Positions 1 to 64,000 of a stretch of 64,000 nt of DNA are shown here, piece by piece (position 1 is the first letter of the stretch; the number at the start of each line of letters is the position of its first letter). This DNA comes from Limonium bicolor. Its lineage: Eukaryota > Streptophyta > Magnoliopsida > Caryophyllales > Plumbaginaceae. The notes beneath the pieces were generated by a model. The model was not told the origin of the DNA. It searched no databases and worked only from the letters and a program-made list of their open reading frames with translations. Position numbers and translations under genes: made by a program. The stretch lies in contig CM041776.1 of the NCBI GenBank assembly GCA_023374045.1, forward strand, positions 473,421,375-473,485,374, given 5' to 3'.

Positions 1-40
1 CTAAATCTGGACCTCTTCATCAACATTCTTTAATGGTCAA

Positions 41-962
41 TAGGGATGGCAATGGGTCGGGTTTGGGTCGGATGGACCATCACCTGCACCTGTCACCCGA
101 CTTCACCCGCTCCACCCATACCCGACCCGTCACCTGTTATGTATCACCCATCACCCGTTTCACCCGTCACCCGCGGGTGAAGCGGGTGAACCCGTTTACC
201 CGTTTGTTTTTCTTTTTCCTTGTTCGTCAGTTAGGTTTGCAAATTACTATGAGTGGAGAGAAAATAGAGGCGCGGAACACGTATGTTCAATGTTTGCCAG
301 TTAGGGTTGCAAAATTTACTTCAGAGAAAACAATGAAATATTGCACAAAGCATGTATGTTCCATGTTCGCCAATTATGGTTGCAAAATTACCATGGGTGA
401 AGAGAGAAAATAGAGGCGCAGAGCATGTATGCTCAATGTTCGCCTGTTAGGATTGCAAAATTACCTTCAGTGAAGAGAATGGAAAACTTCGTAGAGCATG
501 TAAGTTATTGTTTTTACAGTTAGGATTTCAAAATTACCGAGAGTGAAGAAAGAAAATAGAGGCACGGAGCATCTTTGTTCCATGTTTGCCAGTTAGGGTT
601 GCAATTACCTTCAGTGAAGAGAATAAAAACTACACAGAGCAAGTATGTTTAGGCTGTAAATTACCGAGAGTGGAAAGAATAAAGAATGGCACAGTCACCC
701 AGAGCATGAATGTTCCTTGTTCACTAGTTAGGGTTACAAAAATTGTGAGTGAAGGAGAATGAATAATAAGTAACAATAACATATAATATATAATCTATGC
801 GGGTGAGCGGGTCGGGTGATGGGTGAAAAATGTTCACCCGTCACCGACCCGCACCCGTTCCACCTGTCACCCATTTTTCACCCGTTTTATGCGGGTTTTC
901 ACCCGGTTTAGTGGTCGGGTGACCGGGTGAAATGGGTACCTGCAGACCCATTGCCATCCCTA
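41..962. mobile_element. hAT-type non-autonomous DNA transposon with terminal inverted repeats
   Basis: The ends are an 18-bp perfect inverted repeat, TAGGGATGGCAATGGGTC at 41-58 and its complement at 945-962. The flanks are 8-bp near-identical direct repeats, ATGGTCAA at 33-40 and ATGGTGAA at 963-970, which is the target-site duplication size of hAT elements. Both subterminal zones are rich in CACCCG/CGGGTG motifs, and the middle is a tandem array of about 73 bp units. No transposase reading frame is present, so it would need a transposase supplied from elsewhere. The hAT assignment rests on TIR sequence and TSD length only. Confidence 0.82.
208..770. repeat. Tandem array of about 73 bp units inside the hAT element
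   Basis: About eight diverged units start near 208, 281, 354, 427, 500, 572, 642 and 708. Each carries a core like GTTCGCCAGTTAGGGTTGCAA followed by GTGAAGAGA and GAGCATGTATGTT. The first full units are 73 bp apart and the later ones shrink to about 66-70 bp by small deletions. The array accounts for the interior of the transposon and has no coding potential. Confidence 0.8.
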
Positions 963-2348
963 ATGGTGAAAGTAAGCAACAGTTATTCCTCAAGTATTGG
1001 GCAACCTGCAACAAACACAATTCAATCCAATTATACTCCAAACACACATTCTTTAATTGGTTGTATACTATTGGCCAACATATACAGATCATAAATTCAA
1101 TGTTTAGTCTTCATAGATTAGAATCAATATTGTATTTAAAATCAATAAGTCAATGTAGATCTAGAACTTATCTTGATAATAAAAATATAGTAATTCTTTA
1201 AAAAGAGATATAAGGACCAATTTATTTGCAAATATTATGAATTATTACCTCAGATGGTGCGTCAGACTAATAAACACGACGTAGAACATTTAATATAACA
1301 ATAATATATGTTAGACCAGTATGAAAGAAGGAGGAAAAAGGTGGTGGCGAGGTGGGATCGAAGGAAGAGAGAGAGATATTTTTCTTTCCTGCGGTTTCAT
1401 CTATACTTGGGTCAAAGAGGTTGTTGACTTGTTCTCTCGGTTTTCCTACACCGTTTATTTAATGTGTATGGAGGTCAATTTTTCTCTCTGATTACACGTG
1501 GAGTTGTGAAGATGTATGTGCTCCTATTTTATTATTCTTATGAACAAAAGGAAAACTAGTCTTTTTTTTTTATCCAAGACAAAATGTAAAATTAGAGATA
1601 TGTTATTATTAATCTTCCAAAAAATAAATAATAAATGAATTTTTTTATCTAATTATGTTGTATATATATTTTATCTTTATTTTTTCTATGAGGAAATTTT
1701 TACTTTTGTTTTCGTAAAAGCGTTTTTTTTATCTATGAACTAATGAATTGATTTTAAACAAAATTTAGAATTATAAACAAGGCATTATAGACATTTAGTA
1801 AGCGGGTGACTTGATTAGAAAATAACTAATATGTACTCGTAAGATAATCTAAGTTTTGAATCTTATAACATAACTATAATGAGTGTAGTTGAAAGAATAA
1901 GTAGGTTGAGAGAATAATAGAAGTTTAAAGGTAAACTATAACAAATCCTTAAAAAATGAACTTAATCTACAAAAATAGCTAAATCACAAACAACCATACA
2001 TTATAGAATCCTAGTACTTGAGAGATTGAAGGTCTAATGAACCATAGTATACTAAGTCAATACTTTTAGGGCATAGAGTCAAACTAAGTTCTTTTTATAA
2101 ATGACAAAAATAGCAAATTTAATTGATTCTAAAAATAATTTAAACAATTAAGACCTGAAAGTTGAGTCACTCGTGAAACCATGAACTTCAAGGCAATTTA
2201 GATTATTTTTTTAAAGTCAAAGGTTCAGATTAATTGTTTTAAGTTAAAGGTTTAGATTATCAGATGCCAAAACACCACTTTTATGCGCCACAACCTCCTC
2301 CTGATTACTCGCCACGACTCTGAGCTCTCTTGGGCAATTGTGTCATTT
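963..2348. other. Gene-free AT-rich sequence
   Basis: I see no conserved reading frame, RNA gene or paired repeat ends here. The sequence is AT-rich with frequent stops in all frames. Confidence 0.5.
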
Positions 2349-3080
2349 ATATTTTCCTTTAGTCATTCTTATCTAATCATTGCGTACAAGAATATTTTCT
2401 TGACTGATTGATAACCTACAGGCTAAACGACAATATTTTGAATAGAAGGGAGTATCAGTTTATAGAGCTTGACTGATTTATAAACCTAAAGGTTAAACGT
2501 TTGGAAATAATAAACTGAGTTCTGGAGTCGATTTTACGTATTCATTAACCTTAGTTTTTACGTATCCACGATATTTTTTTATAAACACTTATACTGATGA
2601 TTAGAAACATGTACACAATCTTCTATAATCTTTTTCATCACTATTTTTAGAAAGATGGCGCTAATAGTTATATATCTTTTCTTTTAGTCATTCTTATCAT
2701 ATCATTGTGTACAAGAATATTTTCTATGTATTTATCAGTCTACAGAGTTTGACTTAATGATAAACTTGAAGGCTATAAATGTTTGGAAATGATAAACAGA
2801 GTTGTTGAAGTCAATTTTACGTATTCCTTTAACCTTGATTTTTACGAATCCGTGATAATTTATAAATGTTTCCGCTTATGACTAGAAACATGTACACAAC
2901 CTTCTATAATAGTTTCGATCACTATAATGGAAAAGATGTCATTAACTGTTATGTATCTTTTCATTTGGTTGTTCTTACCGAATCATATTGTATAAGAATA
3001 TTTTTTAGAATTTATCAATTTACAAAGCTTGACTGAATATAAACCCTTGGAAATTATTAAATGAGTTTTTGGAGTCTGTT
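2349..3080. repeat. Diverged tandem repeat, unit about 275-335 bp, two and a half copies
   Basis: Landmarks such as AGTCATTCTTATC, ACAAGAATATTTTCT, TTTTACGTATTC and GAAACATGTACACAA recur in the same order from about 2349, about 2685 and about 2960. The third copy breaks off near 3080. Copies differ by many substitutions and indels, so the duplication is old. No coding potential was seen. Confidence 0.7.
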
Positions 3081-3385
3081 ATCAAAGAAGATGGATATGA
3101 ATTGTAGAAGCAGAGGAGACATCAACAAAGAAAACTAAAGCAAACAAAATACAATTTTTTTTGCAAAATTTGGACAGAAACATATAATAGCATCAATATG
3201 CAAAGTGTGACATTTTGCATCCCAACACATTGTATCGTATTCTAAAAAATGTACCACATATATTCAATATTCTTTTAAAAAACTGACAAAACTTTAGTCA
3301 TTGATGCACCTTTAGCTACTAATGGACACACTTTTTGAAAACTGTGTATACGTTTCTTACATATAATGAAAACATTTATCAACTA

Positions 3386-3411
3386 TCATATATATATATA
3401 TATATATATTA
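3386..3411. repeat. (TA)n microsatellite
   Basis: A short uninterrupted run of TA dinucleotides in AT-rich intergenic sequence. Confidence 0.85.
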
Positions 3412-4551
3412 ACTTAGTGTTGCATATCATGTATTCATTTTACACTAATTAAAGAAACATATATAAGTAATTATGTGTAAATTAAAAACTATTGATATAA
3501 ACATTAGTGTGGTTAAGAATGCATCTTCAGTTGTTGATGAACACGTTTATAGACGGTCGTTGATACAATTTTGAATCTTCAACGTAAATATTAATCAACA
3601 ATCATGGATATAATTTAACTTAGTGATTGAAACATTTATCAATTCTAAGGTTAAAATAAGTTCTATTTTATCAGTTGTCCTTACCTTGTGAACTGACACA
3701 ATGACATACATCTATGATTCGTTAAATTGGGCTTTATAAATATATCTTATAAAAAATATAAATGGTTTTAGCAATTTTGGTCTCTGTTTAATTCTTAGAA
3801 GACTTAAGTTTAATATTTTTAAATGAATTATGCGGCACTTTTTTAATTTAGAAAAATACTGCACCTATTTAATTTGTGTTTTTACATTAATTTAAATTTT
3901 TAAACAATATCTACACATTTATATTTGAACTAATATATACTTATTTTTTTGTATGTATGCAAACAATAAATAATACTAGTAAAAGAAAGTATTATTAATA
4001 ATCAAATATATGTGCATTTAATCATACATTTTTTTATATAATTGGAAACTTATTTATAAAAAAAAACAATTATATGTTATTGAGATATTGTAAAAGAAAA
4101 AATTATACACAAACATTATATGATAATACATTTATTTTCTGTTTGTACAAGGAAGATGGAGAGAGCAAAAGAAAGTATAGGTTTATTTTCTATTTACAGT
4201 GTCCGTCGGCGACGGAACATGTCATCCGTGACAGAATCCAAGCTCATAGACATAGGCGGAGACAAGGGGGCGGGTGGGTGTGCGGCCCCTCAACTCTTTC
4301 CGGTATATGTTTATTTTAGTTTCAATTTTGTTGTTATATAGTGTATTTATTTTAATAGATTGTTGTTCGCCCCCTAATATTTTATAAAATATTTTGGTAT
4401 CACATGATAGTATTTATTATTAATTGTTTGCTATTAATATGTAATACTTATTTTAAATTTTTAGTGTATATTTGATAAAAAAAGCTCTTAATAATTTTAT
4501 ATTTTTAGCAATTTAGTAATAAAGCAAAATTAATTATTATATAAGTCTAAG

Positions 4552-5256
4552 CATGGTTGTAAAAAATAGTACGATGGCCATGTATAAGGCGTATCACCCA
4601 TTTTAACAATTAAACGTATTGTTACATCCGTATGAAATATGTTTCATTATACACCTCGTCTCGTGGTGACTACTACCGTATAATCATCTGTATTTCTATA
4701 TTTACCGTATTTTTAAAGAATATGGTATAAATTATTTAAGACAACGATTTGACTGGAGTAAAAAGAAGATTATATTTTTCTATTAAATCCCTAAATGAAA
4801 ATAATTTGACCTTATATAAGTTTTTACTTTAGAAAAAATTATGATATCCACCACCATTAACTATAGATTGAATATTTGTGAGAGTAAAATTACAATTATA
4901 CCGATAACTTTTCTATCCTACCATTTTTTTTCTACTTAGTAATAGTGTGACCTTTTATTAAAATTCACTTATCTAACTTATCTTACATCACTCAACTAAA
5001 CTTCTACAAATTCTTATAGTTTAAGAATGTGATAAATTTTAATATATAAATATACAATTGGAAGGTATTAATAACAAAATACTAATATTATGTACAAAGT
5101 GGAACATTTCATACTTATAAATATTATTATACGTTTTATTATTTAAATATTAATATTTCATCCGTACTGGTTTCCCGTTTTATCCGTATCGATACTTCCG
5201 AATCACGTACTCTCAATAGTCCGTATTGGACTCCCGTACTGTTTTTTACAACCTTG
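4552..5256. mobile_element. hAT-like MITE, 705 bp
   Basis: The ends are inverted: CATGGTTGTAAAAAATAGTACG at the left and, on the other strand, CAAGGTTGTAAAAAACAGTACGG at the right. The flanking 8-mers AGTCTAAG and AATCTAAA agree at 6 of 8 positions, consistent with an old 8-bp duplication. No protein is encoded. The inverted ends are clear, but the superfamily assignment is tentative. Confidence 0.65.
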
Positions 5257-5312
5257 AATCTAAATAATCATCTACTTCATCCTATTGTAAAAACAAGTGA
5301 TTAGTTTTTTTA

Positions 5313-5940
5313 GAGTAAATTACTAGGAAACTCCTTGAGGTTTTGAGATAGCATTAACCACCTTGTGTTTATCATAATTATTGATAACCATCTTGAGGTA
5401 CGATATCTTGAATACGAGCCCCCGAACAATAACTTTGTTAATAAATCATTAATCCCTTGCTAACTTGTCAACTTATTTACTAAATGATGTCAGACTGGAC
5501 AAAAAATACTACTTAATCAGCATCGTTTAAGTCTCTCTCATCCCACCGGTATTTTTATAAAAACGTCAACCTAAACCTAGAAATGGTCTACAACCAAGAA
5601 CAATCCATCCTTATGCGATGTGTAGCATAGCAGATAAACAATCTCCTAAAAACGTGTGGACCATTCCTGGGTTAGGGTTGACGTTTTTAGAAAAATAGCA
5701 GTGGTATGGGATAGACTTAGATGATGCTGTTTAAGCAGTGTTTTTTGTTCAATCTGACATTATTTAGTGAATAAGCTGACAGGTCATCAAGGAGTTAACA
5801 ATTTATTAACAGAGGTATATTTCGGGGGCTTGTAGTTAGATTTACCGTAACCTCAAGGTGGTTACCAATAATTATGATAAACGCAAGTTGGTGGTTACCG
5901 GTATTATACCAAAACCTCAAGGGGTTCACAGTAATTACTC
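5313..5940. mobile_element. Mutator-like MITE, copy 1 of 3
   Basis: This is a long imperfect inverted repeat: GAGTAAATTACT at the left pairs with AGTAATTACTC at the right, and the inverted similarity runs inward through CACCTTGTGTTTATCATAATTATTG. The flanks are 9-mers, GTTTTTTTA at 5304-5312 and TTTTTTTTA at 5941-5949, matching at 8 of 9 positions, which is the TSD size typical of Mutator-like elements. The same family is found at 24281-24745 and 24835-25319. It is non-coding. Confidence 0.75.
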
Positions 5941-6990
5941 TTTTTTTTATTACAAGCTTTGCAAATTGATTTCCATTTAGCCAAAACAATTTATAGTAAA
6001 AGTCTTTGAAAATTTTAATAGTTTAGAACTATTATTTTATATAATTATTATAGGTATTGATATATAGTTTAAGCTACATTTTCAAAAAAAATGTAATAAA
6101 AAAGCTAAAACAACTCATACTTTGAATAAAAGGAAGTATATAGACTATAATTTAGTTCACTTTTAAATAATAGTTATAAATATTTTTTCTTAGAATTTTA
6201 TTATTTTCAAGTTAATATATATTTTTAATTTTTTTTTATAAATTAATTAAAACATATTTAGAAAAAGATTTCGACCCCATATAAAAAAATCTCTGACTTC
6301 GCCGGCCAGGGGATAATCGACATAACCAGCTGGTGCAGCACCGGCTCTCCCCACCTCACCCTGTCAAGAATTTTGTACGTATGTAGATTGGTCAGTAACC
6401 AATAACCATAACATTACAAGGAGGAGGATGGAAGAAATGAACAGATCAGTATTAATTGTTGTTAGAATAAAAATACTATACAGAAGACCAATTTCATGAG
6501 CTGGGCTTTATTTTAATCTCCTAGTTTCCTGTTATTCGATTTCATTGTAATATCATCTTTACTTACGTACCCATGAAACACGCAAGCCACAAGTATATTC
6601 CAGATTATGTATTAAAGCAAAGGAGCAACATGCATGCACACACGGCAGGTATATCTTATCTTTGGTTTGTAAATGTGAGCCTCTACGGTCTAAGGAAACC
6701 AATTCTTTCGTGTTTATGTACTTGGCGCTTAGGTTTTATCTTGTTTTTGTTGACCATGTCCCAAATTTTTTTATGTTGTCACTAATGTAGCTGTATACCA
6801 ACGGAAATCCTTATGGTATAGCAGAGGATCTAGTTTTCAGTATGCCTTGCCGATTTAATTTTAGTCTTGCCTTCAAATTGTAGAAAATATAATCTCAAAG
6901 ACTTTTTTTTATTATCAGTTTGAAGACCTCACTTATTTATTTGATCAATTAGAGACCTCTCTTGTATTAGCTTGAATTAATTTTTGTTCT

Positions 6991-7055
6991 CAGGGTGATG
7001 GCGATTGCGAGCTTGTTCAAGATGCTATGATTAATGATTATCTACACAAGCGAAT
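6991..7055 (+). other. Possible orphan exon fragment
   Basis: After a TTCTCAG acceptor-like sequence there is a short, relatively GC-balanced open stretch encoding GDGDCELVQDAMINDYL. It stands out from the AT-rich surroundings, but no partner exon or protein family could be recognised. It may be a chance open stretch. Confidence 0.2.
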
Positions 7056-7485
7056 AAAAAATGTACCATTCATTTTCCTTAGAGTGAATAGGTTTTTGGT
7101 CCGGCTTGAATCTTGTCACATTCTTCACTATTTTATTGAAGATGATCCTTTATGTGATACCTAACAACTCTACGCCTAAATTATAATATAACTGAACTGA
7201 AGATACCAAATTCGGAATTCCGATTAACGGGTGAAATGGATACAAGTCGCATTTTAGTTTTATGCTTTTAATAAGAATTAATTAGTGGAAATGTAACTTT
7301 GACAACATGATACAAATGAAGTTAATGTGCTATTACAAAAGCCTTCCATTATGTATCTGGTATCAAATTCAGATTAACGGGTGAGATGGATACAAGTTGT
7401 GTTTTAGTTTTCAGCGGGATGAGTATGTGATAGGTGAAGCTACCGTTTCTTGCTTTTCAAGTTGTTTGTAGCAAAAAAAATATAG

Positions 7486-8420
7486 GGAAATTTCATAAAA
7501 TGTCACTATATTTTTGGTTAATTTGTGAAATGTCACTAAAAAAAGTTATGAAATGGCACTATATTTTTTAAAAGTCTATAAATGTAACTATGTCATTGAC
7601 CAGAAACAAAAAAGACAAAAATACCCCTACTGATTAACAAAGTACTTTTAAGATTCATAATATGCCGCTAAGTGTTAAAAATTTACTAAAATTCAAAAAA
7701 AAATTAAATACTATAAAAATATAAATAACTATAAAACATATTCAAAATATTATAAAATTATAAAAATAAATGAAAATATATTAAAATATAGTAAAACATT
7801 GAAAAAAGTAAATATTTCTTAGATTTTTCTTAAAACTATTTAGTTCCATTAAAAAGAATATAGAGTTTTAAAACATAATTTATACTAATTTTTCTACAAA
7901 TTTAGAACAATATAGTATTATAATTTATACCAATTAATTACCATATTTTTACCTTACATTTTTAAATTATTTTTCTCTACCAATTTAAATATTTATTCAA
8001 AATAAAATATTTTAAGTTTAATTAATATATGGAATTCTTTTAATTTATGTACTATTTTGCAGATGACTTTATGACATAATACAATTTATTTCAAATAAAT
8101 AACTTAAATTGAAAAAAAAAGATAATTTGAAAATGTATGGTACAAATTATAGTATTTAACGAGTACAAGTTATGGTGCTTAATTGATAGAAAAATTGGTA
8201 CTAGTCATAATTATTAATGAAATTTATACAAATATTTCTACCAATTAAGCTCCATAAATACTACCAATTAATTACCATAATTTGTACCATTAATTTTCAA
8301 ATTATTTTTTTATCAATTTAAATTATCTATTTGAAATGAATTATATTATGGCATAAATTCATTTGTAAAATAGGATATAAATAAAAAAGTCCAAGAAATT
8401 ACCTTTTTGCAATAACACCA
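7486..8420. repeat. Interspersed AT-rich repeat, copy 1
   Basis: The first 200 bases or so, around GGAAATTTCATAAAATGTCAC and the repeated CACTATATTTTT, are recognisably the same as 32185-32390. The downstream part, rich in ATTACCATA and TACCAATTAA, is not shared. No ends or duplication could be defined, so the class is unknown. Confidence 0.55.
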
Positions 8421-9285
8421 TTTTATTTGGCTTGTACCATCACTATTAGAAGTTCAGTTTATTTGACTACTCAATAAGCTAAGATTATGTTAAAATCGCA
8501 GAAATTAAAAGTTGGTTGTTTCAAGCTCAAGTATTAATTTGTTGAGACTAACATTTTTAAGCTAGCTTGATGTATTTTTTAATTTTATGTTGTAGTCAAG
8601 TACTTTTCATTACGTTCATGTTTAGTTAACCTAGTATACATATCTAACCAATTATCTAATATAGCGCTTTTAAATGAACAAATAGCTAATTTAATAGCAC
8701 TGTCCAACCCAAAGCATATCAAATTTAGAAAAGGATAAACAGATTAACTTCCTACACTCATATGTAGGAAAGCTGACTACATCTAGATAAAGTACATTTT
8801 GTTAGAAATATATAGTTTTTGCGTGCATATTTTAAGTACATTTTAGAGAAAAAAATATATACAATCAATGTTGTTAAGATGTATGTACAATCATTAATAA
8901 AAGAAGATATGTACCACTAAACTGAAAAAATGTACTATCTCAAATAAAATAATTACTAACACAAACAAATTGTCTACACTTGCAAAAGGTTTTAAAAAAT
9001 AGACTAGGACAAAATAAACCCACAAAATATATAATAGATTCAGGATAGGTGGAGCAGAGCCTTCAATTGTCACTCGGTGATAAGGACTAATACCGAAACC
9101 TAATTTTATGCTAGAGCTTACACTACACTACACAACACAATCAATCAAATTCAATAGATGCTAACAAGAAAAAAATTAATGGCATGAATTGGTTTTTATG
9201 AGGACTTCGCTTTGGTTGTTGGGTCGTATTGGATTTCGTAGATATGTGGGATTTTATGTGACTCTATTGGACTCGTGTTTACAAG

Positions 9286-9296
9286 TGGTATCAGAG
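9286..9296 (+). other. Possible decayed LTR-element primer-binding site
   Basis: TGGTATCAGAG matches the start of the plant initiator-tRNA-Met primer-binding site and follows a TTTACA sequence that could be an LTR end. No matching second LTR or coding region was found, so this is at best a relic. Confidence 0.3.
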
Positions 9297-9299
9297 TCG

Positions 9300-11200
9300 A
9301 TTATTTAACTTGAGCCTACTATGTGGACACTCTTGGTATAAGTAAATGTGTTGACATATAGAGTGAGCGGTAGTTGAGATCATTATGGATGATGTGGGCT
9401 CACACGATGGTGGAAGTCAGTATGTTGACTTGGGCCTATTGTGTGGACACTCTAGATAGTGAATTGATAAAGAAACAGAGCAAAAGACTATATTGAAGAT
9501 CATTATACCACAAATAGAGGGGTAATAGGAATTTGATAATCTTATATTTGATAGCTAAGAGTATCACATTTTCTAATCATAAGTGTCCTTAGAAATAAAA
9601 TCTATCACTAACAAGCATCACTTCTAACTCTCTACTTAATTCCTTTCAACAATACATAGATCAAGAGCCAAAGAAAAATGAACTCTTATTGGATCAGTTG
9701 ATTCAAGTAAGGAAAACCAAAAACCTTAACCAATTCAATACAATCTTTGAACTAACCATAACATTCTAAAATCCAAACGAATGACTAGGTTATAGTAAGA
9801 AGTAAAAAATAGTAGTTGAGTACTTGAACTAGGCAACATGTCACAACTGTACAACTTGAGTCAAGTTCTACAAGATCATGTGAAACATAACCACGTAGTC
9901 TAAACTTCTTATACAACAACAGACACAAATTGATAGTCATAATCACTTATAGGAATCTTATTGGTGTATTAGGCTCGTCATGAAGGTGTCAGAGCCCCTC
10001 CCTATCACACAACATGTAACTTACAACAATCCCCCTTCATGGTTAGGTATATGTAACACCTCTCATTCATTTACTTATATATATATATATATATCATAAT
10101 ATTATGTTGCATCATTGTCACCTCTTTGCTTAATACAAATGCTGACCTTGATGCAATGAGGGAATCAAGTTTTCTAGTGATGGCAACAAGACATATGAAA
10201 AGAGGAAGAGAAGCTGTGATTTCAGGATCTCATACTCAACATATAAAGTTATCAGGCTCCATATTGTTCACATATGTTACAATTCAGACATGTGTAATAA
10301 TCAGAACTAAATTAGTGCAACCTAACCATAAAAGAAACAATTATAAAACACATACAATATATATAACATAATTTAGGGTTAGTTCACACAAGCAACAGAT
10401 TTGTAACTCTTTCAAAAAAAAAAACATTAGAGCATCCGAAAACATAAGTTAAGGTTGGAAATTAAAAAGATATATATATCATTTAAACCCTAAGTATTGC
10501 TTTAACGAACCAGAACGAGATACAGATATATTCTTTCGAACAGAATCCCACCTACTGGTATCACTTGGAGGTAGGCGGGAGAGAAAGTAAAACCATGAAC
10601 TGAAAGTACTAGAAGTGGCACAAAGGGAGAAAAGACACAATTGTGTCAACCACTTTCTCACAGAGAAGTAAGCGCTTTCCATAAACACATCATCAACTTT
10701 GAAAAAAAAACTTTGAAGGTGTTTACACAATACATGACTAGAGAAACCGCAAGTTGAAAATAGAAATGAATATTGCTGAAAACAGACAGTATAAGAGAGT
10801 CAGTTCATATCAAAGTTGTCTGAATAACGACCCATATCAATATGTCAAGGTATACAATATTTGTGATTATTTCAATCTTAATCATTTAGTTATTATTTTT
10901 TTAAAATGTGATAATATGTTATTCAAAGAAAATAAATGCTGCTCATTCTCTGTCACCGAGTACGTGGTCCAGGAAGAGCCCGGTTTTCCGCGTTGCCAGC
11001 TCAAGTTAATAATACACTAGCTATGAAAAAGAACTACAAGAGTCTCGTTTTCAAAATTGTAGTTCAAAATTTTCGCATTGGCAAATATAAGATTTTGCAT
11101 TTTCTCACCAATTAATATGACATTACATCTTAAGAATACAAAATTTTGGCATAGTTATAGAGAAACAACATTCTCCATATCGAAAGAGCAACATAATTAG
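9300..11200. other. Intergenic region downstream of the NAT10-like gene
   Basis: Short open frames occur here (for example 10126-10371 plus and 10479-10730 minus), but none shows a recognisable motif, and composition does not separate them from noise. A (TA)n run lies near 10077-10094. No gene can be supported. Confidence 0.4.
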
Positions 11201-11229
11201 TTCGCTACATAGATTGACTAAGAAAAGGT

Positions 11230-12935
11230 TCAGGATTTCCTCTTCTTGTGAAATTGTGGCCATCTGACTTGCTGCTGCTTCTTTTCTTGTCGCTGTGCTT
11301 CTCCTTTTTATTACTTTTCTTATGAGAGCTTTCTACGCACAAAACCCCACTTGAAGGTACCTTGCCGCCACTCTTCTTCAGCACTCGCTCGAAATCATCA
11401 TCTTTGTCTACAATCGCATATTTTGCCAGAGCCTCCAGATTCAACCCACCACCTTCATTTTTTCTGTCTACATGATCCTGTTTAGGACAAAGAGTTGGAG
11501 TAAACGAAACATCGTTAAAATGACTGAGTTAGGGTCGTCATGAATGGATATGAATACTTCAACAAAGTCAAGCTAGTTGTAACATTTGATTTACTCTTTT
11601 AATTACCCATACCTTAGAAGTAGAACCGTTGGGAAGATGATCACAATCCTCAACCTCATTGTCAGATGAGTTATTATTTCTAGCTGCTTCTTTTGCTTTC
11701 ATCTCATCCTGACAAACATACATCAGCCCACATTTATAAATGTACACCGGAGCAAAGCAAGAGAGGATGAAAACGATGATGAATCAACTGTTGGGAAAAT
11801 AATCTACCTGGACTTGTTGAGCACCCTCGTTGAGATCCTCATCAACCGAAATACTATGCGGCGTTAACAAATTCTGTTTTTGGAATGTAAACACACAGAT
11901 GAATTAGCAAACTGACTGATGACTTATCATTGAGCATGATATGGATATTATTAATTAAACAGGAACAGGATATTCATTCATACTTGTCTAGGTTGAGGCA
12001 GTGTCGAGTCAATGTCCTTGCACGCAACATCATGAAGGTATCTATGTATCTTTCTCAAAGCCTTTCTAAGCTCTGATCTCACCTGCCCACCTTCCAAATT
12101 TGTTTGTTCCTGCCCACCCCAATGCACCAACAAAACATGTGACCAACTATTAACTAGATTCACAACATAAAATGACGTCTATCTAAGGCAACAACATGTT
12201 CTTTTTTCCTTCCCTTCCCATTTATTGAGAGCAAACAGATCGTAAAACGTTACACTAACCGTAATATATGATATGTCATCTCGCAGCTGCAACCCCATGC
12301 AGAGCAATATCGATGCTTGCGTAGCAGATAAAGAAACAGGAATTATCTTCTGAAAGTATAATTCCGCAAGACGCTTCAGAAGATACAGAATCTGAGGAAA
12401 ATCAGCACGATCTTCAGCATATGCTTTCAGCATTCCCATGTCACCTGTACTATTTTTATAAAATCCAAAACCGCTTGCAAATTTGAAGCTTCAGATCTGT
12501 ACTCCGCAAATTTAATCTTGGACATTGACTTCGGCTCCAATATACTGCATTAAAACAAAAGGACGCGGGCTATTGAATATTAACGGATAAAAGACCTGAA
12601 GGCAGACATCTCCAACTTGCAAAACTTGGCACTGTGGTTTCTTCTATCCGGCTTTCTTTCACTTTACAAACCTACCTCATCGCAAGCTTAAACCCCATCG
12701 TACAGGATCGGAAGCCCAGCCACTGAATAAATTTTTCCCTGAATTCTGAAACGCACAAAAAAGGAAAAGATACCATGACATGAGACGTAAGCTTTCTTGA
12801 CTAAATATATATTAAATGTAAATAAGATATCATCGTCTGAGAGAAAAATAGCTCACTTGGAAAACGACAAATTTCATAATCTTCATCCTTCAGTGGTCTT
12901 AACATCATACAGCAATGCTCTCCAGTAACATCATT
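11230..12935 (-). other. NAT10-like exons 20-26 (C-terminal RNA-binding part and basic tail)
   Basis: Exons are 12935-12857, 12745-12676, 12544-12260, 12109-11984, 11873-11808, 11708-11613 and 11477-11230. They encode VTGEHCCMMLRPL, FREKFIQWLGFR, the AQASILLCMGLQ-type helical segment, DIDSTLPQPRQ, ISVDEDLNEGAQQVQ, an acidic linker, and ALAKYAIVDKDDDFERVLKK with KVPSSG. The last 60 residues are rich in Lys and Ser, like the nuclear localisation tail of relatives. A missing T near 11244 shifts the final eight codons. Confidence 0.85.
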
Positions 12936-15900
12936 CTAACCAGACAGCATCAATCAACAAGATAGTAAAGGAGATCAGAACAAGAACAGCGAGAAAATAA
13001 CAGACAAGATAAGCAAGAAAACAAGAACATATCAGCTCATAATATATGAGGTGAAGCAGAACTCACAGGATTCCGAGCAACATAAAAAGGAAGAAACCCC
13101 TGCTTGTCCCAAAATCGAAGTAGGTCGATAGTAAGCCCATATGACACACCAAGGTAGTCAACATTTTCAGGCTTCCTTTTCCCAACATTCACCAGTAAAT
13201 GTGAAGGTTGGCTCCTAGGCTTTATCTCTTCTTCAAAAAGAGAAGCCTGTCGATACAATTGGGATATTAGACTGACAGGTGGAGACACGAAATGAGAAAA
13301 TTATAGAGTCATCAAGCAATGACCTTCAGAAGTAAGGGAATACAATAATAAACTAAAAGGATTTTATAATTGTTTTGACTTGTTGCCATTCATCACAGGG
13401 GTGGGGTGGGCTATTAAGAGAAAACTAAGCAAGCTCAATAGCAAGAGGATCACTAATATACTACAACCTCCGTCTCAAATTTACTGTTTGTTTGGGTGTA
13501 AAACGCATAACTTAGATAGTACCATAACTGAAGAGTAAAGAGTGTCTATGAAGATTGAATCGACCAAATAACCTTATTTTATATGTTAAACTGTTAACAC
13601 AAGATAATGTTCTGTAATAACAATCAATTTAGAACAGTGGAAGTATTAGATTCTAAATTACTTTCCTTGTCCTTCTTTCCAACTCATAAATATTAAGGCG
13701 ATGACACATTTAGATTACAGGAAGTAATGCACACACAGATTCTTTATATTCTTCATGCCAAATGCCAAGGTCGAAACTGATGGCAAATAAAAAAACCACT
13801 CCGCTTTTTTGAAATATATATAGCTGATTCTGATTGCAGAGAACAAAAGAAAATTGCGTACCTTTACTGCAGTATCTTCAGTAACTTTAACAGGTGACTT
13901 GTCATCTTCGAGATCATCCTCAAAGACTGAGGTCAACTCTCCTTTGTAATACCTGCAATCACCCCATAAACATATTGGATGAAAGTAGAAGACAGAATAA
14001 TCAAAGTAAAGGGCAAAAAACAAGTAGAGAAAAAAAAATTCAAAGTAGAACTTCATACATTCCGCTAAAGCACTGACGGGTTGATTAGCAAGGAACATAA
14101 CATATTGAGCAGTGAGCACCGTATTGAACTTACCATACAAGCAAGTTTAAAACCAAAAGAAAATACACCATCATTCAGGAATAGCAGACAGTTCAACCAC
14201 CCCCATGTCGCAATTTAAAAGCCCCTACTGCAACTTTCCAACTTGCACCACTAAAGTGAGCTCGGATCTGGGAATGAACCGTGTCAGGTGAATAACAAAT
14301 GCCACGCAGGTTGACAACATAGGCTAGATGGTGAAAGTTATGAAGAATTGTGAACTTTAGTTGAAACCTCATCCAAGTAACAGGTAGTGATTGTCCAGGT
14401 TTAAAAGCAGAGAATGAAAGACAAACTATGAGGCTAGGATCAAAAGTTTAAAGGTCACGGTTGTGAGAACTGCATGGCGCACCAGGGTCACATCCCATGT
14501 GGAAAAGGGAAAGGGCCAGTGTTACAAGACAAGCAGTGGTTCTCAGATGATTGAAGTGCACAAAGAAAGGGTGCAAAGTTTAGAAAGTGAAACGACATAG
14601 CTGAAGTGCTGGGGAATCAACCTTGACATATGGTAAGATTTCTTGTGCACTCTGGGCATCCCCAAATCCCAAGTAGACCAGGCGGTTGGGATGCAAGGAA
14701 CACCTAGGACATGCATTCCACAACAGTGCCGAGGGGAGAATACATTTATACATCAACACCTACACTGATGGGTCGTTTGATTCGTGCAGGGGAAATGAAA
14801 GGGGATAAGGGGGCATTTGTTTTGGGGCTATGAGGAAAGAGAATTGGATTGATTATGTGTCTTGTTGTTTGTTTAGGCATGTTATTTCTTTTTCAAGAAA
14901 GAGAAAGCGAAAGCGAATGGGATAACCCAAATTCCTATAACTTGATTCACCACTTCTTATAAAGGAATGTCCCTTTCCCCAATACTCTTGACCAATAACC
15001 GTTGGCCATTGACTGGTGACCGCTGACCTACTACCAATGACTTTTGACTTGAGGTCAACGAATGTTGATCGGTAATTAATTTCCTCTTCCCATGCTCAAA
15101 CTAACATAAAGGAAAATCAAAGGGAGTTCTATCCTATTTTATCTATTCACTTTCAAGGTTTCATTCCGCTCAAAAACACCACCACCAACGGAAAGAGAAC
15201 GCTGAATCAAGAAAGGAAATTCACGGGAAAATAAAAGAATTGCCCCCAAATTTCCCTCTTTGTTTGGGGATGGGAAAGAAATCATCAGTCAATGGAGTCT
15301 GTCGCTAGTCAACGGAGTCTGTCATCAGTCAACAAAGTAGGTCGCTGGTCAACAACATCAGTTGCTGGTCAGCGCACTGGTTGCCAAGGTTTGGAGGAAA
15401 GGGAATCTTAAACCTAGGGAGTGAATAATCAACTTAAGACGGATTACAGGAAAATGGAAACCAAAAATGAGGGAAAAGTAATCTTTGAAACAAAAAACAG
15501 CGAAGAGAATCATCTCAATTGATTCCTATTCATGATTACCTTGAAACAGACCTCCCCTAAATCCCCAAAACCCTACTGATACAAATAAGAATAAGGAGTT
15601 AATCAGCAAGAACCCTACCCATTACTCAGATCATAGACCTGCCCAGTCCACAAACACCAAGCCTTATCAAACTCACGATTCCTTTCAAACCTCTAGCCCT
15701 ATTCAAGAATCTTTCTTTCCTAGTATACCTTCCTACTCTTTCTACTGTAAACTTTTCTTTCTGAGCTACCAGGGGACACATCATACACCATTCCTCTCAC
15801 ATGATTGTTTTCGGTCCGAGTTGAAACTCATTAAGCTTTCAAAAGTACCAATCAATCTCATAAATCAAAGATAGGCAGGGCTAGAATGATGAGATTACAG

Positions 15901-18900
15901 GACTTGAAAAACGCATTTCCATGCGATCTCAACCCTGGTGCATAGCATAGTTACCTTGTCAAGAGTTCCACAGCCTTTGAGCCATATCCACACTGCATAA
16001 AGCAAGATAACATTGCAGCTCTAATCAACAAAAAACATACATACAATCACAATCAACATGGACAGAAAATCTAATGGATTCAATTGCATTTCAAACCTAC
16101 CCGCATGGCACCCGGATGGGTGGCAATTCGAACAATACGTGCACCAGATAAATCAAGAAATTTTTCATCTCCAAATTCTGTACAGAACTTCCATGGTATC
16201 TGGTCCCCATGTGGTAGGTCACCCTTACCGCTGCTTAAACTCTTACGTGCATATTCACGGGAAATCTCACCTTCAAGACATACCTAGACATTCCCATTAT
16301 TAAAAATAGCCAACAGCAGAATGCAAGGATTTAAACTTTTACAACCAACAAACGCATGAACGAAATCACACACACGAAGAGCATAGTAACAAAAGAAATT
16401 CTGCAAGTTTCCTGCTAGACTACTTCCACAACAACTGATACAGTGAGGAGACAGTGAAATCATTATGGATCCGGGTATAAAGCATTGCCTAATTGCTTTT
16501 TATTCCACCTCAGATAGCAGAACTGACTAGAGTACTAGACCAAGAAGCGCATTGGATCTAACATTTCACATTTGAAAACATCAATTATCTGGCAACTCAT
16601 TACCAAATTCCACTGATAAAAAAAGGTCAATATCTGAATCTGCAAGGCCTCTGTGACTAGAGTACTAGACCAAGAAGTGCATTGGATCTAACATTCCACA
16701 TTTGAAACCATCACATATCTGGCAACACAATATCAAAATCCACTGACAAAAAACGGTCAATATCTGAGTCTGCAAGGCCTTCATGACCGATATGAAGATG
16801 CACCTACGCTAATGATGAGAATGAATATATATGCCACCAACCTGTACAACACACAAGATATCCGGAAGATGATTTTTTGATTCATCCACAGAGCCTGCAA
16901 ATTATCATTGTCATGAAAATCAACGTAATTGCAACTAAATAGCAGATACATGAGGGTAATAAGCACGTGAAAACTTACCAAGCAGAACAAACAGTGGTGA
17001 GCTGGGGCATCAGCAAGCAGCTGCAAGTCATTTGGACTGTTCTTGTAGTGCGATGCAACATAAAGAGCCATCATCCTCTACATGATCAACATGTATAAGT
17101 TAAGTCTAACAACTATTTCATCAAATTCTTTTCATAACTTACAAGAGGGGATGTTCCAGGTCAAACACTTTTTCCGGCTCAGCCAAATCAATCATCATTT
17201 ACCTGCAAGAAGAGCTCGCTCTCCTTGTGCCTGAAAACAATGTATCTCGATTGACATGATAAAGATCACATTGGTCCAGAGAATACAACCTATTGACAAG
17301 AAAAGAGTGTTAAAACAAATTTAAAAATTTATAAAAAAAAAAAGTGAAGAAATGGGTCAATGACTTCTGACCTCCTGAGATTGGGAATAAAATCAGCAGC
17401 ATCCAGGCATAGCAACCTGTTAAGCCATAACTCAATTGGATCACCAGGTGCATATCTAATAGATTCATTCAGTTTAACCTCCTTGAATAGCCGACCTGCA
17501 TTTAGCCAACATAACATAAACAATGTGGAGGCAAGAAGACTTTTCATAAATTCAAATTCTAGTTTTCTAAAACATCAACACATACAAGGTAGGTTTACTA
17601 GCCAAAAAGTTTGGCTGTTAATTCAGCACCTTCAAGAAAGGAAAGTCTATTGAACAGTTTTACCCTTCCATTAAGCCAGCAGAACCCTTCACAAAGTTAT
17701 CTAACATTAGGAACTTCAAGTATATACAATGAGAGAACCCTAAAGGGAGCTCCCCCGCAAAAATTCTTCCTGCCAAGCCCAAAGAATTCCCACCGACACA
17801 GTGTTCACTTCACAAATCTCCTACCATAACTCAGTTCAACCACCCCCCCCCCCCCCATATGAGCTAAACTATGAGCAAGATAATCTGATTACATTTAGCT
17901 GATTAATAAGTTAGTAAGATATTTAAGCTTCACATATTTGACAATATAAGAAATATGACCCCACACATATACTACCTTCTTTCATAATTATAAGTCATTT
18001 TAGTGATAAATCTGGACTGGTCTCTATCTAGATTCATCCCTAAAACGACTTACAATTACGAACAGAGATAGTACTTGCCTATCTCAAGAAGAGTATACAT
18101 TTTACAGGAAGTAATGTAGCACATAACAGCCATAAATGCAAAGGTGTTGCTCTTATCCAACAAGAATTTCTTATCCGTTTTAGAGTATGCAAGACGGGAT
18201 AGTTAACCTTCAGTGCTCTTAGTGGTCATCTGACTTTGTTTCCTTAGCTGATCCAGAAGCTTCAGGGACAAGGAACGTCCCGTACCTTCATATCTTTGTG
18301 AACAGAACCAAAGTGTGACACAGGAAAAAACAGATACACAGTCAGCAGGCTGAACAACCCATGGAATAATTGAAACTAGAACCACAGCTGCATAGCAGAT
18401 AATCTAGCGTGTGCAATTCTGGGTATAGTAGAAATAGTGTCAAATTAGGCAGGTTGTGTACCCATTCACGGTTGAAGAATGAACACTAGATATGGGCCCA
18501 GAAGAGACTTGACAACAGGCAAAGGGAGAGCGGCAGCTTCATCAATAACAAGAAGCTCGACTTGAGAAAGTTTTTCATGCTCGTGTGGATGAATATACTG
18601 CAATCACAAACACAAGATTAAAATGAAACAAATCATTCTTTGGTGCTTCATTGCAGGACTATTGTTTGTCCCATTTCAAACCATGGATATAGTATCACAT
18701 CACTACATAAAAGAAATATAGGCCTAGTCATGGACACACATACTAAATGCAAAACCATGGTTTCTTTATTGAAAAATGAAAATGCTGCCCACTTATTTGA
18801 CACACATGTCCAGTGAACTAAAGATGCTTATGAATGTACAGGACATACTATCATCATAGCAACTAATATATATATGAATGAACAAAATGATGGATTTCTT

Positions 18901-20489
18901 TTCACACCTGAACTGTTGTCTGTGGTCCTTGTGAATGTTGATTCGGAGAGTTAAATTCTTGGAATCGTTACTAGAGCCTTTCATCACATCATAATCAGAT
19001 AGTTCCTATAAAAAATAGTAGAAAACAAAAGTAAAGATGGTTATCCGTAGTACTTCTAACTTAAACAACTTTTAAGAAGATCCTTCTGGCTGTTCCACAA
19101 GTTAATAGTAGGGTTAGTGAACTTTGTCAAACAAAAGCAATGCTAAGAAATTCACGGAGATCACCATTTCCAAGAATCACGTAGGCAAAAAAAAAAAGAC
19201 GGCAACAGAAGAAAATAGACGTATCAAAGTATCAAGAGAAACAAGAATGTGCTTTGACGGCAATACATTTCAATGGCACTTGCTCTGTGTAGGTAATACT
19301 AACTGGTAGACAAGAAGAACCAAAGTTTAGAAACAATATTTTGAAAAAGTATCACATGTGCTTGGAGAAAAAACCTAAGCTACATCCAGGTAGTTAATAT
19401 CCTTCACCTCGGACAAGGATCAGTCATGTCATGTCTGAGAGTCTTGTCATCAATCCCACAGGGTAACCTACTCCAGACTTAAGGTCTTTAAAGAACTAGG
19501 TTTCCAATTTCATATTAGTACAAACGTATTGTATAAAATGTTATTAGACTACTTAACTATGTAATGGGCCTGGGCCTTATTCTTTTATCATTTCTCTTGT
19601 ACATACTAATGAAGGGTATGTTTGTAAATTAAGCTAGTTAGCTTATTCTTTAAGCCACCTTTGCCTATAAATAAGGTTGTAATTCTCCTTGATAGGTACA
19701 CATAAATAAGAAGTATCTTCTATCTACAAACAATGCGGTTCAGGAGAGTTCTACTTTCAAAAAGAAGACTTGCTCGGTATGGTTATTATAAAAGCGAAGC
19801 TCGCCAAACCTTACCAAGATCACTCACTATAATTCATACTACAGCTATAATGGTCAAGACATTTACATTACATACCTACTGGCTACTTTCAAGCTGCATA
19901 AAGATACTAGACACCAACTCGAGCATCAAGATGAGCAGTGCCATAAGCCTGACTCTTGATATGTAAAACGATGTTTAAATAAACATAAAAATTAGAATTG
20001 TGTCCTTAAATTTACTTTTTCTACATCGCTCCCTTTATAAGAGCCGACAGAAAAGTCCCAAGTTCATATTTAAAAAAAAAGCACAAGCAACTTTGATGGA
20101 AAATTATAGCATGAATTTAGGAGAAGGAAACTATTTACCCTTTAGAACAGCTCATTAAAATGACGGCAAGAAGATAAAGTATAATTAGCAGATGAGTTCT
20201 CATAACACCACTGCCTCTCATCAAGTGCCTTCTATTGACTTTTGTGTTTTTTTCAAATTCTGCCTAGACTTGGTGATTAGACATAGAAGATAAGTTATCC
20301 ATTTATTCAATACCCCCTTGAAGTACACTTTTCAAGAAGTAATCTAAAAGTGTAACAAACACTATTGTTGTTTCTCAAGTTATGATAGTTAATAAATCAC
20401 TTTACTTTTCATAGTTAATGTAGGACAAAATGAGTAAGAAATTCAGGGAAGAATTGGCACAAACCCGTCAAGATTTAAGTCCCTTCACC

Positions 20490-20524
<35 letters not shown>

Positions 20525-23332
20525 TTAAAACCAGAACAAAAAAAAATCCAGACAAATGAGATTTCTTTTGTCAGATGTAAAAAACCAGATAATATTGAAA
20601 ACTTCTTTGTAGAAGTGATTATAGTCTTCTTTTTAAAAACTTCAGCAATGAACACGGACCTTAGTGTGCTCAGTATTATCTCATACGCATGTAACAATCT
20701 TTGAAGAAAAGCTATTGAGCATCTAAGGATGCTTACATAAGTAGGAAACCGATACTAACTGCAGAAATCAATCACAAATTAGAAGATGTATGAAAGACTA
20801 CTTTGAGAAAAAGTAGTGCAACCACTTTTAACAACAACACTAGCAATGAATTGATTACATAGACAATAACCAAGCAAGCAAAACAGTTTAATGTTCCATG
20901 AGTTTAGCAGCACCAATACAGCTTTCAGACCTGAATCAACATATTCATTGAAACACACTCATTACTTAGCAGATCCGAGAGATGAGAACTAGACACAAAC
21001 AAACATTATAACTCAATTTGACATCCTAGCAAAGACATTTTCTTACAGAAAGAACATTCATCTCTTTTTTTTCGAACAATGTGGAGAGTTGTACCTTGTA
21101 ATCAAGTGAATTCAAACCCTTCAGGACAAACTCAAAGAGAGTCTTCAAATTCTCTGGACTGGGTGCGGTGATATAGATGTTTGAAACCTGAGCAGAAAAG
21201 TAAATACATCAATCAAAGCATGTACATCTGAAAATTCAGAGAAGATGGCCTTCTTCATGGGTTTAGATTGTGTTCAGGAAAATTTGATACTAGCTGTCAT
21301 AAATCAGGTAGCAGCTTCATAAGGAGATAAATAAACTGCCAGAAATAAGCAGTCAAATTTGTGAGAAAATTAGTAGAGAGTCGGAAACCAGGTTCAAAAA
21401 GGGTCTTATAAAATTACCCTGCAGCGACAGCTCCAGCAACTGCCAAGCCAAGCACAGACTTTCCACGTCCACGAAGGCCAACAGCGCGACCGTGGTGCAA
21501 AGATTTTTATCCAAGATGGAATCAAGAAATGTGACAACTGCTTTTCCCTGTAAAAGATCTCAGAATGTTTCAATTTAAACATTAAACTTGTCCTGCTATC
21601 CAGAGAATAGGAGTTGCCATATAATTTAAACACATTCATCAAGCATAACCTGATCCAATGTACAACACTTCTTGATCAGAGGACCAACAGGCAAATCGTC
21701 ATTAAACTGCTCCTTTAAGCTTCTCATATCCTTTTCCATCTGAGAAAAACCTTCGGATCCTACAACCAACCAAGGACAAGAGGGGGGAAGGAAAGAAGAA
21801 ATAAGGACAGAACAGAAATCAGGGCCATACAACTGGACACTAGAGGATAAAAGAATGTGTAAATCATTGAAATCAGATACATGATCACAGAAAATGCATC
21901 TTAAACAAAAGTATCACGCAATGGAATAAGCACTCTTAACACAGTAATACATACACTTGAAGACAGAAGAAGCAACAAATACCTCACTAACAGGAATTGA
22001 GGTGATTGACTTAATGTGAGATGAGATTGGTAGGATATTCAATTCATCATCAATCACTGCACATGCTTTACAAGATGCAAGAGAGAGCAAGAACCGCTCA
22101 TAAAACCCGTGGTACACAACCTCAGAATGAGAAGCTGTACGGAACCTCTCATGAGCATCCTGAAGTTATGAAGAAAAGCTTCGAAATTAGGAGACAAGCG
22201 CACAAACAAAGCAGTTTCTACAAACATAAAAAGCCAGTTGGTAAGGAACAATAAGATCAATTTAATACTGAAGTGACACAATCAGACAGATAAATACCAT
22301 GACCATGGGTTGTACAACCCTCGCTAGAGATTCAGTGACTTAAGCAGCAACAAAATCATTCCACCACCGTTCAACTGTCTCTATGGTTCTAGCCAGAAGA
22401 TTAGGAGTCAAAGCCTCGAAATCCTTCAATCAGACAGAAAAGTAGGGAGCGTGAACATAGTATCAGTACACAAACAGTTAGCAAATTAAAATAGCGTTGA
22501 TTCTACATGAACAGCCATATAAAAGCGGAAAACAAAGATTCAAATAAAACACTAACCTGTAGAATACACATGGAAAAGGTGTTTCCAAGATTTGTTCGGA
22601 ATCTCTATACTTGCGGAATGTTATTCCTACACTTGTAAGAAATAGTAAGAAACGGTCAGCTTTCTCAGGGTCAAGTAGCTTGTATCCACTAGACGCTTGG
22701 TTTCCCTTAAAGCATTTTCCTTCTTGCTGCAACCAAAAATTACATGCAAAAATGTTAATAAATGAACAGAGATCATGTAAAATCTATCCTTGGTTTTAAG
22801 CAAAGTGGAAGTTTGTTATGATTATGAACAGAACAGAAAGTATTGAAAGACTAGAAGTTGCACACCGATGATAGATGAATTCTGTCAATGAACAATGGTT
22901 TGCTTAAGTCTGATCCTCTCAAAGCCTTTACAAAAATTAATTTCACATAAGTTTACACAAACCCATGATACATGCTTCCCGTTTTCTGATGAGGTGACTA
23001 AGCGATATATACAGTAAACACATTTCACTAATGGAGAAAAAAAAAGATTCCTACCTGCTGATAGCGAGCTTGTTTTTATAGCACCACAGAACTGTAGGTC
23101 TTGCCTTCACTTGGGCGGCAGAGAGAATATATGTAAATTAACAACCTGCAAGTAGAACAGAAATTACAATGAATAATGAAAGTACAACCATTAATCAAAC
23201 CATGTCGGCTGAGAAGGTAGGGATATTACCTATCATGATACTTGTCACAACCATGACGAACAAGGAACGGTGCCTAGTTTTTGCACTATTCTCAATAAGT
23301 GTTCTGATACGCTCATCCACCTTCTTTCTCAT
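11230..23332 (-). CDS. NAT10: RNA cytidine acetyltransferase (NAT10/Kre33/TmcA family), about 26 exons, interrupted by small indels
   Basis: The family acetylates cytidine (ac4C) in 18S rRNA and in tRNA-Ser/Leu, using acetyl-CoA and ATP, and acts in the nucleolus. Exons read in family order: MRKKVDERIRTLIEN at the start codon 23332, LDPEKAD, NERFLLSLASCKAC-like, KKCCTLDQ, a GRGKS P-loop near 21460, VIDEAAALPLP (Walker B) near 18545, YEGTGRSLSLKLL, the acetyltransferase part with ALYVASHYKNSPNDL, QIPWKFC and RIVRIATHPGAM, then ALAKYAIVD and a lysine-rich tail. Apart from possibly exon 12, all recognised junctions are GT-AG. Single-base shifts break the frame near 23250, 23130, 22680, 22575, 22345-22385, 21477, 18480, 17230, 16990, 12455 and 11244, and the P-loop lacks one residue. 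If the last shift is ignored the stop falls at 11230, giving a basic end typical of the family. It is either a recent pseudogene or a functional gene with sequence errors. Confidence 0.9.
14770..15560. mobile_element. MITE-like cluster in a NAT10-like intron
   Basis: The block begins near GGGTCGTTTGATTCGTGCAG and contains a second start, GGGGGCATTTGTTTTGGGGC. It also has runs of TTGACC/GGTCAA-type short repeats (for example GGTCGCTGGTCAAC) and a segment AAAATCAAAGGGAGTT shared with the element at 42148-42560. Exact ends and duplications could not be fixed. It is probably one insertion within another. Confidence 0.45.
16525..16784. repeat. 130-bp tandem duplication in a NAT10-like intron
   Basis: Two adjacent copies start with GACTAGAGTACTAGACCAAG at 16525 and 16655, and both end near CTGCAAGGCCT. 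They differ at a modest number of positions. The duplication lies between exons 15 and 16 and does not touch coding sequence. Confidence 0.85.
17843..17856. repeat. C14 homopolymer (G-run on the gene's sense strand)
   Basis: An uninterrupted run of 14 C in an intron of the minus-strand gene. It is one of three long C runs in this gene. Confidence 0.9.
18208..19005 (-). other. NAT10-like exons 9-11 (ATPase/helicase part)
   Basis: Exons are 19005-18908, 18597-18462 and 18293-18208. Exon 10 carries HPHEHEKLSQVELLVIDEAA, with the DEAA Walker B motif, then LGPYLVF. One base is missing near 18480, in the segment that normally reads LSSTVNG. Exon 11 encodes YEGTGRSLSLKLLDQL without a break. A 2.1 kb intron separates this block from exon 8 and contains a 33-base C run and a possible LTR fragment. 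Confidence 0.85.
19538..19740 (+). other. Possible solo-LTR or promoter-like fragment
   Basis: The stretch starts TGTTATTAGACTACTTAAC, has a GGGCCTGGGCC block, and carries a clear TATA-like CCTATAAATAAGG near 19672 at the spacing typical of small copia-type LTRs. No second copy, TSD or internal region is visible, so the LTR reading is a guess. It sits in the 2 kb intron between exons 8 and 9. Confidence 0.35.
20492..20524. repeat. C33 homopolymer
   Basis: 33 consecutive C in the intron between exons 8 and 9. The transcript strand would be G33, which could form quadruplex structure. The true length is uncertain because such runs are hard to sequence. Confidence 0.9.
21095..22423 (-). other. 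NAT10-like exons 4-8 (end of N-terminal domain and P-loop)
   Basis: Exons are 22423-22298, 22159-21983, 21759-21650, 21547-21418 and 21187-21095. Exon 4 (PNLLARTIETVE) holds a cluster of indels near 22300-22385. Exons 5 (FLLSLASCKAC, DDELNILPISSHIKSIT), 6 (NDDLPVGPLIKKCCTLDQ) and 8 (NIYITAPSPENLKTLFEFV) are open throughout. Exon 7 has the Walker A GRGKS followed by VLGLAVAGAVAA. Family members usually have one more residue after the serine, and a one-base loss sits just upstream near 21477. Confidence 0.85.
22557..23332 (-). other. NAT10-like exons 1-3 (N-terminal domain)
   Basis: Exons lie at 23332-23230, 23145-23055 and 22726-22557, each ending at a GT donor and, for exons 2 and 3, preceded by AG. 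They encode the conserved start MRKKVDERIRTLIEN, then RHRSLFV, a PTVLWCYKNKLAIS segment and LDPEKAD. Each exon needs at least one single-base shift to read through. The shifts fall in short runs (GG near 23250, TT near 23130, GGG near 22575). The start codon follows a 27-base leader in the same exon. Confidence 0.85.
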
Positions 23333-23752
23333 CTCGTCAGCAAGGTGGTGGAAAACTTCCTGGAACATACATATGAAGTTCAGTTAGTGTTGTCAAATGG
23401 CGACCATGGGCCGCAGTGGCACTACCGCGTTGCAGGAAATAAGCCAATGTCACAATGCCGAGGAATATGATACTAAACCATATGGTAAAGCAAACTATAC
23501 TTCCCACTCCAGCTCATATAGTCAAAGTTCGACATACTCTAAGCAACCGCTACTATCTTCTGCAGAAAGACTATAAATCGATACAAAAGTATTGCTACCA
23601 TGACACATTGGCCACCGTTCACCTTCACCTGATATTGAAGGAAAACAAATGCCGCGAACAATTATGTCCGAGCTATACCTGTCACCAACCGTTCGGTTGA
23701 GCTATTAAAGATGATGAGTATGACGTAAGTGTTGAGTGGAAGTAGCATTTAG

Positions 23753-23754
<2 letters not shown>

Positions 23755-23798
<44 letters not shown>

Positions 23799-23802
23799 AC
23801 CA
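23755..23802. repeat. C30 run followed by (CA)n
   Basis: 30 consecutive C are followed directly by about nine CA/AC repeats, in the presumed leader intron of the NAT10-like gene. Confidence 0.9.
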
Positions 23803-23883
23803 CCACAACTTATGTTTTATGAAAACAAATAGAGTCCATATCTGAGGTCGTCCTACAGTTTAGGGAATGAAAAGAAATCTCAC

Positions 23884-24060
23884 CTATTGCAACTGTAATG
23901 GAAGAATCCGAGTTAGTTCGCAGCAGCCAGAACAGGAAATTCACAGTCAGAGCGCTAGTTGTTTTTTGGAGCACCCACGAACGCAAGACTTAGGGTTGGG
24001 AAATAGAGCAGAGAAATACAAGAAGAAGGTGGCGGAAGAAGGCAAATACAAGTGCTAAAT
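23884..24060 (-). other. Probable 5' untranslated exon and promoter-proximal region of the NAT10-like gene
   Basis: A GC-richer block ends at a good donor (AATAG then GTGAGA, exon end 23884). The matching acceptor TTCCAG precedes base 23359, 27 bases upstream of the start codon. A leader intron of about 520 bp is therefore likely. The transcription start is not visible. A C30 run and a CA repeat (23755-23802) lie inside this intron. Confidence 0.5.
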
Positions 24061-24280
24061 TGATTTGTATAAGAACTATATTGTATAAGAAATATATTGT
24101 ATTTACGTAAGCAGAGGCATATGACTTCCCCTAAAATTTGAAAATTAAGAGTATGTTTTGTCCTAAATTTTTTGTGTAACTTTATTAAATTAGAAATGTG
24201 GTTATTTTATATCTTGATATAGGGTAATTCATTATTTCTTATCAATTTTATACCTAATATTTTATTATTATTGTGAAACA

Positions 24281-24745
24281 TAATACGGTTAACCCCTTGT
24301 GTTTATCATAATTATTGGTAACCACCTTGAGGTTACGGTATCTCTGACTATGAGCCCCCGAACTATAACTCCGTTATCAAAACGTTAACTACGTGCTGAC
24401 CCATGAGCTTAATCACATTATTAATGACTGTTTGGATAACAAACACTACTTAGTCAGTATTTTATTTGTCCAAAACGTCAACCCTACCTCGAAAAATGCA
24501 TCTGAATTGGGATAAGGGATGATTAGACGATGTTTGATTAAGCAGTTTTGTCGCTATATGCTGACATTTATAATGTGATTAAGCTGATGGGTCAGCATAG
24601 TTAACATTTTGATAACAGAGTTATAGTTCGGGGTCTCATAGTCAGAGATAACCGTAACCTCAAGGTGGTTCCAATAATTATCATATACACAAGGGGGTTA
24701 GCAGTATTATGCCCAATCCTCGAGGGGTTCCGAGTAATTTACTCT
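24281..24745. mobile_element. Mutator-like MITE, copy 2, left end truncated
   Basis: The right end, GGGGTTCCGAGTAATTTACTC, and the internal inverted arms (CCACCTTGAGGTTACGG and its complement) match the copies at 5313 and 24835. The left arm starts inside the family at CATAATACGGTTAACC, so roughly the outer 30 bases are missing. It lies just upstream of the NAT10-like gene. Confidence 0.7.
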
Positions 24746-24834
24746 ATATCTTATATCAAAATTCGCTACTTTCATTACTTAAAATTTAATAGTATAATTA
24801 ATATACTCTTATAAAATTTGATAAATAACTTTTA

Positions 24835-25319
24835 AAGTAAATTACTCAGAACCCCCGTAAGATTGAGCATAATACATTAACTCACTTGTGTTTATCATAA
24901 TTATGCTAACCACCTTGAGGTTATGGTATCTCTAATATAAGCCCCCCGAACTATATTCGTTATCAAAACGTTAACTACATGCTGACCCATAAGCTTAATT
25001 ACATTATTAATGTCTGTCTGGACAACAAAATTGCTTAATCAGCATTCTTATTGTCCGAAAAATGTCAGCTCTACCTCGAATATGCATCTGAATTGGGATA
25101 AGATAGAGGATTAAGGAGTGTTTTTTTTCAGCATGTCATTAATAATATAATCAAGCTGATGGGTCAGCACATAGTTAACGTTTTGATGACGGAGTTATAA
25201 TTCGGGGGCTTATAGTCAGAGATACCGTAACCTCAAGGTGGTTACCAATAATTATGATAAACACAAGGGGGTTAATTGTATTATGCTCAATTCTGAAGGG
25301 GGTTCCGAGTAATTTACTT
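24835..25319. mobile_element. Mutator-like MITE, copy 3, complete with 9-bp duplication
   Basis: The terminal inverted repeats are AAGTAAATTACTC at the left and GAGTAATTTACTT at the right, followed inward by runs of C and G. A perfect 9-bp direct repeat, TAACTTTTA, flanks the element at 24826-24834 and 25320-25328. Length is 485 bp and there is no coding capacity. A perfect 9-bp TSD is typical of Mutator-like transposition. Confidence 0.85.
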
Positions 25320-25995
25320 TAACTTTTATTAAGGTCTTAATATCTTTAGATCAAGGTCTTAATATCTTTTAGATCAACAACAACTTTCAGTCTTTATTTT
25401 CAAACGGTTGGAGTCAGTTAATATAAGTTATTACATGAATTCACGTAAAACCATAAACTTAAAAGAAATAGAAACATAAAAGAGCAACAAAAAAAATAAT
25501 GTCACAGAAATTGGGAAATGAATAGGGTATAGTTTCTCGATATCAAATCCTGGTTATCAGGTAGTAATTTGAAAAATACCAAGATAGAAAATAAAGTGTA
25601 AAAAAGGTTGTTGATGTATAAAAATTGTTATGTTTTATTTATGAAAATAGTTAAACTATTTATTTAAAAGTGTTTTGTTGTGCATTTGTACTTGAATAAG
25701 AAATTTGGGGTAGAAGTATTTGAGTTGCAATAGATTCAAAATTGTTCTTGTTTCTATTATGTCTCATAAATGTTCTCAGGTATATGATAGTTTTAGCATA
25801 TTAATGTATGTTTGAAAATTCTTGTCAAGTTTATTAGCAATTTTATAACATGTGGGTTTGATTAGTTCAATTAGTTTTGAGCTCACTTCAAGTTTTAATT
25901 GTGATGGGTGTTACATTCCTCCCTACTTTACAAATACATGGTCCGATCTACACACTTAGTATCTCTTTTTTTATCAAAGAGAAATTTTATTTCAT

Positions 25996-28900
25996 TCAAA
26001 CTGTAGTAACATCCACCCCTGGAGGTCGCTCCCTGAGAAGGATGGGAGAATGTTCTCCCGGTGGTATCTCAATAGTAGTACAGCCCCGACTCGAGCTAAG
26101 AGCCATATTAGCCAGCCGATCACGACTAATATTACGTATACTACATTGATGGGCAGATTGCTTCAAGTTTCTACAACTAGAGACTAGGTTCACCAATGGA
26201 TGATTAGATTGAACTCCCGTTGTTAGAAGGTGAACAGCTTCTGCTGAATCCGATTCCAGGATAAAACCTTGATATCTACGACTTCGTGCCGGATTTAGAG
26301 TGTCATATATACCCCACAGCTCAGCCTCTAATACTTCAGTATCACCCAAATTTCAAAGGAAGCCGCATATCCATTCGCCTTTGTGGTTCATGCCAGTTCC
26401 TGCTGCGGCAGCCTCTCCATAATACTTGCGGGTTGCATCTGCGTTGATTTTTTAGAAAATCTGGAGGCGGGGGCTCCCATCCCTTCTTTCTATCCCGCTT
26501 CCTTACCGTCGGCCCTGCATTAGGAATAGAAAGAATGAGTAAAGAGCCGCTGAATTCTCAAATACAAGAGACAAAGGAAGGGACGATTCAGTGATATTCT
26601 TATGGAATTTGGTGTTTCTCCGGTGCCATAGTGTATGGCAAGTGACTGTGAAAATCTGGACCGCCTCATGGCTTCAAACCGACTAGCAAGGACGATTATT
26701 ACTAAGGTTGGAAAGGAGCTAATCACTGAAATCTGAATTAGGGGAGTCCCATGGTAATGTTGTGTTGTCCGTAACTCGTTCCCAAGCCTCAGTATCGACA
26801 CTATATGTCTGAGAACATGCTCTGCATCCTCCCTGTCCCCACACGCATACATTATGAGTAGCAATAAGTCCGAATCTGAACAGAAAATATTTTGTTTTCA
26901 CAGCGCATTATGGGTCATGAACCAAAGGAAACATTTGATTTTTTCAGGAATTTCAGACTCCATAAACCTTCCAAATTAGTTTTTTGACACCATTGCTATC
27001 CAACCTAGCGTAAGCACTGACCACTGACAAAAGAGCATTATTATTATCAGACAAACAAGGTTATCAGTCCCAGCTTCTGCATAAATAACTTTGCTAGATA
27101 GAGTAGTAAGAATCCTGGCCGGTAACACAAATGCAAGATAATTGAAGTTCCATCCAGTTCTAGACTTCCAAAAGTGAGCAACCTTAGCAGATACGTCAAC
27201 ATCACAATTATTCTGTATAAAAGAAAATAAGGGTTTATCATACAGCCACCTATCAAGCCAAAAGGAATGGTTTGGCCATCACCAAGTTTCTATCTAGAAC
27301 CAGATGCAATAAAATCTTTACTAGCCCAAATATTTTTCCAAACACTGGATGCAGATCTAATTTGGGGATTCTTATATTTATTAGGAAGGACATTCACCCA
27401 GAAACTGGCCTGATTCTGTAAAAATCTTCAGCTCAATTTAGCAGGCAAGCTTTATTCATAATATTAATATTCCTGAGACATAAACCTCCTTCCGATTTAG
27501 GCTTACATATGGTGGGCCAAGCAATTGTATGAAGTTTCATATCTTTTTCCTTATGACCCCATAAGAAGCATCTGCATATTCTCTCAATAAAGTCACAAAT
27601 ATTAGTAGGAAGTTTTTGAGACATCATGTGAAAAGTGGGAATTGTTTCAATAACAGATTTAGCTAGCACTAATCGCGCCCAGCAAAAGAAAGAGAATTGG
27701 CTTTCCATCCCGCGACCCACTTCCTAATCTTCCATCAATCCGTTCCAACCAAATCCGAAAAGGTTTGAGTTGGGTCTACCTACAGCTTGGCTAATTCTTA
27801 ATCTTTTCCTAGGCAAGGCATTCTGGAAAAAATACGTTTGAATTTTTTCAGGTTTATTTTCTCATTAGAAGCCGCACAAAGATGTCCATAACAGCTTTCA
27901 TGCACATGATATTCTCCTCTGTAGCATTCCCAAAAGAACCAAATCGTTAGCAAAAAATAAATGGGATATTGCAGGACCTTTGTGGCAGATTTTGATTGGT
28001 TTCCAGCTTTTATTTTCTAACATGCCGCCCTATAATATGGGATAGTCTCTCCATGCACAGAACAAACAAGTAAGGGGAGAGTGGGTCCCCTTGTTTAATG
28101 CCCCTAGAAGGGTAAAAGGGCTCAGATTGACAGCCCTTCCAAAGTATTCTCATACCAACCGATTCAACACAAAGCATGATGAGATTAATAACATATTGGG
28201 TTAAGGTTAAGCCATGCAAGGTATCCTTAATAAAGTCCCATGATAATTATCATAAGCTTTCTCAAGGTCATCCTTTTATAACTACCCATCCCTCTTTAGC
28301 CTCTAGTTTTCCTCAGAGTGAAGGACTTCTTGCATCACAACATGATTATCTTGGATATGCGGTTGGGGACAAAACTAGTTTGGTAAGGGGAGACTACATT
28401 CGGAGGAAATTCTTAATTCTATTAACTATATTTTAGAATGATTTTATAGGAGACATTACAGAGGGCAATGGGTCTGAGTTGTTTCATAGATGGGATTAGG
28501 AATTTTAGGGATCAGACATAGAAGAGTTTCATTGATGCACTTGTCAAACCTACCAAGAGTGAACTTTCTGAATGAGATCATAATATCTAGTTTTAACAGT
28601 ATCACAATGGTTTTTAAAAAACCACGCATGGAATCCATCTGTACCCGGGGCTTTGAGACTACCCATGGAATTCAGAACTCGCTCAATTTCTTGTAGATCA
28701 GGGATATTAGACATGGACTCTAGGATATCGGGGCTGATCTCCGGGACTCATGCTCAAGGAATTGTAGGCTACCCATAGTTTCCTCCTTGGTGTAAAGATC
28801 CCTAAGAGAAGGAGGCAGCTAAATTTAACAATCATTCATCCCCTTCAACTGTGTTTCCCAGCATTATCCTTCAGAGACAACACTCTTGATCTGGATCTTT

Positions 28901-29900
28901 TAATAATAGTTTTTCATATGAAATAGCTAGTGTTCCTATCCCTGAAGCACACCATTTCTCCCTAGATTTTTGGAACCAAAGGGACTCCTCAGCTAGAATA
29001 ATTCCCTCTAGATCCGCACTTTGTTTCTTTTCTAGATTCTGTATGAAGGGATTTTGACTATTCTCAAGGGCTTTTTGAACACCCGTAAGTCTCCCTAAAA
29101 GTCTCTTCTTTTCCAAAGATGTTCCCTAAAAACCTCTCTATTCCAAGATTTTAACGTATCAGCTAGACGGTTCAGATTAGTGGGAACATTTTGACCCGAA
29201 GTCCAGGTATCGTGGATTAGCTGGCTGAAATCATCTTGAGAAGCCCACGCTATAAAAAATCTGAAAGGTTTTGGAATCCTAGGAAAGATTCTCTGTGGTT
29301 GACACAAGTCAAATGGGAGAATGATCATAACCTATTCTAGGCAATATAATACACTTAGAAATGGAAGTGGTCAAACCAATTACAGGAAACCAAAGCTCTA
29401 TCCAGCTTTACAAAAATAGAGCCTTAGACCAGGAATATTTACAGCCCTCCTCGGGAACCTCCACAAGGCCAGTCTGATGAAACTAGTCTACAAAAGCTTT
29501 GCTACCTCTATTTAGATCTCTAACCCCACCTTTCTTTTCTGATAAGGATAAAATAGAATTGAAGTCTTCCATGAGGATCCAAGGGTGATCATCCTTAGGC
29601 AAAGAGGACAAAGAATTCCACAGGGCAATTCTAGTAGTATCAATGGGGTTAGCATAAATAAACATGGAATGGATCGTAAATTTGTTAAATTTCAAGCGAG
29701 CATGGATGAATTGATCATCAGTAGCTAACACATCAATGATCACAAAGGAATCCCAAATCAACCATAAATCACCACTAAAACCATAGGCATTCACATAGAA
29801 ACTATTAGTATAACCAATTTTCCTAATGATACCATCAGCTTGAGCCCCACTATCCTAGGCTCACAGAGAAATATGATACTAGGTTTATGAAAGGACATCA
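25996..29900 (-). pseudogene. LINE ORF2 remnant (endonuclease, reverse transcriptase, RNase H)
   Basis: Fragments in at least three frames follow family order. The endonuclease-like piece is at 29794-29483 (HPWILMEDFNSILSLSEKKGG). A linker is at 29328-28871. The reverse transcriptase is seen at 28219-28010 with YPSRGIKQGDPLSPYLFVLC. The post-RT zinc-binding segment is at 27720-27433 (CRCFLWGHKEKDMKLHTIAW). The RNase H domain at 26349-25996 includes EAELWGIYD and FILESDSAEAV. An RNase H at the end of ORF2 is typical of one branch of plant L1 elements. Many stops and shifts separate the pieces. Confidence 0.85.
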
Positions 29901-30787
29901 AATTCTTAATGCACGCTAGGAAAGATTTTTTTTGCAGCCCCTTTAACATTCCAAGCTAACATATTGATTAGAGAATCCATAGATATTATTGAAAGGATAT
30001 AGAACGGAAGGATATAACCTGGACAAATTTCTCCTTATCTTCAGCTCCTTTAGCATTAATTATGCACTTTATTCGTCAATTTCCTTAGCTTGAAGGCCGC
30101 TTGTATTGAACCCTTCTTCTGGATATTGGGGACAGCAGGATCAGGCGCTATAGCTGGATGATCAACGTCACAAATCTGCTTATCATAGCCTCCGGAGCAT
30201 CAGACAGGAGATCATTGGATTTATGCTAGCCTCTAATGAGTCCTTTACTTCTGATTCAAACTCTCATTGGTCCTTACTTCCCAGAATTGCAAATAGGTTT
30301 GCTTGAGTTTGAGCTCTCGATGAACTATCTTTGCTTTGGTTCTCCTTACTCTTGCTTATAACCCTTTTTTTAGATGTTCTCCTCCTTGGTTAATTGTCAT
30401 CCACGGCCCGAAATTCTCTTGTTCTTGAGGAGGTGTTTCCTTATTGATCTTCTAGATAACTTTGAATCCACCTTCGTTAGGTAATGTTTTTTATCCTTTA
30501 TCTTCGGGCATTTTGAGAAGTGATGCCCAAAGCATCTGCATATGAAATATACCAGATGAACCCCTTCATACAGTATACAATAGGTCTGGTTCTTGAATCG
30601 GAATTTGCCAATCAGGGTTTAGTCAGGTCAACTGAGACGCAAACTCTTCTAGACAGTACCCTCATTTATGATTTTGTAATAGAGACTTTTCGGACAATTC
30701 CAACCTTCGATCCTATGATCGAAAGGATAACTTCAGCTTGGAATTCTTGCCCCAGATCAGGGAATTTGATCCAAACATGCATACTCG

Positions 30788-31309
30788 TTAATGCTTCCGT
30801 ATGACGTCAAACCCTACTGTCCATTTCCTCCTAACCGATAGGTAGTGATTAGAGATGACCCAAGGTCCTTTAGTCAGGACATAGTCCCGGTCCCTTTTCT
30901 CTACGAATTTCACCGTATAATATCCATTGCCTAGAGGAGAAAAGTCAAATTTCTCGAACAGTTTCCACCGCTGTACCAGTCTATCATATAGGATTTGAGC
31001 AAGAAAGGATTTACCTATGAGTTTAACAATCACACGCCTTTCTCCATTCTTTACGAATCTTCCTATCAATCTCATTGGGAAGTATATAATTGTTGGACAT
31101 AACTCGTATTCATTCTCCATAACTTCCTCCTGTACCGAAACTTCATCCTCTGAGATTTTAGTGTCCGAGAACTCTACCCCATCGTGCTTCTTCCAGTCTG
31201 ATACTACATCGCAGAAAGTTCCTTTTGCCCAATCCGTAGCCGGGTTGAAATCTGGGATTAAGTCTTGATTATCAAGAAGTGATCTCTTCTTTTCTTGTAT
31301 GAATGTCAT
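30788..31309 (-). CDS. LINE ORF1 protein, N-terminal DUF4283-like part
   Basis: The open frame starts with ATG at 31309 and runs 173 residues. It has the hallmarks of plant L1 ORF1: a variable acidic start, then RRVIVKLIGKSF, WKLFEKFDFSPLGNGYYTVKF and LTKGPWVISNHYLSVRRW-like sequence, which is the DUF4283 RNA-binding domain. The frame stops at 30788. Further downstream, near 30545, out-of-frame sequence still shows a CRCFGHHFSKC zinc-knuckle-like motif, so the original ORF1 was longer. It would have bound LINE RNA in a ribonucleoprotein with ORF2. Part of a dead element. Confidence 0.8.
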   Translation of the reverse strand: MTFIQEKKRSLLDNQDLIPDFNPATDWAKGTFCDVVSDWKKHDGVEFSDTKISEDEVSVQEEVMENEYELCPTIIYFPMRLIGRFVKNGERRVIVKLIGKSFLAQILYDRLVQRWKLFEKFDFSPLGNGYYTVKFVEKRDRDYVLTKGPWVISNHYLSVRRKWTVGFDVIRKH

Positions 31310-31705
31310 CTTGGTTTTGGGAGGCCTGGAATTTGAACTCCATCGACGCGGTATACAGAAATAGGCCTGGAAGTACAGGAAGATATCCGGAAAAAATCGA
31401 ACATGCCAGCTTCGTTTTAGTTGTGTGCAGTCAGTCTCCGAGAATCTGTAGCAGCCACGGGAATTACTCGACGTTCAGCCTGGAATTACTCAATCGAGAG
31501 GACGCCTTCGCCAATTTTATCTTCGAGATGAAGAGAAAAAAAACCCTAAAATTCAGGAAAGAGAGGGCACGTGTAAGCGCGTTCATTTTCTTAAGGGTAC
31601 GGTAAAACCTTGCTCCCTACTATCCATGCCGAAGATTTTCATTCCATCTCCTCAAGTTGGGATTTTCTTCATTCGGGCTCAATCAAGTACACACTTAGTA
31701 TCTCT

Positions 31706-33300
31706 GGGTCTCAAGTCAAAGTTTATATCATTTGTAATATCACAAACTCCTAATCAAAACTAGTGAGTTTTTATCAGTTATTCTTTACTTTCCCAAAAAA
31801 TGGAAACTGCAGCTTTACACTATTACCCCACTACTTATAAAAAAAATCACACAACCCTCTCCTCATATTGCATGGGATGTTTAAGTTTTACCTTAGCCTC
31901 ATTACAAAGGTTACCTCTAAAAAATGTTAAATATAGGTGTTCATATGTAACACTAGCTACACACAATTATATCCACTTTTCAAACATTCAACCATGATTT
32001 CCATTAATTTTCATAGCATAAACCAAATGAGTTGTCTCCTAAAAAACTATGCTTGAATCATCGTAAAATATATAATTATCTTAATATGACATGTAGTGTT
32101 TTATTACCCCACTGTTCATAATATTACTTTCATAAGTTTCTATATTATTCCTATTAAGAAAAAGAAATGTTAATACTTTTATGGAAATTTCATGAAATGC
32201 CACTATATTTTTGGCTAATTCATGAAATGCCACTAAAAAGGAAAGTCACAAATAACACTATATTTTTACAAAAGTACATGAATACCACTATAGCCGACCA
32301 GAAGAAAAAATGATAAAAATACCCCTACTAGTTAACAAAGTACTTTAAAGTTCACAATATGCCTCTAAATGTCAAGAAGTACATAACTTGTTGGATTAGT
32401 ACCAACCGAGACTCCTTACTTTTCTTTGTTTTCCCACCTCAGATTCACCACCACTAACTCACACCAAAATATGCTCAATGCAATTCTTATTCAAAGGTCC
32501 ACACATCTGCAGTAAAACCCATAATTATGATGGAGGATTCATAGAGAAATTGGGGGGAAGTCGAGGTTCTCTCCGATTTCACCAAGGAAGAAAAAGGAAG
32601 TAGGAGCCAAAGAGAGTTGCATACGGGAGGCGTGGGAACTTGAAACGGGTTCAGGAAATAACACGCTTACAGCAAATATTAAGAAGTCATCAATTTGAAG
32701 AGGCGGTTAATTTGAAAAGAGGGTAGCCGCCTTAATTAACAAGGAAATATAATTAGTAAGTGGCTGGTTTTATTTGATAAAAAGGCAGCCGGTTTAATTG
32801 GAAAATATTAGGGTTTGTTTTGATATGGACTATCAATTAGTAAGAACAACTTAGACTGGTTTAGTTTTATTTTGGGCTATTTGATTAGTAGTAGACTAAC
32901 CGAGTAATACAAGTAATTGAGTTACTAGTATTAATAGTGCAATTTAGGTTTTAGTCTCTATTTTATTATAGCCAACTAGTATATTAAATAATCTCTATAA
33001 GAAGAACTTAGAATTCTAATTATTATTCATGTAATATTATGTACATATTATGTCATTTCTTTTTCTTATTTATATACTCTAAAATATGCTATATTTTCAA
33101 TTTTAACTCTTACATTGATTTTATTTATTACTTTTTTTCCTACATACACATTTGAGTTTAATAAGCCATTTTTGAAGCATATAGTATTTATTCTTATATG
33201 TATGTTAGTATATATACTTAATGAGGTTTGACAAACCTATTTTTGATCATATCTTTATATATAATTTTAGACATAATAACCCTTTTAATTTCATAGACTT
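31706..33300. other. Gene-free interval with an interspersed repeat copy
   Basis: The only recognised content is the copy at 32185-32390 of the repeat that starts at 7486. The rest is AT-rich with no supportable reading frame. Confidence 0.5.
32185..32390. repeat. Interspersed AT-rich repeat, copy 2
   Basis: GGAAATTTCATGAAATGCCAC, CACTATATTTTTGGCTAATT and AAAGTACTTTAAAGTTCACA correspond in order to the sequence at 7486-7690. The class of element is unknown. Confidence 0.6.
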
Positions 33301-33323
33301 ATTTCAAGGTAGGGAAATGTCTA

Positions 33324-34680
33324 TTGAAGCATCCATCTTGTAAATCTTGTGGATATTTTAATTTGGTTGAAGCGTCCGAGTATTACCCTCTTCATCAAGG
33401 TAGTGAAATGTCTATTGAAGCATCCAGAAGAAAATTGGCCCTTGAAGCCTCCTTGAAAATCCATGAGAATGACGTTCAATATGAGGGAGAGCACTTGAAA
33501 GGCTTCTTGCTGATTTATGCAAAAGATAAAGCCAAGTTAAATGATAAAGAAGAAAGGATCAAAGAAACTACCTTGAGAAGCGGCAAAAAGACTAAGGAAA
33601 TTCGAAGGTCACACAAGTTGGATGAAAGCAAAGAGGAAATGAAGAGGAGTTTAAGGTACCAGTAAAGAAAAGTCCTCAGACAGAACTATTTGCACAAAAA
33701 CCTCTCCTTATGAACCACATTTACTTTCCCTAACCGAGTCATAAAGCAGAGGCTTGATGCTAAGTAAAAAAAGTTATGGCAGTGCTGAAACAGTTAAGAG
33801 TCAATATCCCATTTGTGGGCCTAATTATCATTATGCTGAATGATCATAAATTTCTCAAACACCTCATCTTTAACAAGATAAGGTTGGCTGAATTCAGGAC
33901 CGTCCAACTTAATGAGACATGCTCTGTTGTCATTCAAAAACACTTGCCCTTAAAATGCAGTGATCCAGGCTGCTTCACCATCCCATCTATGATTGAGAGC
34001 ACCTCCTTTTAGTACTCCCTATGTGATATAGGTGCTTCCATCAACTTGATGCCTCTATATACTTTTAAAGGGCTGGGAATTGGGGAATTGAAGAGGACCA
34101 AGATTATCCTTCATCTTGCAGATGGGTCTATTGTCCATCAAAGCAGAGTGGTGGAAGATGTCATTAAAGTGGAGCACTTATATTCCCAAGTGGTTTTGTC
34201 ATCCCGGACATCAAGGAAAACTCCATTACACCACTCATCTTTGGTTGACCTTTCCTTGCCACAGTTGATGCACACATAGAGTAGCTAAGGGACCATCACC
34301 CTTCAAGCTTATGATGAAAATTGGTTTCCACCACGGGAAGGTCTCCAAACAACAAGTCTGCTACTATCAAGCTTGTAGAGAAGAGGCCGAACCACATTAA
34401 TCTTCTTCACTTCTCTTCATCACTTACCGAGGGAATGACTATCAAAGAAGAACCACCAGTATTCCTCGATGAAGAGGAAAACAAGGTGAGAAAGGAAAGG
34501 TAAACACTAACCAAAGTGGAAGCCCACAAATGTCTTCAATTCATTCTTTGGGTGTCCTCCTCACACACATCCCCCAGGTTTGATCTAAGCTTAACTATGG
34601 TATAGCTAAAGACCTTAAAAAGAGGGGCGGCTTTCTGGGAGGCAACCCGGATCTCTTTCTATCTCTTCGCATAATTTTTG
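33324..34680 (+). pseudogene. Athila/Tat-type Ty3/gypsy gag-protease remnant
   Basis: Broken plus-strand frames recall the end of gag and the protease of Athila-type elements: TTLRSGKK near 33565, then LKQLRVNIPFVG, ETCSVVIQKHLPLKCSDPGC and TIPSMI at 33776-34012. The retropepsin-like active-site motif CDIGASINLMPL is near 34020, followed by LGIGELKRTKIILHLADGS, and a decayed PFLAT motif near 34245. Stops and frameshifts separate all pieces. After 34600 the sequence GGGAGGCAACCCGG resembles the spacer found after such open frames. No reverse transcriptase was recognised, so the element is truncated or interrupted by the LTR inserted at 35193. Confidence 0.75.
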
Positions 34681-35192
34681 TTTGACCGCCTCATGTTTTG
34701 GGGTTATGACCAACCCACGGGGATCGCCCCATGTGGGCCGGTCAGGTGAATTTTTTTTAAGTAAAATCTAAAACGACGGTTTCATGTCTTTTTCCTTCTC
34801 CTTCTTTCTCCTTCCCTCAACCTCGCCTGATGATATCATCTCCTACCTGAACCATATTCTACTCCCGTACAGTACCATCCCAGCGCACCAAGCTCCTCGG
34901 CCACCACCTGCTCCAATGCTGCTCCGGCACCTCCGCCGTGCTCCGATCACCACCACGAGACTAGCGTTGACTCCCAACAACAACAACAACATCACCCCGT
35001 CTTTATTCACTCACACAAAAACCCACCCAAATCCCTAAAATCCCCAAAATTTCCTCCAATTCGTTTATGATTTTAAACCAAATCTACAAATTTTTACTTA
35101 ACTCCTCGAACAAAACATCAATGTATGAGATTCTAACCCTAAGTTGTTAATTTGATAGATTTTTGCAAAAGTTGCACTTTAAGCTAGGGTGT

Positions 35193-38100
35193 TGTAACAC
35201 CCTTACTCTTAAACTTGTATTAATTAAAGTTGTAGCATAGTTAAAGACGGCTCGAGTCATAGCGGAAAATAAAAGCCAATCGTTCTCACTCAGGTGCTAC
35301 TGCCATTACTCACCCCATGTGAGTAATGAAGCGTCCAATTACCACAATAACTATTGCCACTATGATGTCGGAGATAGAAACCGATATATATATATACAAT
35401 AACCATCCATAACCAAAATGTAAACAAGTGAGATGTCTACATAATCCCAAGAGTATACAACCGTAGTATGTAATACAAGTCCAGAAGTGTGATAATCAAA
35501 TAAACGCCATCTACCCAAAGTCCCGCACTCCGACTTCACGTCATGATCAAGTCCTGTAATAAGTTGTCGTATAGGCTCAGCACAACGCTGAATATGCTAA
35601 AGTATGATCCTAGAATCCTTTAGGATATTCTCATTTCGAATGTGCGTTTACTTGAGGACGACATTACCGTGATCTACCTAAGGTATCTCTTAGGTTACTT
35701 GGGGTAATATAGCGTATCTCATTATCATCATGTGTGGTAATTTCCTTACCACATCTCATTACTTAATTCAAGTCACATTTGGTATTTGCCTTGGTTCGTA
35801 TAATAAACGCGTATAGTTAATTATGCAAGCTATTCGCGTAATTAAATCATGCACACATAATAATCACACATATCATCTTGACATACAATTCGCACATATC
35901 CGAACCCAAGGAAACCCTCAGGAACAATCGGATCACACAACAACATACCGTTCACCGATGTATGGGAAGCTAGCTCGGAATCCCGTGCCCGTCCTCTACT
36001 TTGTTAGCTCTGGAATATGACACTAAGTATTAATTACGGTAATTCACTAGACCATCCGATATTCCCTTATCATTATAAACCCCGGGCAATTAACCTCGTC
36101 GGTTAATTACTCGTTATTTCGGTTATTACTTGACGTATCCGTATGCCGGATTGCTCGTTAATCCTATCTTAGTGTTAGTAACTAACACGTTGTATAATCT
36201 AAAATCCTTAGGATTTAATTCTTATAACAATCACACATTTTAACCTTATATATACCTATATATACCTATATATACACATACAATTTCATTATCATATATT
36301 ATGGATTTAATTGTCATTATGTATATTACCTCATTTAATTTAATGAGTTTGTCAAATTGACCCTATTTGGTTAATGTAGTTGACTTGGTCAATGTGGTCA
36401 AACTATCAGTTTGGTCAATGCATTCAACCCTCATATTGGTCAACACGGTCAAGGTCAACGTGGCTACATGTGATGATAACCTTAGAATTTATTCTAGGTT
36501 TAATAACTTTTTATTCAATCCCACCTCTATCTATTTATGTAATGGGTATATAATTCCAACCTTAGGTTAATGACTTAGGTTAAATTCTCAATCATCCTCA
36601 TACCTAATTACATCTCCAAAACCTTAGTATATAACTCCACATATTCCTAATTTCCATTATTTCATGTGAATTATAAACTCCTTCATTTGTACCAACCTTT
36701 ATATACTAACATTATGATTTATATACTTAATGTGATATTATATAATTCTCAATCTTATCATATAATCCTCAACATAATCCCAACACTTAGTAATCTTTTA
36801 CTTCCCACCATTCCAAACATTAATATTAACATTAAGAACTTTATACTTAATGTTACATTACATAACTTCAAACCCACTTATAATTTGTATCCAACTCTTC
36901 ATAAAATTATCCTAAAGTCCAAACTAATCCTTTATAATTACATTCTGACCCCAATTTGTATAATTCCGCTTCCTACACAAAATTTCTAGAATTTACGAAT
37001 TCACCTCACATCCTTTAGTATTTTTACAATTAACACCAATTCTAAACATTTTACAATTCCAGTTTCTCACTTAAATCAATTCAAAGTTTCACAACCAATT
37101 TCTCACAAATTCCGAGCAGACCTCTACTGTTATTCTGTTTTTCAACCCAACTTTCTCTAATTATGGTTTAGCCCCACAAGTTTTTACATACTTACAATTA
37201 GACCACAATATTTTCCTAAATTTACATTTTTATGATTTCTTTCTCTTACTTGGTCAAACCCCCAACTTTCCTCTTATGTTTGACCCAATATTCTTCATTG
37301 ACCCATATTTTCCAGAAATTATGTTTTGACCCCCAAAGTTTGCTAGGCTTTCATTTAACTCCCAAAACTTACAAAAACGTGTATTTTCCATCTTAATCCT
37401 AATGAGACCTAACTTTCAGCTTATTTAATGTTTGTCACACCAAACTTTATTTATTTTACATTTTCCAATCATCCGTCAATCACATAATTCCTAAAACATT
37501 AATTATACTAATACTACTCCTATTTCTGTAAACCCTTTTTTTTGCACTAAACCATATACAGACACTTCCCACTTTTTTTGTAGGTGATTTCCCATCATCT
37601 TTTAAATTATTTTAAACCTCAAAACTGTCCTCAAACCCAAGGTTCTAATTATGTACACTTAGCCACTTAAACTTTACTAAAAGTTACATTTAAACCGTAA
37701 TCATCCTTAACATAACCAAACATGTCAACATTGGTTTAAGTTGATTTTAAGGTCATAACACTACTCATGTTCTCACCTCAATATTGGCCATATACTAACA
37801 TACCCACAAGTTTTTTGGTTTTTACATAAAACCCCCAACTTTGTCAAAAGCTATAATTTACCCCTTAATCATTTATAAACAACACTAAAATGTTAAGGTA
37901 GTTTTGGATCTTTATTAAGCTCAATTAAAACCCAGTATACCTACTGATTTTTGGCCATATTTAACTCCCAAATTTCTCATCCTATAACAACATAAGGGGA
38001 GAATTTAAGTTTTAGGACAGATTCAAAGGCTTAATAGATGCTTTAAGCACTTAGGCTTGACAACTTAGCCTCTTTAATGTAGATTTTCCACCTCTTTGTT

Positions 38101-40530
38101 TCCTTGCTTCTCAGCCAAAACACCAAAGGTTGGCAGGATCCATTTTTTGCCAAGGTTACAAGATGCAAAGGAACTCAAAGATAGGGTCTTTAAGACTCCT
38201 AAGGAAGATAAAAAAGGTCTTAGCTTAAAGTACCAAAATGAGCCTTAAGAGTAGATTTTTACCTCGAAGTTCAAACTTGAATATTTTGTCCCCTGTAAAC
38301 AGTCTTTTTTGATATATTAAAAACTATAAAATTAATCCTAGAAATTAATAAATAAAATAAACCTACAAGTTGCAAAATAATTCCCGGTCGTAGCAGTAAA
38401 GTAATATGAGCAACCGGGGTATCGAAATAGGGGACTAAGAAAGTAAATCTAATACTATCAAAAGTTGTAAATCAGTGGAAATTGTTGATCAATAAAATTA
38501 AGAACAAGTCAAGAGTGACTGAAAATAATATAACAAAAGTGGAACTCCGGGTTTATGTGGTCTTCCCTAGTTAAGTCATGCAATTATATTACTAGTTGAT
38601 TGGGGATTAGGGTTCGGCTAATTCTAGCAAGTTTCTAAAAGACTAAATCCTAGCCAATTTGAACTCCACTATGTAGAACGCGACAGATTAAATCATAAAT
38701 CTATCACTACTAACGCAGAGGGATTAAACATATGAATTTAAATTGCATCTGAAGGCTAACTCATCAATCAGATAAAGCTCTCCACATATTAACAGATTAT
38801 AACGACCTAGCTATCAATCACGGATCAGATTTTGACAACTTTCGCACAGCTAAAAATAAAATAGCAAGTTTTATTGATAGCGCAAACAATATTTATAATC
38901 TGAAACAAACCGTTAATAGATCCCAAATCAACTAATAATAATTCTACAAAACCTAACTATTTACAACCACCATTCCCCGGAGTTTAATCCCTTAGCCGAA
39001 CATATCGAAAGAGGAAAAAAATAGAGAAGGAGTAGAAATCATCTCTATGTCGAATCCAAAGATTTGCTAGTTGTAGGGTTAAACAAACTGATGAAATTGA
39101 TGCAGAAATTCTCCTTGGTTGCACCTTGGTGTTGCACGGTTGTAGAGGAGAAAATAGGTCACGGCTCTCCCAATTTGAATTCTGAATGTCCTCCTCTTGC
39201 TCGCGCAAGCCCCTTTAAAATAGAATTTTTGGGCATAAAATACACACGTCCAGCTCACCTGTCCGGGTAGGAGAGCCGGACAAGAGATAGCTTTGTCAGG
39301 CGAGTTTTCTTTCGTTTGTGAGACGTTCGGCTCTACGTCTAGGTCATTTAGCCGGACGCCCTAGCTGGACGAAAATATATATCAAAATCCCGACACTGCA
39401 CTCGTGGTCGTAAATATTTTTGTTCTTCTAAGCACGTCTGGGTCAGTTAGCCGGACACGTCATCCTGACACTTCGACTGGTGAGAGTTTAGTCACATCTG
39501 GGTCAGAGTCCGGGTGAGTTTGCCGGACAAGTACAAGGCGTCCGGACCACAGGGTCGGACGTAAGTCCGAACGCGACGTAGATTTTTCCTATTTGTACCG
39601 AATTTCTCCCATATCACATCCTGTTATAAAAACACCAAAACAAGCCAGTGTGAGGTATTTTCACTTTAACAAAGATATAAACATCATAAAATCATAAACT
39701 TAGGAAAAAGACAAAAAAGATAAGGGGTTTAGGCACTAAAAGATATATCAATAATTAGTGCATCACCCCCGACATTCTACCAAGGCTAGAAAAAAAGGAT
39801 GAAAAGTTAGCTCTTTGATAGTTTGAAGAGTAGAAGGTAGCCAAGGTATTACAAGAGCTAGTTTTCATGACCCACCTTTGGTTGAAGTTTACCTTGCTTT
39901 AGCTTGATTTTTCCTTGTTATTTTCGGCCAAAGAGAGGGGTTAAAAGCTCCAGATTTTTGAGTGAAAAGGATGAATAAGTTGTGTCAAATGAGTCTCATT
40001 ATTGGATCTTCAAAGCAAGAGAAAAGACTTAAGGTTTTAAGGAACATTTCTTACCTTTGTTTGCTTGAACTTTGACTAGCTTTTCTCCTTGGTTTCACTT
40101 CAGATTTTGCCCCAAAATCTATAGATTTTTCAGCCATAAGATGAAGGGAGTGAGTTCTGATGTTCTTGTTGAAGAAAGAAGAAGATTTAAGGGAAACATT
40201 CAAGGAAGTTAACTCACCATTAATGTCCTTCCATGGAGCTTGAAGAGAGCATTAAGAGGAAGAAGATGGAGCTGCTTTCATCCAAAGAGAGGAGTGAGGA
40301 TTCAGAAGCCTGCATGAGGAGGAATGAGAGTTGGTAAGAGAGTGCAAGGGTGCAAGAGAAGTGTGAGTTGTGGTTCCCTAGAATAGAAGACTTTTACGAC
40401 ATTAGGAAGCTTCCTCTTAAAAGTAAAATGATTTTTGCTTTTGACTTTCCATCCATATTGTCCGGCCATCATTGGGATATTTATGGGGTAGATTTGTAAT
40501 TTTTGGAACTTATAATATTAAGGTGTTACA
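35193..40530. mobile_element. Probable solo long LTR (element A)
   Basis: The interval starts TGTAACACC and ends GGTGTTACA, a perfect 9-bp inverted terminal pair of the kind that bounds LTRs, and the start matches elements B and C. A TGTTG 5-mer follows the right end (40531-40535) and also overlaps the left end (35190-35194), consistent with a 5-bp target duplication if one TG was lost. No coding sequence, primer site or polypurine tract is inside. About 1.46 kb of the length is a nested insertion, leaving an LTR of about 3.9 kb. Confidence 0.55.
38310..39765. mobile_element. Nested non-coding insertion in the solo LTR
   Basis: The composition changes sharply here. The interval begins TGATATATTAAAA, ends TTAGTGCATCA and is followed by CCCCC, so on the minus strand it looks like a purine run followed by an LTR start TGATGCAC. 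No target duplication was found. The right third (39240-39580) carries several GTCCGG/CCGGAC palindromic motifs. No protein is encoded. Confidence 0.4.
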
Positions 40531-42147
40531 TGTTGTGCATTTGGACTTGTTTCATGTGCTAGGTTGTAACTTGTGTAATTACCTTGTTCTAAGGTGTATT
40601 CCTTGTGTTAAGGTGTATTTCTTTATGTTTTGAGTGGTTAGTATACTTTACTATTCATTGTGACTAGTTAAGTATGTTCTTTGATTCACTCATGATATTT
40701 GTGTTCTAAATTCATGTAATGATATATTACATGTTGCATCAACTTTCTTAGTTGATTTCTCCTTATAATTACTTCCACTTTAGTCCAATATTTTATGTAA
40801 GGTTTATTGACCTTTAGGACTATATGTATTTATTTAGATAAATACATTTGGAGATTATATAATTTCTTAATCATTTTCGGGCTCATTAGCCTCTATAATA
40901 ATTATGTAATCCTTAATTATATTTCATAAACCTTTGAGGTATTTCATAAACGGGTTAGTCGGAATTAAGTTGGCGCACGTGATGTCATCCCTAGGAGGTG
41001 ACCGTCCTACGAAACCGTCCCTTGTGGGTCGGTCGGAGCAAAAATCTGCCCTTACCTTGTTTTTTAAAACTAGAAAAAAATGGGGACATTTCCCATTCTT
41101 CATTTTCACATCTACAGACCAGAATAGAGAGAGATAGCATGGAAAATAGGAGAAAAAGCGGGTAAAGAAGAGAAGGAATGCTCACCTTCACCAAAGCTTC
41201 TACCCTCCATGAATGGCTTCCTCTTACTCTCTTGTTATTTCTATTTCCTCTATGTATTTGTTAACTCCACTAGTGCTCTATGATGAGGTTTGACCCTTAA
41301 ACGCTTCAAGAATGCTTATAAACATTACCTCATTTATTATGATTGTTTTATCGCCATCAATGTTTCATTAATGCTTTGGATTGATCACCTCTTGCATTTA
41401 TTGTGATTCTTAGCAAAATTAGGGTTTGAGTTAGAAATTGGAACAAATTGGGAGATAAACCCTAAATTTTATTTCTCTAAAAGATTTAGGGAGTAATACT
41501 TTAGGGCTATTTTTAGGAGCTTAAATTTAATGCTATCTAAATACATTAGGCTTCTTTAAATTAAGGGGTTTGATTAATTAGGTAAGATTTGATTAGTCCA
41601 AGATTTGAAGAATCTTTACTTTAGCTCTAATACATAATTATAGTGAGGTATGTTTATGAGTTCAATTGGGAATTTTAGGTTAGGGTACTCCTCCATCCAA
41701 TCCATTAAGACACCACTTAGCTTAGTTAGTTGTTCTTACATTTCACTCAAACAAACAATCAAGCTTGTCGCTAAACCCCCATTTACCGTTCTTTGTTTCA
41801 ATTACTAGGATACTGAAGCTTGGGATTAGAAACCAATTTCCATGTGGATATGACCTTGTTTTACTGTAGTGATTTGGGTGCACTTGCCCTCTTGCTTGCT
41901 TACGTTAATCCCGCTATAGTATTTTCCCTTAGTAGGGTATGAATATTTAACAAATTTGTAACTAAAGTAACTAATATATATATACTAAGTATGATCTCAC
42001 ACCACTTAGATAGCGCCCTATACACTCTTTGGTCGTGAAATTATGGGTTTTAAAAAATGTCCACATTTGAAGCAACATGAAATGAGAGCACACACCTAAT
42101 TCTATTATGATAAAGTGGGTTGTTGATGAAGCAAAACAACATGTAGT
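40531..42147. other. Retroelement-derived non-coding sequence
   Basis: No gene was found. Stretches such as GGATACTGAAGCTTGGGATT and CATGTGGATATGACCTTG near 41810-41860 resemble spacer sequence between gag-pol and LTR in plant gypsy elements. The GGTCGGTCGG block near 41030 recalls 34735. The region may be the continuation of the Athila-type remnant on the far side of the solo LTR, but this is inferred. Confidence 0.35.
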
Positions 42148-42560
42148 GGGTGTTTGTTTTGGGGTAATCAGGAAAAGAAATCATTTCAAATTTCCGTTCA
42201 TGGTATCGTAGTTGGACAGTTTACTTTCGGAAAAGAGAAGCGGGAATGGAATCTCAAAACCCGCTATCGGACCCATCCCTTACTAGGGAATGAGATCCCC
42301 CCAAGACACGAGGGCGACATAGACCATTGACCAATAACTAAGACCATGACCGGGGACCGGTGAATGTTGGCCAACAATTAATGACCATTGACTAGAAGCC
42401 GGAAGTCATTGACCATTGATTGACGGTCGATGACCGGTTTATTTATTTCATTTCCCCCGGTTCAAACAAACAACTAGGAAAATCAAAGGGAGTTATTTTC
42501 CATTCCTCTCCATTCCCATTCATGATTTCATTCCATTTCCCTCGCTTGAAAGAAACGCCC
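42148..42560. mobile_element. MITE-like element, 413 bp
   Basis: The left end GGGTGTTTGTTTTGGGG pairs with the complement of the right end (GGGCGTTTCTTTC). Inside are TGACCATTGAC-type short repeats and an AAAATCAAAGGGAGTT block shared with the cluster at 14770-15560. The target duplication is not clear. Non-coding. Confidence 0.55.
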
Positions 42561-42701
42561 ATTTAACTGTTATATTTACCAAGGGTTGTTGTCTTTGATA
42601 ATATTATATGATTTTGTGATGATTATATGTTTGTCCATGTGTTTGTTGTACTTTAGGATGATTTTGTTATAATGACTAAGATTGGTTAATTAAGAGATAA
42701 G

Positions 42702-45700
42702 TGTAACACCCCTACTCTAATCGGCTTCTAATCATCTTACTTAACATTGTAATCGCAGCGGTAATCTCAACAATTGAACTACTGGTGTCGCCGTTCTCAC
42801 TCACCCATACGAGTAATAACGTGCTTACTGATATATTCTTAAATACGAAACAATTTCCCACAGTGACAACAAGAGATAGATCTAACCTTCCCAAACCAAT
42901 ATAAAATACATTCACAGTGAGCATTCTAAGTATCCAATCCATACACGTTTCTAAGTTCGTATCAAATGCAACAGTGCATATTTAAAAACTGTAATTAAAC
43001 TACCCAGCGCGTCCCTCTCTTTGCCGACACCGGAAGCTGCATACCTGCAAAATGTTTGTTTGTGGTATGGAATCAGCCCTGCTGAGTATGTTACTACATG
43101 ACTGTCATGCCCCCTCGGACCCTCAGTTATTTGGTCGAGAGCATGCAATTCATTTTCATGCAAGTAGTTTAATTTTAAAACCGTAAAGCAACAATATATA
43201 TTGCAGTAAACTCAAATAACCAACAAGCCCCCGGCTTCACACATCACATCGTAATAAACCACTGAAAGCGTTACAACGCTTATATGAGTACAGAGACTCC
43301 ATTCCAACAAACACTTAATAGTTCATAATTGAGTTCGGCGACTCACTCGACCAAACAATCCACCATAATCTACACATGAGTACAACGACTCGACACAACC
43401 AGTTCACAACACACAATATGAGCATAATGGCTCGTTCAAACAAATCCACCACATACCACACATAATTACAAAGCATAACCACTGAGCAACAAGGCGAAAC
43501 AACGAGAGTTATAAACAAGTATAGTTACTCGTCTTTGGCGTACAAGCCCAAATAATGTTCACCTAATGTACGAGCTAGTATAGTTGTTCGTAATTGTTCA
43601 GTCATGTCTAATGACAACGTCTCGTTAGAACGACGTGTCTCTAAGTTACCCATCTCTTATGGCGGGTCACCCACGGCAGTAGCCACTCCAGCGGTAGAGT
43701 CCCCGACCTACGAACAATCTGTAGTTCATTGGAATTTATCCAGATACTTACGGCTACCACACGGTATCCTAGTATCGTTAATGGATCACAGTTCACAACA
43801 AGAGCCACATCCTCTTGATAAGCTTACTTATTCCATCGCATTGTCTTACTATTCTTCTTAACACAGCAGGCTAAGGTCATTAGTCCAATCCTGAGTATGT
43901 CGACTCGGGATCCAGTGTTAGGTACGAGAGCGGCGTTAAACAGGCCAGTGCTCCGTATATAAGTATCGGATAATATATGTATATATATATATCTTATTAT
44001 CCTAATGCTACAACGTTTTACTTACGTTCCTTATATTACACATATAAGATAGCATCATTGCCGCTAGTTCGTTTTATAATATGTTCATATATACGAACGG
44101 TACTGTTATCATACAACAGTAATAATAAAGCAGCATTAATACACAACTTAAGCATATTAATTCACACAAGCAGACATTCAATCTTATCACAGATTTTCAC
44201 ACAATGTCTGAACTGAGGAAACCCTCAGAGACAATCAAGCCACATAAATAACATACCGTTCACCCTGAAAGTATTACGGTGGAGTATGATTCAGCTAGCT
44301 CCGATGCTCCTCGTGTCGTCTCTAACAGTCTAACAATACATAACGCTACTGATTAGAATCCCGTATAACAACTTAACTCTACGGTACCCCGTACCGTCGC
44401 TATTACCTCCCGGTTAATCCCCCGTTATTAACTGTCAACGTTTTGTCGGGTTTTCGGCTTAACTCGAAATTGGAAAAACGTTATATTACATGCGTAGTCA
44501 TGTCTCGTATAATAACATATTGAATGTTGAACCTTGTTATCGCATGTAACTTAATATACTTCTTGTATATCATATAGTCTATCACTATATTGCGTGCGTA
44601 TCTTAATCATATACTATACATTTCACCTTAGTATTTATTTTCCTAAGGTTTTGTTTTTCCACCATTCATTATAATACATGGTTTCCAACCTTAATATATA
44701 TTCATCCTTATATACGTTTTTCTTGTATATGTATATATTTACCACATAGGTAAGTTCCATGAGTTATAAACTCTTATATTATATGTTACATTTTTATCAT
44801 CTTTTATTAGATGATTATTCCCTTTAGTTGTACTATATTATACAACTTATATTAAGATTATTATCCTAATATTATGTAACATTTTAGTTGTATCTTTACA
44901 ACTCCCAAGGTTTAATTAACAACTTCCTTAGTTTATAAATCCTATTTATTTATAGTTTGTCACATTACTTAATGTGAATATCCTTACTTTTATTAATTCC
45001 ATCTAAACCATACAATTGTTATAACATTTATAACATTATAGACCTTAGTCTAAAATTCATTTTCCAACCTTTAATATTTCGGTACAGCCCTTGAATTTAT
45101 TTAAATTCTATTTTGACCACATAACATTATGTAATGTTATACCATATACTAATATCATATATTATGATATTTTTATTCCCCTTTAATTTATAACCTATAG
45201 TTTTTTATACAAAACTATTATATATTGCCGCATAGGCACATATATTAAACCTTATTCTTTTCCATAAACCATAGTTTCCTTTATTTACAAAGTCACCCCA
45301 TTATTTATACCATGTTATATATACCATTTAATATAACATTTCTAACTTATAAAAAAGGTATAACCTATGGTTTTATTTTGTAAAATTCCGAACAGACCCA
45401 TATATGTTCTATAATTGCCATTTGGCCCAATTTATAACATATAGTTTAATAATTCATTAAAACTATATATCATACACATATCTTAATAAATACTCTTATA
45501 TAATTCTAAAAATCACCAAATTTCACCAAAGGGTTATAATTACCTTATTAACCCATATACTTTCGGTATTTACTATACCACCACATATATTTCTCCAAAG
45601 TGTCATAATGACATCATAACTATATATTATACATATATAGTTTATTTTAATTCCAAAAATAAACCCAATAAATTCCTGAAAATTCCTAATAGCCCATGGG

Positions 45701-47981
45701 TGTTTATAATACCATTATACACCCTTTATTTTCGGTAATAACATATATACCACATATGTTATAAAGTTGTTACAATTAAATACATAACTTATTATAAAAC
45801 CTTAAATAAGTTATCTAACTTATTTAATTTGGTCAAATCCTACCATATGGTCAAGGTTGACCACCTTAATATTTCCTTGACCATTAACCCCCATAAATTA
45901 CGGTTTATACCCATATCTTTTCAGAAATTACCATTTAACCCCAAAACTTTATATTATCATATAATTTTTATATAAAGTCATTTAAACCTCTAATTTTCGG
46001 CTTTATTAATATATAGCCCCCAAATTTAGTTTATTTACACTAAAACCCCAATAATGTGCGGTAATGCATATTTAGCATCTAAACTTAATTAAAAGCTTAT
46101 AAATGCATGAATAAAATGGCCTAAAGTACATGGCCTTATTACAAACATTGGCTTATAAAATAAATTACACATATATCCAAAAGTACTTTAAACTCTCGGC
46201 CCTTACCACATATTTTACTTATTTACCAATTTTCCACATAATGTCTTAAATTTGACAATTATGCTAATTAATTAGTTATAAAATTTACTAAACCATTCCT
46301 TAATCACCTAAGGTCAAAATAAGACCTATAAACCTTGTTCACTCACGGAACAATATGTATACATATGTATAAACACATATTAATATACCAAGTGAAGGTT
46401 TAAGTGATTTATACCTTGTTTTTGCCTAGTTTAGGCCTTATTTGGCCACGGCTGTATGGAGATCTATTTTCCACAGCTTAGTTTACATGTTTTCAAACAA
46501 CAATTAAGGCATGGTTAGTCTCCAAGTAGGATCTAACCATAAGAAGTGTTTAATGTCAATTTCAAGGTAAAATTTACCTTTGAATACCAAGGCAAGAACA
46601 AGTGCTCTTCGGCCTAAATTTACAAAGGGTAAAGGGTGTCAAAAGAGCTACTAAAACCAAGCTTTAAACTGGTATAACTCAGATTAGAAGATGGCCAATC
46701 TTTACCTTGTTTAAAATGCCTAAAATGGTGTTTTTGGCTTGGATCTGGTTATACTTCAAGGCTCTTGATGTACCAACTGGATAAGTATGTTAAGATGAAG
46801 ATTATAAGCTTAGAAACAAAGTTTCACAGCCGAATTTGAAGGGAATCAAAAGATATGTGCTTAAAGCACATTTTTATACCTTAAGAACAAGATTAGCTTT
46901 CTCCACCTTCTTCCCTTGTTAATGCCGAGATACACCCTCCATTTAACCTCCAAAACAACCTAAGAACATTGATGGAAGTGGTTGATGCTTTGCTCCATTG
47001 AAAGAGGAAGAAATTGTGAAGAAAATGAACATTTAAAGGCTTAATTAGCTTACCAAGATTAATTGATGTTCTCTTCTGTTCTTGGTGAGTTCGCCACGAC
47101 TTGGAGAAGCCAAAGGGAGGTTTGGAGCTGCTGGTGTCGGCAGGCAAGAAGGCAAATGAGAGAGGTGAGTCAATTTTGCCTTATAAGTCAATTATTGTTA
47201 CTTTAATTCACTTTTTGAATTAGTAATTAGATGACTCATCATAACAGCTGGTTAATTGATTGAAGATTGATAATCAAGTGGGAATGACAGCTGTAGGGGG
47301 GCGGCAGCCTTTGGTCAAGGCAATAGGTGAGCTTTGACCATGATTTAAGTTAAGTTAAGTAATTAGTTGTTATTTTTGGGTACTATTCATACTAAATTGC
47401 CAATTTTGATTTTTATTTTTAAACTTTGATTTAGACTTTATAATATAGTCTATCATGTCACATTAATGTTATAAAGAACTTAATATAGTCTTTACAGTAA
47501 CAAAAAGTCATTATCTTAGAGCTCATACACAAAAAACGTGCTTTAAGGAATTTTAGTGCACATTTTAAGTCGCAGGGTGTTTCTGAGCTTTGTTTTCTTT
47601 GAGAACAGTTTTGTTGTGTTCCTTACATGATATTTGATCATGGTATCCAATTTTATATCATTTAGAGGTCATTAGACCTTTAAGGTATTCTTAGAGCACA
47701 TTTTTGCCCTACTTGACCTTGAAGCATGTAAATGCCTGTTCTTTGTGTTGGAGTGTTGTCCAACAATTGTAACATGTTTAGTAATGTGTTAATAAGCTTA
47801 GGACGAAATCTTAGGTCCTAATAAGTTCATTTGGGTATTTATTTACCCTAAACAGTCAAAGGGTGCAACATCTTGCTTTGTGTTGGCCACTGTTGTCCTC
47901 AGTTGACTTTTAAGGCATGTTTAGGCCTTAATCAATGTGATTAAATATTTAATCCATATTTTATTAGTTTGGGGTATTTCA
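42702..47981 (-). mobile_element. 3' LTR of element B (long-LTR retrotransposon)
   Basis: The left boundary is TGTAACACCC at 42702 and the right boundary is GGGGTATTTCA ending at 47981. These are the same terminal sequences as in the complete element C. A polypurine tract lies immediately outside at 47982-48000, so the element runs on the minus strand and this is its 3' LTR, about 5.28 kb long. Its partner LTR would be beyond the right edge of the window. I see no coding capacity inside. Confidence 0.8.
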
Positions 47982-48000
47982 GTCTACCCCCCTTAAAAAG
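47982..48000 (-). other. Polypurine tract of element B
   Basis: On the minus strand AAGGGGGG directly precedes the LTR start, the position and composition needed to prime plus-strand DNA synthesis. The same arrangement is seen at 53471-53487 in element C. Confidence 0.8.
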
Positions 48001-48189
48001 ACTTCGTCCCGAAGTCCTTACCCATCTACAGTTCACCTAAGAAATCAAGTTCCACTAAGTAATCACAGACAGATCATCACTAGGAAGTACATTCCACTAC
48101 GTTCAGATCTAGTCTATATGTATCACATTTGATACAACAGTAATCTCATTCCATATAGTCAATAATCATGACACATTCATTCATAAATA

Positions 48190-48315
48190 GCACTAAACAA
48201 GGTACGAAACTCATAGTACACAACACTAGACAAGGTGCAAAACTCATAGTACACATCACTAGACAAGGTGCAAAACTCATAGTACACAACACTAGACAAG
48301 GTGCAAAACTCATAA
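48190..48315. repeat. 33-bp tandem repeat, nearly four copies
   Basis: The unit ACTAGACAAGGTGCAAAACT plus CATAGTACACAAC repeats from about 48190. Adjacent copies differ at only one or a few positions. It generates a repetitive open frame on both strands that is not a gene. Confidence 0.9.
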
Positions 48316-48504
48316 AGTACTCAAAGGTGTTTGCAAGGGATACTCCACGCATCCCTATCTACATGTTAGTATCTCGCGAGGATACTCACACATCATTCCA
48401 CATGTATGTGTGCACATATAGTTAACGTTGACAAATCACAGAGAAGCAGTCTTAAAGACCAGGACTTGACGATCCCCAACCCCATGCTAACCAACGTCTA
48501 CTAC

Positions 48505-48715
48505 CTGTGGACACACCGGTTTAATAACGAAGGACACTGCGGTCCACGGCTCCTCGGACAGTATCACCTTATTTCCTTAGATACCCACAGACACACCGGT
48601 CTAATGACAAAGGGCTCTGCGGCCCACGGCTCTCTGGGTGATGTCACTCGCAGACACACCGGTCTAATGACGAAGGACTTCACGGTCCACGGCTCTTCGA
48701 GTGACGCCCTAAATT
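48505..48715. repeat. About 62-85 bp tandem repeat, three copies
   Basis: Three units start with GACACACCGGT and contain AATGACGAAGG-like and GGTCCACGGCTC-like blocks. The spacing is uneven because of an indel in the first unit. It lies in the non-coding part of element B. Confidence 0.8.
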
Positions 48716-49363
48716 CCAATTTCTATTCATATCTGTGTCCACTTGTAGGAAGTTTTGAGAGTCATTCAACCCCGACGTGGTCAGCGTCAGTGTTGAACTA
48801 TCTCTCACCTCAATTTGTGTTCGGTTTCCCTTGATCGGACTAGGATCAAGTTCAACTTCCCACGTCAATTTCAATCAATCAATTGTTTATTCACTTTAAT
48901 CTTGTTTCCTCTTGATATTTGCCACCTTGTGTCCCATAGATACACAAGTCAACTAGTGTAATTAATTTAGTCATTGGCATATAGGATCATGTATCCTAAC
49001 CATGTACCAAGTTCACTCGACTTATAATTATTCATACAATTCCTAGAGGTTTTATCTCCACTAGGTTACACATCAGTCTCATGCCGAGTCACAAATCATA
49101 TAGTATGGAGCTTTCTACTCCTTCTATTTGACATCTCCCACCGAAACTACCAGATAGACCTACTTGAACTCTCAACCGGAGCTAACAAGTTAGGCGTTTA
49201 TGTGTTTAATGTTCGCAACGTTTGCATAAATAATCGGAAATAGAATAAGAACACTCTATCTGTTCTCCCTTTCCTATTCGCCAAAACAATGCGAACTAAA
49301 AAATATATATATTCATACACATAATACATCATAATATTACCTCAAGTAATATAACACAATCAT

Positions 49364-52300
49364 TGTAACACCCATCCAAAGCCAATCGTGGTTATCGCAA
49401 AACTGAACACTTAATCGAATACGTCGCAGCGGAAATAATAAACACCTGGACCTTGCCACGGTCTGATCGTTAGAATATACCGGCCTTAACAATTACAACA
49501 CTTATCCAAAATACATAACCAACCCAACATCACCATCCATAATACCGACAACCAACCGAGTACAAGTAACTAAGTCATAATCACAACCTTACATCAGTTT
49601 AAATATAAACAGACGGGTGCACAGCGCAACCCAACTCAAAATAAAATCCCATCCTAAGTCTAACCGCTCCTACTCTCGTAGTGCGTCCTCATGGGTCTCT
49701 TACCTGCAAGTGTAAAAACAGCCCCCAAAGGGGGTCAGCACGAATGCTGGTACACCCTCTCATGGCCCCCAAGCTAACGGGGCTACGACGACTAATTGTC
49801 GATAGCATGGAAATTGATTACATACACAAGCATGATATGAAGTGCAATAACAATAACCACAGATGAACATATATAGTTCACAAACAATGAACGACTCAAG
49901 CGTTCCCTTATCAAGTGGGTTAGTAACCCCCTCCTTAGTCCTCATTTCCTTAATCTCAGTTCCTTACCTTACCTTAATCTTAATCTCAACTTAGTCTCAG
50001 TATACAAACCGTTCCTGGAAGGGAATGGTTGTAGCTTAATTCGAACCTGGGATTTAGGTGATCCCACCGCACCATCTTAATGCCACCTACTCTGGACGGG
50101 AGTCCAGCGTAGCTGAGCCGGCAACCGGCCCTAGGCTACAAGTCCGAAGACAAGTCCTTAAGCGGAGGGCGGATCTGATTCAGATACCGTCCCCCTTTTT
50201 CCTTAGCATGCATGACCGAGATCGGTCCCGGGTTCCTCACTCAAGTTCCAGTTAGTAGAAATCTTAATCACCATGTGCTAGCTAAGCCTTAACGGGCATT
50301 AACCAACAACCACCAAACTTAACTCTTATTCTTAACTCAGTAAGTACTAAACTTGGTTAGTAACAATCTCAAGTCTCGCGGGTTAGTGTAAAGATAACAC
50401 ATACACAACGAGAACAAATATAACCGGTTGCATGCTTTATCTTGTTTTAGTCATAGCAATTAAACAGATAGCACACAAGCCGAGGGACACCTCGTTACAA
50501 GCAGGTCACAAGAAAGATTGTACCGTTCACCGTCGACGATCGTTTGGTTTATCTCCTTCCAAGTCCCAATTCACCAATCCTAAAACATTGATTCATGTTT
50601 AGGCCATTAGTTATTTGCACCTCACTTAACTCACTTAATCCCTTAAAAATTCCCGATGAATATCCTCTTAAGTCCTTACCACTTAACTTACAAACTTAAC
50701 TTTAGACATTAAGGTTCTTACTTATCTTAACTTGATTCCTTAAGTTCTTAGGGTACTAATCACTACCACCCTACCAAGAGTATACCTTATTACCAATTAC
50801 CATTCTTAGAATTCAAAATTTCTTTTTTTTTAAGTGTTAAGGGTCGTCCGACCCACCCTCTGGGTCGGACCCTTCCAGTAACTTTCGAGTTTGAAAAACT
50901 CTACATGTCCGACCCACGTCCGACCCAACCATCTGGGTCGGACCATTCCAGGAATTTTTCCGTCTTCTAAACCTTCCATGTCCGACCCATGTCCGACCCA
51001 ACCTTTTGGGTCGGACCATTCCAGAAACTTAACCGCCCTTAAAACTCACCCGTCCGACCCATGTCCGACCCAAGTCCTCTGGGTCGGACCATTCCAGAAC
51101 CTTTCCCTGGCGTTAAACAGAGGCCGTCCGACCCAAACTTGGGTCGGACCCCTGGGTCGGACGCCACCAAAACATGCCCAAACTTTGCCAAATCTTCACT
51201 AAACTTTTCCTCAAGCCATCCAATGTGTTCTAACATCATTTAGACCCTTAAACTCATCTTAAACCATCCTCCAAATTCATTCCCAATCCTTTACACAATT
51301 CTTACAACAACTACTAACACTTAACACTTATTCCTCCTACATTTCAACATCCCTTTCACCTAGCACTTCTACCAGCCCAAAGTTCCCTCCTTATGAACTT
51401 GGCCACACCATATACACCACTTTCATCTATCTTACACTTTCCAAGGTTTTCCTTAAATTCTAAACTCTAGTTTCTATCTAAATCATCTCAAGGTTTCACA
51501 CTAATCACATCAAACTTACCAAGGTTTCCTAGCTTCTTCTATCAACATTGGCCTAAGTCCTAAATACCCAAACACACTCTTTTAATTCCTAGATCCTTCA
51601 TAGTGATGCCTAAGTCATTATAACTCATCAAAACACTTTATCTCACCCCTTTTTCATCAGACAACCTCTAAAACTTCCTAGTACTTCCTTAGTCATTAAA
51701 TTCCCTTAGAACATCTTAAACACTTAAGTTCTCCTTTAAATTTTTGCCATGGGTTCTCTAGTATATAGCACATCCTAACACTTGGTTTTTCTCCATCAAC
51801 AACCAATATCTCTCAAATTCTCATCACAACACCTTAACACACAATTTACACACAAAACTACACACACAACATCATATAGTGCACAAACTTAAATGCTTGG
51901 CACTTAGGCCCTTAAATGACAATAATCTTAACCACTGAATTTCCACATATATTTGCCTTTAACCTGCGAATACACACAACAAGGCTCCCATTGAAATAAA
52001 ATGCTTCTTGTAATTCATTTCAACATTGTTTGACTATCTCTTTTCTCATTGGCTCCTTAGTCACAAGTTCTCAAACATAGTCATTGTTTCTCCTAGGTCA
52101 TATATAACCCTTTTCTAATGTAAACTCTACACTAAACTCATCACATATCTAAATCCCATTCCCTTAAACAATAAACACCTTAAGGTAAGTAATTTACCTT
52201 GTTCTTTTACAAGCTTTAAAAACTTTCTTCCTTAGGTTTTTCCTTCTCAATCTCGGTCACCAATATATATCTCCTTGCCAATGTTCTAACCAATATCCAA

Positions 52301-53470
52301 TGACTCCAATGAGTACTAGATAATACATTAACCCTAAGGAACAAACCCTAGGTTAAAAATGTGCTTTAAGGTATTAAGGTGATTGTTTTACCTTGGTTTC
52401 TCAAGACAAGCTTGGATATGAAGCAAGAAGGACCTCCTCAATCCTTTGAAGAGTAGAAACAAGCTAGAACAAGGCATTAAAATGAAGCCTCATGAGCATA
52501 CATTTTCGGTCAAGAAAAAGTGATGGAAACCTAGATTTTCTTACACTTTCTTTACCTTAAGAGAATGGAGAAGCCAATGGAGTCTCCAAACTTGAATTTC
52601 CTCCTCTAATGGTGGTTTGGCTTGGCACCAAATCAAAGCTCTTGAGTTTTGAAAATATAAAGAGAGAGCTTGAGCTAACTAAGAATATGTAATTTGTTTT
52701 GGTTTTGGAGCTAAAATGAGTAAGTTGTGTGCAAGAGAAGGTGGAGCTAGCATGGAGTCTTCACGTTAATGGAGAAGGGAGAGATCTTGAGAAACCGTGG
52801 GCAAGAGAGAATGAAGAGGTGAGGAGAGAGGTGAGTAAAATGAGAATTTATCTTATAAAGTAATAGTACTTTTGCTTTATAACTCTTTATTTGCTTAATG
52901 ACTCATAAAGGTGGTGACTCACCTTATAAAAACCGGCCCCCATTTAATAATAAGGGTACTTAAGTCTTTGTTGACCAAATCTCACTTATATTGACTTATG
53001 TTATAAACTAGCTTAATTAAGTTACTATTCACAAAACAAGGCACATTGTTGTGAAATTTTTGATTTCCCATTGATATAACTTCCAAATGTGATACTATAT
53101 AGTACACATGTTAATTAAAGAGTAATGATGGACATTTAGCCATTCAAAACTCATTTACAAGACAATTTTTCAAAAATGTGCTTTAAGACTCCTTAAGCAC
53201 ATTTTGTGTTTTAACTTGTTTTCAAGCTTGGTTTTCTTTGGTAATTGATTTAAAATGACCATTAGGATATTACTAAGGTCTTAGAACAATATTTGGGTAC
53301 TCTCCCAAGTCTCTCCAAGCTTAGAGCACGTTTTTGCTTAAACTGCTCTTTTGGTGTTTCCTTATATTTTCTTTGATTAGAAATGTTTCTTAATGTTTCT
53401 AAGGCATTATTTAGCCTCCTTATATCTTAGTTTATCATTTAAACACCATATCTAAGTTTGGGGTATTTCA
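49364..53470 (-). repeat. 3' LTR of element C, about 4.1 kb
   Basis: It matches the 5' LTR end to end and is 30 bp shorter because of small deletions, for example lost G or A bases near 49374 and 49620-49645. It has TG...CA ends and abuts the polypurine tract at 53471. Confidence 0.93.
50841..51160. repeat. GTCCGACCCA / TGGGTCGGAC palindrome array in the 3' LTR
   Basis: Roughly 75-80 bp units each hold one or two GTCCGACCCA motifs followed, after 5-7 bases, by the inverse TGGGTCGGAC and then CATTCCAGAA. Each unit can therefore form a hairpin with a 10-bp stem. About five units are present. Similarity between units suggests tandem amplification. Confidence 0.88.
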
Positions 53471-53487
53471 ATCTACCCCCCTTAAAA
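53471..53487 (-). other. Polypurine tract of element C
   Basis: On the minus strand the sequence AAGGGGGGTAGAT precedes the 3' LTR start. A similar tract, CCCCCCTTAAAAAGG on the plus strand, recurs near 53741 closer to the end of pol and could be a second, internal tract. Confidence 0.85.
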
Positions 53488-53782
53488 GAACTTTGTCCTC
53501 AAAGTTCACATATGTGCTTAACCATTCACGGTACTCAATTCCCTTAATCTTAACACCACATCTTATATTCACATTCACACATCTCAAGACTCAAAGGTCA
53601 ATCTCAAATACAATACATAAGTATTATACATAACTCAAACTTAACACCAAAGTGTAGCAACTTACACAAATTCACATCTTAAATAACCAAACAAACGACA
53701 AACATGATCGTCTCCTAACTCAAAAGCGAGGAAGCTCTACCCCCCTTAAAAAGGGGTACGCCCCGTACCCTATACAGACGAT
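53488..53782 (-). other. 3' untranslated region of element C
   Basis: Non-coding sequence between the pol stop codon (53783) and the polypurine tract. It contains CCCCCCTTAAAAAGGGG with neighbouring GTACGCCCCGTAC, a small palindrome near 53756-53770. Confidence 0.7.
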
Positions 53783-55162
53783 CTAGTCAGTAAACAAAGA
53801 AGGGTACTTCGCCCTCATCTTATCCTCTAATTCCCACGTGGCCTCTTCGACATCCTGGTTAGACCAGAGAACCTTCACCAGTCGCACTGACTTATGGCGA
53901 GTGTCCCTAGTCTTACTGTCCAAGATTCTCTGAGGAGTCTCCACTGATCTCATATTTGGTTCTAAAGTCAACCTCTCAGGTTCTAACACATGGGAGGGGT
54001 GGTGCATGTATTTCTTTAGCTGTGAAACATGAAAAACATTATGCACTTTACCCAGCTCAGCAGGTAAATTCAACCTGTAAGCAACCGGGCCCACCCGCTC
54101 CGTAATCTCATAAGGACCAACAAATTTCGGGCTTAATTTGCCCTTCTGCCCAAACCTGAATACACCCTTCATCGGTGAAACTCGCAGAAATACCTGGTCG
54201 CCCACTGCGAACTCCAGGTCCCGTCGTCGAACATCAGCATACGACTTCTGCCTATCTTGAGCAGCTTCATGTTCTCCCTGATTTGCTGAACTTCAGCCTT
54301 AACTTGCTCTAAGTACTCTGGTCCTATAATGACCGTCTCACTCGACTCATCCCAGCAGAGCGGTGTACGACATGGTCTACCGTACAACGCTTGAAAAGGT
54401 GCCATCTTGATCGAAGCGTGATAGCTGTTGTTGTATGAAAACTCGATCAGATGTAGTCTGTCAATCCAACTGCCCTGGAAGTCTAAGGCACATGCTCTCA
54501 GCATGTCCTCGAGTGTCTGAATAGTACGCTCAGTCTGACCATCTGTCTGAGGATGGAACGCGGTACTCAGCTTGAGTTCTGTACCCAACGCTTCTCTGGT
54601 AGCTCTCCAGTACCTCGAAAGGAATCTGGTATCTCTATCTGACACTATGGTCTTCGGTATCCCGTGATGTCTCATGATTTCTTTCTCAAACAACTCAGCT
54701 AATTTGGTCACCGTCCAAGTATCCTTCATCGGTATGAATCGGGCTACTTTGGTAAGGCGATCCACCACCACCCATATCATGTTGAGACCTCCCCTAGCAG
54801 GTGGAAGCCCAACTACAAGTCCATGGAGATATCATGGAACTTCCACTCCGGAACTGGCATCGACTGTACCATTCCGCCCGGTCGTCGGTGCTCAAATTTC
54901 ACCTTCTGGCATGTGAGACACCTCAAGACGAACTCGGTAACATCTGTCTTCATCCCCGACCACCAGAAGTATCTCTTCATGTCTTTATACATTTTAGAGG
55001 CTCCCGGATGGATGGAAACTGAAGAACAGTGTGATTCTCTAAGTATACGGTCTTTCAGATCCGTGTTGCCCCGTGGTATGCATAACCGGCCCTTAAGTCT
55101 GATCAGATCATCATCATCATGAAGTCTGAAGTCGTATTTCTGACTCTCAAAGGTACCATCTG
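53783..55162 (-). pseudogene. pol: Element C integrase with chromodomain, frameshifted
   Basis: An HHCC zinc-binding region lies near 55010-54900 (ESHCSSVSIHPGASKMYKDM, then CLTCQKVK). The catalytic core at 54780-54169 shows VVVDRLTKVARF, SDRDTRFLSRYW and HPQTDGQTERT, the D, D and E of the family. The C-terminal part at 54205-53783 has FVGPYEITERVGPVAYRL, VFHVSQLKKY and a terminal chromodomain-like VKVLWSNQDVEEATWELED, which places the element among chromoviruses and closest to Tekay/Del. One-base losses near 54790 and 54230 break the frame. The chromodomain would direct insertion into heterochromatin. Confidence 0.92.
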
Positions 55163-56404
55163 TCAGCTTCTGTCTGACCTCTCCATGTACTCATCTGTCC
55201 TCTGAGCCTCTCGCACCTCATCAACCAAGCTGGAGAAAGAAACTAGCGAATGGAGTGAGTGTGCTCGACGGCTCAGGGCGTCTGCTACAACATTGGCCTT
55301 CCCCTCTTTGTATTGGAGGTCAATGTCATAGTCTTTCAGAAACTCTAACCATCTCCTCTGTCGAAGATTCAACTCCTTCTGAGTGAATATGTATCTCAAA
55401 CTCTTGATCGGTGTAGATCGTCACACTAACCCCGTATAAGTAGTGGCGCCATATCTTCAAAGCGAAGACTACAGCTCCCAGCTCCAAATCATGTGTGGGG
55501 TAGTTCTCCTCATGTTTCTTCAACTGGCGTGAGGCATATGCCACCACCTTGCCATGTTGCATGAGCACGCAACCCAGCCCTCTGCCGGATGCATCACAAT
55601 AAACCTCAAAGCCCTCTGTACCGTCTGGAATGGTCAGAACCGGTGCAGTGGTCAGTGAGTCCTTCAAGCTCTGAAATGATCTCTCACAGTCAACCGTCCA
55701 CAAGAACGGTGCATCCTTCTTCATCAGACTGGTCATCGGTTTCGCGACCTTGCTGAAATCCCTAACAAACCTCCTGTAGTAACCTGCCAGACCGAGAAAG
55801 CTCCGGATGTCGGTAACAGTCTTCGGCCTTGGCCAAGTACGTACGGCATCAATCTTCTGGATCCACTGAGATCCCAGCATCTGAGATGACATGACCTAGG
55901 AAAGAGACCTGGTCAAGCCAAAACTCACATTTGGAGAACTTAGCATATAGCTGGTTCTCCCTCAATATTTCCAATACCTCCTCAGATGTTCCTCATGTTC
56001 AACCTTAGATTTCGAGTATATCAAAATGTCATCAATAAACACCACAACCGACTTGTCCAGCTGCTCCCGGAACAAGCGGTTCATCAGATCCATAAACTTC
56101 GCCGGTGCGTTCGACAAACCGAACGGCATCACTGTAAACTCATAGTGGCCGTATCGTGTCCGGAATGCCGTCTTCTCAATGTCTCCCTCCTTAATGGCTA
56201 TCTGATGATACCCCGATCTGAGATCAATCTTGGAGAACACAGATGCTCCCTTCAACTGATCGAACAGATCGTCAATGCGGGGTAGTGGGTACTTATTCTT
56301 CACTGTCACTGCATTCAGCTCTCTGTAGTCGATGCAGAGGCGGAGACTACCATCCTTCTTCTTCACGAAGAGGACTGGCGCTCCCCATGGTGAGACACTT
56401 GGTC
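55163..56404 (-). pseudogene. pol: Element C reverse transcriptase and RNase H, frameshifted
   Basis: Reverse transcriptase is seen at 56366-55962: [46 protein letters not shown] and the catalytic FIDD near 56030. RNase H lies in 55892-55326 and continues to 55163 in another frame, with [31 protein letters not shown] and DALSRRAHS. Shifts of one to two bases near 56395, 55975, 55870, 55410 and 55180 break the frame, while the encoded motifs remain well conserved. They would copy element RNA to DNA in the particle. This copy cannot make a full enzyme. Confidence 0.92.
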
Positions 56405-57111
56405 TTATAAATCCCTTAACAAATCTTTCAATTGTTCCTTTAACTCAGTCATTTCTGCCGGAGCCATACGGTATGGTGCCTTGGCTATCGGTCCGGTACC
56501 AGGTAGCAGCTCGATGGTGAACTCTACCTCCCGAGTGGGTGGCATGCCGGGCAGTTCCCGTGGAAATAAGTCGGGGAACTCCGACACTACCGGTAAGTCG
56601 GGGTCGAACTCAGGGTCTCTCTCTATGTCCTGTACATAGCAGAGGTACACTTCTTCCTTTCTCCTCAATTCCTTATACATTGCCATGGCGGTGATGATCT
56701 TAGTCGAAGGCTCTCTGGGCCTCTGGCGGTATGATATTGTTACCCCAGACGGACTCTTGAGCAGCAATCTATGCTCGGCGCAAAGGATACGTCCCTTGTG
56801 CCGCTCCAACCAGTTCATCCCGAAGATAACATCAAATCCTAACTCACTGAACTCAATGAAACTGACTGGAAAGTCTTCTCCCTTAATTCTGACAGTGGCA
56901 CCTCGGTAGTAACGAGTGCAATGAACCTTCTCCTTAGACGGGAGCGTAACCGTGAAGTCGGGTAGCTCATCAGCGTCTAGCCCCAACCTGCTCGCGAAAG
57001 ATGCCGAGACAAAGGTATGTGAGGCCCCTGAGTCGAAGAGAACTGATGCCTCAATCCCATTAATCGGAAAGGTGCCGGTGAGGATAGTACCGCTGGCGTC
57101 GGCCTGTGCCT
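56405..57111 (-). CDS. pro: Element C protease and start of reverse transcriptase
   Basis: Read from the acceptor at 57111 the frame opens with [15 protein letters not shown] and the retropepsin active site [11 protein letters not shown] near 57025. [18 protein letters not shown], typical of chromovirus proteases, follows. It then runs through [20 protein letters not shown] and [15 protein letters not shown] into the reverse transcriptase. A small deletion near 56395 shifts the frame in the conserved segment before FIRPS. The protease itself is intact. The enzyme would cut the Gag-Pol polyprotein in the particle. Confidence 0.9.
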
Positions 57112-58180
57112 CTGCAAGTATGCTTAGTGCACCTTCCGTACCAAGTCCATAACCTAATTGTGTTCACAAGCTTCATGAGTATTGATGGTATAACAAGAGT
57201 CGTAACAATTTATATGAACAACACTGTTATTTTATTCATGACCATCCCGTTTACAACATGTGCTTTAATCTTACATCTCATTCCTCATCTCATTCTAACG
57301 TTACATGGCTAATATTGTCTAAAGGTTAGGTTTAATCTTCCAGGTCTCATATGCGTCGCATTGATTACTGCTAACGGTGCTGTATTCGACTTGATCCTCT
57401 TAATCCCATGGTATAACATCCTTGATTCTCCTCCCATAATTAATACATCTCCTGATTTAAGTACCAACTTATTCGCACGGTCCGCACGCTTCTGCTCGCC
57501 GTATAAAAACTCTGCATCATCCCCAATGGACCAAGACACTACGGGTATCCCTCTTTCGAGAGACTCCGTTGTCTCGTCCTTATCCTGGTGCAGTCCAAGT
57601 CGCCCATCCTTCTCGTAGAAGTTCACAATGCAAATGTCTGCCCGAATGTCTGGAATCGGTTCAGCTTCCAATTGCTGAGCGATTTCCACGACTTGTGTAA
57701 TAACTGGATGGAACTCTTCGGGTATTCCCGGTGGTGAGACTCCATCTTGCATCCTCGTGGTTTGGTAATTCTTGGCATACGGATTCCAATCCTTGCCCAA
57801 GCTCATCATTTTTAATTTCATCCTTGCTCCCCCTGGGTACTCCGGTGTGTAGAAACCTCCCGGTCCCATTCCTAGTTGATTGCATCTTCTGATGATGGCT
57901 ATTTGTGCTTCGGGTGTCAGGTATCCCCTTAATAAAATCATACCTGGGCGGATAACCTGACATTGTTCGGTTGGAAAGTCTATGGGTTCGATGTCGGTGT
58001 GCTCCGGGTTAGGTGTAGATGGTATTGGATAGCGGATGTTGAAGCTTCCTAAAGTGGTAGTAGGTTATATCTTACTTAAGTTCTAATCTCATCTTATTCT
58101 TACTTAACTCATTTATTCACCAAACATGCATGATAATGCGGTAAGCAGGTAGTTTTATTACTAAATGGTTATAGCAGTAC
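57112..58180 (-). other. Alternative intron 3 containing the AlkB exon (1069 bp)
   Basis: The donor at 58180 (CCAG then GTACTG) can pair with the acceptor ACTTTAG before 58048 (132-bp intron, AlkB included) or with ACTTGCAG before 57111 (1069-bp intron, AlkB skipped). Both acceptors leave two bases that complete the same phase-1 codon, so both products are in frame. CTAAG lies shortly upstream of the distal acceptor. The upstream acceptor has a weak pyrimidine tract, which would favour regulated use. Inferred from sequence only. Confidence 0.7.
57309..58048 (-). CDS. AlkB-type Fe(II)/2-oxoglutarate dioxygenase exon carried by element C
   Basis: The family removes methyl groups from nucleic-acid bases by oxidation. 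This frame is open from the acceptor at 58048 to a TAG at 57311-57309. Numbered from the ATG at 57941 (210 residues), it has the iron ligands H118 and D120 in LGLHQDKDE and H178 in YHGI, and the 2-oxoglutarate-binding arginines R202 and R208 in GRLNLTFRQ. GPGGFY, LKMMSLGK, ADICIVNFY and VSWSIGDDAEFLYG are like plant ALKBH1-type proteins, as is VIRPGMILL just upstream of the domain core. It lies between gag and protease on the same strand. Splicing from 58181 to 58048 adds a Pro-rich linker of about 36 residues and fuses it in frame to Gag, giving about 658 codons. It has no stop or frameshift. The substrate (m6A, m1A, DNA or RNA) is unknown. Confidence 0.93.
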
Positions 58181-58522
58181 CTGGCCTCGATGAGGGTTCA
58201 GGCTCATCGTCCCGGTCCACCATGTGTAGTGTGGGTCCCGTCTTCTGGGTCACCCTTGGGTTCTTGTTCGCCGCCTGTTGCACCTTCCTCTGACCGTCAG
58301 ATCCAGCTCCCTGATCGGTCTTGCCCTTGCCCCTGGTGTCGGGCCTATAGGCTCTGCTAGCAGGATTCCAGTAGCACTCATACGCTCGGTGCCCGTAAAC
58401 TCCACAAAAGTTACACTCCACCTTATTCCCCTTACAATCGAGCCCGGGGTGGTCCTTGTGACACCACCTACAAATGTAGCGTCGCTGGTAGCCACCACCG
58501 GCTCCCTTCTCAGTCTCAGATC
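58181..58522 (-). CDS. gag: Element C gag, exon 3 (two zinc knuckles)
   Basis: It joins exon 2 in frame (phase 1). Two adjacent Cys/His clusters are visible: CRWCHKDHPGLDC and CNFCGVYGHRAYEC, the second a canonical CX2CX4HX4C nucleic-acid-binding knuckle. A charged linker ending DRDDEPEPSSRP follows. It ends in phase 1 at 58181, where donor GTACTG begins. If the donor is not used, the frame reads only five more residues to a stop. Confidence 0.85.
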
Positions 58523-58602
58523 CTGATAATTCATAATATTAGTACTCATTTCTCAAACGGTTACTAAGTTGTTTCTTAACCCAAACAATACCAATCCCTT
58601 AC
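58523..58602 (-). other. Gag intron 2 (80 bp)
   Basis: It runs from GTAAGG (a strong donor) to TTATCAG, with TACTAAT about 20 bases before the acceptor. It is AT-rich and contains stops. Removing it restores an in-frame join in phase 1 between the Lys-rich linker and the zinc-knuckle exon. Confidence 0.78.
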
Positions 58603-58855
58603 CCTTTGGCGCCCTAGAGCGCAGGGGTGTAGCTGCATAAGCATATGTCAACTTCAATGGCTCTTCCGGAGCCTTCTCTTTTTCCTCCTTCCCCTTTGGG
58701 TTCTGACTTTTCTAGGCCTGAGGCTGGTACTTCTGTTTCTTGTACCCACCTTGCCCTTGACTCTCCGAGCTCTTACCAGCATTCTTCCTCTTAGCATTCT
58801 CCTCGTCCCTCAGCTGGACGGTTATTTCAACCTTAGCAGCGGCATGATAGCACTC
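58603..58855 (-). CDS. gag: Element C gag, exon 2
   Basis: It starts after a CAG acceptor with ECYHAAAKVEITVQLRDEENAKR, which continues the capsid frame in phase 0. It is open for 84 codons but for one TAG at 58714-58712 (likely from CAG). The middle is Lys/Gln/Gly-rich, as is usual between capsid and zinc knuckles. It ends in phase 1 before GTAAGG at 58602. Confidence 0.75.
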
Positions 58856-58941
58856 CTGCTTTCCACAGTATTAGTCACTCTTATTTTCTTACAATCTAGG
58901 CCTTACTCATCACTTACTCAAATCTCAATCATTCTTATTAC
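58856..58941 (-). other. Gag intron 1 (86 bp)
   Basis: It runs from GTAATAAG to AAAGCAG on the minus strand, with a branch-point-like GACTAATAC 14-20 bases before the acceptor, AT-rich and with stops in the gag frame. Removing it joins two conserved gag segments in the same frame. It is an inferred spliceosomal intron. Confidence 0.75.
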
Positions 58942-59595
58942 CTGCAAGGTAGTGTAACTCGTCAGCCCCATGCCGTAGCGGAGTCGATGGCTAAGCCCGC
59001 CATAGAAGCGGTCCACCAGGATCTGGTCAGAATATCCAAGACCTGGCAGAAGACGGAGCAAGGCGGTGAACTCCGAGTAATACTCGTCCACCGTCATGTT
59101 GTCTGTCTGCTTAGGCGCATCCAACTGCAAGCGCTTCTTCGTCTGGACATGGGCGGGGTAGTACTTTGCTCACAGCAAGGCGGTGTACTGCTCCCAGCCG
59201 AACTCTGGATTGGCCACATGCTCGGCCCTCACTAGCTTCCACCAATCGCCTGCCGCCCCCTTCAGATAAAAGGCAGCCAGACGCACCTTGATCCCAGCAG
59301 GGACGTCAAGGGTCTCGAAGGCGGTCTCCAGCTCGGAGATGTACGCCTCAAGCTTGGCGGGATCGGTCTCCCCCTTAAAGTGTGCGGGTCGAAGATCTGC
59401 AAGACTCTTCACCCAATTCGGTTCCCTGGGTTGTGGCGGTGGAGGTGGTGCACCCACACCAGGCTGATAGCCCATATGCCCTAATGCGGCAGCTACGATC
59501 TCTGCGATCGTCTGCCCTCCCGGTATTCCAGAAGCATCATCACCCTGGCCGCGACCTCGGCTTCCTCTAGGACGTCCTGCCATCTGAACAAGCAT
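58942..59595 (-). CDS. gag: Element C gag, exon 1 (capsid part)
   Basis: The frame begins at 59595 (MLVQ) or more likely at the second ATG, 59583 (MAGRPRGSRGRG). It has the gypsy capsid signature: SLADLRPAHFKGETDPAKLEAYISELE, then AAFYLKGAAGDWWK, MTVDEYYSEFTALLRLLPGL and LVDRFYGGLSHRLRYGM. It is in one frame over 650 bp, except for an in-frame TGA at 59172-59170 where relatives have a sense codon; CGA to TGA is the simplest explanation. The exon ends at TTGCAG with donor GTAATAAG at 58941. Gag forms the virus-like particle and packages element RNA. Confidence 0.85.
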
Positions 59596-59792
59596 AACTC
59601 ACATTAAATTCGTATTCACCACTGTTTCGGTTAACGAATTTATAACGTCCGTAGACGATCCACACTTATTAGTGGTCATCTGACTCTACTCACTCTAACT
59701 TCTCACACCCTTCACCCATCTCTTATTCCTTAACTTATATCCTAACTCGGTGGTTACTTATGTCCGGTATTTCTTGATCAGAGCGTAACTAC
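59596..59792 (-). other. 5' untranslated leader of element C
   Basis: It lies between the primer-binding site and the first gag ATG. No reading frame or clear structure was recognised. By position it would hold the packaging signal. Confidence 0.6.
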
Positions 59793-59804
59793 GCTCTGAT
59801 ACCA
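59793..59804 (-). other. Primer-binding site (initiator tRNA-Met)
   Basis: On the element's strand TGGTATCAGAGC lies five bases inside the 5' LTR. It is complementary to the 3' end of plant initiator tRNA-Met, the usual minus-strand primer of Ty3/gypsy chromoviruses. Confidence 0.95.
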
Positions 59805-59809
59805 CTTTT

Positions 59810-62800
59810 TGTAACACCCGATCCAAAGCCAATCGTGGTTATCGCAAAACTGAACACTTAATCGAATACGTCGCAGCGGAAATAATAAACACCTGGACCT
59901 TGCCACGGTCTGATCATTAGAATATACCGGCCTTAACAATTACAACACTTATCCAAAATACATAACCAACCCAAAACATCACCATCCATAATACCGACAA
60001 CCAACCGAGTACAAGTAACTAAGTCATAATCACAACCTTACATCAGTTTAAATATAAACAGACGGGTGCACAGGCGCAACCCGAACTCAAAAATAAACAT
60101 CCCATCCTAAGTCTAACCGCTCCTACTCTCGTAGTGCGTCCTCATGGGTCTCTTACCTGTAAGTGTAAAAACAGCCCCCAAAGGGGGTCAACACGAATGC
60201 TGGTACACCCTCTCATGGCCCCCAAGCTAACGGGACTACGACGACTAATTGTCGATAGCATGGAAATTGATTACATACACAAGCATGATATGAAGTGCAA
60301 TAACAATAACCACAGATGAACATATATAGTTCACAAACAATGAACGACTCAAGCGTTCCCTTATCAAGTGGGTTAGTAACCCCCTCCTTAGTCCTCATTT
60401 CCTTAATCTCAGTTCCTTACCTTACCTTAATCTTAATCTCAACTTAGTCTCAGTATACAAACCGTTCCTGGAAGGGAATGGTTGTAGCTTAATTCGAACC
60501 TGGGATTTAGGTGATCCCACCGCACCATATTAATGCCACCTACTCTGGACGGGAGTCTAGCGTAGCTGAGCCGGCAACCGGCCCTAGGCTACAAGTCCGA
60601 AGACAAGTCCTTAAGCGGAGGGCGGATCTGATTCAGATACCGTCCCCCTTTTTCCTTAGCATGCATGACCGGAGATCGGTCCCGGGTTTCCTCACTCAAG
60701 TTCCAGTTAGTAGAAATCTTAATCACCATGTGCTAGCTAAGCCTTAACGGGCATTAACCAACAACCACCAAACTTAACTCTTATTCTTAACTCAGTAAGT
60801 ACTAAACTTGGTTAGTAACAATCTCAAGTCTTGCGGGTTAGTGTAAAGATAACACATACACAACGAGAACAAATATAACCGGTTGCATGCTTTATCTTGT
60901 TTTAGTCATAGCAATTAAACAGATAGCACACAAGCCGAGGGACACCTCGTTAGCAAGCAGGTCACAAGAAAGATTGTACCGTTCACCGTCGACGATCGTT
61001 TGGTTTATCTCCTTCCAAGTCCCAATTCACCAATCCTAAAACATTGGTTCATGTTTAGGCCATTAGTTATTTGCACCTTACTTAACTCACTTAATCCCTT
61101 AAAAATTCCCGATGAATATCCTCTTAAGTCCTTACCACTTAACTTACAAACTTAACTTTAGACATTAAGGTTCTTACTTATCTTAACTTGATTCCTTAAG
61201 TTCTTAGGGTACTAATCACTACCACCCTACCAAGAGTATACCTTATTACCAATTACCGTTCTTAGAATTCAATTTTTTTTTAAGTGTTAAGGGTCGTCCG
61301 ACCCACCGTCCGACCCACCCTCTGGGTCGGACCCTTCCAGTAACTTTCGAGTTTGAAAAACTCTACATGTCCGACCCACGTCCGACCCAACCATCTGGGT
61401 CGGACCATTCCAGAAATTTTTTCCATCTTCTAAACCTTCCATGTCCGACCCATGTCCGACCCAACCTTTTGGGTCAGACCATTCCAGAAACTTAACCGCC
61501 CTTTCAAACTCACCCGTCCGACCCATGTCCGACCCAAGTCCTCTGGGTCGGACCATTCCAGAACCTTTCCCTGGCGTTAAACAGAGGCCGTCCGACCCAA
61601 ACTTGGGTCGGACCCCTGGGTCGGACGCCACCAAAACATGCCCAAACTTTGCCAAATCTTCACTAAACTTTTCCTCAAGCCATCCAGTGTGTTCTAACAT
61701 CATTTAGACCCTTAAACTAATCTTAAACCATCCTCCAAATTCATTCCCAATCCTTTACACAATTCTTACAACAACTACTAACACTTAACACTTATTCCTC
61801 TCCTACATTTCAACATCCCTTTCACCTAGCACTTCTACCAGCCCAAAGTTCCTTCCTTATGAACTTGGCCACACCATATACACCACTTTCATCTATCTTA
61901 CACTTTCCAAGGTTTTCCTTAAATTCTAAACTCTAGTTTCTATCTAAATCATCTCAAGGTTTCACACTAACTCACATCAAACTTACCAAGGTTTCCTAGC
62001 TTCTTCTATCAACATTGGCCTAAGTCCTAAATACCCAAACACACTCTTTTTAATTCCTAGATCCTTCATAGTGATGCCTAAGTCATTATAACTCATCAAA
62101 ACACTTTATCTCACCCCTTTTTCATCGCGACAACCTCTAAAACTTCCTAGTACTTCCTTAGTCATTAAATTCCCTTAGAACATCTTAAACACTTAAGTTC
62201 TCCTTTAGATTTTTGCCATGGGTTCTCTAGTATATAGCACATCCTAACACTTGGTTTTTCTCCATCAACCAACCAATATCTCTCAAATTCTCATCACAAC
62301 ACCTTAACACACAATTTACACCAAAACTACACCGCAACATCATATAGTGCACAAACTTAAATGCTTGGCACTTAGGCCCTTAAATGACAATAATCTTAAC
62401 CACTGAATTTCCACATATATTTGCCTTTAACCTGCGAATACACACAACAAGGCTCCCATTGAAATAAAATGCTTCTTGTAATTCATTTCAACATTGTTTG
62501 ACTATCTCTTTTCTCATTGGCTCCTTAGTCCCAAGTTCTCAAACATAGTCATTGTTTCTCCTAGGTATATATAACCCTTTTCTAATGTAAACTCTACACT
62601 AAACTCATCACATATCTAAATCCCATTCCCTTAAACCACCTTAAGGTAAGTAATTTACCTTGTTCTTTTACAAGCTTTAAAAACTTTCTTCCTTAGGTTT
62701 TTCCTTCCTCAATCTCGGTCACCAATATATATCTCCTTGCCAATGTTCTAACCAATATCCAATGACTCCAATGAGTACTAGATAATACATTAACCCTAAG

Positions 62801-63946
62801 GAACAAACCCTAGGTTAAAAATGTGCTTTAAGGTATTAAGGTGATTGTTTTACCTTGGTTTCTCAAGACAAGCTTGGATATGAAGCAAGAAGGACCTCCT
62901 CAATCCTTTGAAGAGTAGAGAAAAGCTAGAATAAGGCATTAAAATGAAGCCTCATGAGCATACATTTTCGGTCAAGAAGAAAAGTGATGGAAACCTAGAT
63001 TTTCTTACACTTTCTTTACCTTAAGAGAATGGAGAAGCCAATGGAGTCTCCAAACTTGAATTTCCTCCTCTAATGGTGGTTTGGCTTGGCACCAAATCAA
63101 AGCTCTTGAAGTTTTGAAAAGATAGAAAGAGAGAGCTTGAGCTAACTAAGAGAAATATGTAATTTGTTTTGGTTTTGGAGCTAAAATGAGTAAGTTGTGT
63201 GCAAGAGAAGGTGGAGCTAGCATGGAGTTGCTCTTCACGTTAATGGAGAAGGGAGAGAGCTTGAGAAAACCGTGGGACAAGAGAGAATGAAGATGTGAGG
63301 AGAGAGGTGAGTAAAATGAGATATTTATCTTATAAAGTAAATAGTACTTTGCTTTATAACTCTTTATTTGCTTAATGACTCATAAAGGTGGTGACTCACC
63401 TTATAAAAAACCGGCCCCCATTTAATAATAAGGGTACTTAAGTCTTTGTTGACCAAATCTCTCACTTATATTGACTTATGTTATAAACTAGCTTAATTAA
63501 GTTACTAACAAAACAAGGCACATTGTTGTGAAATTTTGATTTCCCATTGATATAAACTTCCAAATGTGATACTATAGTACACATGTTAATTAAAGAGTAA
63601 TGATGGACATTTAGCCATTCAAAACTCATTTACAAGACAATTTTTCAAAAATGTGCTTTAAGACTCCTTAAGGCACATTTTGTGTTTTAACTTGTTTTCA
63701 AGCTTGGTTTTCTTTGGTAATTTATTTAAAATGACCATTAGGATATTACTAAGGTCTTAGAACAATATTTGGGTACTCTCCCAAGTCTCTCCAAGCTTAG
63801 AGCACGTTTTTTCTTAAACTGCTCTTTTGGTGTTTCCTTATATTTTCTTTGATTAGAAATGTTTCTTAATGTTTCTAAGGCATTATTTAGCCTCCTTATA
63901 TCTTAGTTTATCATTTAAACACCATATCTAAGTTTGGGGTATTTCA
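59810..63946 (-). repeat. 5' LTR of element C, about 4.1 kb
   Basis: It is colinear with 49364-53470 and nearly identical. Visible differences are mainly transitions and one- to few-base indels. It carries the promoter of the element by definition, but no TATA box could be assigned with confidence. It includes the GTCCGACCCA palindrome array at 61291-61627. The short frames it contains, including one of 138 codons, are products of this array. Confidence 0.93.
61291..61627. repeat. GTCCGACCCA / TGGGTCGGAC palindrome array in the 5' LTR
   Basis: The same array as in the other LTR, with one extra CGTCCGACCCAC motif in the first unit. Its presence in both LTRs shows it was in the element before insertion. 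Confidence 0.88.
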
Positions 63947-64000
63947 GTCATAATACTTGTACTCTATGTACAATAATAGTTTGCAGCATGTGTACCATGC
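63947..64000 (-). other. Element B, resumed to the right of element C
   Basis: It begins with GTCAT, the duplicated target of the element C insertion, and continues out of the window. It should be the continuation of the internal region that ends at 49363. Confidence 0.6.

What the first reader, a model, noticed from the sequence alone, without database searches (positions are those of the whole stretch)
57309..58048. A retrotransposon that carries an AlkB-type demethylase
A full AlkB-type dioxygenase domain with HxD, distal His and RxNLTFR motifs sits between the gag zinc knuckles and the protease of a Tekay/Del chromovirus, on the same strand. AlkB domains are established in some plant RNA viruses (the flexivirus group), and I recall a report that host ALKBH9B promotes movement of the Arabidopsis element Onsen, so an element carrying its own demethylase makes sense as a counter to RNA methylation. 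I know of no established LTR-element family with this architecture. The sequence resembles plant ALKBH1-type proteins, which points to capture of a host transcript.
Basis: partly seen in the sequence, partly recalled or inferred. Interest (0 to 1): 0.96.

Follow-up and report, generated by a model that had tools for sequence, protein, structure and literature searches.

The report
Jumping gene with spliced-in AlkB demethylase
A family of thousands of retrotransposon copies in this 2.9-billion-base, probably plant, genome carries a conserved AlkB-type enzyme gene between gag and pol, and rare copies in which gag is joined exactly to AlkB or exactly to pol suggest that RNA splicing chooses between the two, giving a Gag-AlkB protein that would likely strip methyl marks from the element's own RNA or DNA.

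Summary
In detail: an intact ALKBH1-type dioxygenase ORF lies between gag and protease of a young Ty3/gypsy element, on its strand. It is no chance insert: 12 of 12 copies that I chose by their RT carry AlkB at the same site, and at least two further AlkB-bearing families occur in the genome. AlkB is under purifying selection (dN/dS 0.19 in those 12).

New here: the apparently broken gag is split by GT-AG stretches, likely introns, and AlkB looks like an exon. One donor behind the zinc knuckle is joined exactly to AlkB at 11 genomic sites and exactly to pol at 14, against 4,146 unjoined sites; a decoy junction gives 0. The joins recur on several branches of the copy tree, as expected of reverse-transcribed spliced RNA. 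Likely outputs: Gag, Gag-AlkB, Gag-Pol.

AlkB in plant Gypsy elements is not new: Phalaenopsis Ogre/Tat elements carry an ALKBH5-type m6A demethylase (PMC9289625). Element lineage, AlkB subfamily, place and expression differ here. No RNA was examined; splicing in vivo, substrate, packaging and benefit are inferred. Host donor gene, species and Tekay placement stayed open.

The parts
59810..63946 (-). 5' LTR (about 4.14 kb)
   Evidence: self-comparison and LTR alignment, 43 substitutions in 4,090 aligned sites
49364..53470 (-). 3' LTR (about 4.11 kb)
49359..49363 (.). target-site duplication, ATCAT (other side GTCAT at 63947-63951; 4 of 5 alike)
59793..59804 (-). primer binding site TGGTATCAGAGC (complement of initiator tRNA-Met 3' end, recalled)
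53471..53483 (-). purine-rich tract directly before the 3' LTR
   Evidence: sequence shown
58942..59595 (-). gag exon 1 (capsid); one stop in this copy; donor CAG|GTAATAAG
   Evidence: open in L052, L056 and L069
58856..58941 (-). predicted intron 1 (86 nt)
   Evidence: GT in 26/26 and AG in 27/27 copies whose alignment reached the site; exact join at 475 genomic sites, unjoined at 4,110
58603..58855 (-). gag exon 2; one stop in this copy; donor AAAGG|GTAAGG
58523..58602 (-). predicted intron 2 (80 nt)
   Evidence: GT 27/28, AG 27/29 copies; absent in 21 of the 67 copies of the tree
58181..58522 (-). gag exon 3 with CCHC knuckle; open in this copy; ends at the shared donor GGCCAG|GTACTG
58049..58180 (-). 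predicted intron 3 (shared donor to AlkB acceptor, 132 nt); reading on into it meets a stop after a few codons, which would end Gag
   Evidence: exact join at 11 sites
57309..58048 (-). AlkB exon: 246 codons with stop, holding the 210-aa ALKBH1-type domain (ATG at 57941) and an N-terminal FNIR stretch where other copies and plant ALKBH1 have FNIC/FDIC
57154..57308 (-). spacer between AlkB stop and pol acceptor; 57154-58180 is the predicted intron of the Gag-Pol splice
   Evidence: exact join at 14 sites; AG in 30 of 30 copies
56405..57153 (-). pol start and protease (RVP_2); acceptor AATTAG|GTTATGGA
55962..56366 (-). reverse transcriptase part (its frame is shifted against the protease frame in this copy)
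55326..55892 (-). RT/RNase H
54169..54780 (-). integrase core
   Evidence: E=0.00047, below Pfam cut-off
53783..54205 (-). integrase C-terminal SH3-like part and chromodomain
   Evidence: chromodomain 25.0 bits, cut-off 25.1

Best explanation
This is a Ty3/gypsy retrotransposon, likely a chromovirus, whose gag is split by GT-AG stretches that are likely introns and which carries an ALKBH1-type AlkB as an exon that splicing likely includes or skips, so that one donor behind the Gag zinc knuckle would feed either AlkB (Gag-AlkB) or pol (Gag-Pol). Shown by sequence: the order of parts; conserved GT and AG ends; both joins present as exact junctions in genomic copies, recurring on separate branches; AlkB under purifying selection; its metal and 2-oxoglutarate residues and an ALKBH1-like predicted fold. 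Inferred: the junction copies are reverse-transcribed spliced RNAs; retention of intron 3 gives Gag alone; the Gag part carries AlkB into the virus-like particle next to the packaged RNA and new cDNA; there it removes methyl groups from adenines (N6-methyladenine first, in RNA or in single-stranded DNA) that host control or damage has placed, and so helps the element multiply. AlkB likely came from a plant-type ALKBH1, long enough ago that at least three element families in this genome, and likely one other organism, carry it.
For: Splicing: GT/AG at D1 26/26, A1 27/27, D2 27/28, A2 27/29, D3 26/27, A3 30/30, A4 30/30 among 30 copies; denominators are copies whose alignment reached the site. 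Exact gag|AlkB join 11 sites, reversed-pattern control 0; exact gag|pol join 14 sites, control 0; int1 join 475, control 0; unjoined D3 4,146, unjoined D1 4,110, all at up to 3 mismatches; decoy from the same donor to an in-phase AG 42 nt behind the pol acceptor: 0. Mapping puts the joins at the predicted bases. Recurrence: on a 67-copy gag-exon tree the fewest changes are 12 (int1), 14 (int2), 5 (int3), 9 (AlkB cassette). Frames: native joined copies hold one ORF across gag and AlkB (449 aa, L058) or across gag, protease and part of RT (812 aa, L071); the ORF over the join is at least 200 aa in 5 of 11 gag|AlkB and 7 of 14 gag|pol loci. Selection: dN/dS of AlkB 0.19 and of gag exon 3 0.105 in 12 RT-chosen copies; AlkB L089-L090 0.124 at dS 0.71. 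Family: AlkB in 12 of 12 RT-chosen copies, full 210-aa frame in 6 of 12; 4,712 sites of a second AlkB type, of which 8 loci were read and 7 lie before protease/RT. Enzyme: best solved fold OsALKBH1, TM 0.91-0.93, model pLDDT 93. Other organism: an AlkB 76% alike (P0001) and the only gag exon-1 relative found (P0121, 70%) both sit on a contig of 26,621 bases.
Against: No RNA was seen; splicing is read from genomic junctions. The 30 copies were picked by AlkB score, so their intact AlkB (26 of 30 open and in frame; 138 of 150 matches without stops) is biased; in those copies gag exon 1 was open in 5 of 18, exon 2 in 17 of 26, exon 3 in 18 of 27. In the RT-chosen copies AlkB is broken in 6 of 12. 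Some joined loci are near-identical pairs (such as L051/L052, L058/L059, L060/L061, L066/L067, L073/L074), so 11 and 14 overstate events. In 6 of 11 and 7 of 14 joined loci the frame over the join is under 200 aa. Template switching could spread one spliced segment to several branches, so the change counts overstate independent events. Protein activity, packaging and benefit are untested. No host donor gene was found.
Confidence: 0.72

Rival explanations
1. AlkB works, but on DNA rather than RNA: like rice ALKBH1 it removes N6-methyladenine (or alkylation damage) from single-stranded cDNA, RNA-DNA hybrids or R-loops, or acts on chromatin of new insertions.
For: Closest sequence and fold is plant ALKBH1; no ALKBH5 chain among the 21 solved sequences matched at E<=0.001. 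ALKBH1 is reported to act on 6mA in single-stranded or unpaired DNA, in rice in R-loops (PMC10469495 abstract and passages). Reverse transcription makes just such substrates (inference).
Against: [quoted passage not shown] the ONSEN and orchid precedents concern RNA m6A (PMC12786077 passages; PMC9289625).
Confidence: 0.35
2. AlkB is made as a free 210-aa protein from its own ATG (internal or reinitiated translation on unspliced RNA); the introns matter only for gag and pol.
For: M1 is nearly invariant, though it is so in host ALKBH1 too, where it lies inside longer proteins; most copies keep intron 3 (4,146 sites against 11).
Against: Exact gag|AlkB joins at 11 sites, with ORFs of up to 449 aa across the join; the codons between acceptor and ATG keep an ALKBH1-type FDIC/FNIC motif across families (FNIR in the window copy).
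Confidence: 0.12
3. Intron-less and AlkB-less copies are the older state; AlkB and introns were later insertions, and no splicing occurs.
For: Two divergent AlkB-less loci (L073, L074) exist; tree changes have no direction.
Against: Joined copies sit on several branches amid copies that keep the introns, e.g. L041/L042 at 99% identity to L021 and L069 inside the window copy's own group (98/82); boundaries are GT-AG; decoy junction 0.
Confidence: 0.06
4. AlkB is a passenger without use to the element.
For: 6 of 12 RT-chosen copies have a broken AlkB, as many copies have broken gag.
Against: dN/dS 0.19 within the family and 0.124 between L089 and L090; H118, D120 and H178 invariant in nine element-type AlkBs, the other eight at 60-76% identity to the window's.
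Confidence: 0.05
5. Chance secondary insertion or misassembly.
For: None found.
Against: 12 of 12 RT-chosen copies, on six of the eight large contigs, have the same arrangement; 4,146 donor sites.
Confidence: 0.01

Closest known systems
Phalaenopsis AlkB-bearing Gypsy elements (Gypsy_Pa_2799, PMC9289625)
   Same: Plant Ty3/gypsy LTR element with a full AlkB-type dioxygenase; many copies; catalytic residues kept; there m6A RNA demethylation was shown in vitro.
   Different: Those are 25.5-kb elements sister to Ogre (Tat) with 6.4-kb LTRs, tRNA-Arg PBS, gag-pol in one ORF and a separate 565-aa ORF2 whose AlkB is ALKBH5/9B-like. Here: about 14.6 kb, initiator-Met PBS, borderline chromodomain, ALKBH1-type AlkB as an exon between gag and pol.
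Ogre retrotransposons with an intron between gag and pol (named in PMC9289625, PMC12786077 and PMC3735527; the splicing paper of 2008 is not held)
   Same: Spliceosomal intron kept in genomic copies; splicing links ORFs.
   Different: No AlkB exon and no choice between two exons behind one donor in the passages I read.
BARE1 and EVADE short-Gag splicing in Ty1/Copia (passages of PMC3735527 and PMC12786077)
   Same: Splicing sets the ratio of Gag to Gag-Pol.
   Different: Copia superfamily; the splice makes a stop and brings no new domain; [quoted passage not shown]
Plant ALKBH1 (OsALKBH1, PDB 5xeg/5xoi; PMC10469495)
   Same: 51% identity, TM 0.91-0.93 to the model, same metal and 2OG residues.
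   Different: A host gene; the element versions form a clade of their own and are joined to Gag.
AlkB domains of plant flexiviruses and closteroviruses (named in the PMC9289625 Discussion; place inside the replicase recalled)
   Same: Mobile replicator that acquired AlkB.
   Different: RNA viruses; no common origin was tested.

Membership tests
Ty3/gypsy chromovirus LTR retrotransposon | two LTRs, PBS and target-site duplication | tested here: met
   LTRs 43 substitutions in 4,090 sites; PBS; TSD 4 of 5
Ty3/gypsy chromovirus LTR retrotransposon | gag - PR - RT - RNase H - INT order | tested here: met
   Pfam hits in that order on the minus strand; capsid, knuckle and integrase core are below Pfam's own cut-offs
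Ty3/gypsy chromovirus LTR retrotransposon | chromodomain behind integrase | tested here: inconclusive
   PF00385 E=1.8e-5, 25.0 bits against cut-off 25.1
Tekay/Del lineage | RT placement among Tekay references | not testable with these tools
   no reference RT set at hand; initiator-Met PBS and long LTRs fit but do not decide (recalled)
AlkB / plant ALKBH1 family | PF13532 domain with HxD...H and RxNLTFR | tested here: met
AlkB / plant ALKBH1 family | ALKBH1-type fold, nearest OsALKBH1 | tested here: met
   predicted model against PDB
AlkB / plant ALKBH1 family | demethylase activity | not testable with these tools
   needs protein
AlkB / plant ALKBH1 family | nested inside host ALKBH1 of this lineage | tested here: inconclusive
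   own clade 99/99 on a long branch, deep forks unresolved; host gene not found
Phalaenopsis AlkB Gypsy elements | ALKBH5/9B-type AlkB | tested here: not met
   21 solved sequences at E<=0.001 are OsALKBH1, E. coli AlkB and animal ALKBH1, none ALKBH5; a tree with ALKBH5/9B was not made
Phalaenopsis AlkB Gypsy elements | gag-pol single ORF plus separate ORF2; tRNA-Arg PBS | tested here: not met
   AlkB lies between gag and pol; PBS matches initiator-Met (recalled)
Splice-regulated LTR elements (Ogre/BARE/EVADE type) | intron with conserved GT-AG ends between coding parts | tested here: met
Splice-regulated LTR elements (Ogre/BARE/EVADE type) | spliced RNA seen | not testable with these tools
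   no RNA data; only genomic junction copies

The most novel reading that the evidence does not exclude
An old lineage of retrotransposons, spread over at least three families in this genome and present in a second organism, uses a captured plant ALKBH1 as an alternative exon: one splice donor behind gag switches between Gag, Gag-AlkB and Gag-Pol, and Gag carries the demethylase into the particle, where it cleans methylated adenines from the element's RNA or cDNA. It would be the first particle-borne nucleic-acid demethylase of a retroelement that I know of.
Probability: 0.5. Interest if true: 0.9.

Novelty: new variant of a known kind. Interest (0 to 1): 0.82.

Why it matters
It is a second, apparently separate case of a plant LTR element with an AlkB enzyme, from another AlkB subfamily and another element lineage, which makes adenine methylation more credible as a real pressure on retroelements. 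The Gag-AlkB join names a testable delivery route. The genome holds thousands of copies with intron 1 and hundreds without, so splicing of an LTR element, and reverse transcription of its spliced RNA, can be studied by counting copies.

Tried and rejected
Rejected: chance insertion and misassembly (12 of 12 RT-chosen copies). Rejected: pol acceptor at reference position 2331, my first guess; its probe gives 0 sites, and L035 showed the acceptor at 2289. Rejected: an intron inside AlkB of L092/L093; it looks like an inverted-repeat, MITE-like insert between two AATATTTA copies. Failed: finding the host's own ALKBH1; a degenerate host-type probe hit 1,082 sites, of which the listed ones are, all but one, variants of one unrelated repeat; the unlisted ones were not seen, so the gene may be among them. 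Failed: naming donor or species; in the profile search the named entries among the 120 listed (of 3,033; 7,996 candidates scored) are angiosperms. Not reached: an int2-join count. Scans of the window for tRNAs and Rfam families found nothing. Papers: the listings of searches showed no paper on AlkB in a chromovirus; the one AlkB LTR-element study found is PMC9289625, with a review that cites it (PMC12786077). PMC11939994, listed for 2OG-Fe and Tekay together, was not opened.

Full report
OBSERVATION. The window (C1:473421375-473485374 of an unnamed 2.92-Gb assembly) holds a minus-strand LTR element of about 14.6 kb. LTRs lie at 49364-53470 and 59810-63946, with 43 substitutions in 4,090 aligned sites (K 0.0106; about 0.4-0.8 million years at recalled rates), flanks ATCAT/GTCAT, and a PBS matching initiator tRNA-Met (recalled) at 59804-59793. 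Pfam finds capsid, CCHC knuckle, protease, RT, RNase H, integrase and chromodomain in order; capsid, knuckle and integrase core are below Pfam's cut-offs and the chromodomain sits at it. Between knuckle and protease lies a 210-aa ORF with PF13532 at E=1.7e-46. H118, D120, H178, R202 and R208 are present. The AlphaFold2 model (pLDDT 93.4) is closest to OsALKBH1 (5xeg/5xoi, TM 0.91-0.93, 51% identity).

IT IS A FAMILY. In the same genome 150 of 150 scored AlkB matches are 95-100% identical to the window's, 138 of 150 without stops; these are the best of 50,428 first-look candidates, so the set is biased. For a sample not chosen by AlkB I picked 12 places by hand at steps down the 150 scored RT matches (of 72,239 candidates; I had first asked for 40). 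AlkB is at the same place in 12 of 12, its full frame open in 6 of 12. 4,146 sites match the gag donor region at up to 3 mismatches.

GAG IS SPLIT AND AlkB LOOKS LIKE AN EXON. In most of 30 copies the gag frame breaks at the same places. The breaks begin with GT and end with AG: D1 26/26, A1 27/27, D2 27/28, A2 27/29, D3 26/27, A3 30/30, A4 30/30. Skipping them keeps the frame, as read in L021 and as it stands in native joined copies such as L071. In the window the exons are 59595-58942, 58855-58603, 58522-58181, then AlkB 58048-57309 or pol from 57153. The window copy has one stop in gag exon 1, one in exon 2, and a frame shift in RT; its knuckle and AlkB exons are open. If D3 is not used, the frame meets a stop a few codons later in many copies, which would end Gag. 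Gag is often broken in the AlkB-picked copies: exon 1 open in 5 of 18, exon 2 in 17 of 26, exon 3 in 18 of 27, AlkB in 26 of 30.

GENOMIC COPIES OF SPLICED RNA. Probes for exact exon joins (up to 3 mismatches) gave: exon1|exon2 475 sites, gag|AlkB 11, gag|pol 14, each with 0 for the reversed pattern. Unjoined counts are 4,110 for D1 and 4,146 for D3. A decoy from the same donor to an in-phase AG 42 nt behind the pol acceptor gave 0. Mapping shows the stretches missing at the predicted bases and in different combinations: int1 only, int1+int2, int3 only, int2+int3, AlkB cassette with or without int1/int2. Some joined loci are near-identical pairs. On a tree of gag exons (67 of 87 loci; 20 dropped for missing exons; L035 and L063 are one place) the fewest changes are 12, 14, 5 and 9 for int1, int2, int3 and the cassette (an earlier 58-row tree gave 9, 10 and 6 for the introns). 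Joined copies stand among intron-bearing close relatives. Native joined copies hold open frames across the join: 449 aa gag exons 2-3 plus AlkB (L058), 812 aa gag to RT (L071); at least 200 aa in 5 of 11 gag|AlkB and 7 of 14 gag|pol loci, shorter in the rest. The plain reading is that spliced RNA is now and then reverse transcribed. Template switching could make the change counts too high.

SELECTION. In the 12 RT-chosen copies dN/dS is 0.19 for AlkB and 0.105 for gag exon 3; for AlkB of the second type 0.124 (L089-L090, dS 0.71) and 0.187 (L088-L089; L088 is frame-shifted near its end); between distant families synonymous sites are saturated or nearly so. A pooled pN/pS of 0.17 over the AlkB-picked copies agrees but is biased.

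AN OLDER, WIDER LINEAGE. A degenerate probe for a second AlkB type (FSIGDxAEFL, which the window's WSIGD type misses) hit 4,712 sites at up to 1 mismatch, control 0. The first 8 listed loci, all on C1, were read: 7 have protease/RT behind AlkB and five of these clear gag parts before it; L091 shows only an AlkB fragment. By eye, AG acceptors before FDIC and before pol recur in L088, L089, L090, L094 and L095. In the AlkB tree the element types and five unnamed proteins (P0001-P0004, P0085) form one clade (99/99), with P0002 sister to L094 (97/91) and P0001+P0003 next to the window family (89/83); how the clade attaches to angiosperm ALKBH1 is unresolved (first tree). So the window's type, the L088-L090 type and the L094 type make at least three families; L095 is probably a fourth but was not in the tree. 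A search with gag exon 1 found one relative among 625 candidates, P0121 (70%), on a contig of 26,621 bases; P0001 (AlkB, 76%) lies on a contig of the same length. That these are one contig is inferred from the length. P0121 also ends three codons after TTLQ, the place of intron 1.

MECHANISM. Shown by sequence: order of parts, joins, selection, residues; the fold is predicted. Inferred: splicing in vivo; Gag, Gag-AlkB and Gag-Pol as products; packaging of AlkB through Gag; demethylation of adenines in packaged RNA or new cDNA as the benefit. For RNA speak the orchid precedent and the ONSEN-ALKBH9B work (PMC9289625 parts 1-4 of 7 and Discussion; PMC12786077 passages). For DNA speaks the ALKBH1 subfamily, reported to act on 6mA in single-stranded DNA and R-loops, while the same paper says ALKBH1 can act on DNA and RNA (PMC10469495 abstract and passages). 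I put RNA slightly ahead because the packaged genome is RNA, with low certainty.

COMPARISON AND NOVELTY. AlkB in a plant Gypsy element is known from two Phalaenopsis species (Ogre/Tat, ALKBH5-like, separate ORF2); that screen of 121 plant genomes reported the domain in no other genome. The present element differs in lineage, AlkB subfamily, place and expression. Splicing in LTR elements is known (Ogre, BARE1, EVADE); a choice between an accessory enzyme exon and pol behind one donor I did not find in the listings of searches. Hence a new variant of a known kind.

LIMITS. No RNA, no protein data, no species name, no host ALKBH1, no RT placement.

Noticed in passing
L076-L087, reference 1261-1393 and 2134-2288: Intron 3 and the post-AlkB spacer differ less between copies (0.037, 0.028) than synonymous sites of the neighbouring exons (0.11-0.23); perhaps decay of methylated CpG in GC-rich exons.
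   Followed up: partly
L094, L095 (protease region, GNVITG|GTAAGGCT): These loci show a further intron-like break in the protease part that L088-L090 lack, so introns may come and go in this lineage.
   Followed up: no
L092 and L093 around 700-1110: A MITE-like inverted-repeat insert with a repeated AATATTTA sits inside the AlkB exon (sequence of L092 shown).
   Followed up: partly
L073, L074: Divergent AlkB-less relatives (81% gag exon 1, 85% pol) with an exact gag|pol join: old spliced copies or the state before AlkB came.
   Followed up: partly
window 50823-51135 and 61285-61600: The LTRs hold a 73-bp tandem repeat.
   Followed up: no
window 30788-31309 (-): DUF4283 ORF, perhaps of a LINE.
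   Followed up: no
P0084 (Paspalum notatum), with P0068, P0062 and unnamed P0011: ALKBH1-like proteins, 205 aa in three of the four; the P0084 cluster has 42 member sequences; possibly another multiplied AlkB, context unknown.
   Followed up: no
P0122 (Artemisia annua): One protein with two AlkB stretches.
   Followed up: no
own genome, GAATTCTTCTATGATGATATTAGTGAT: Unrelated repeat that makes up nearly all listed hits of the 1,082-site host-type probe.
   Followed up: no
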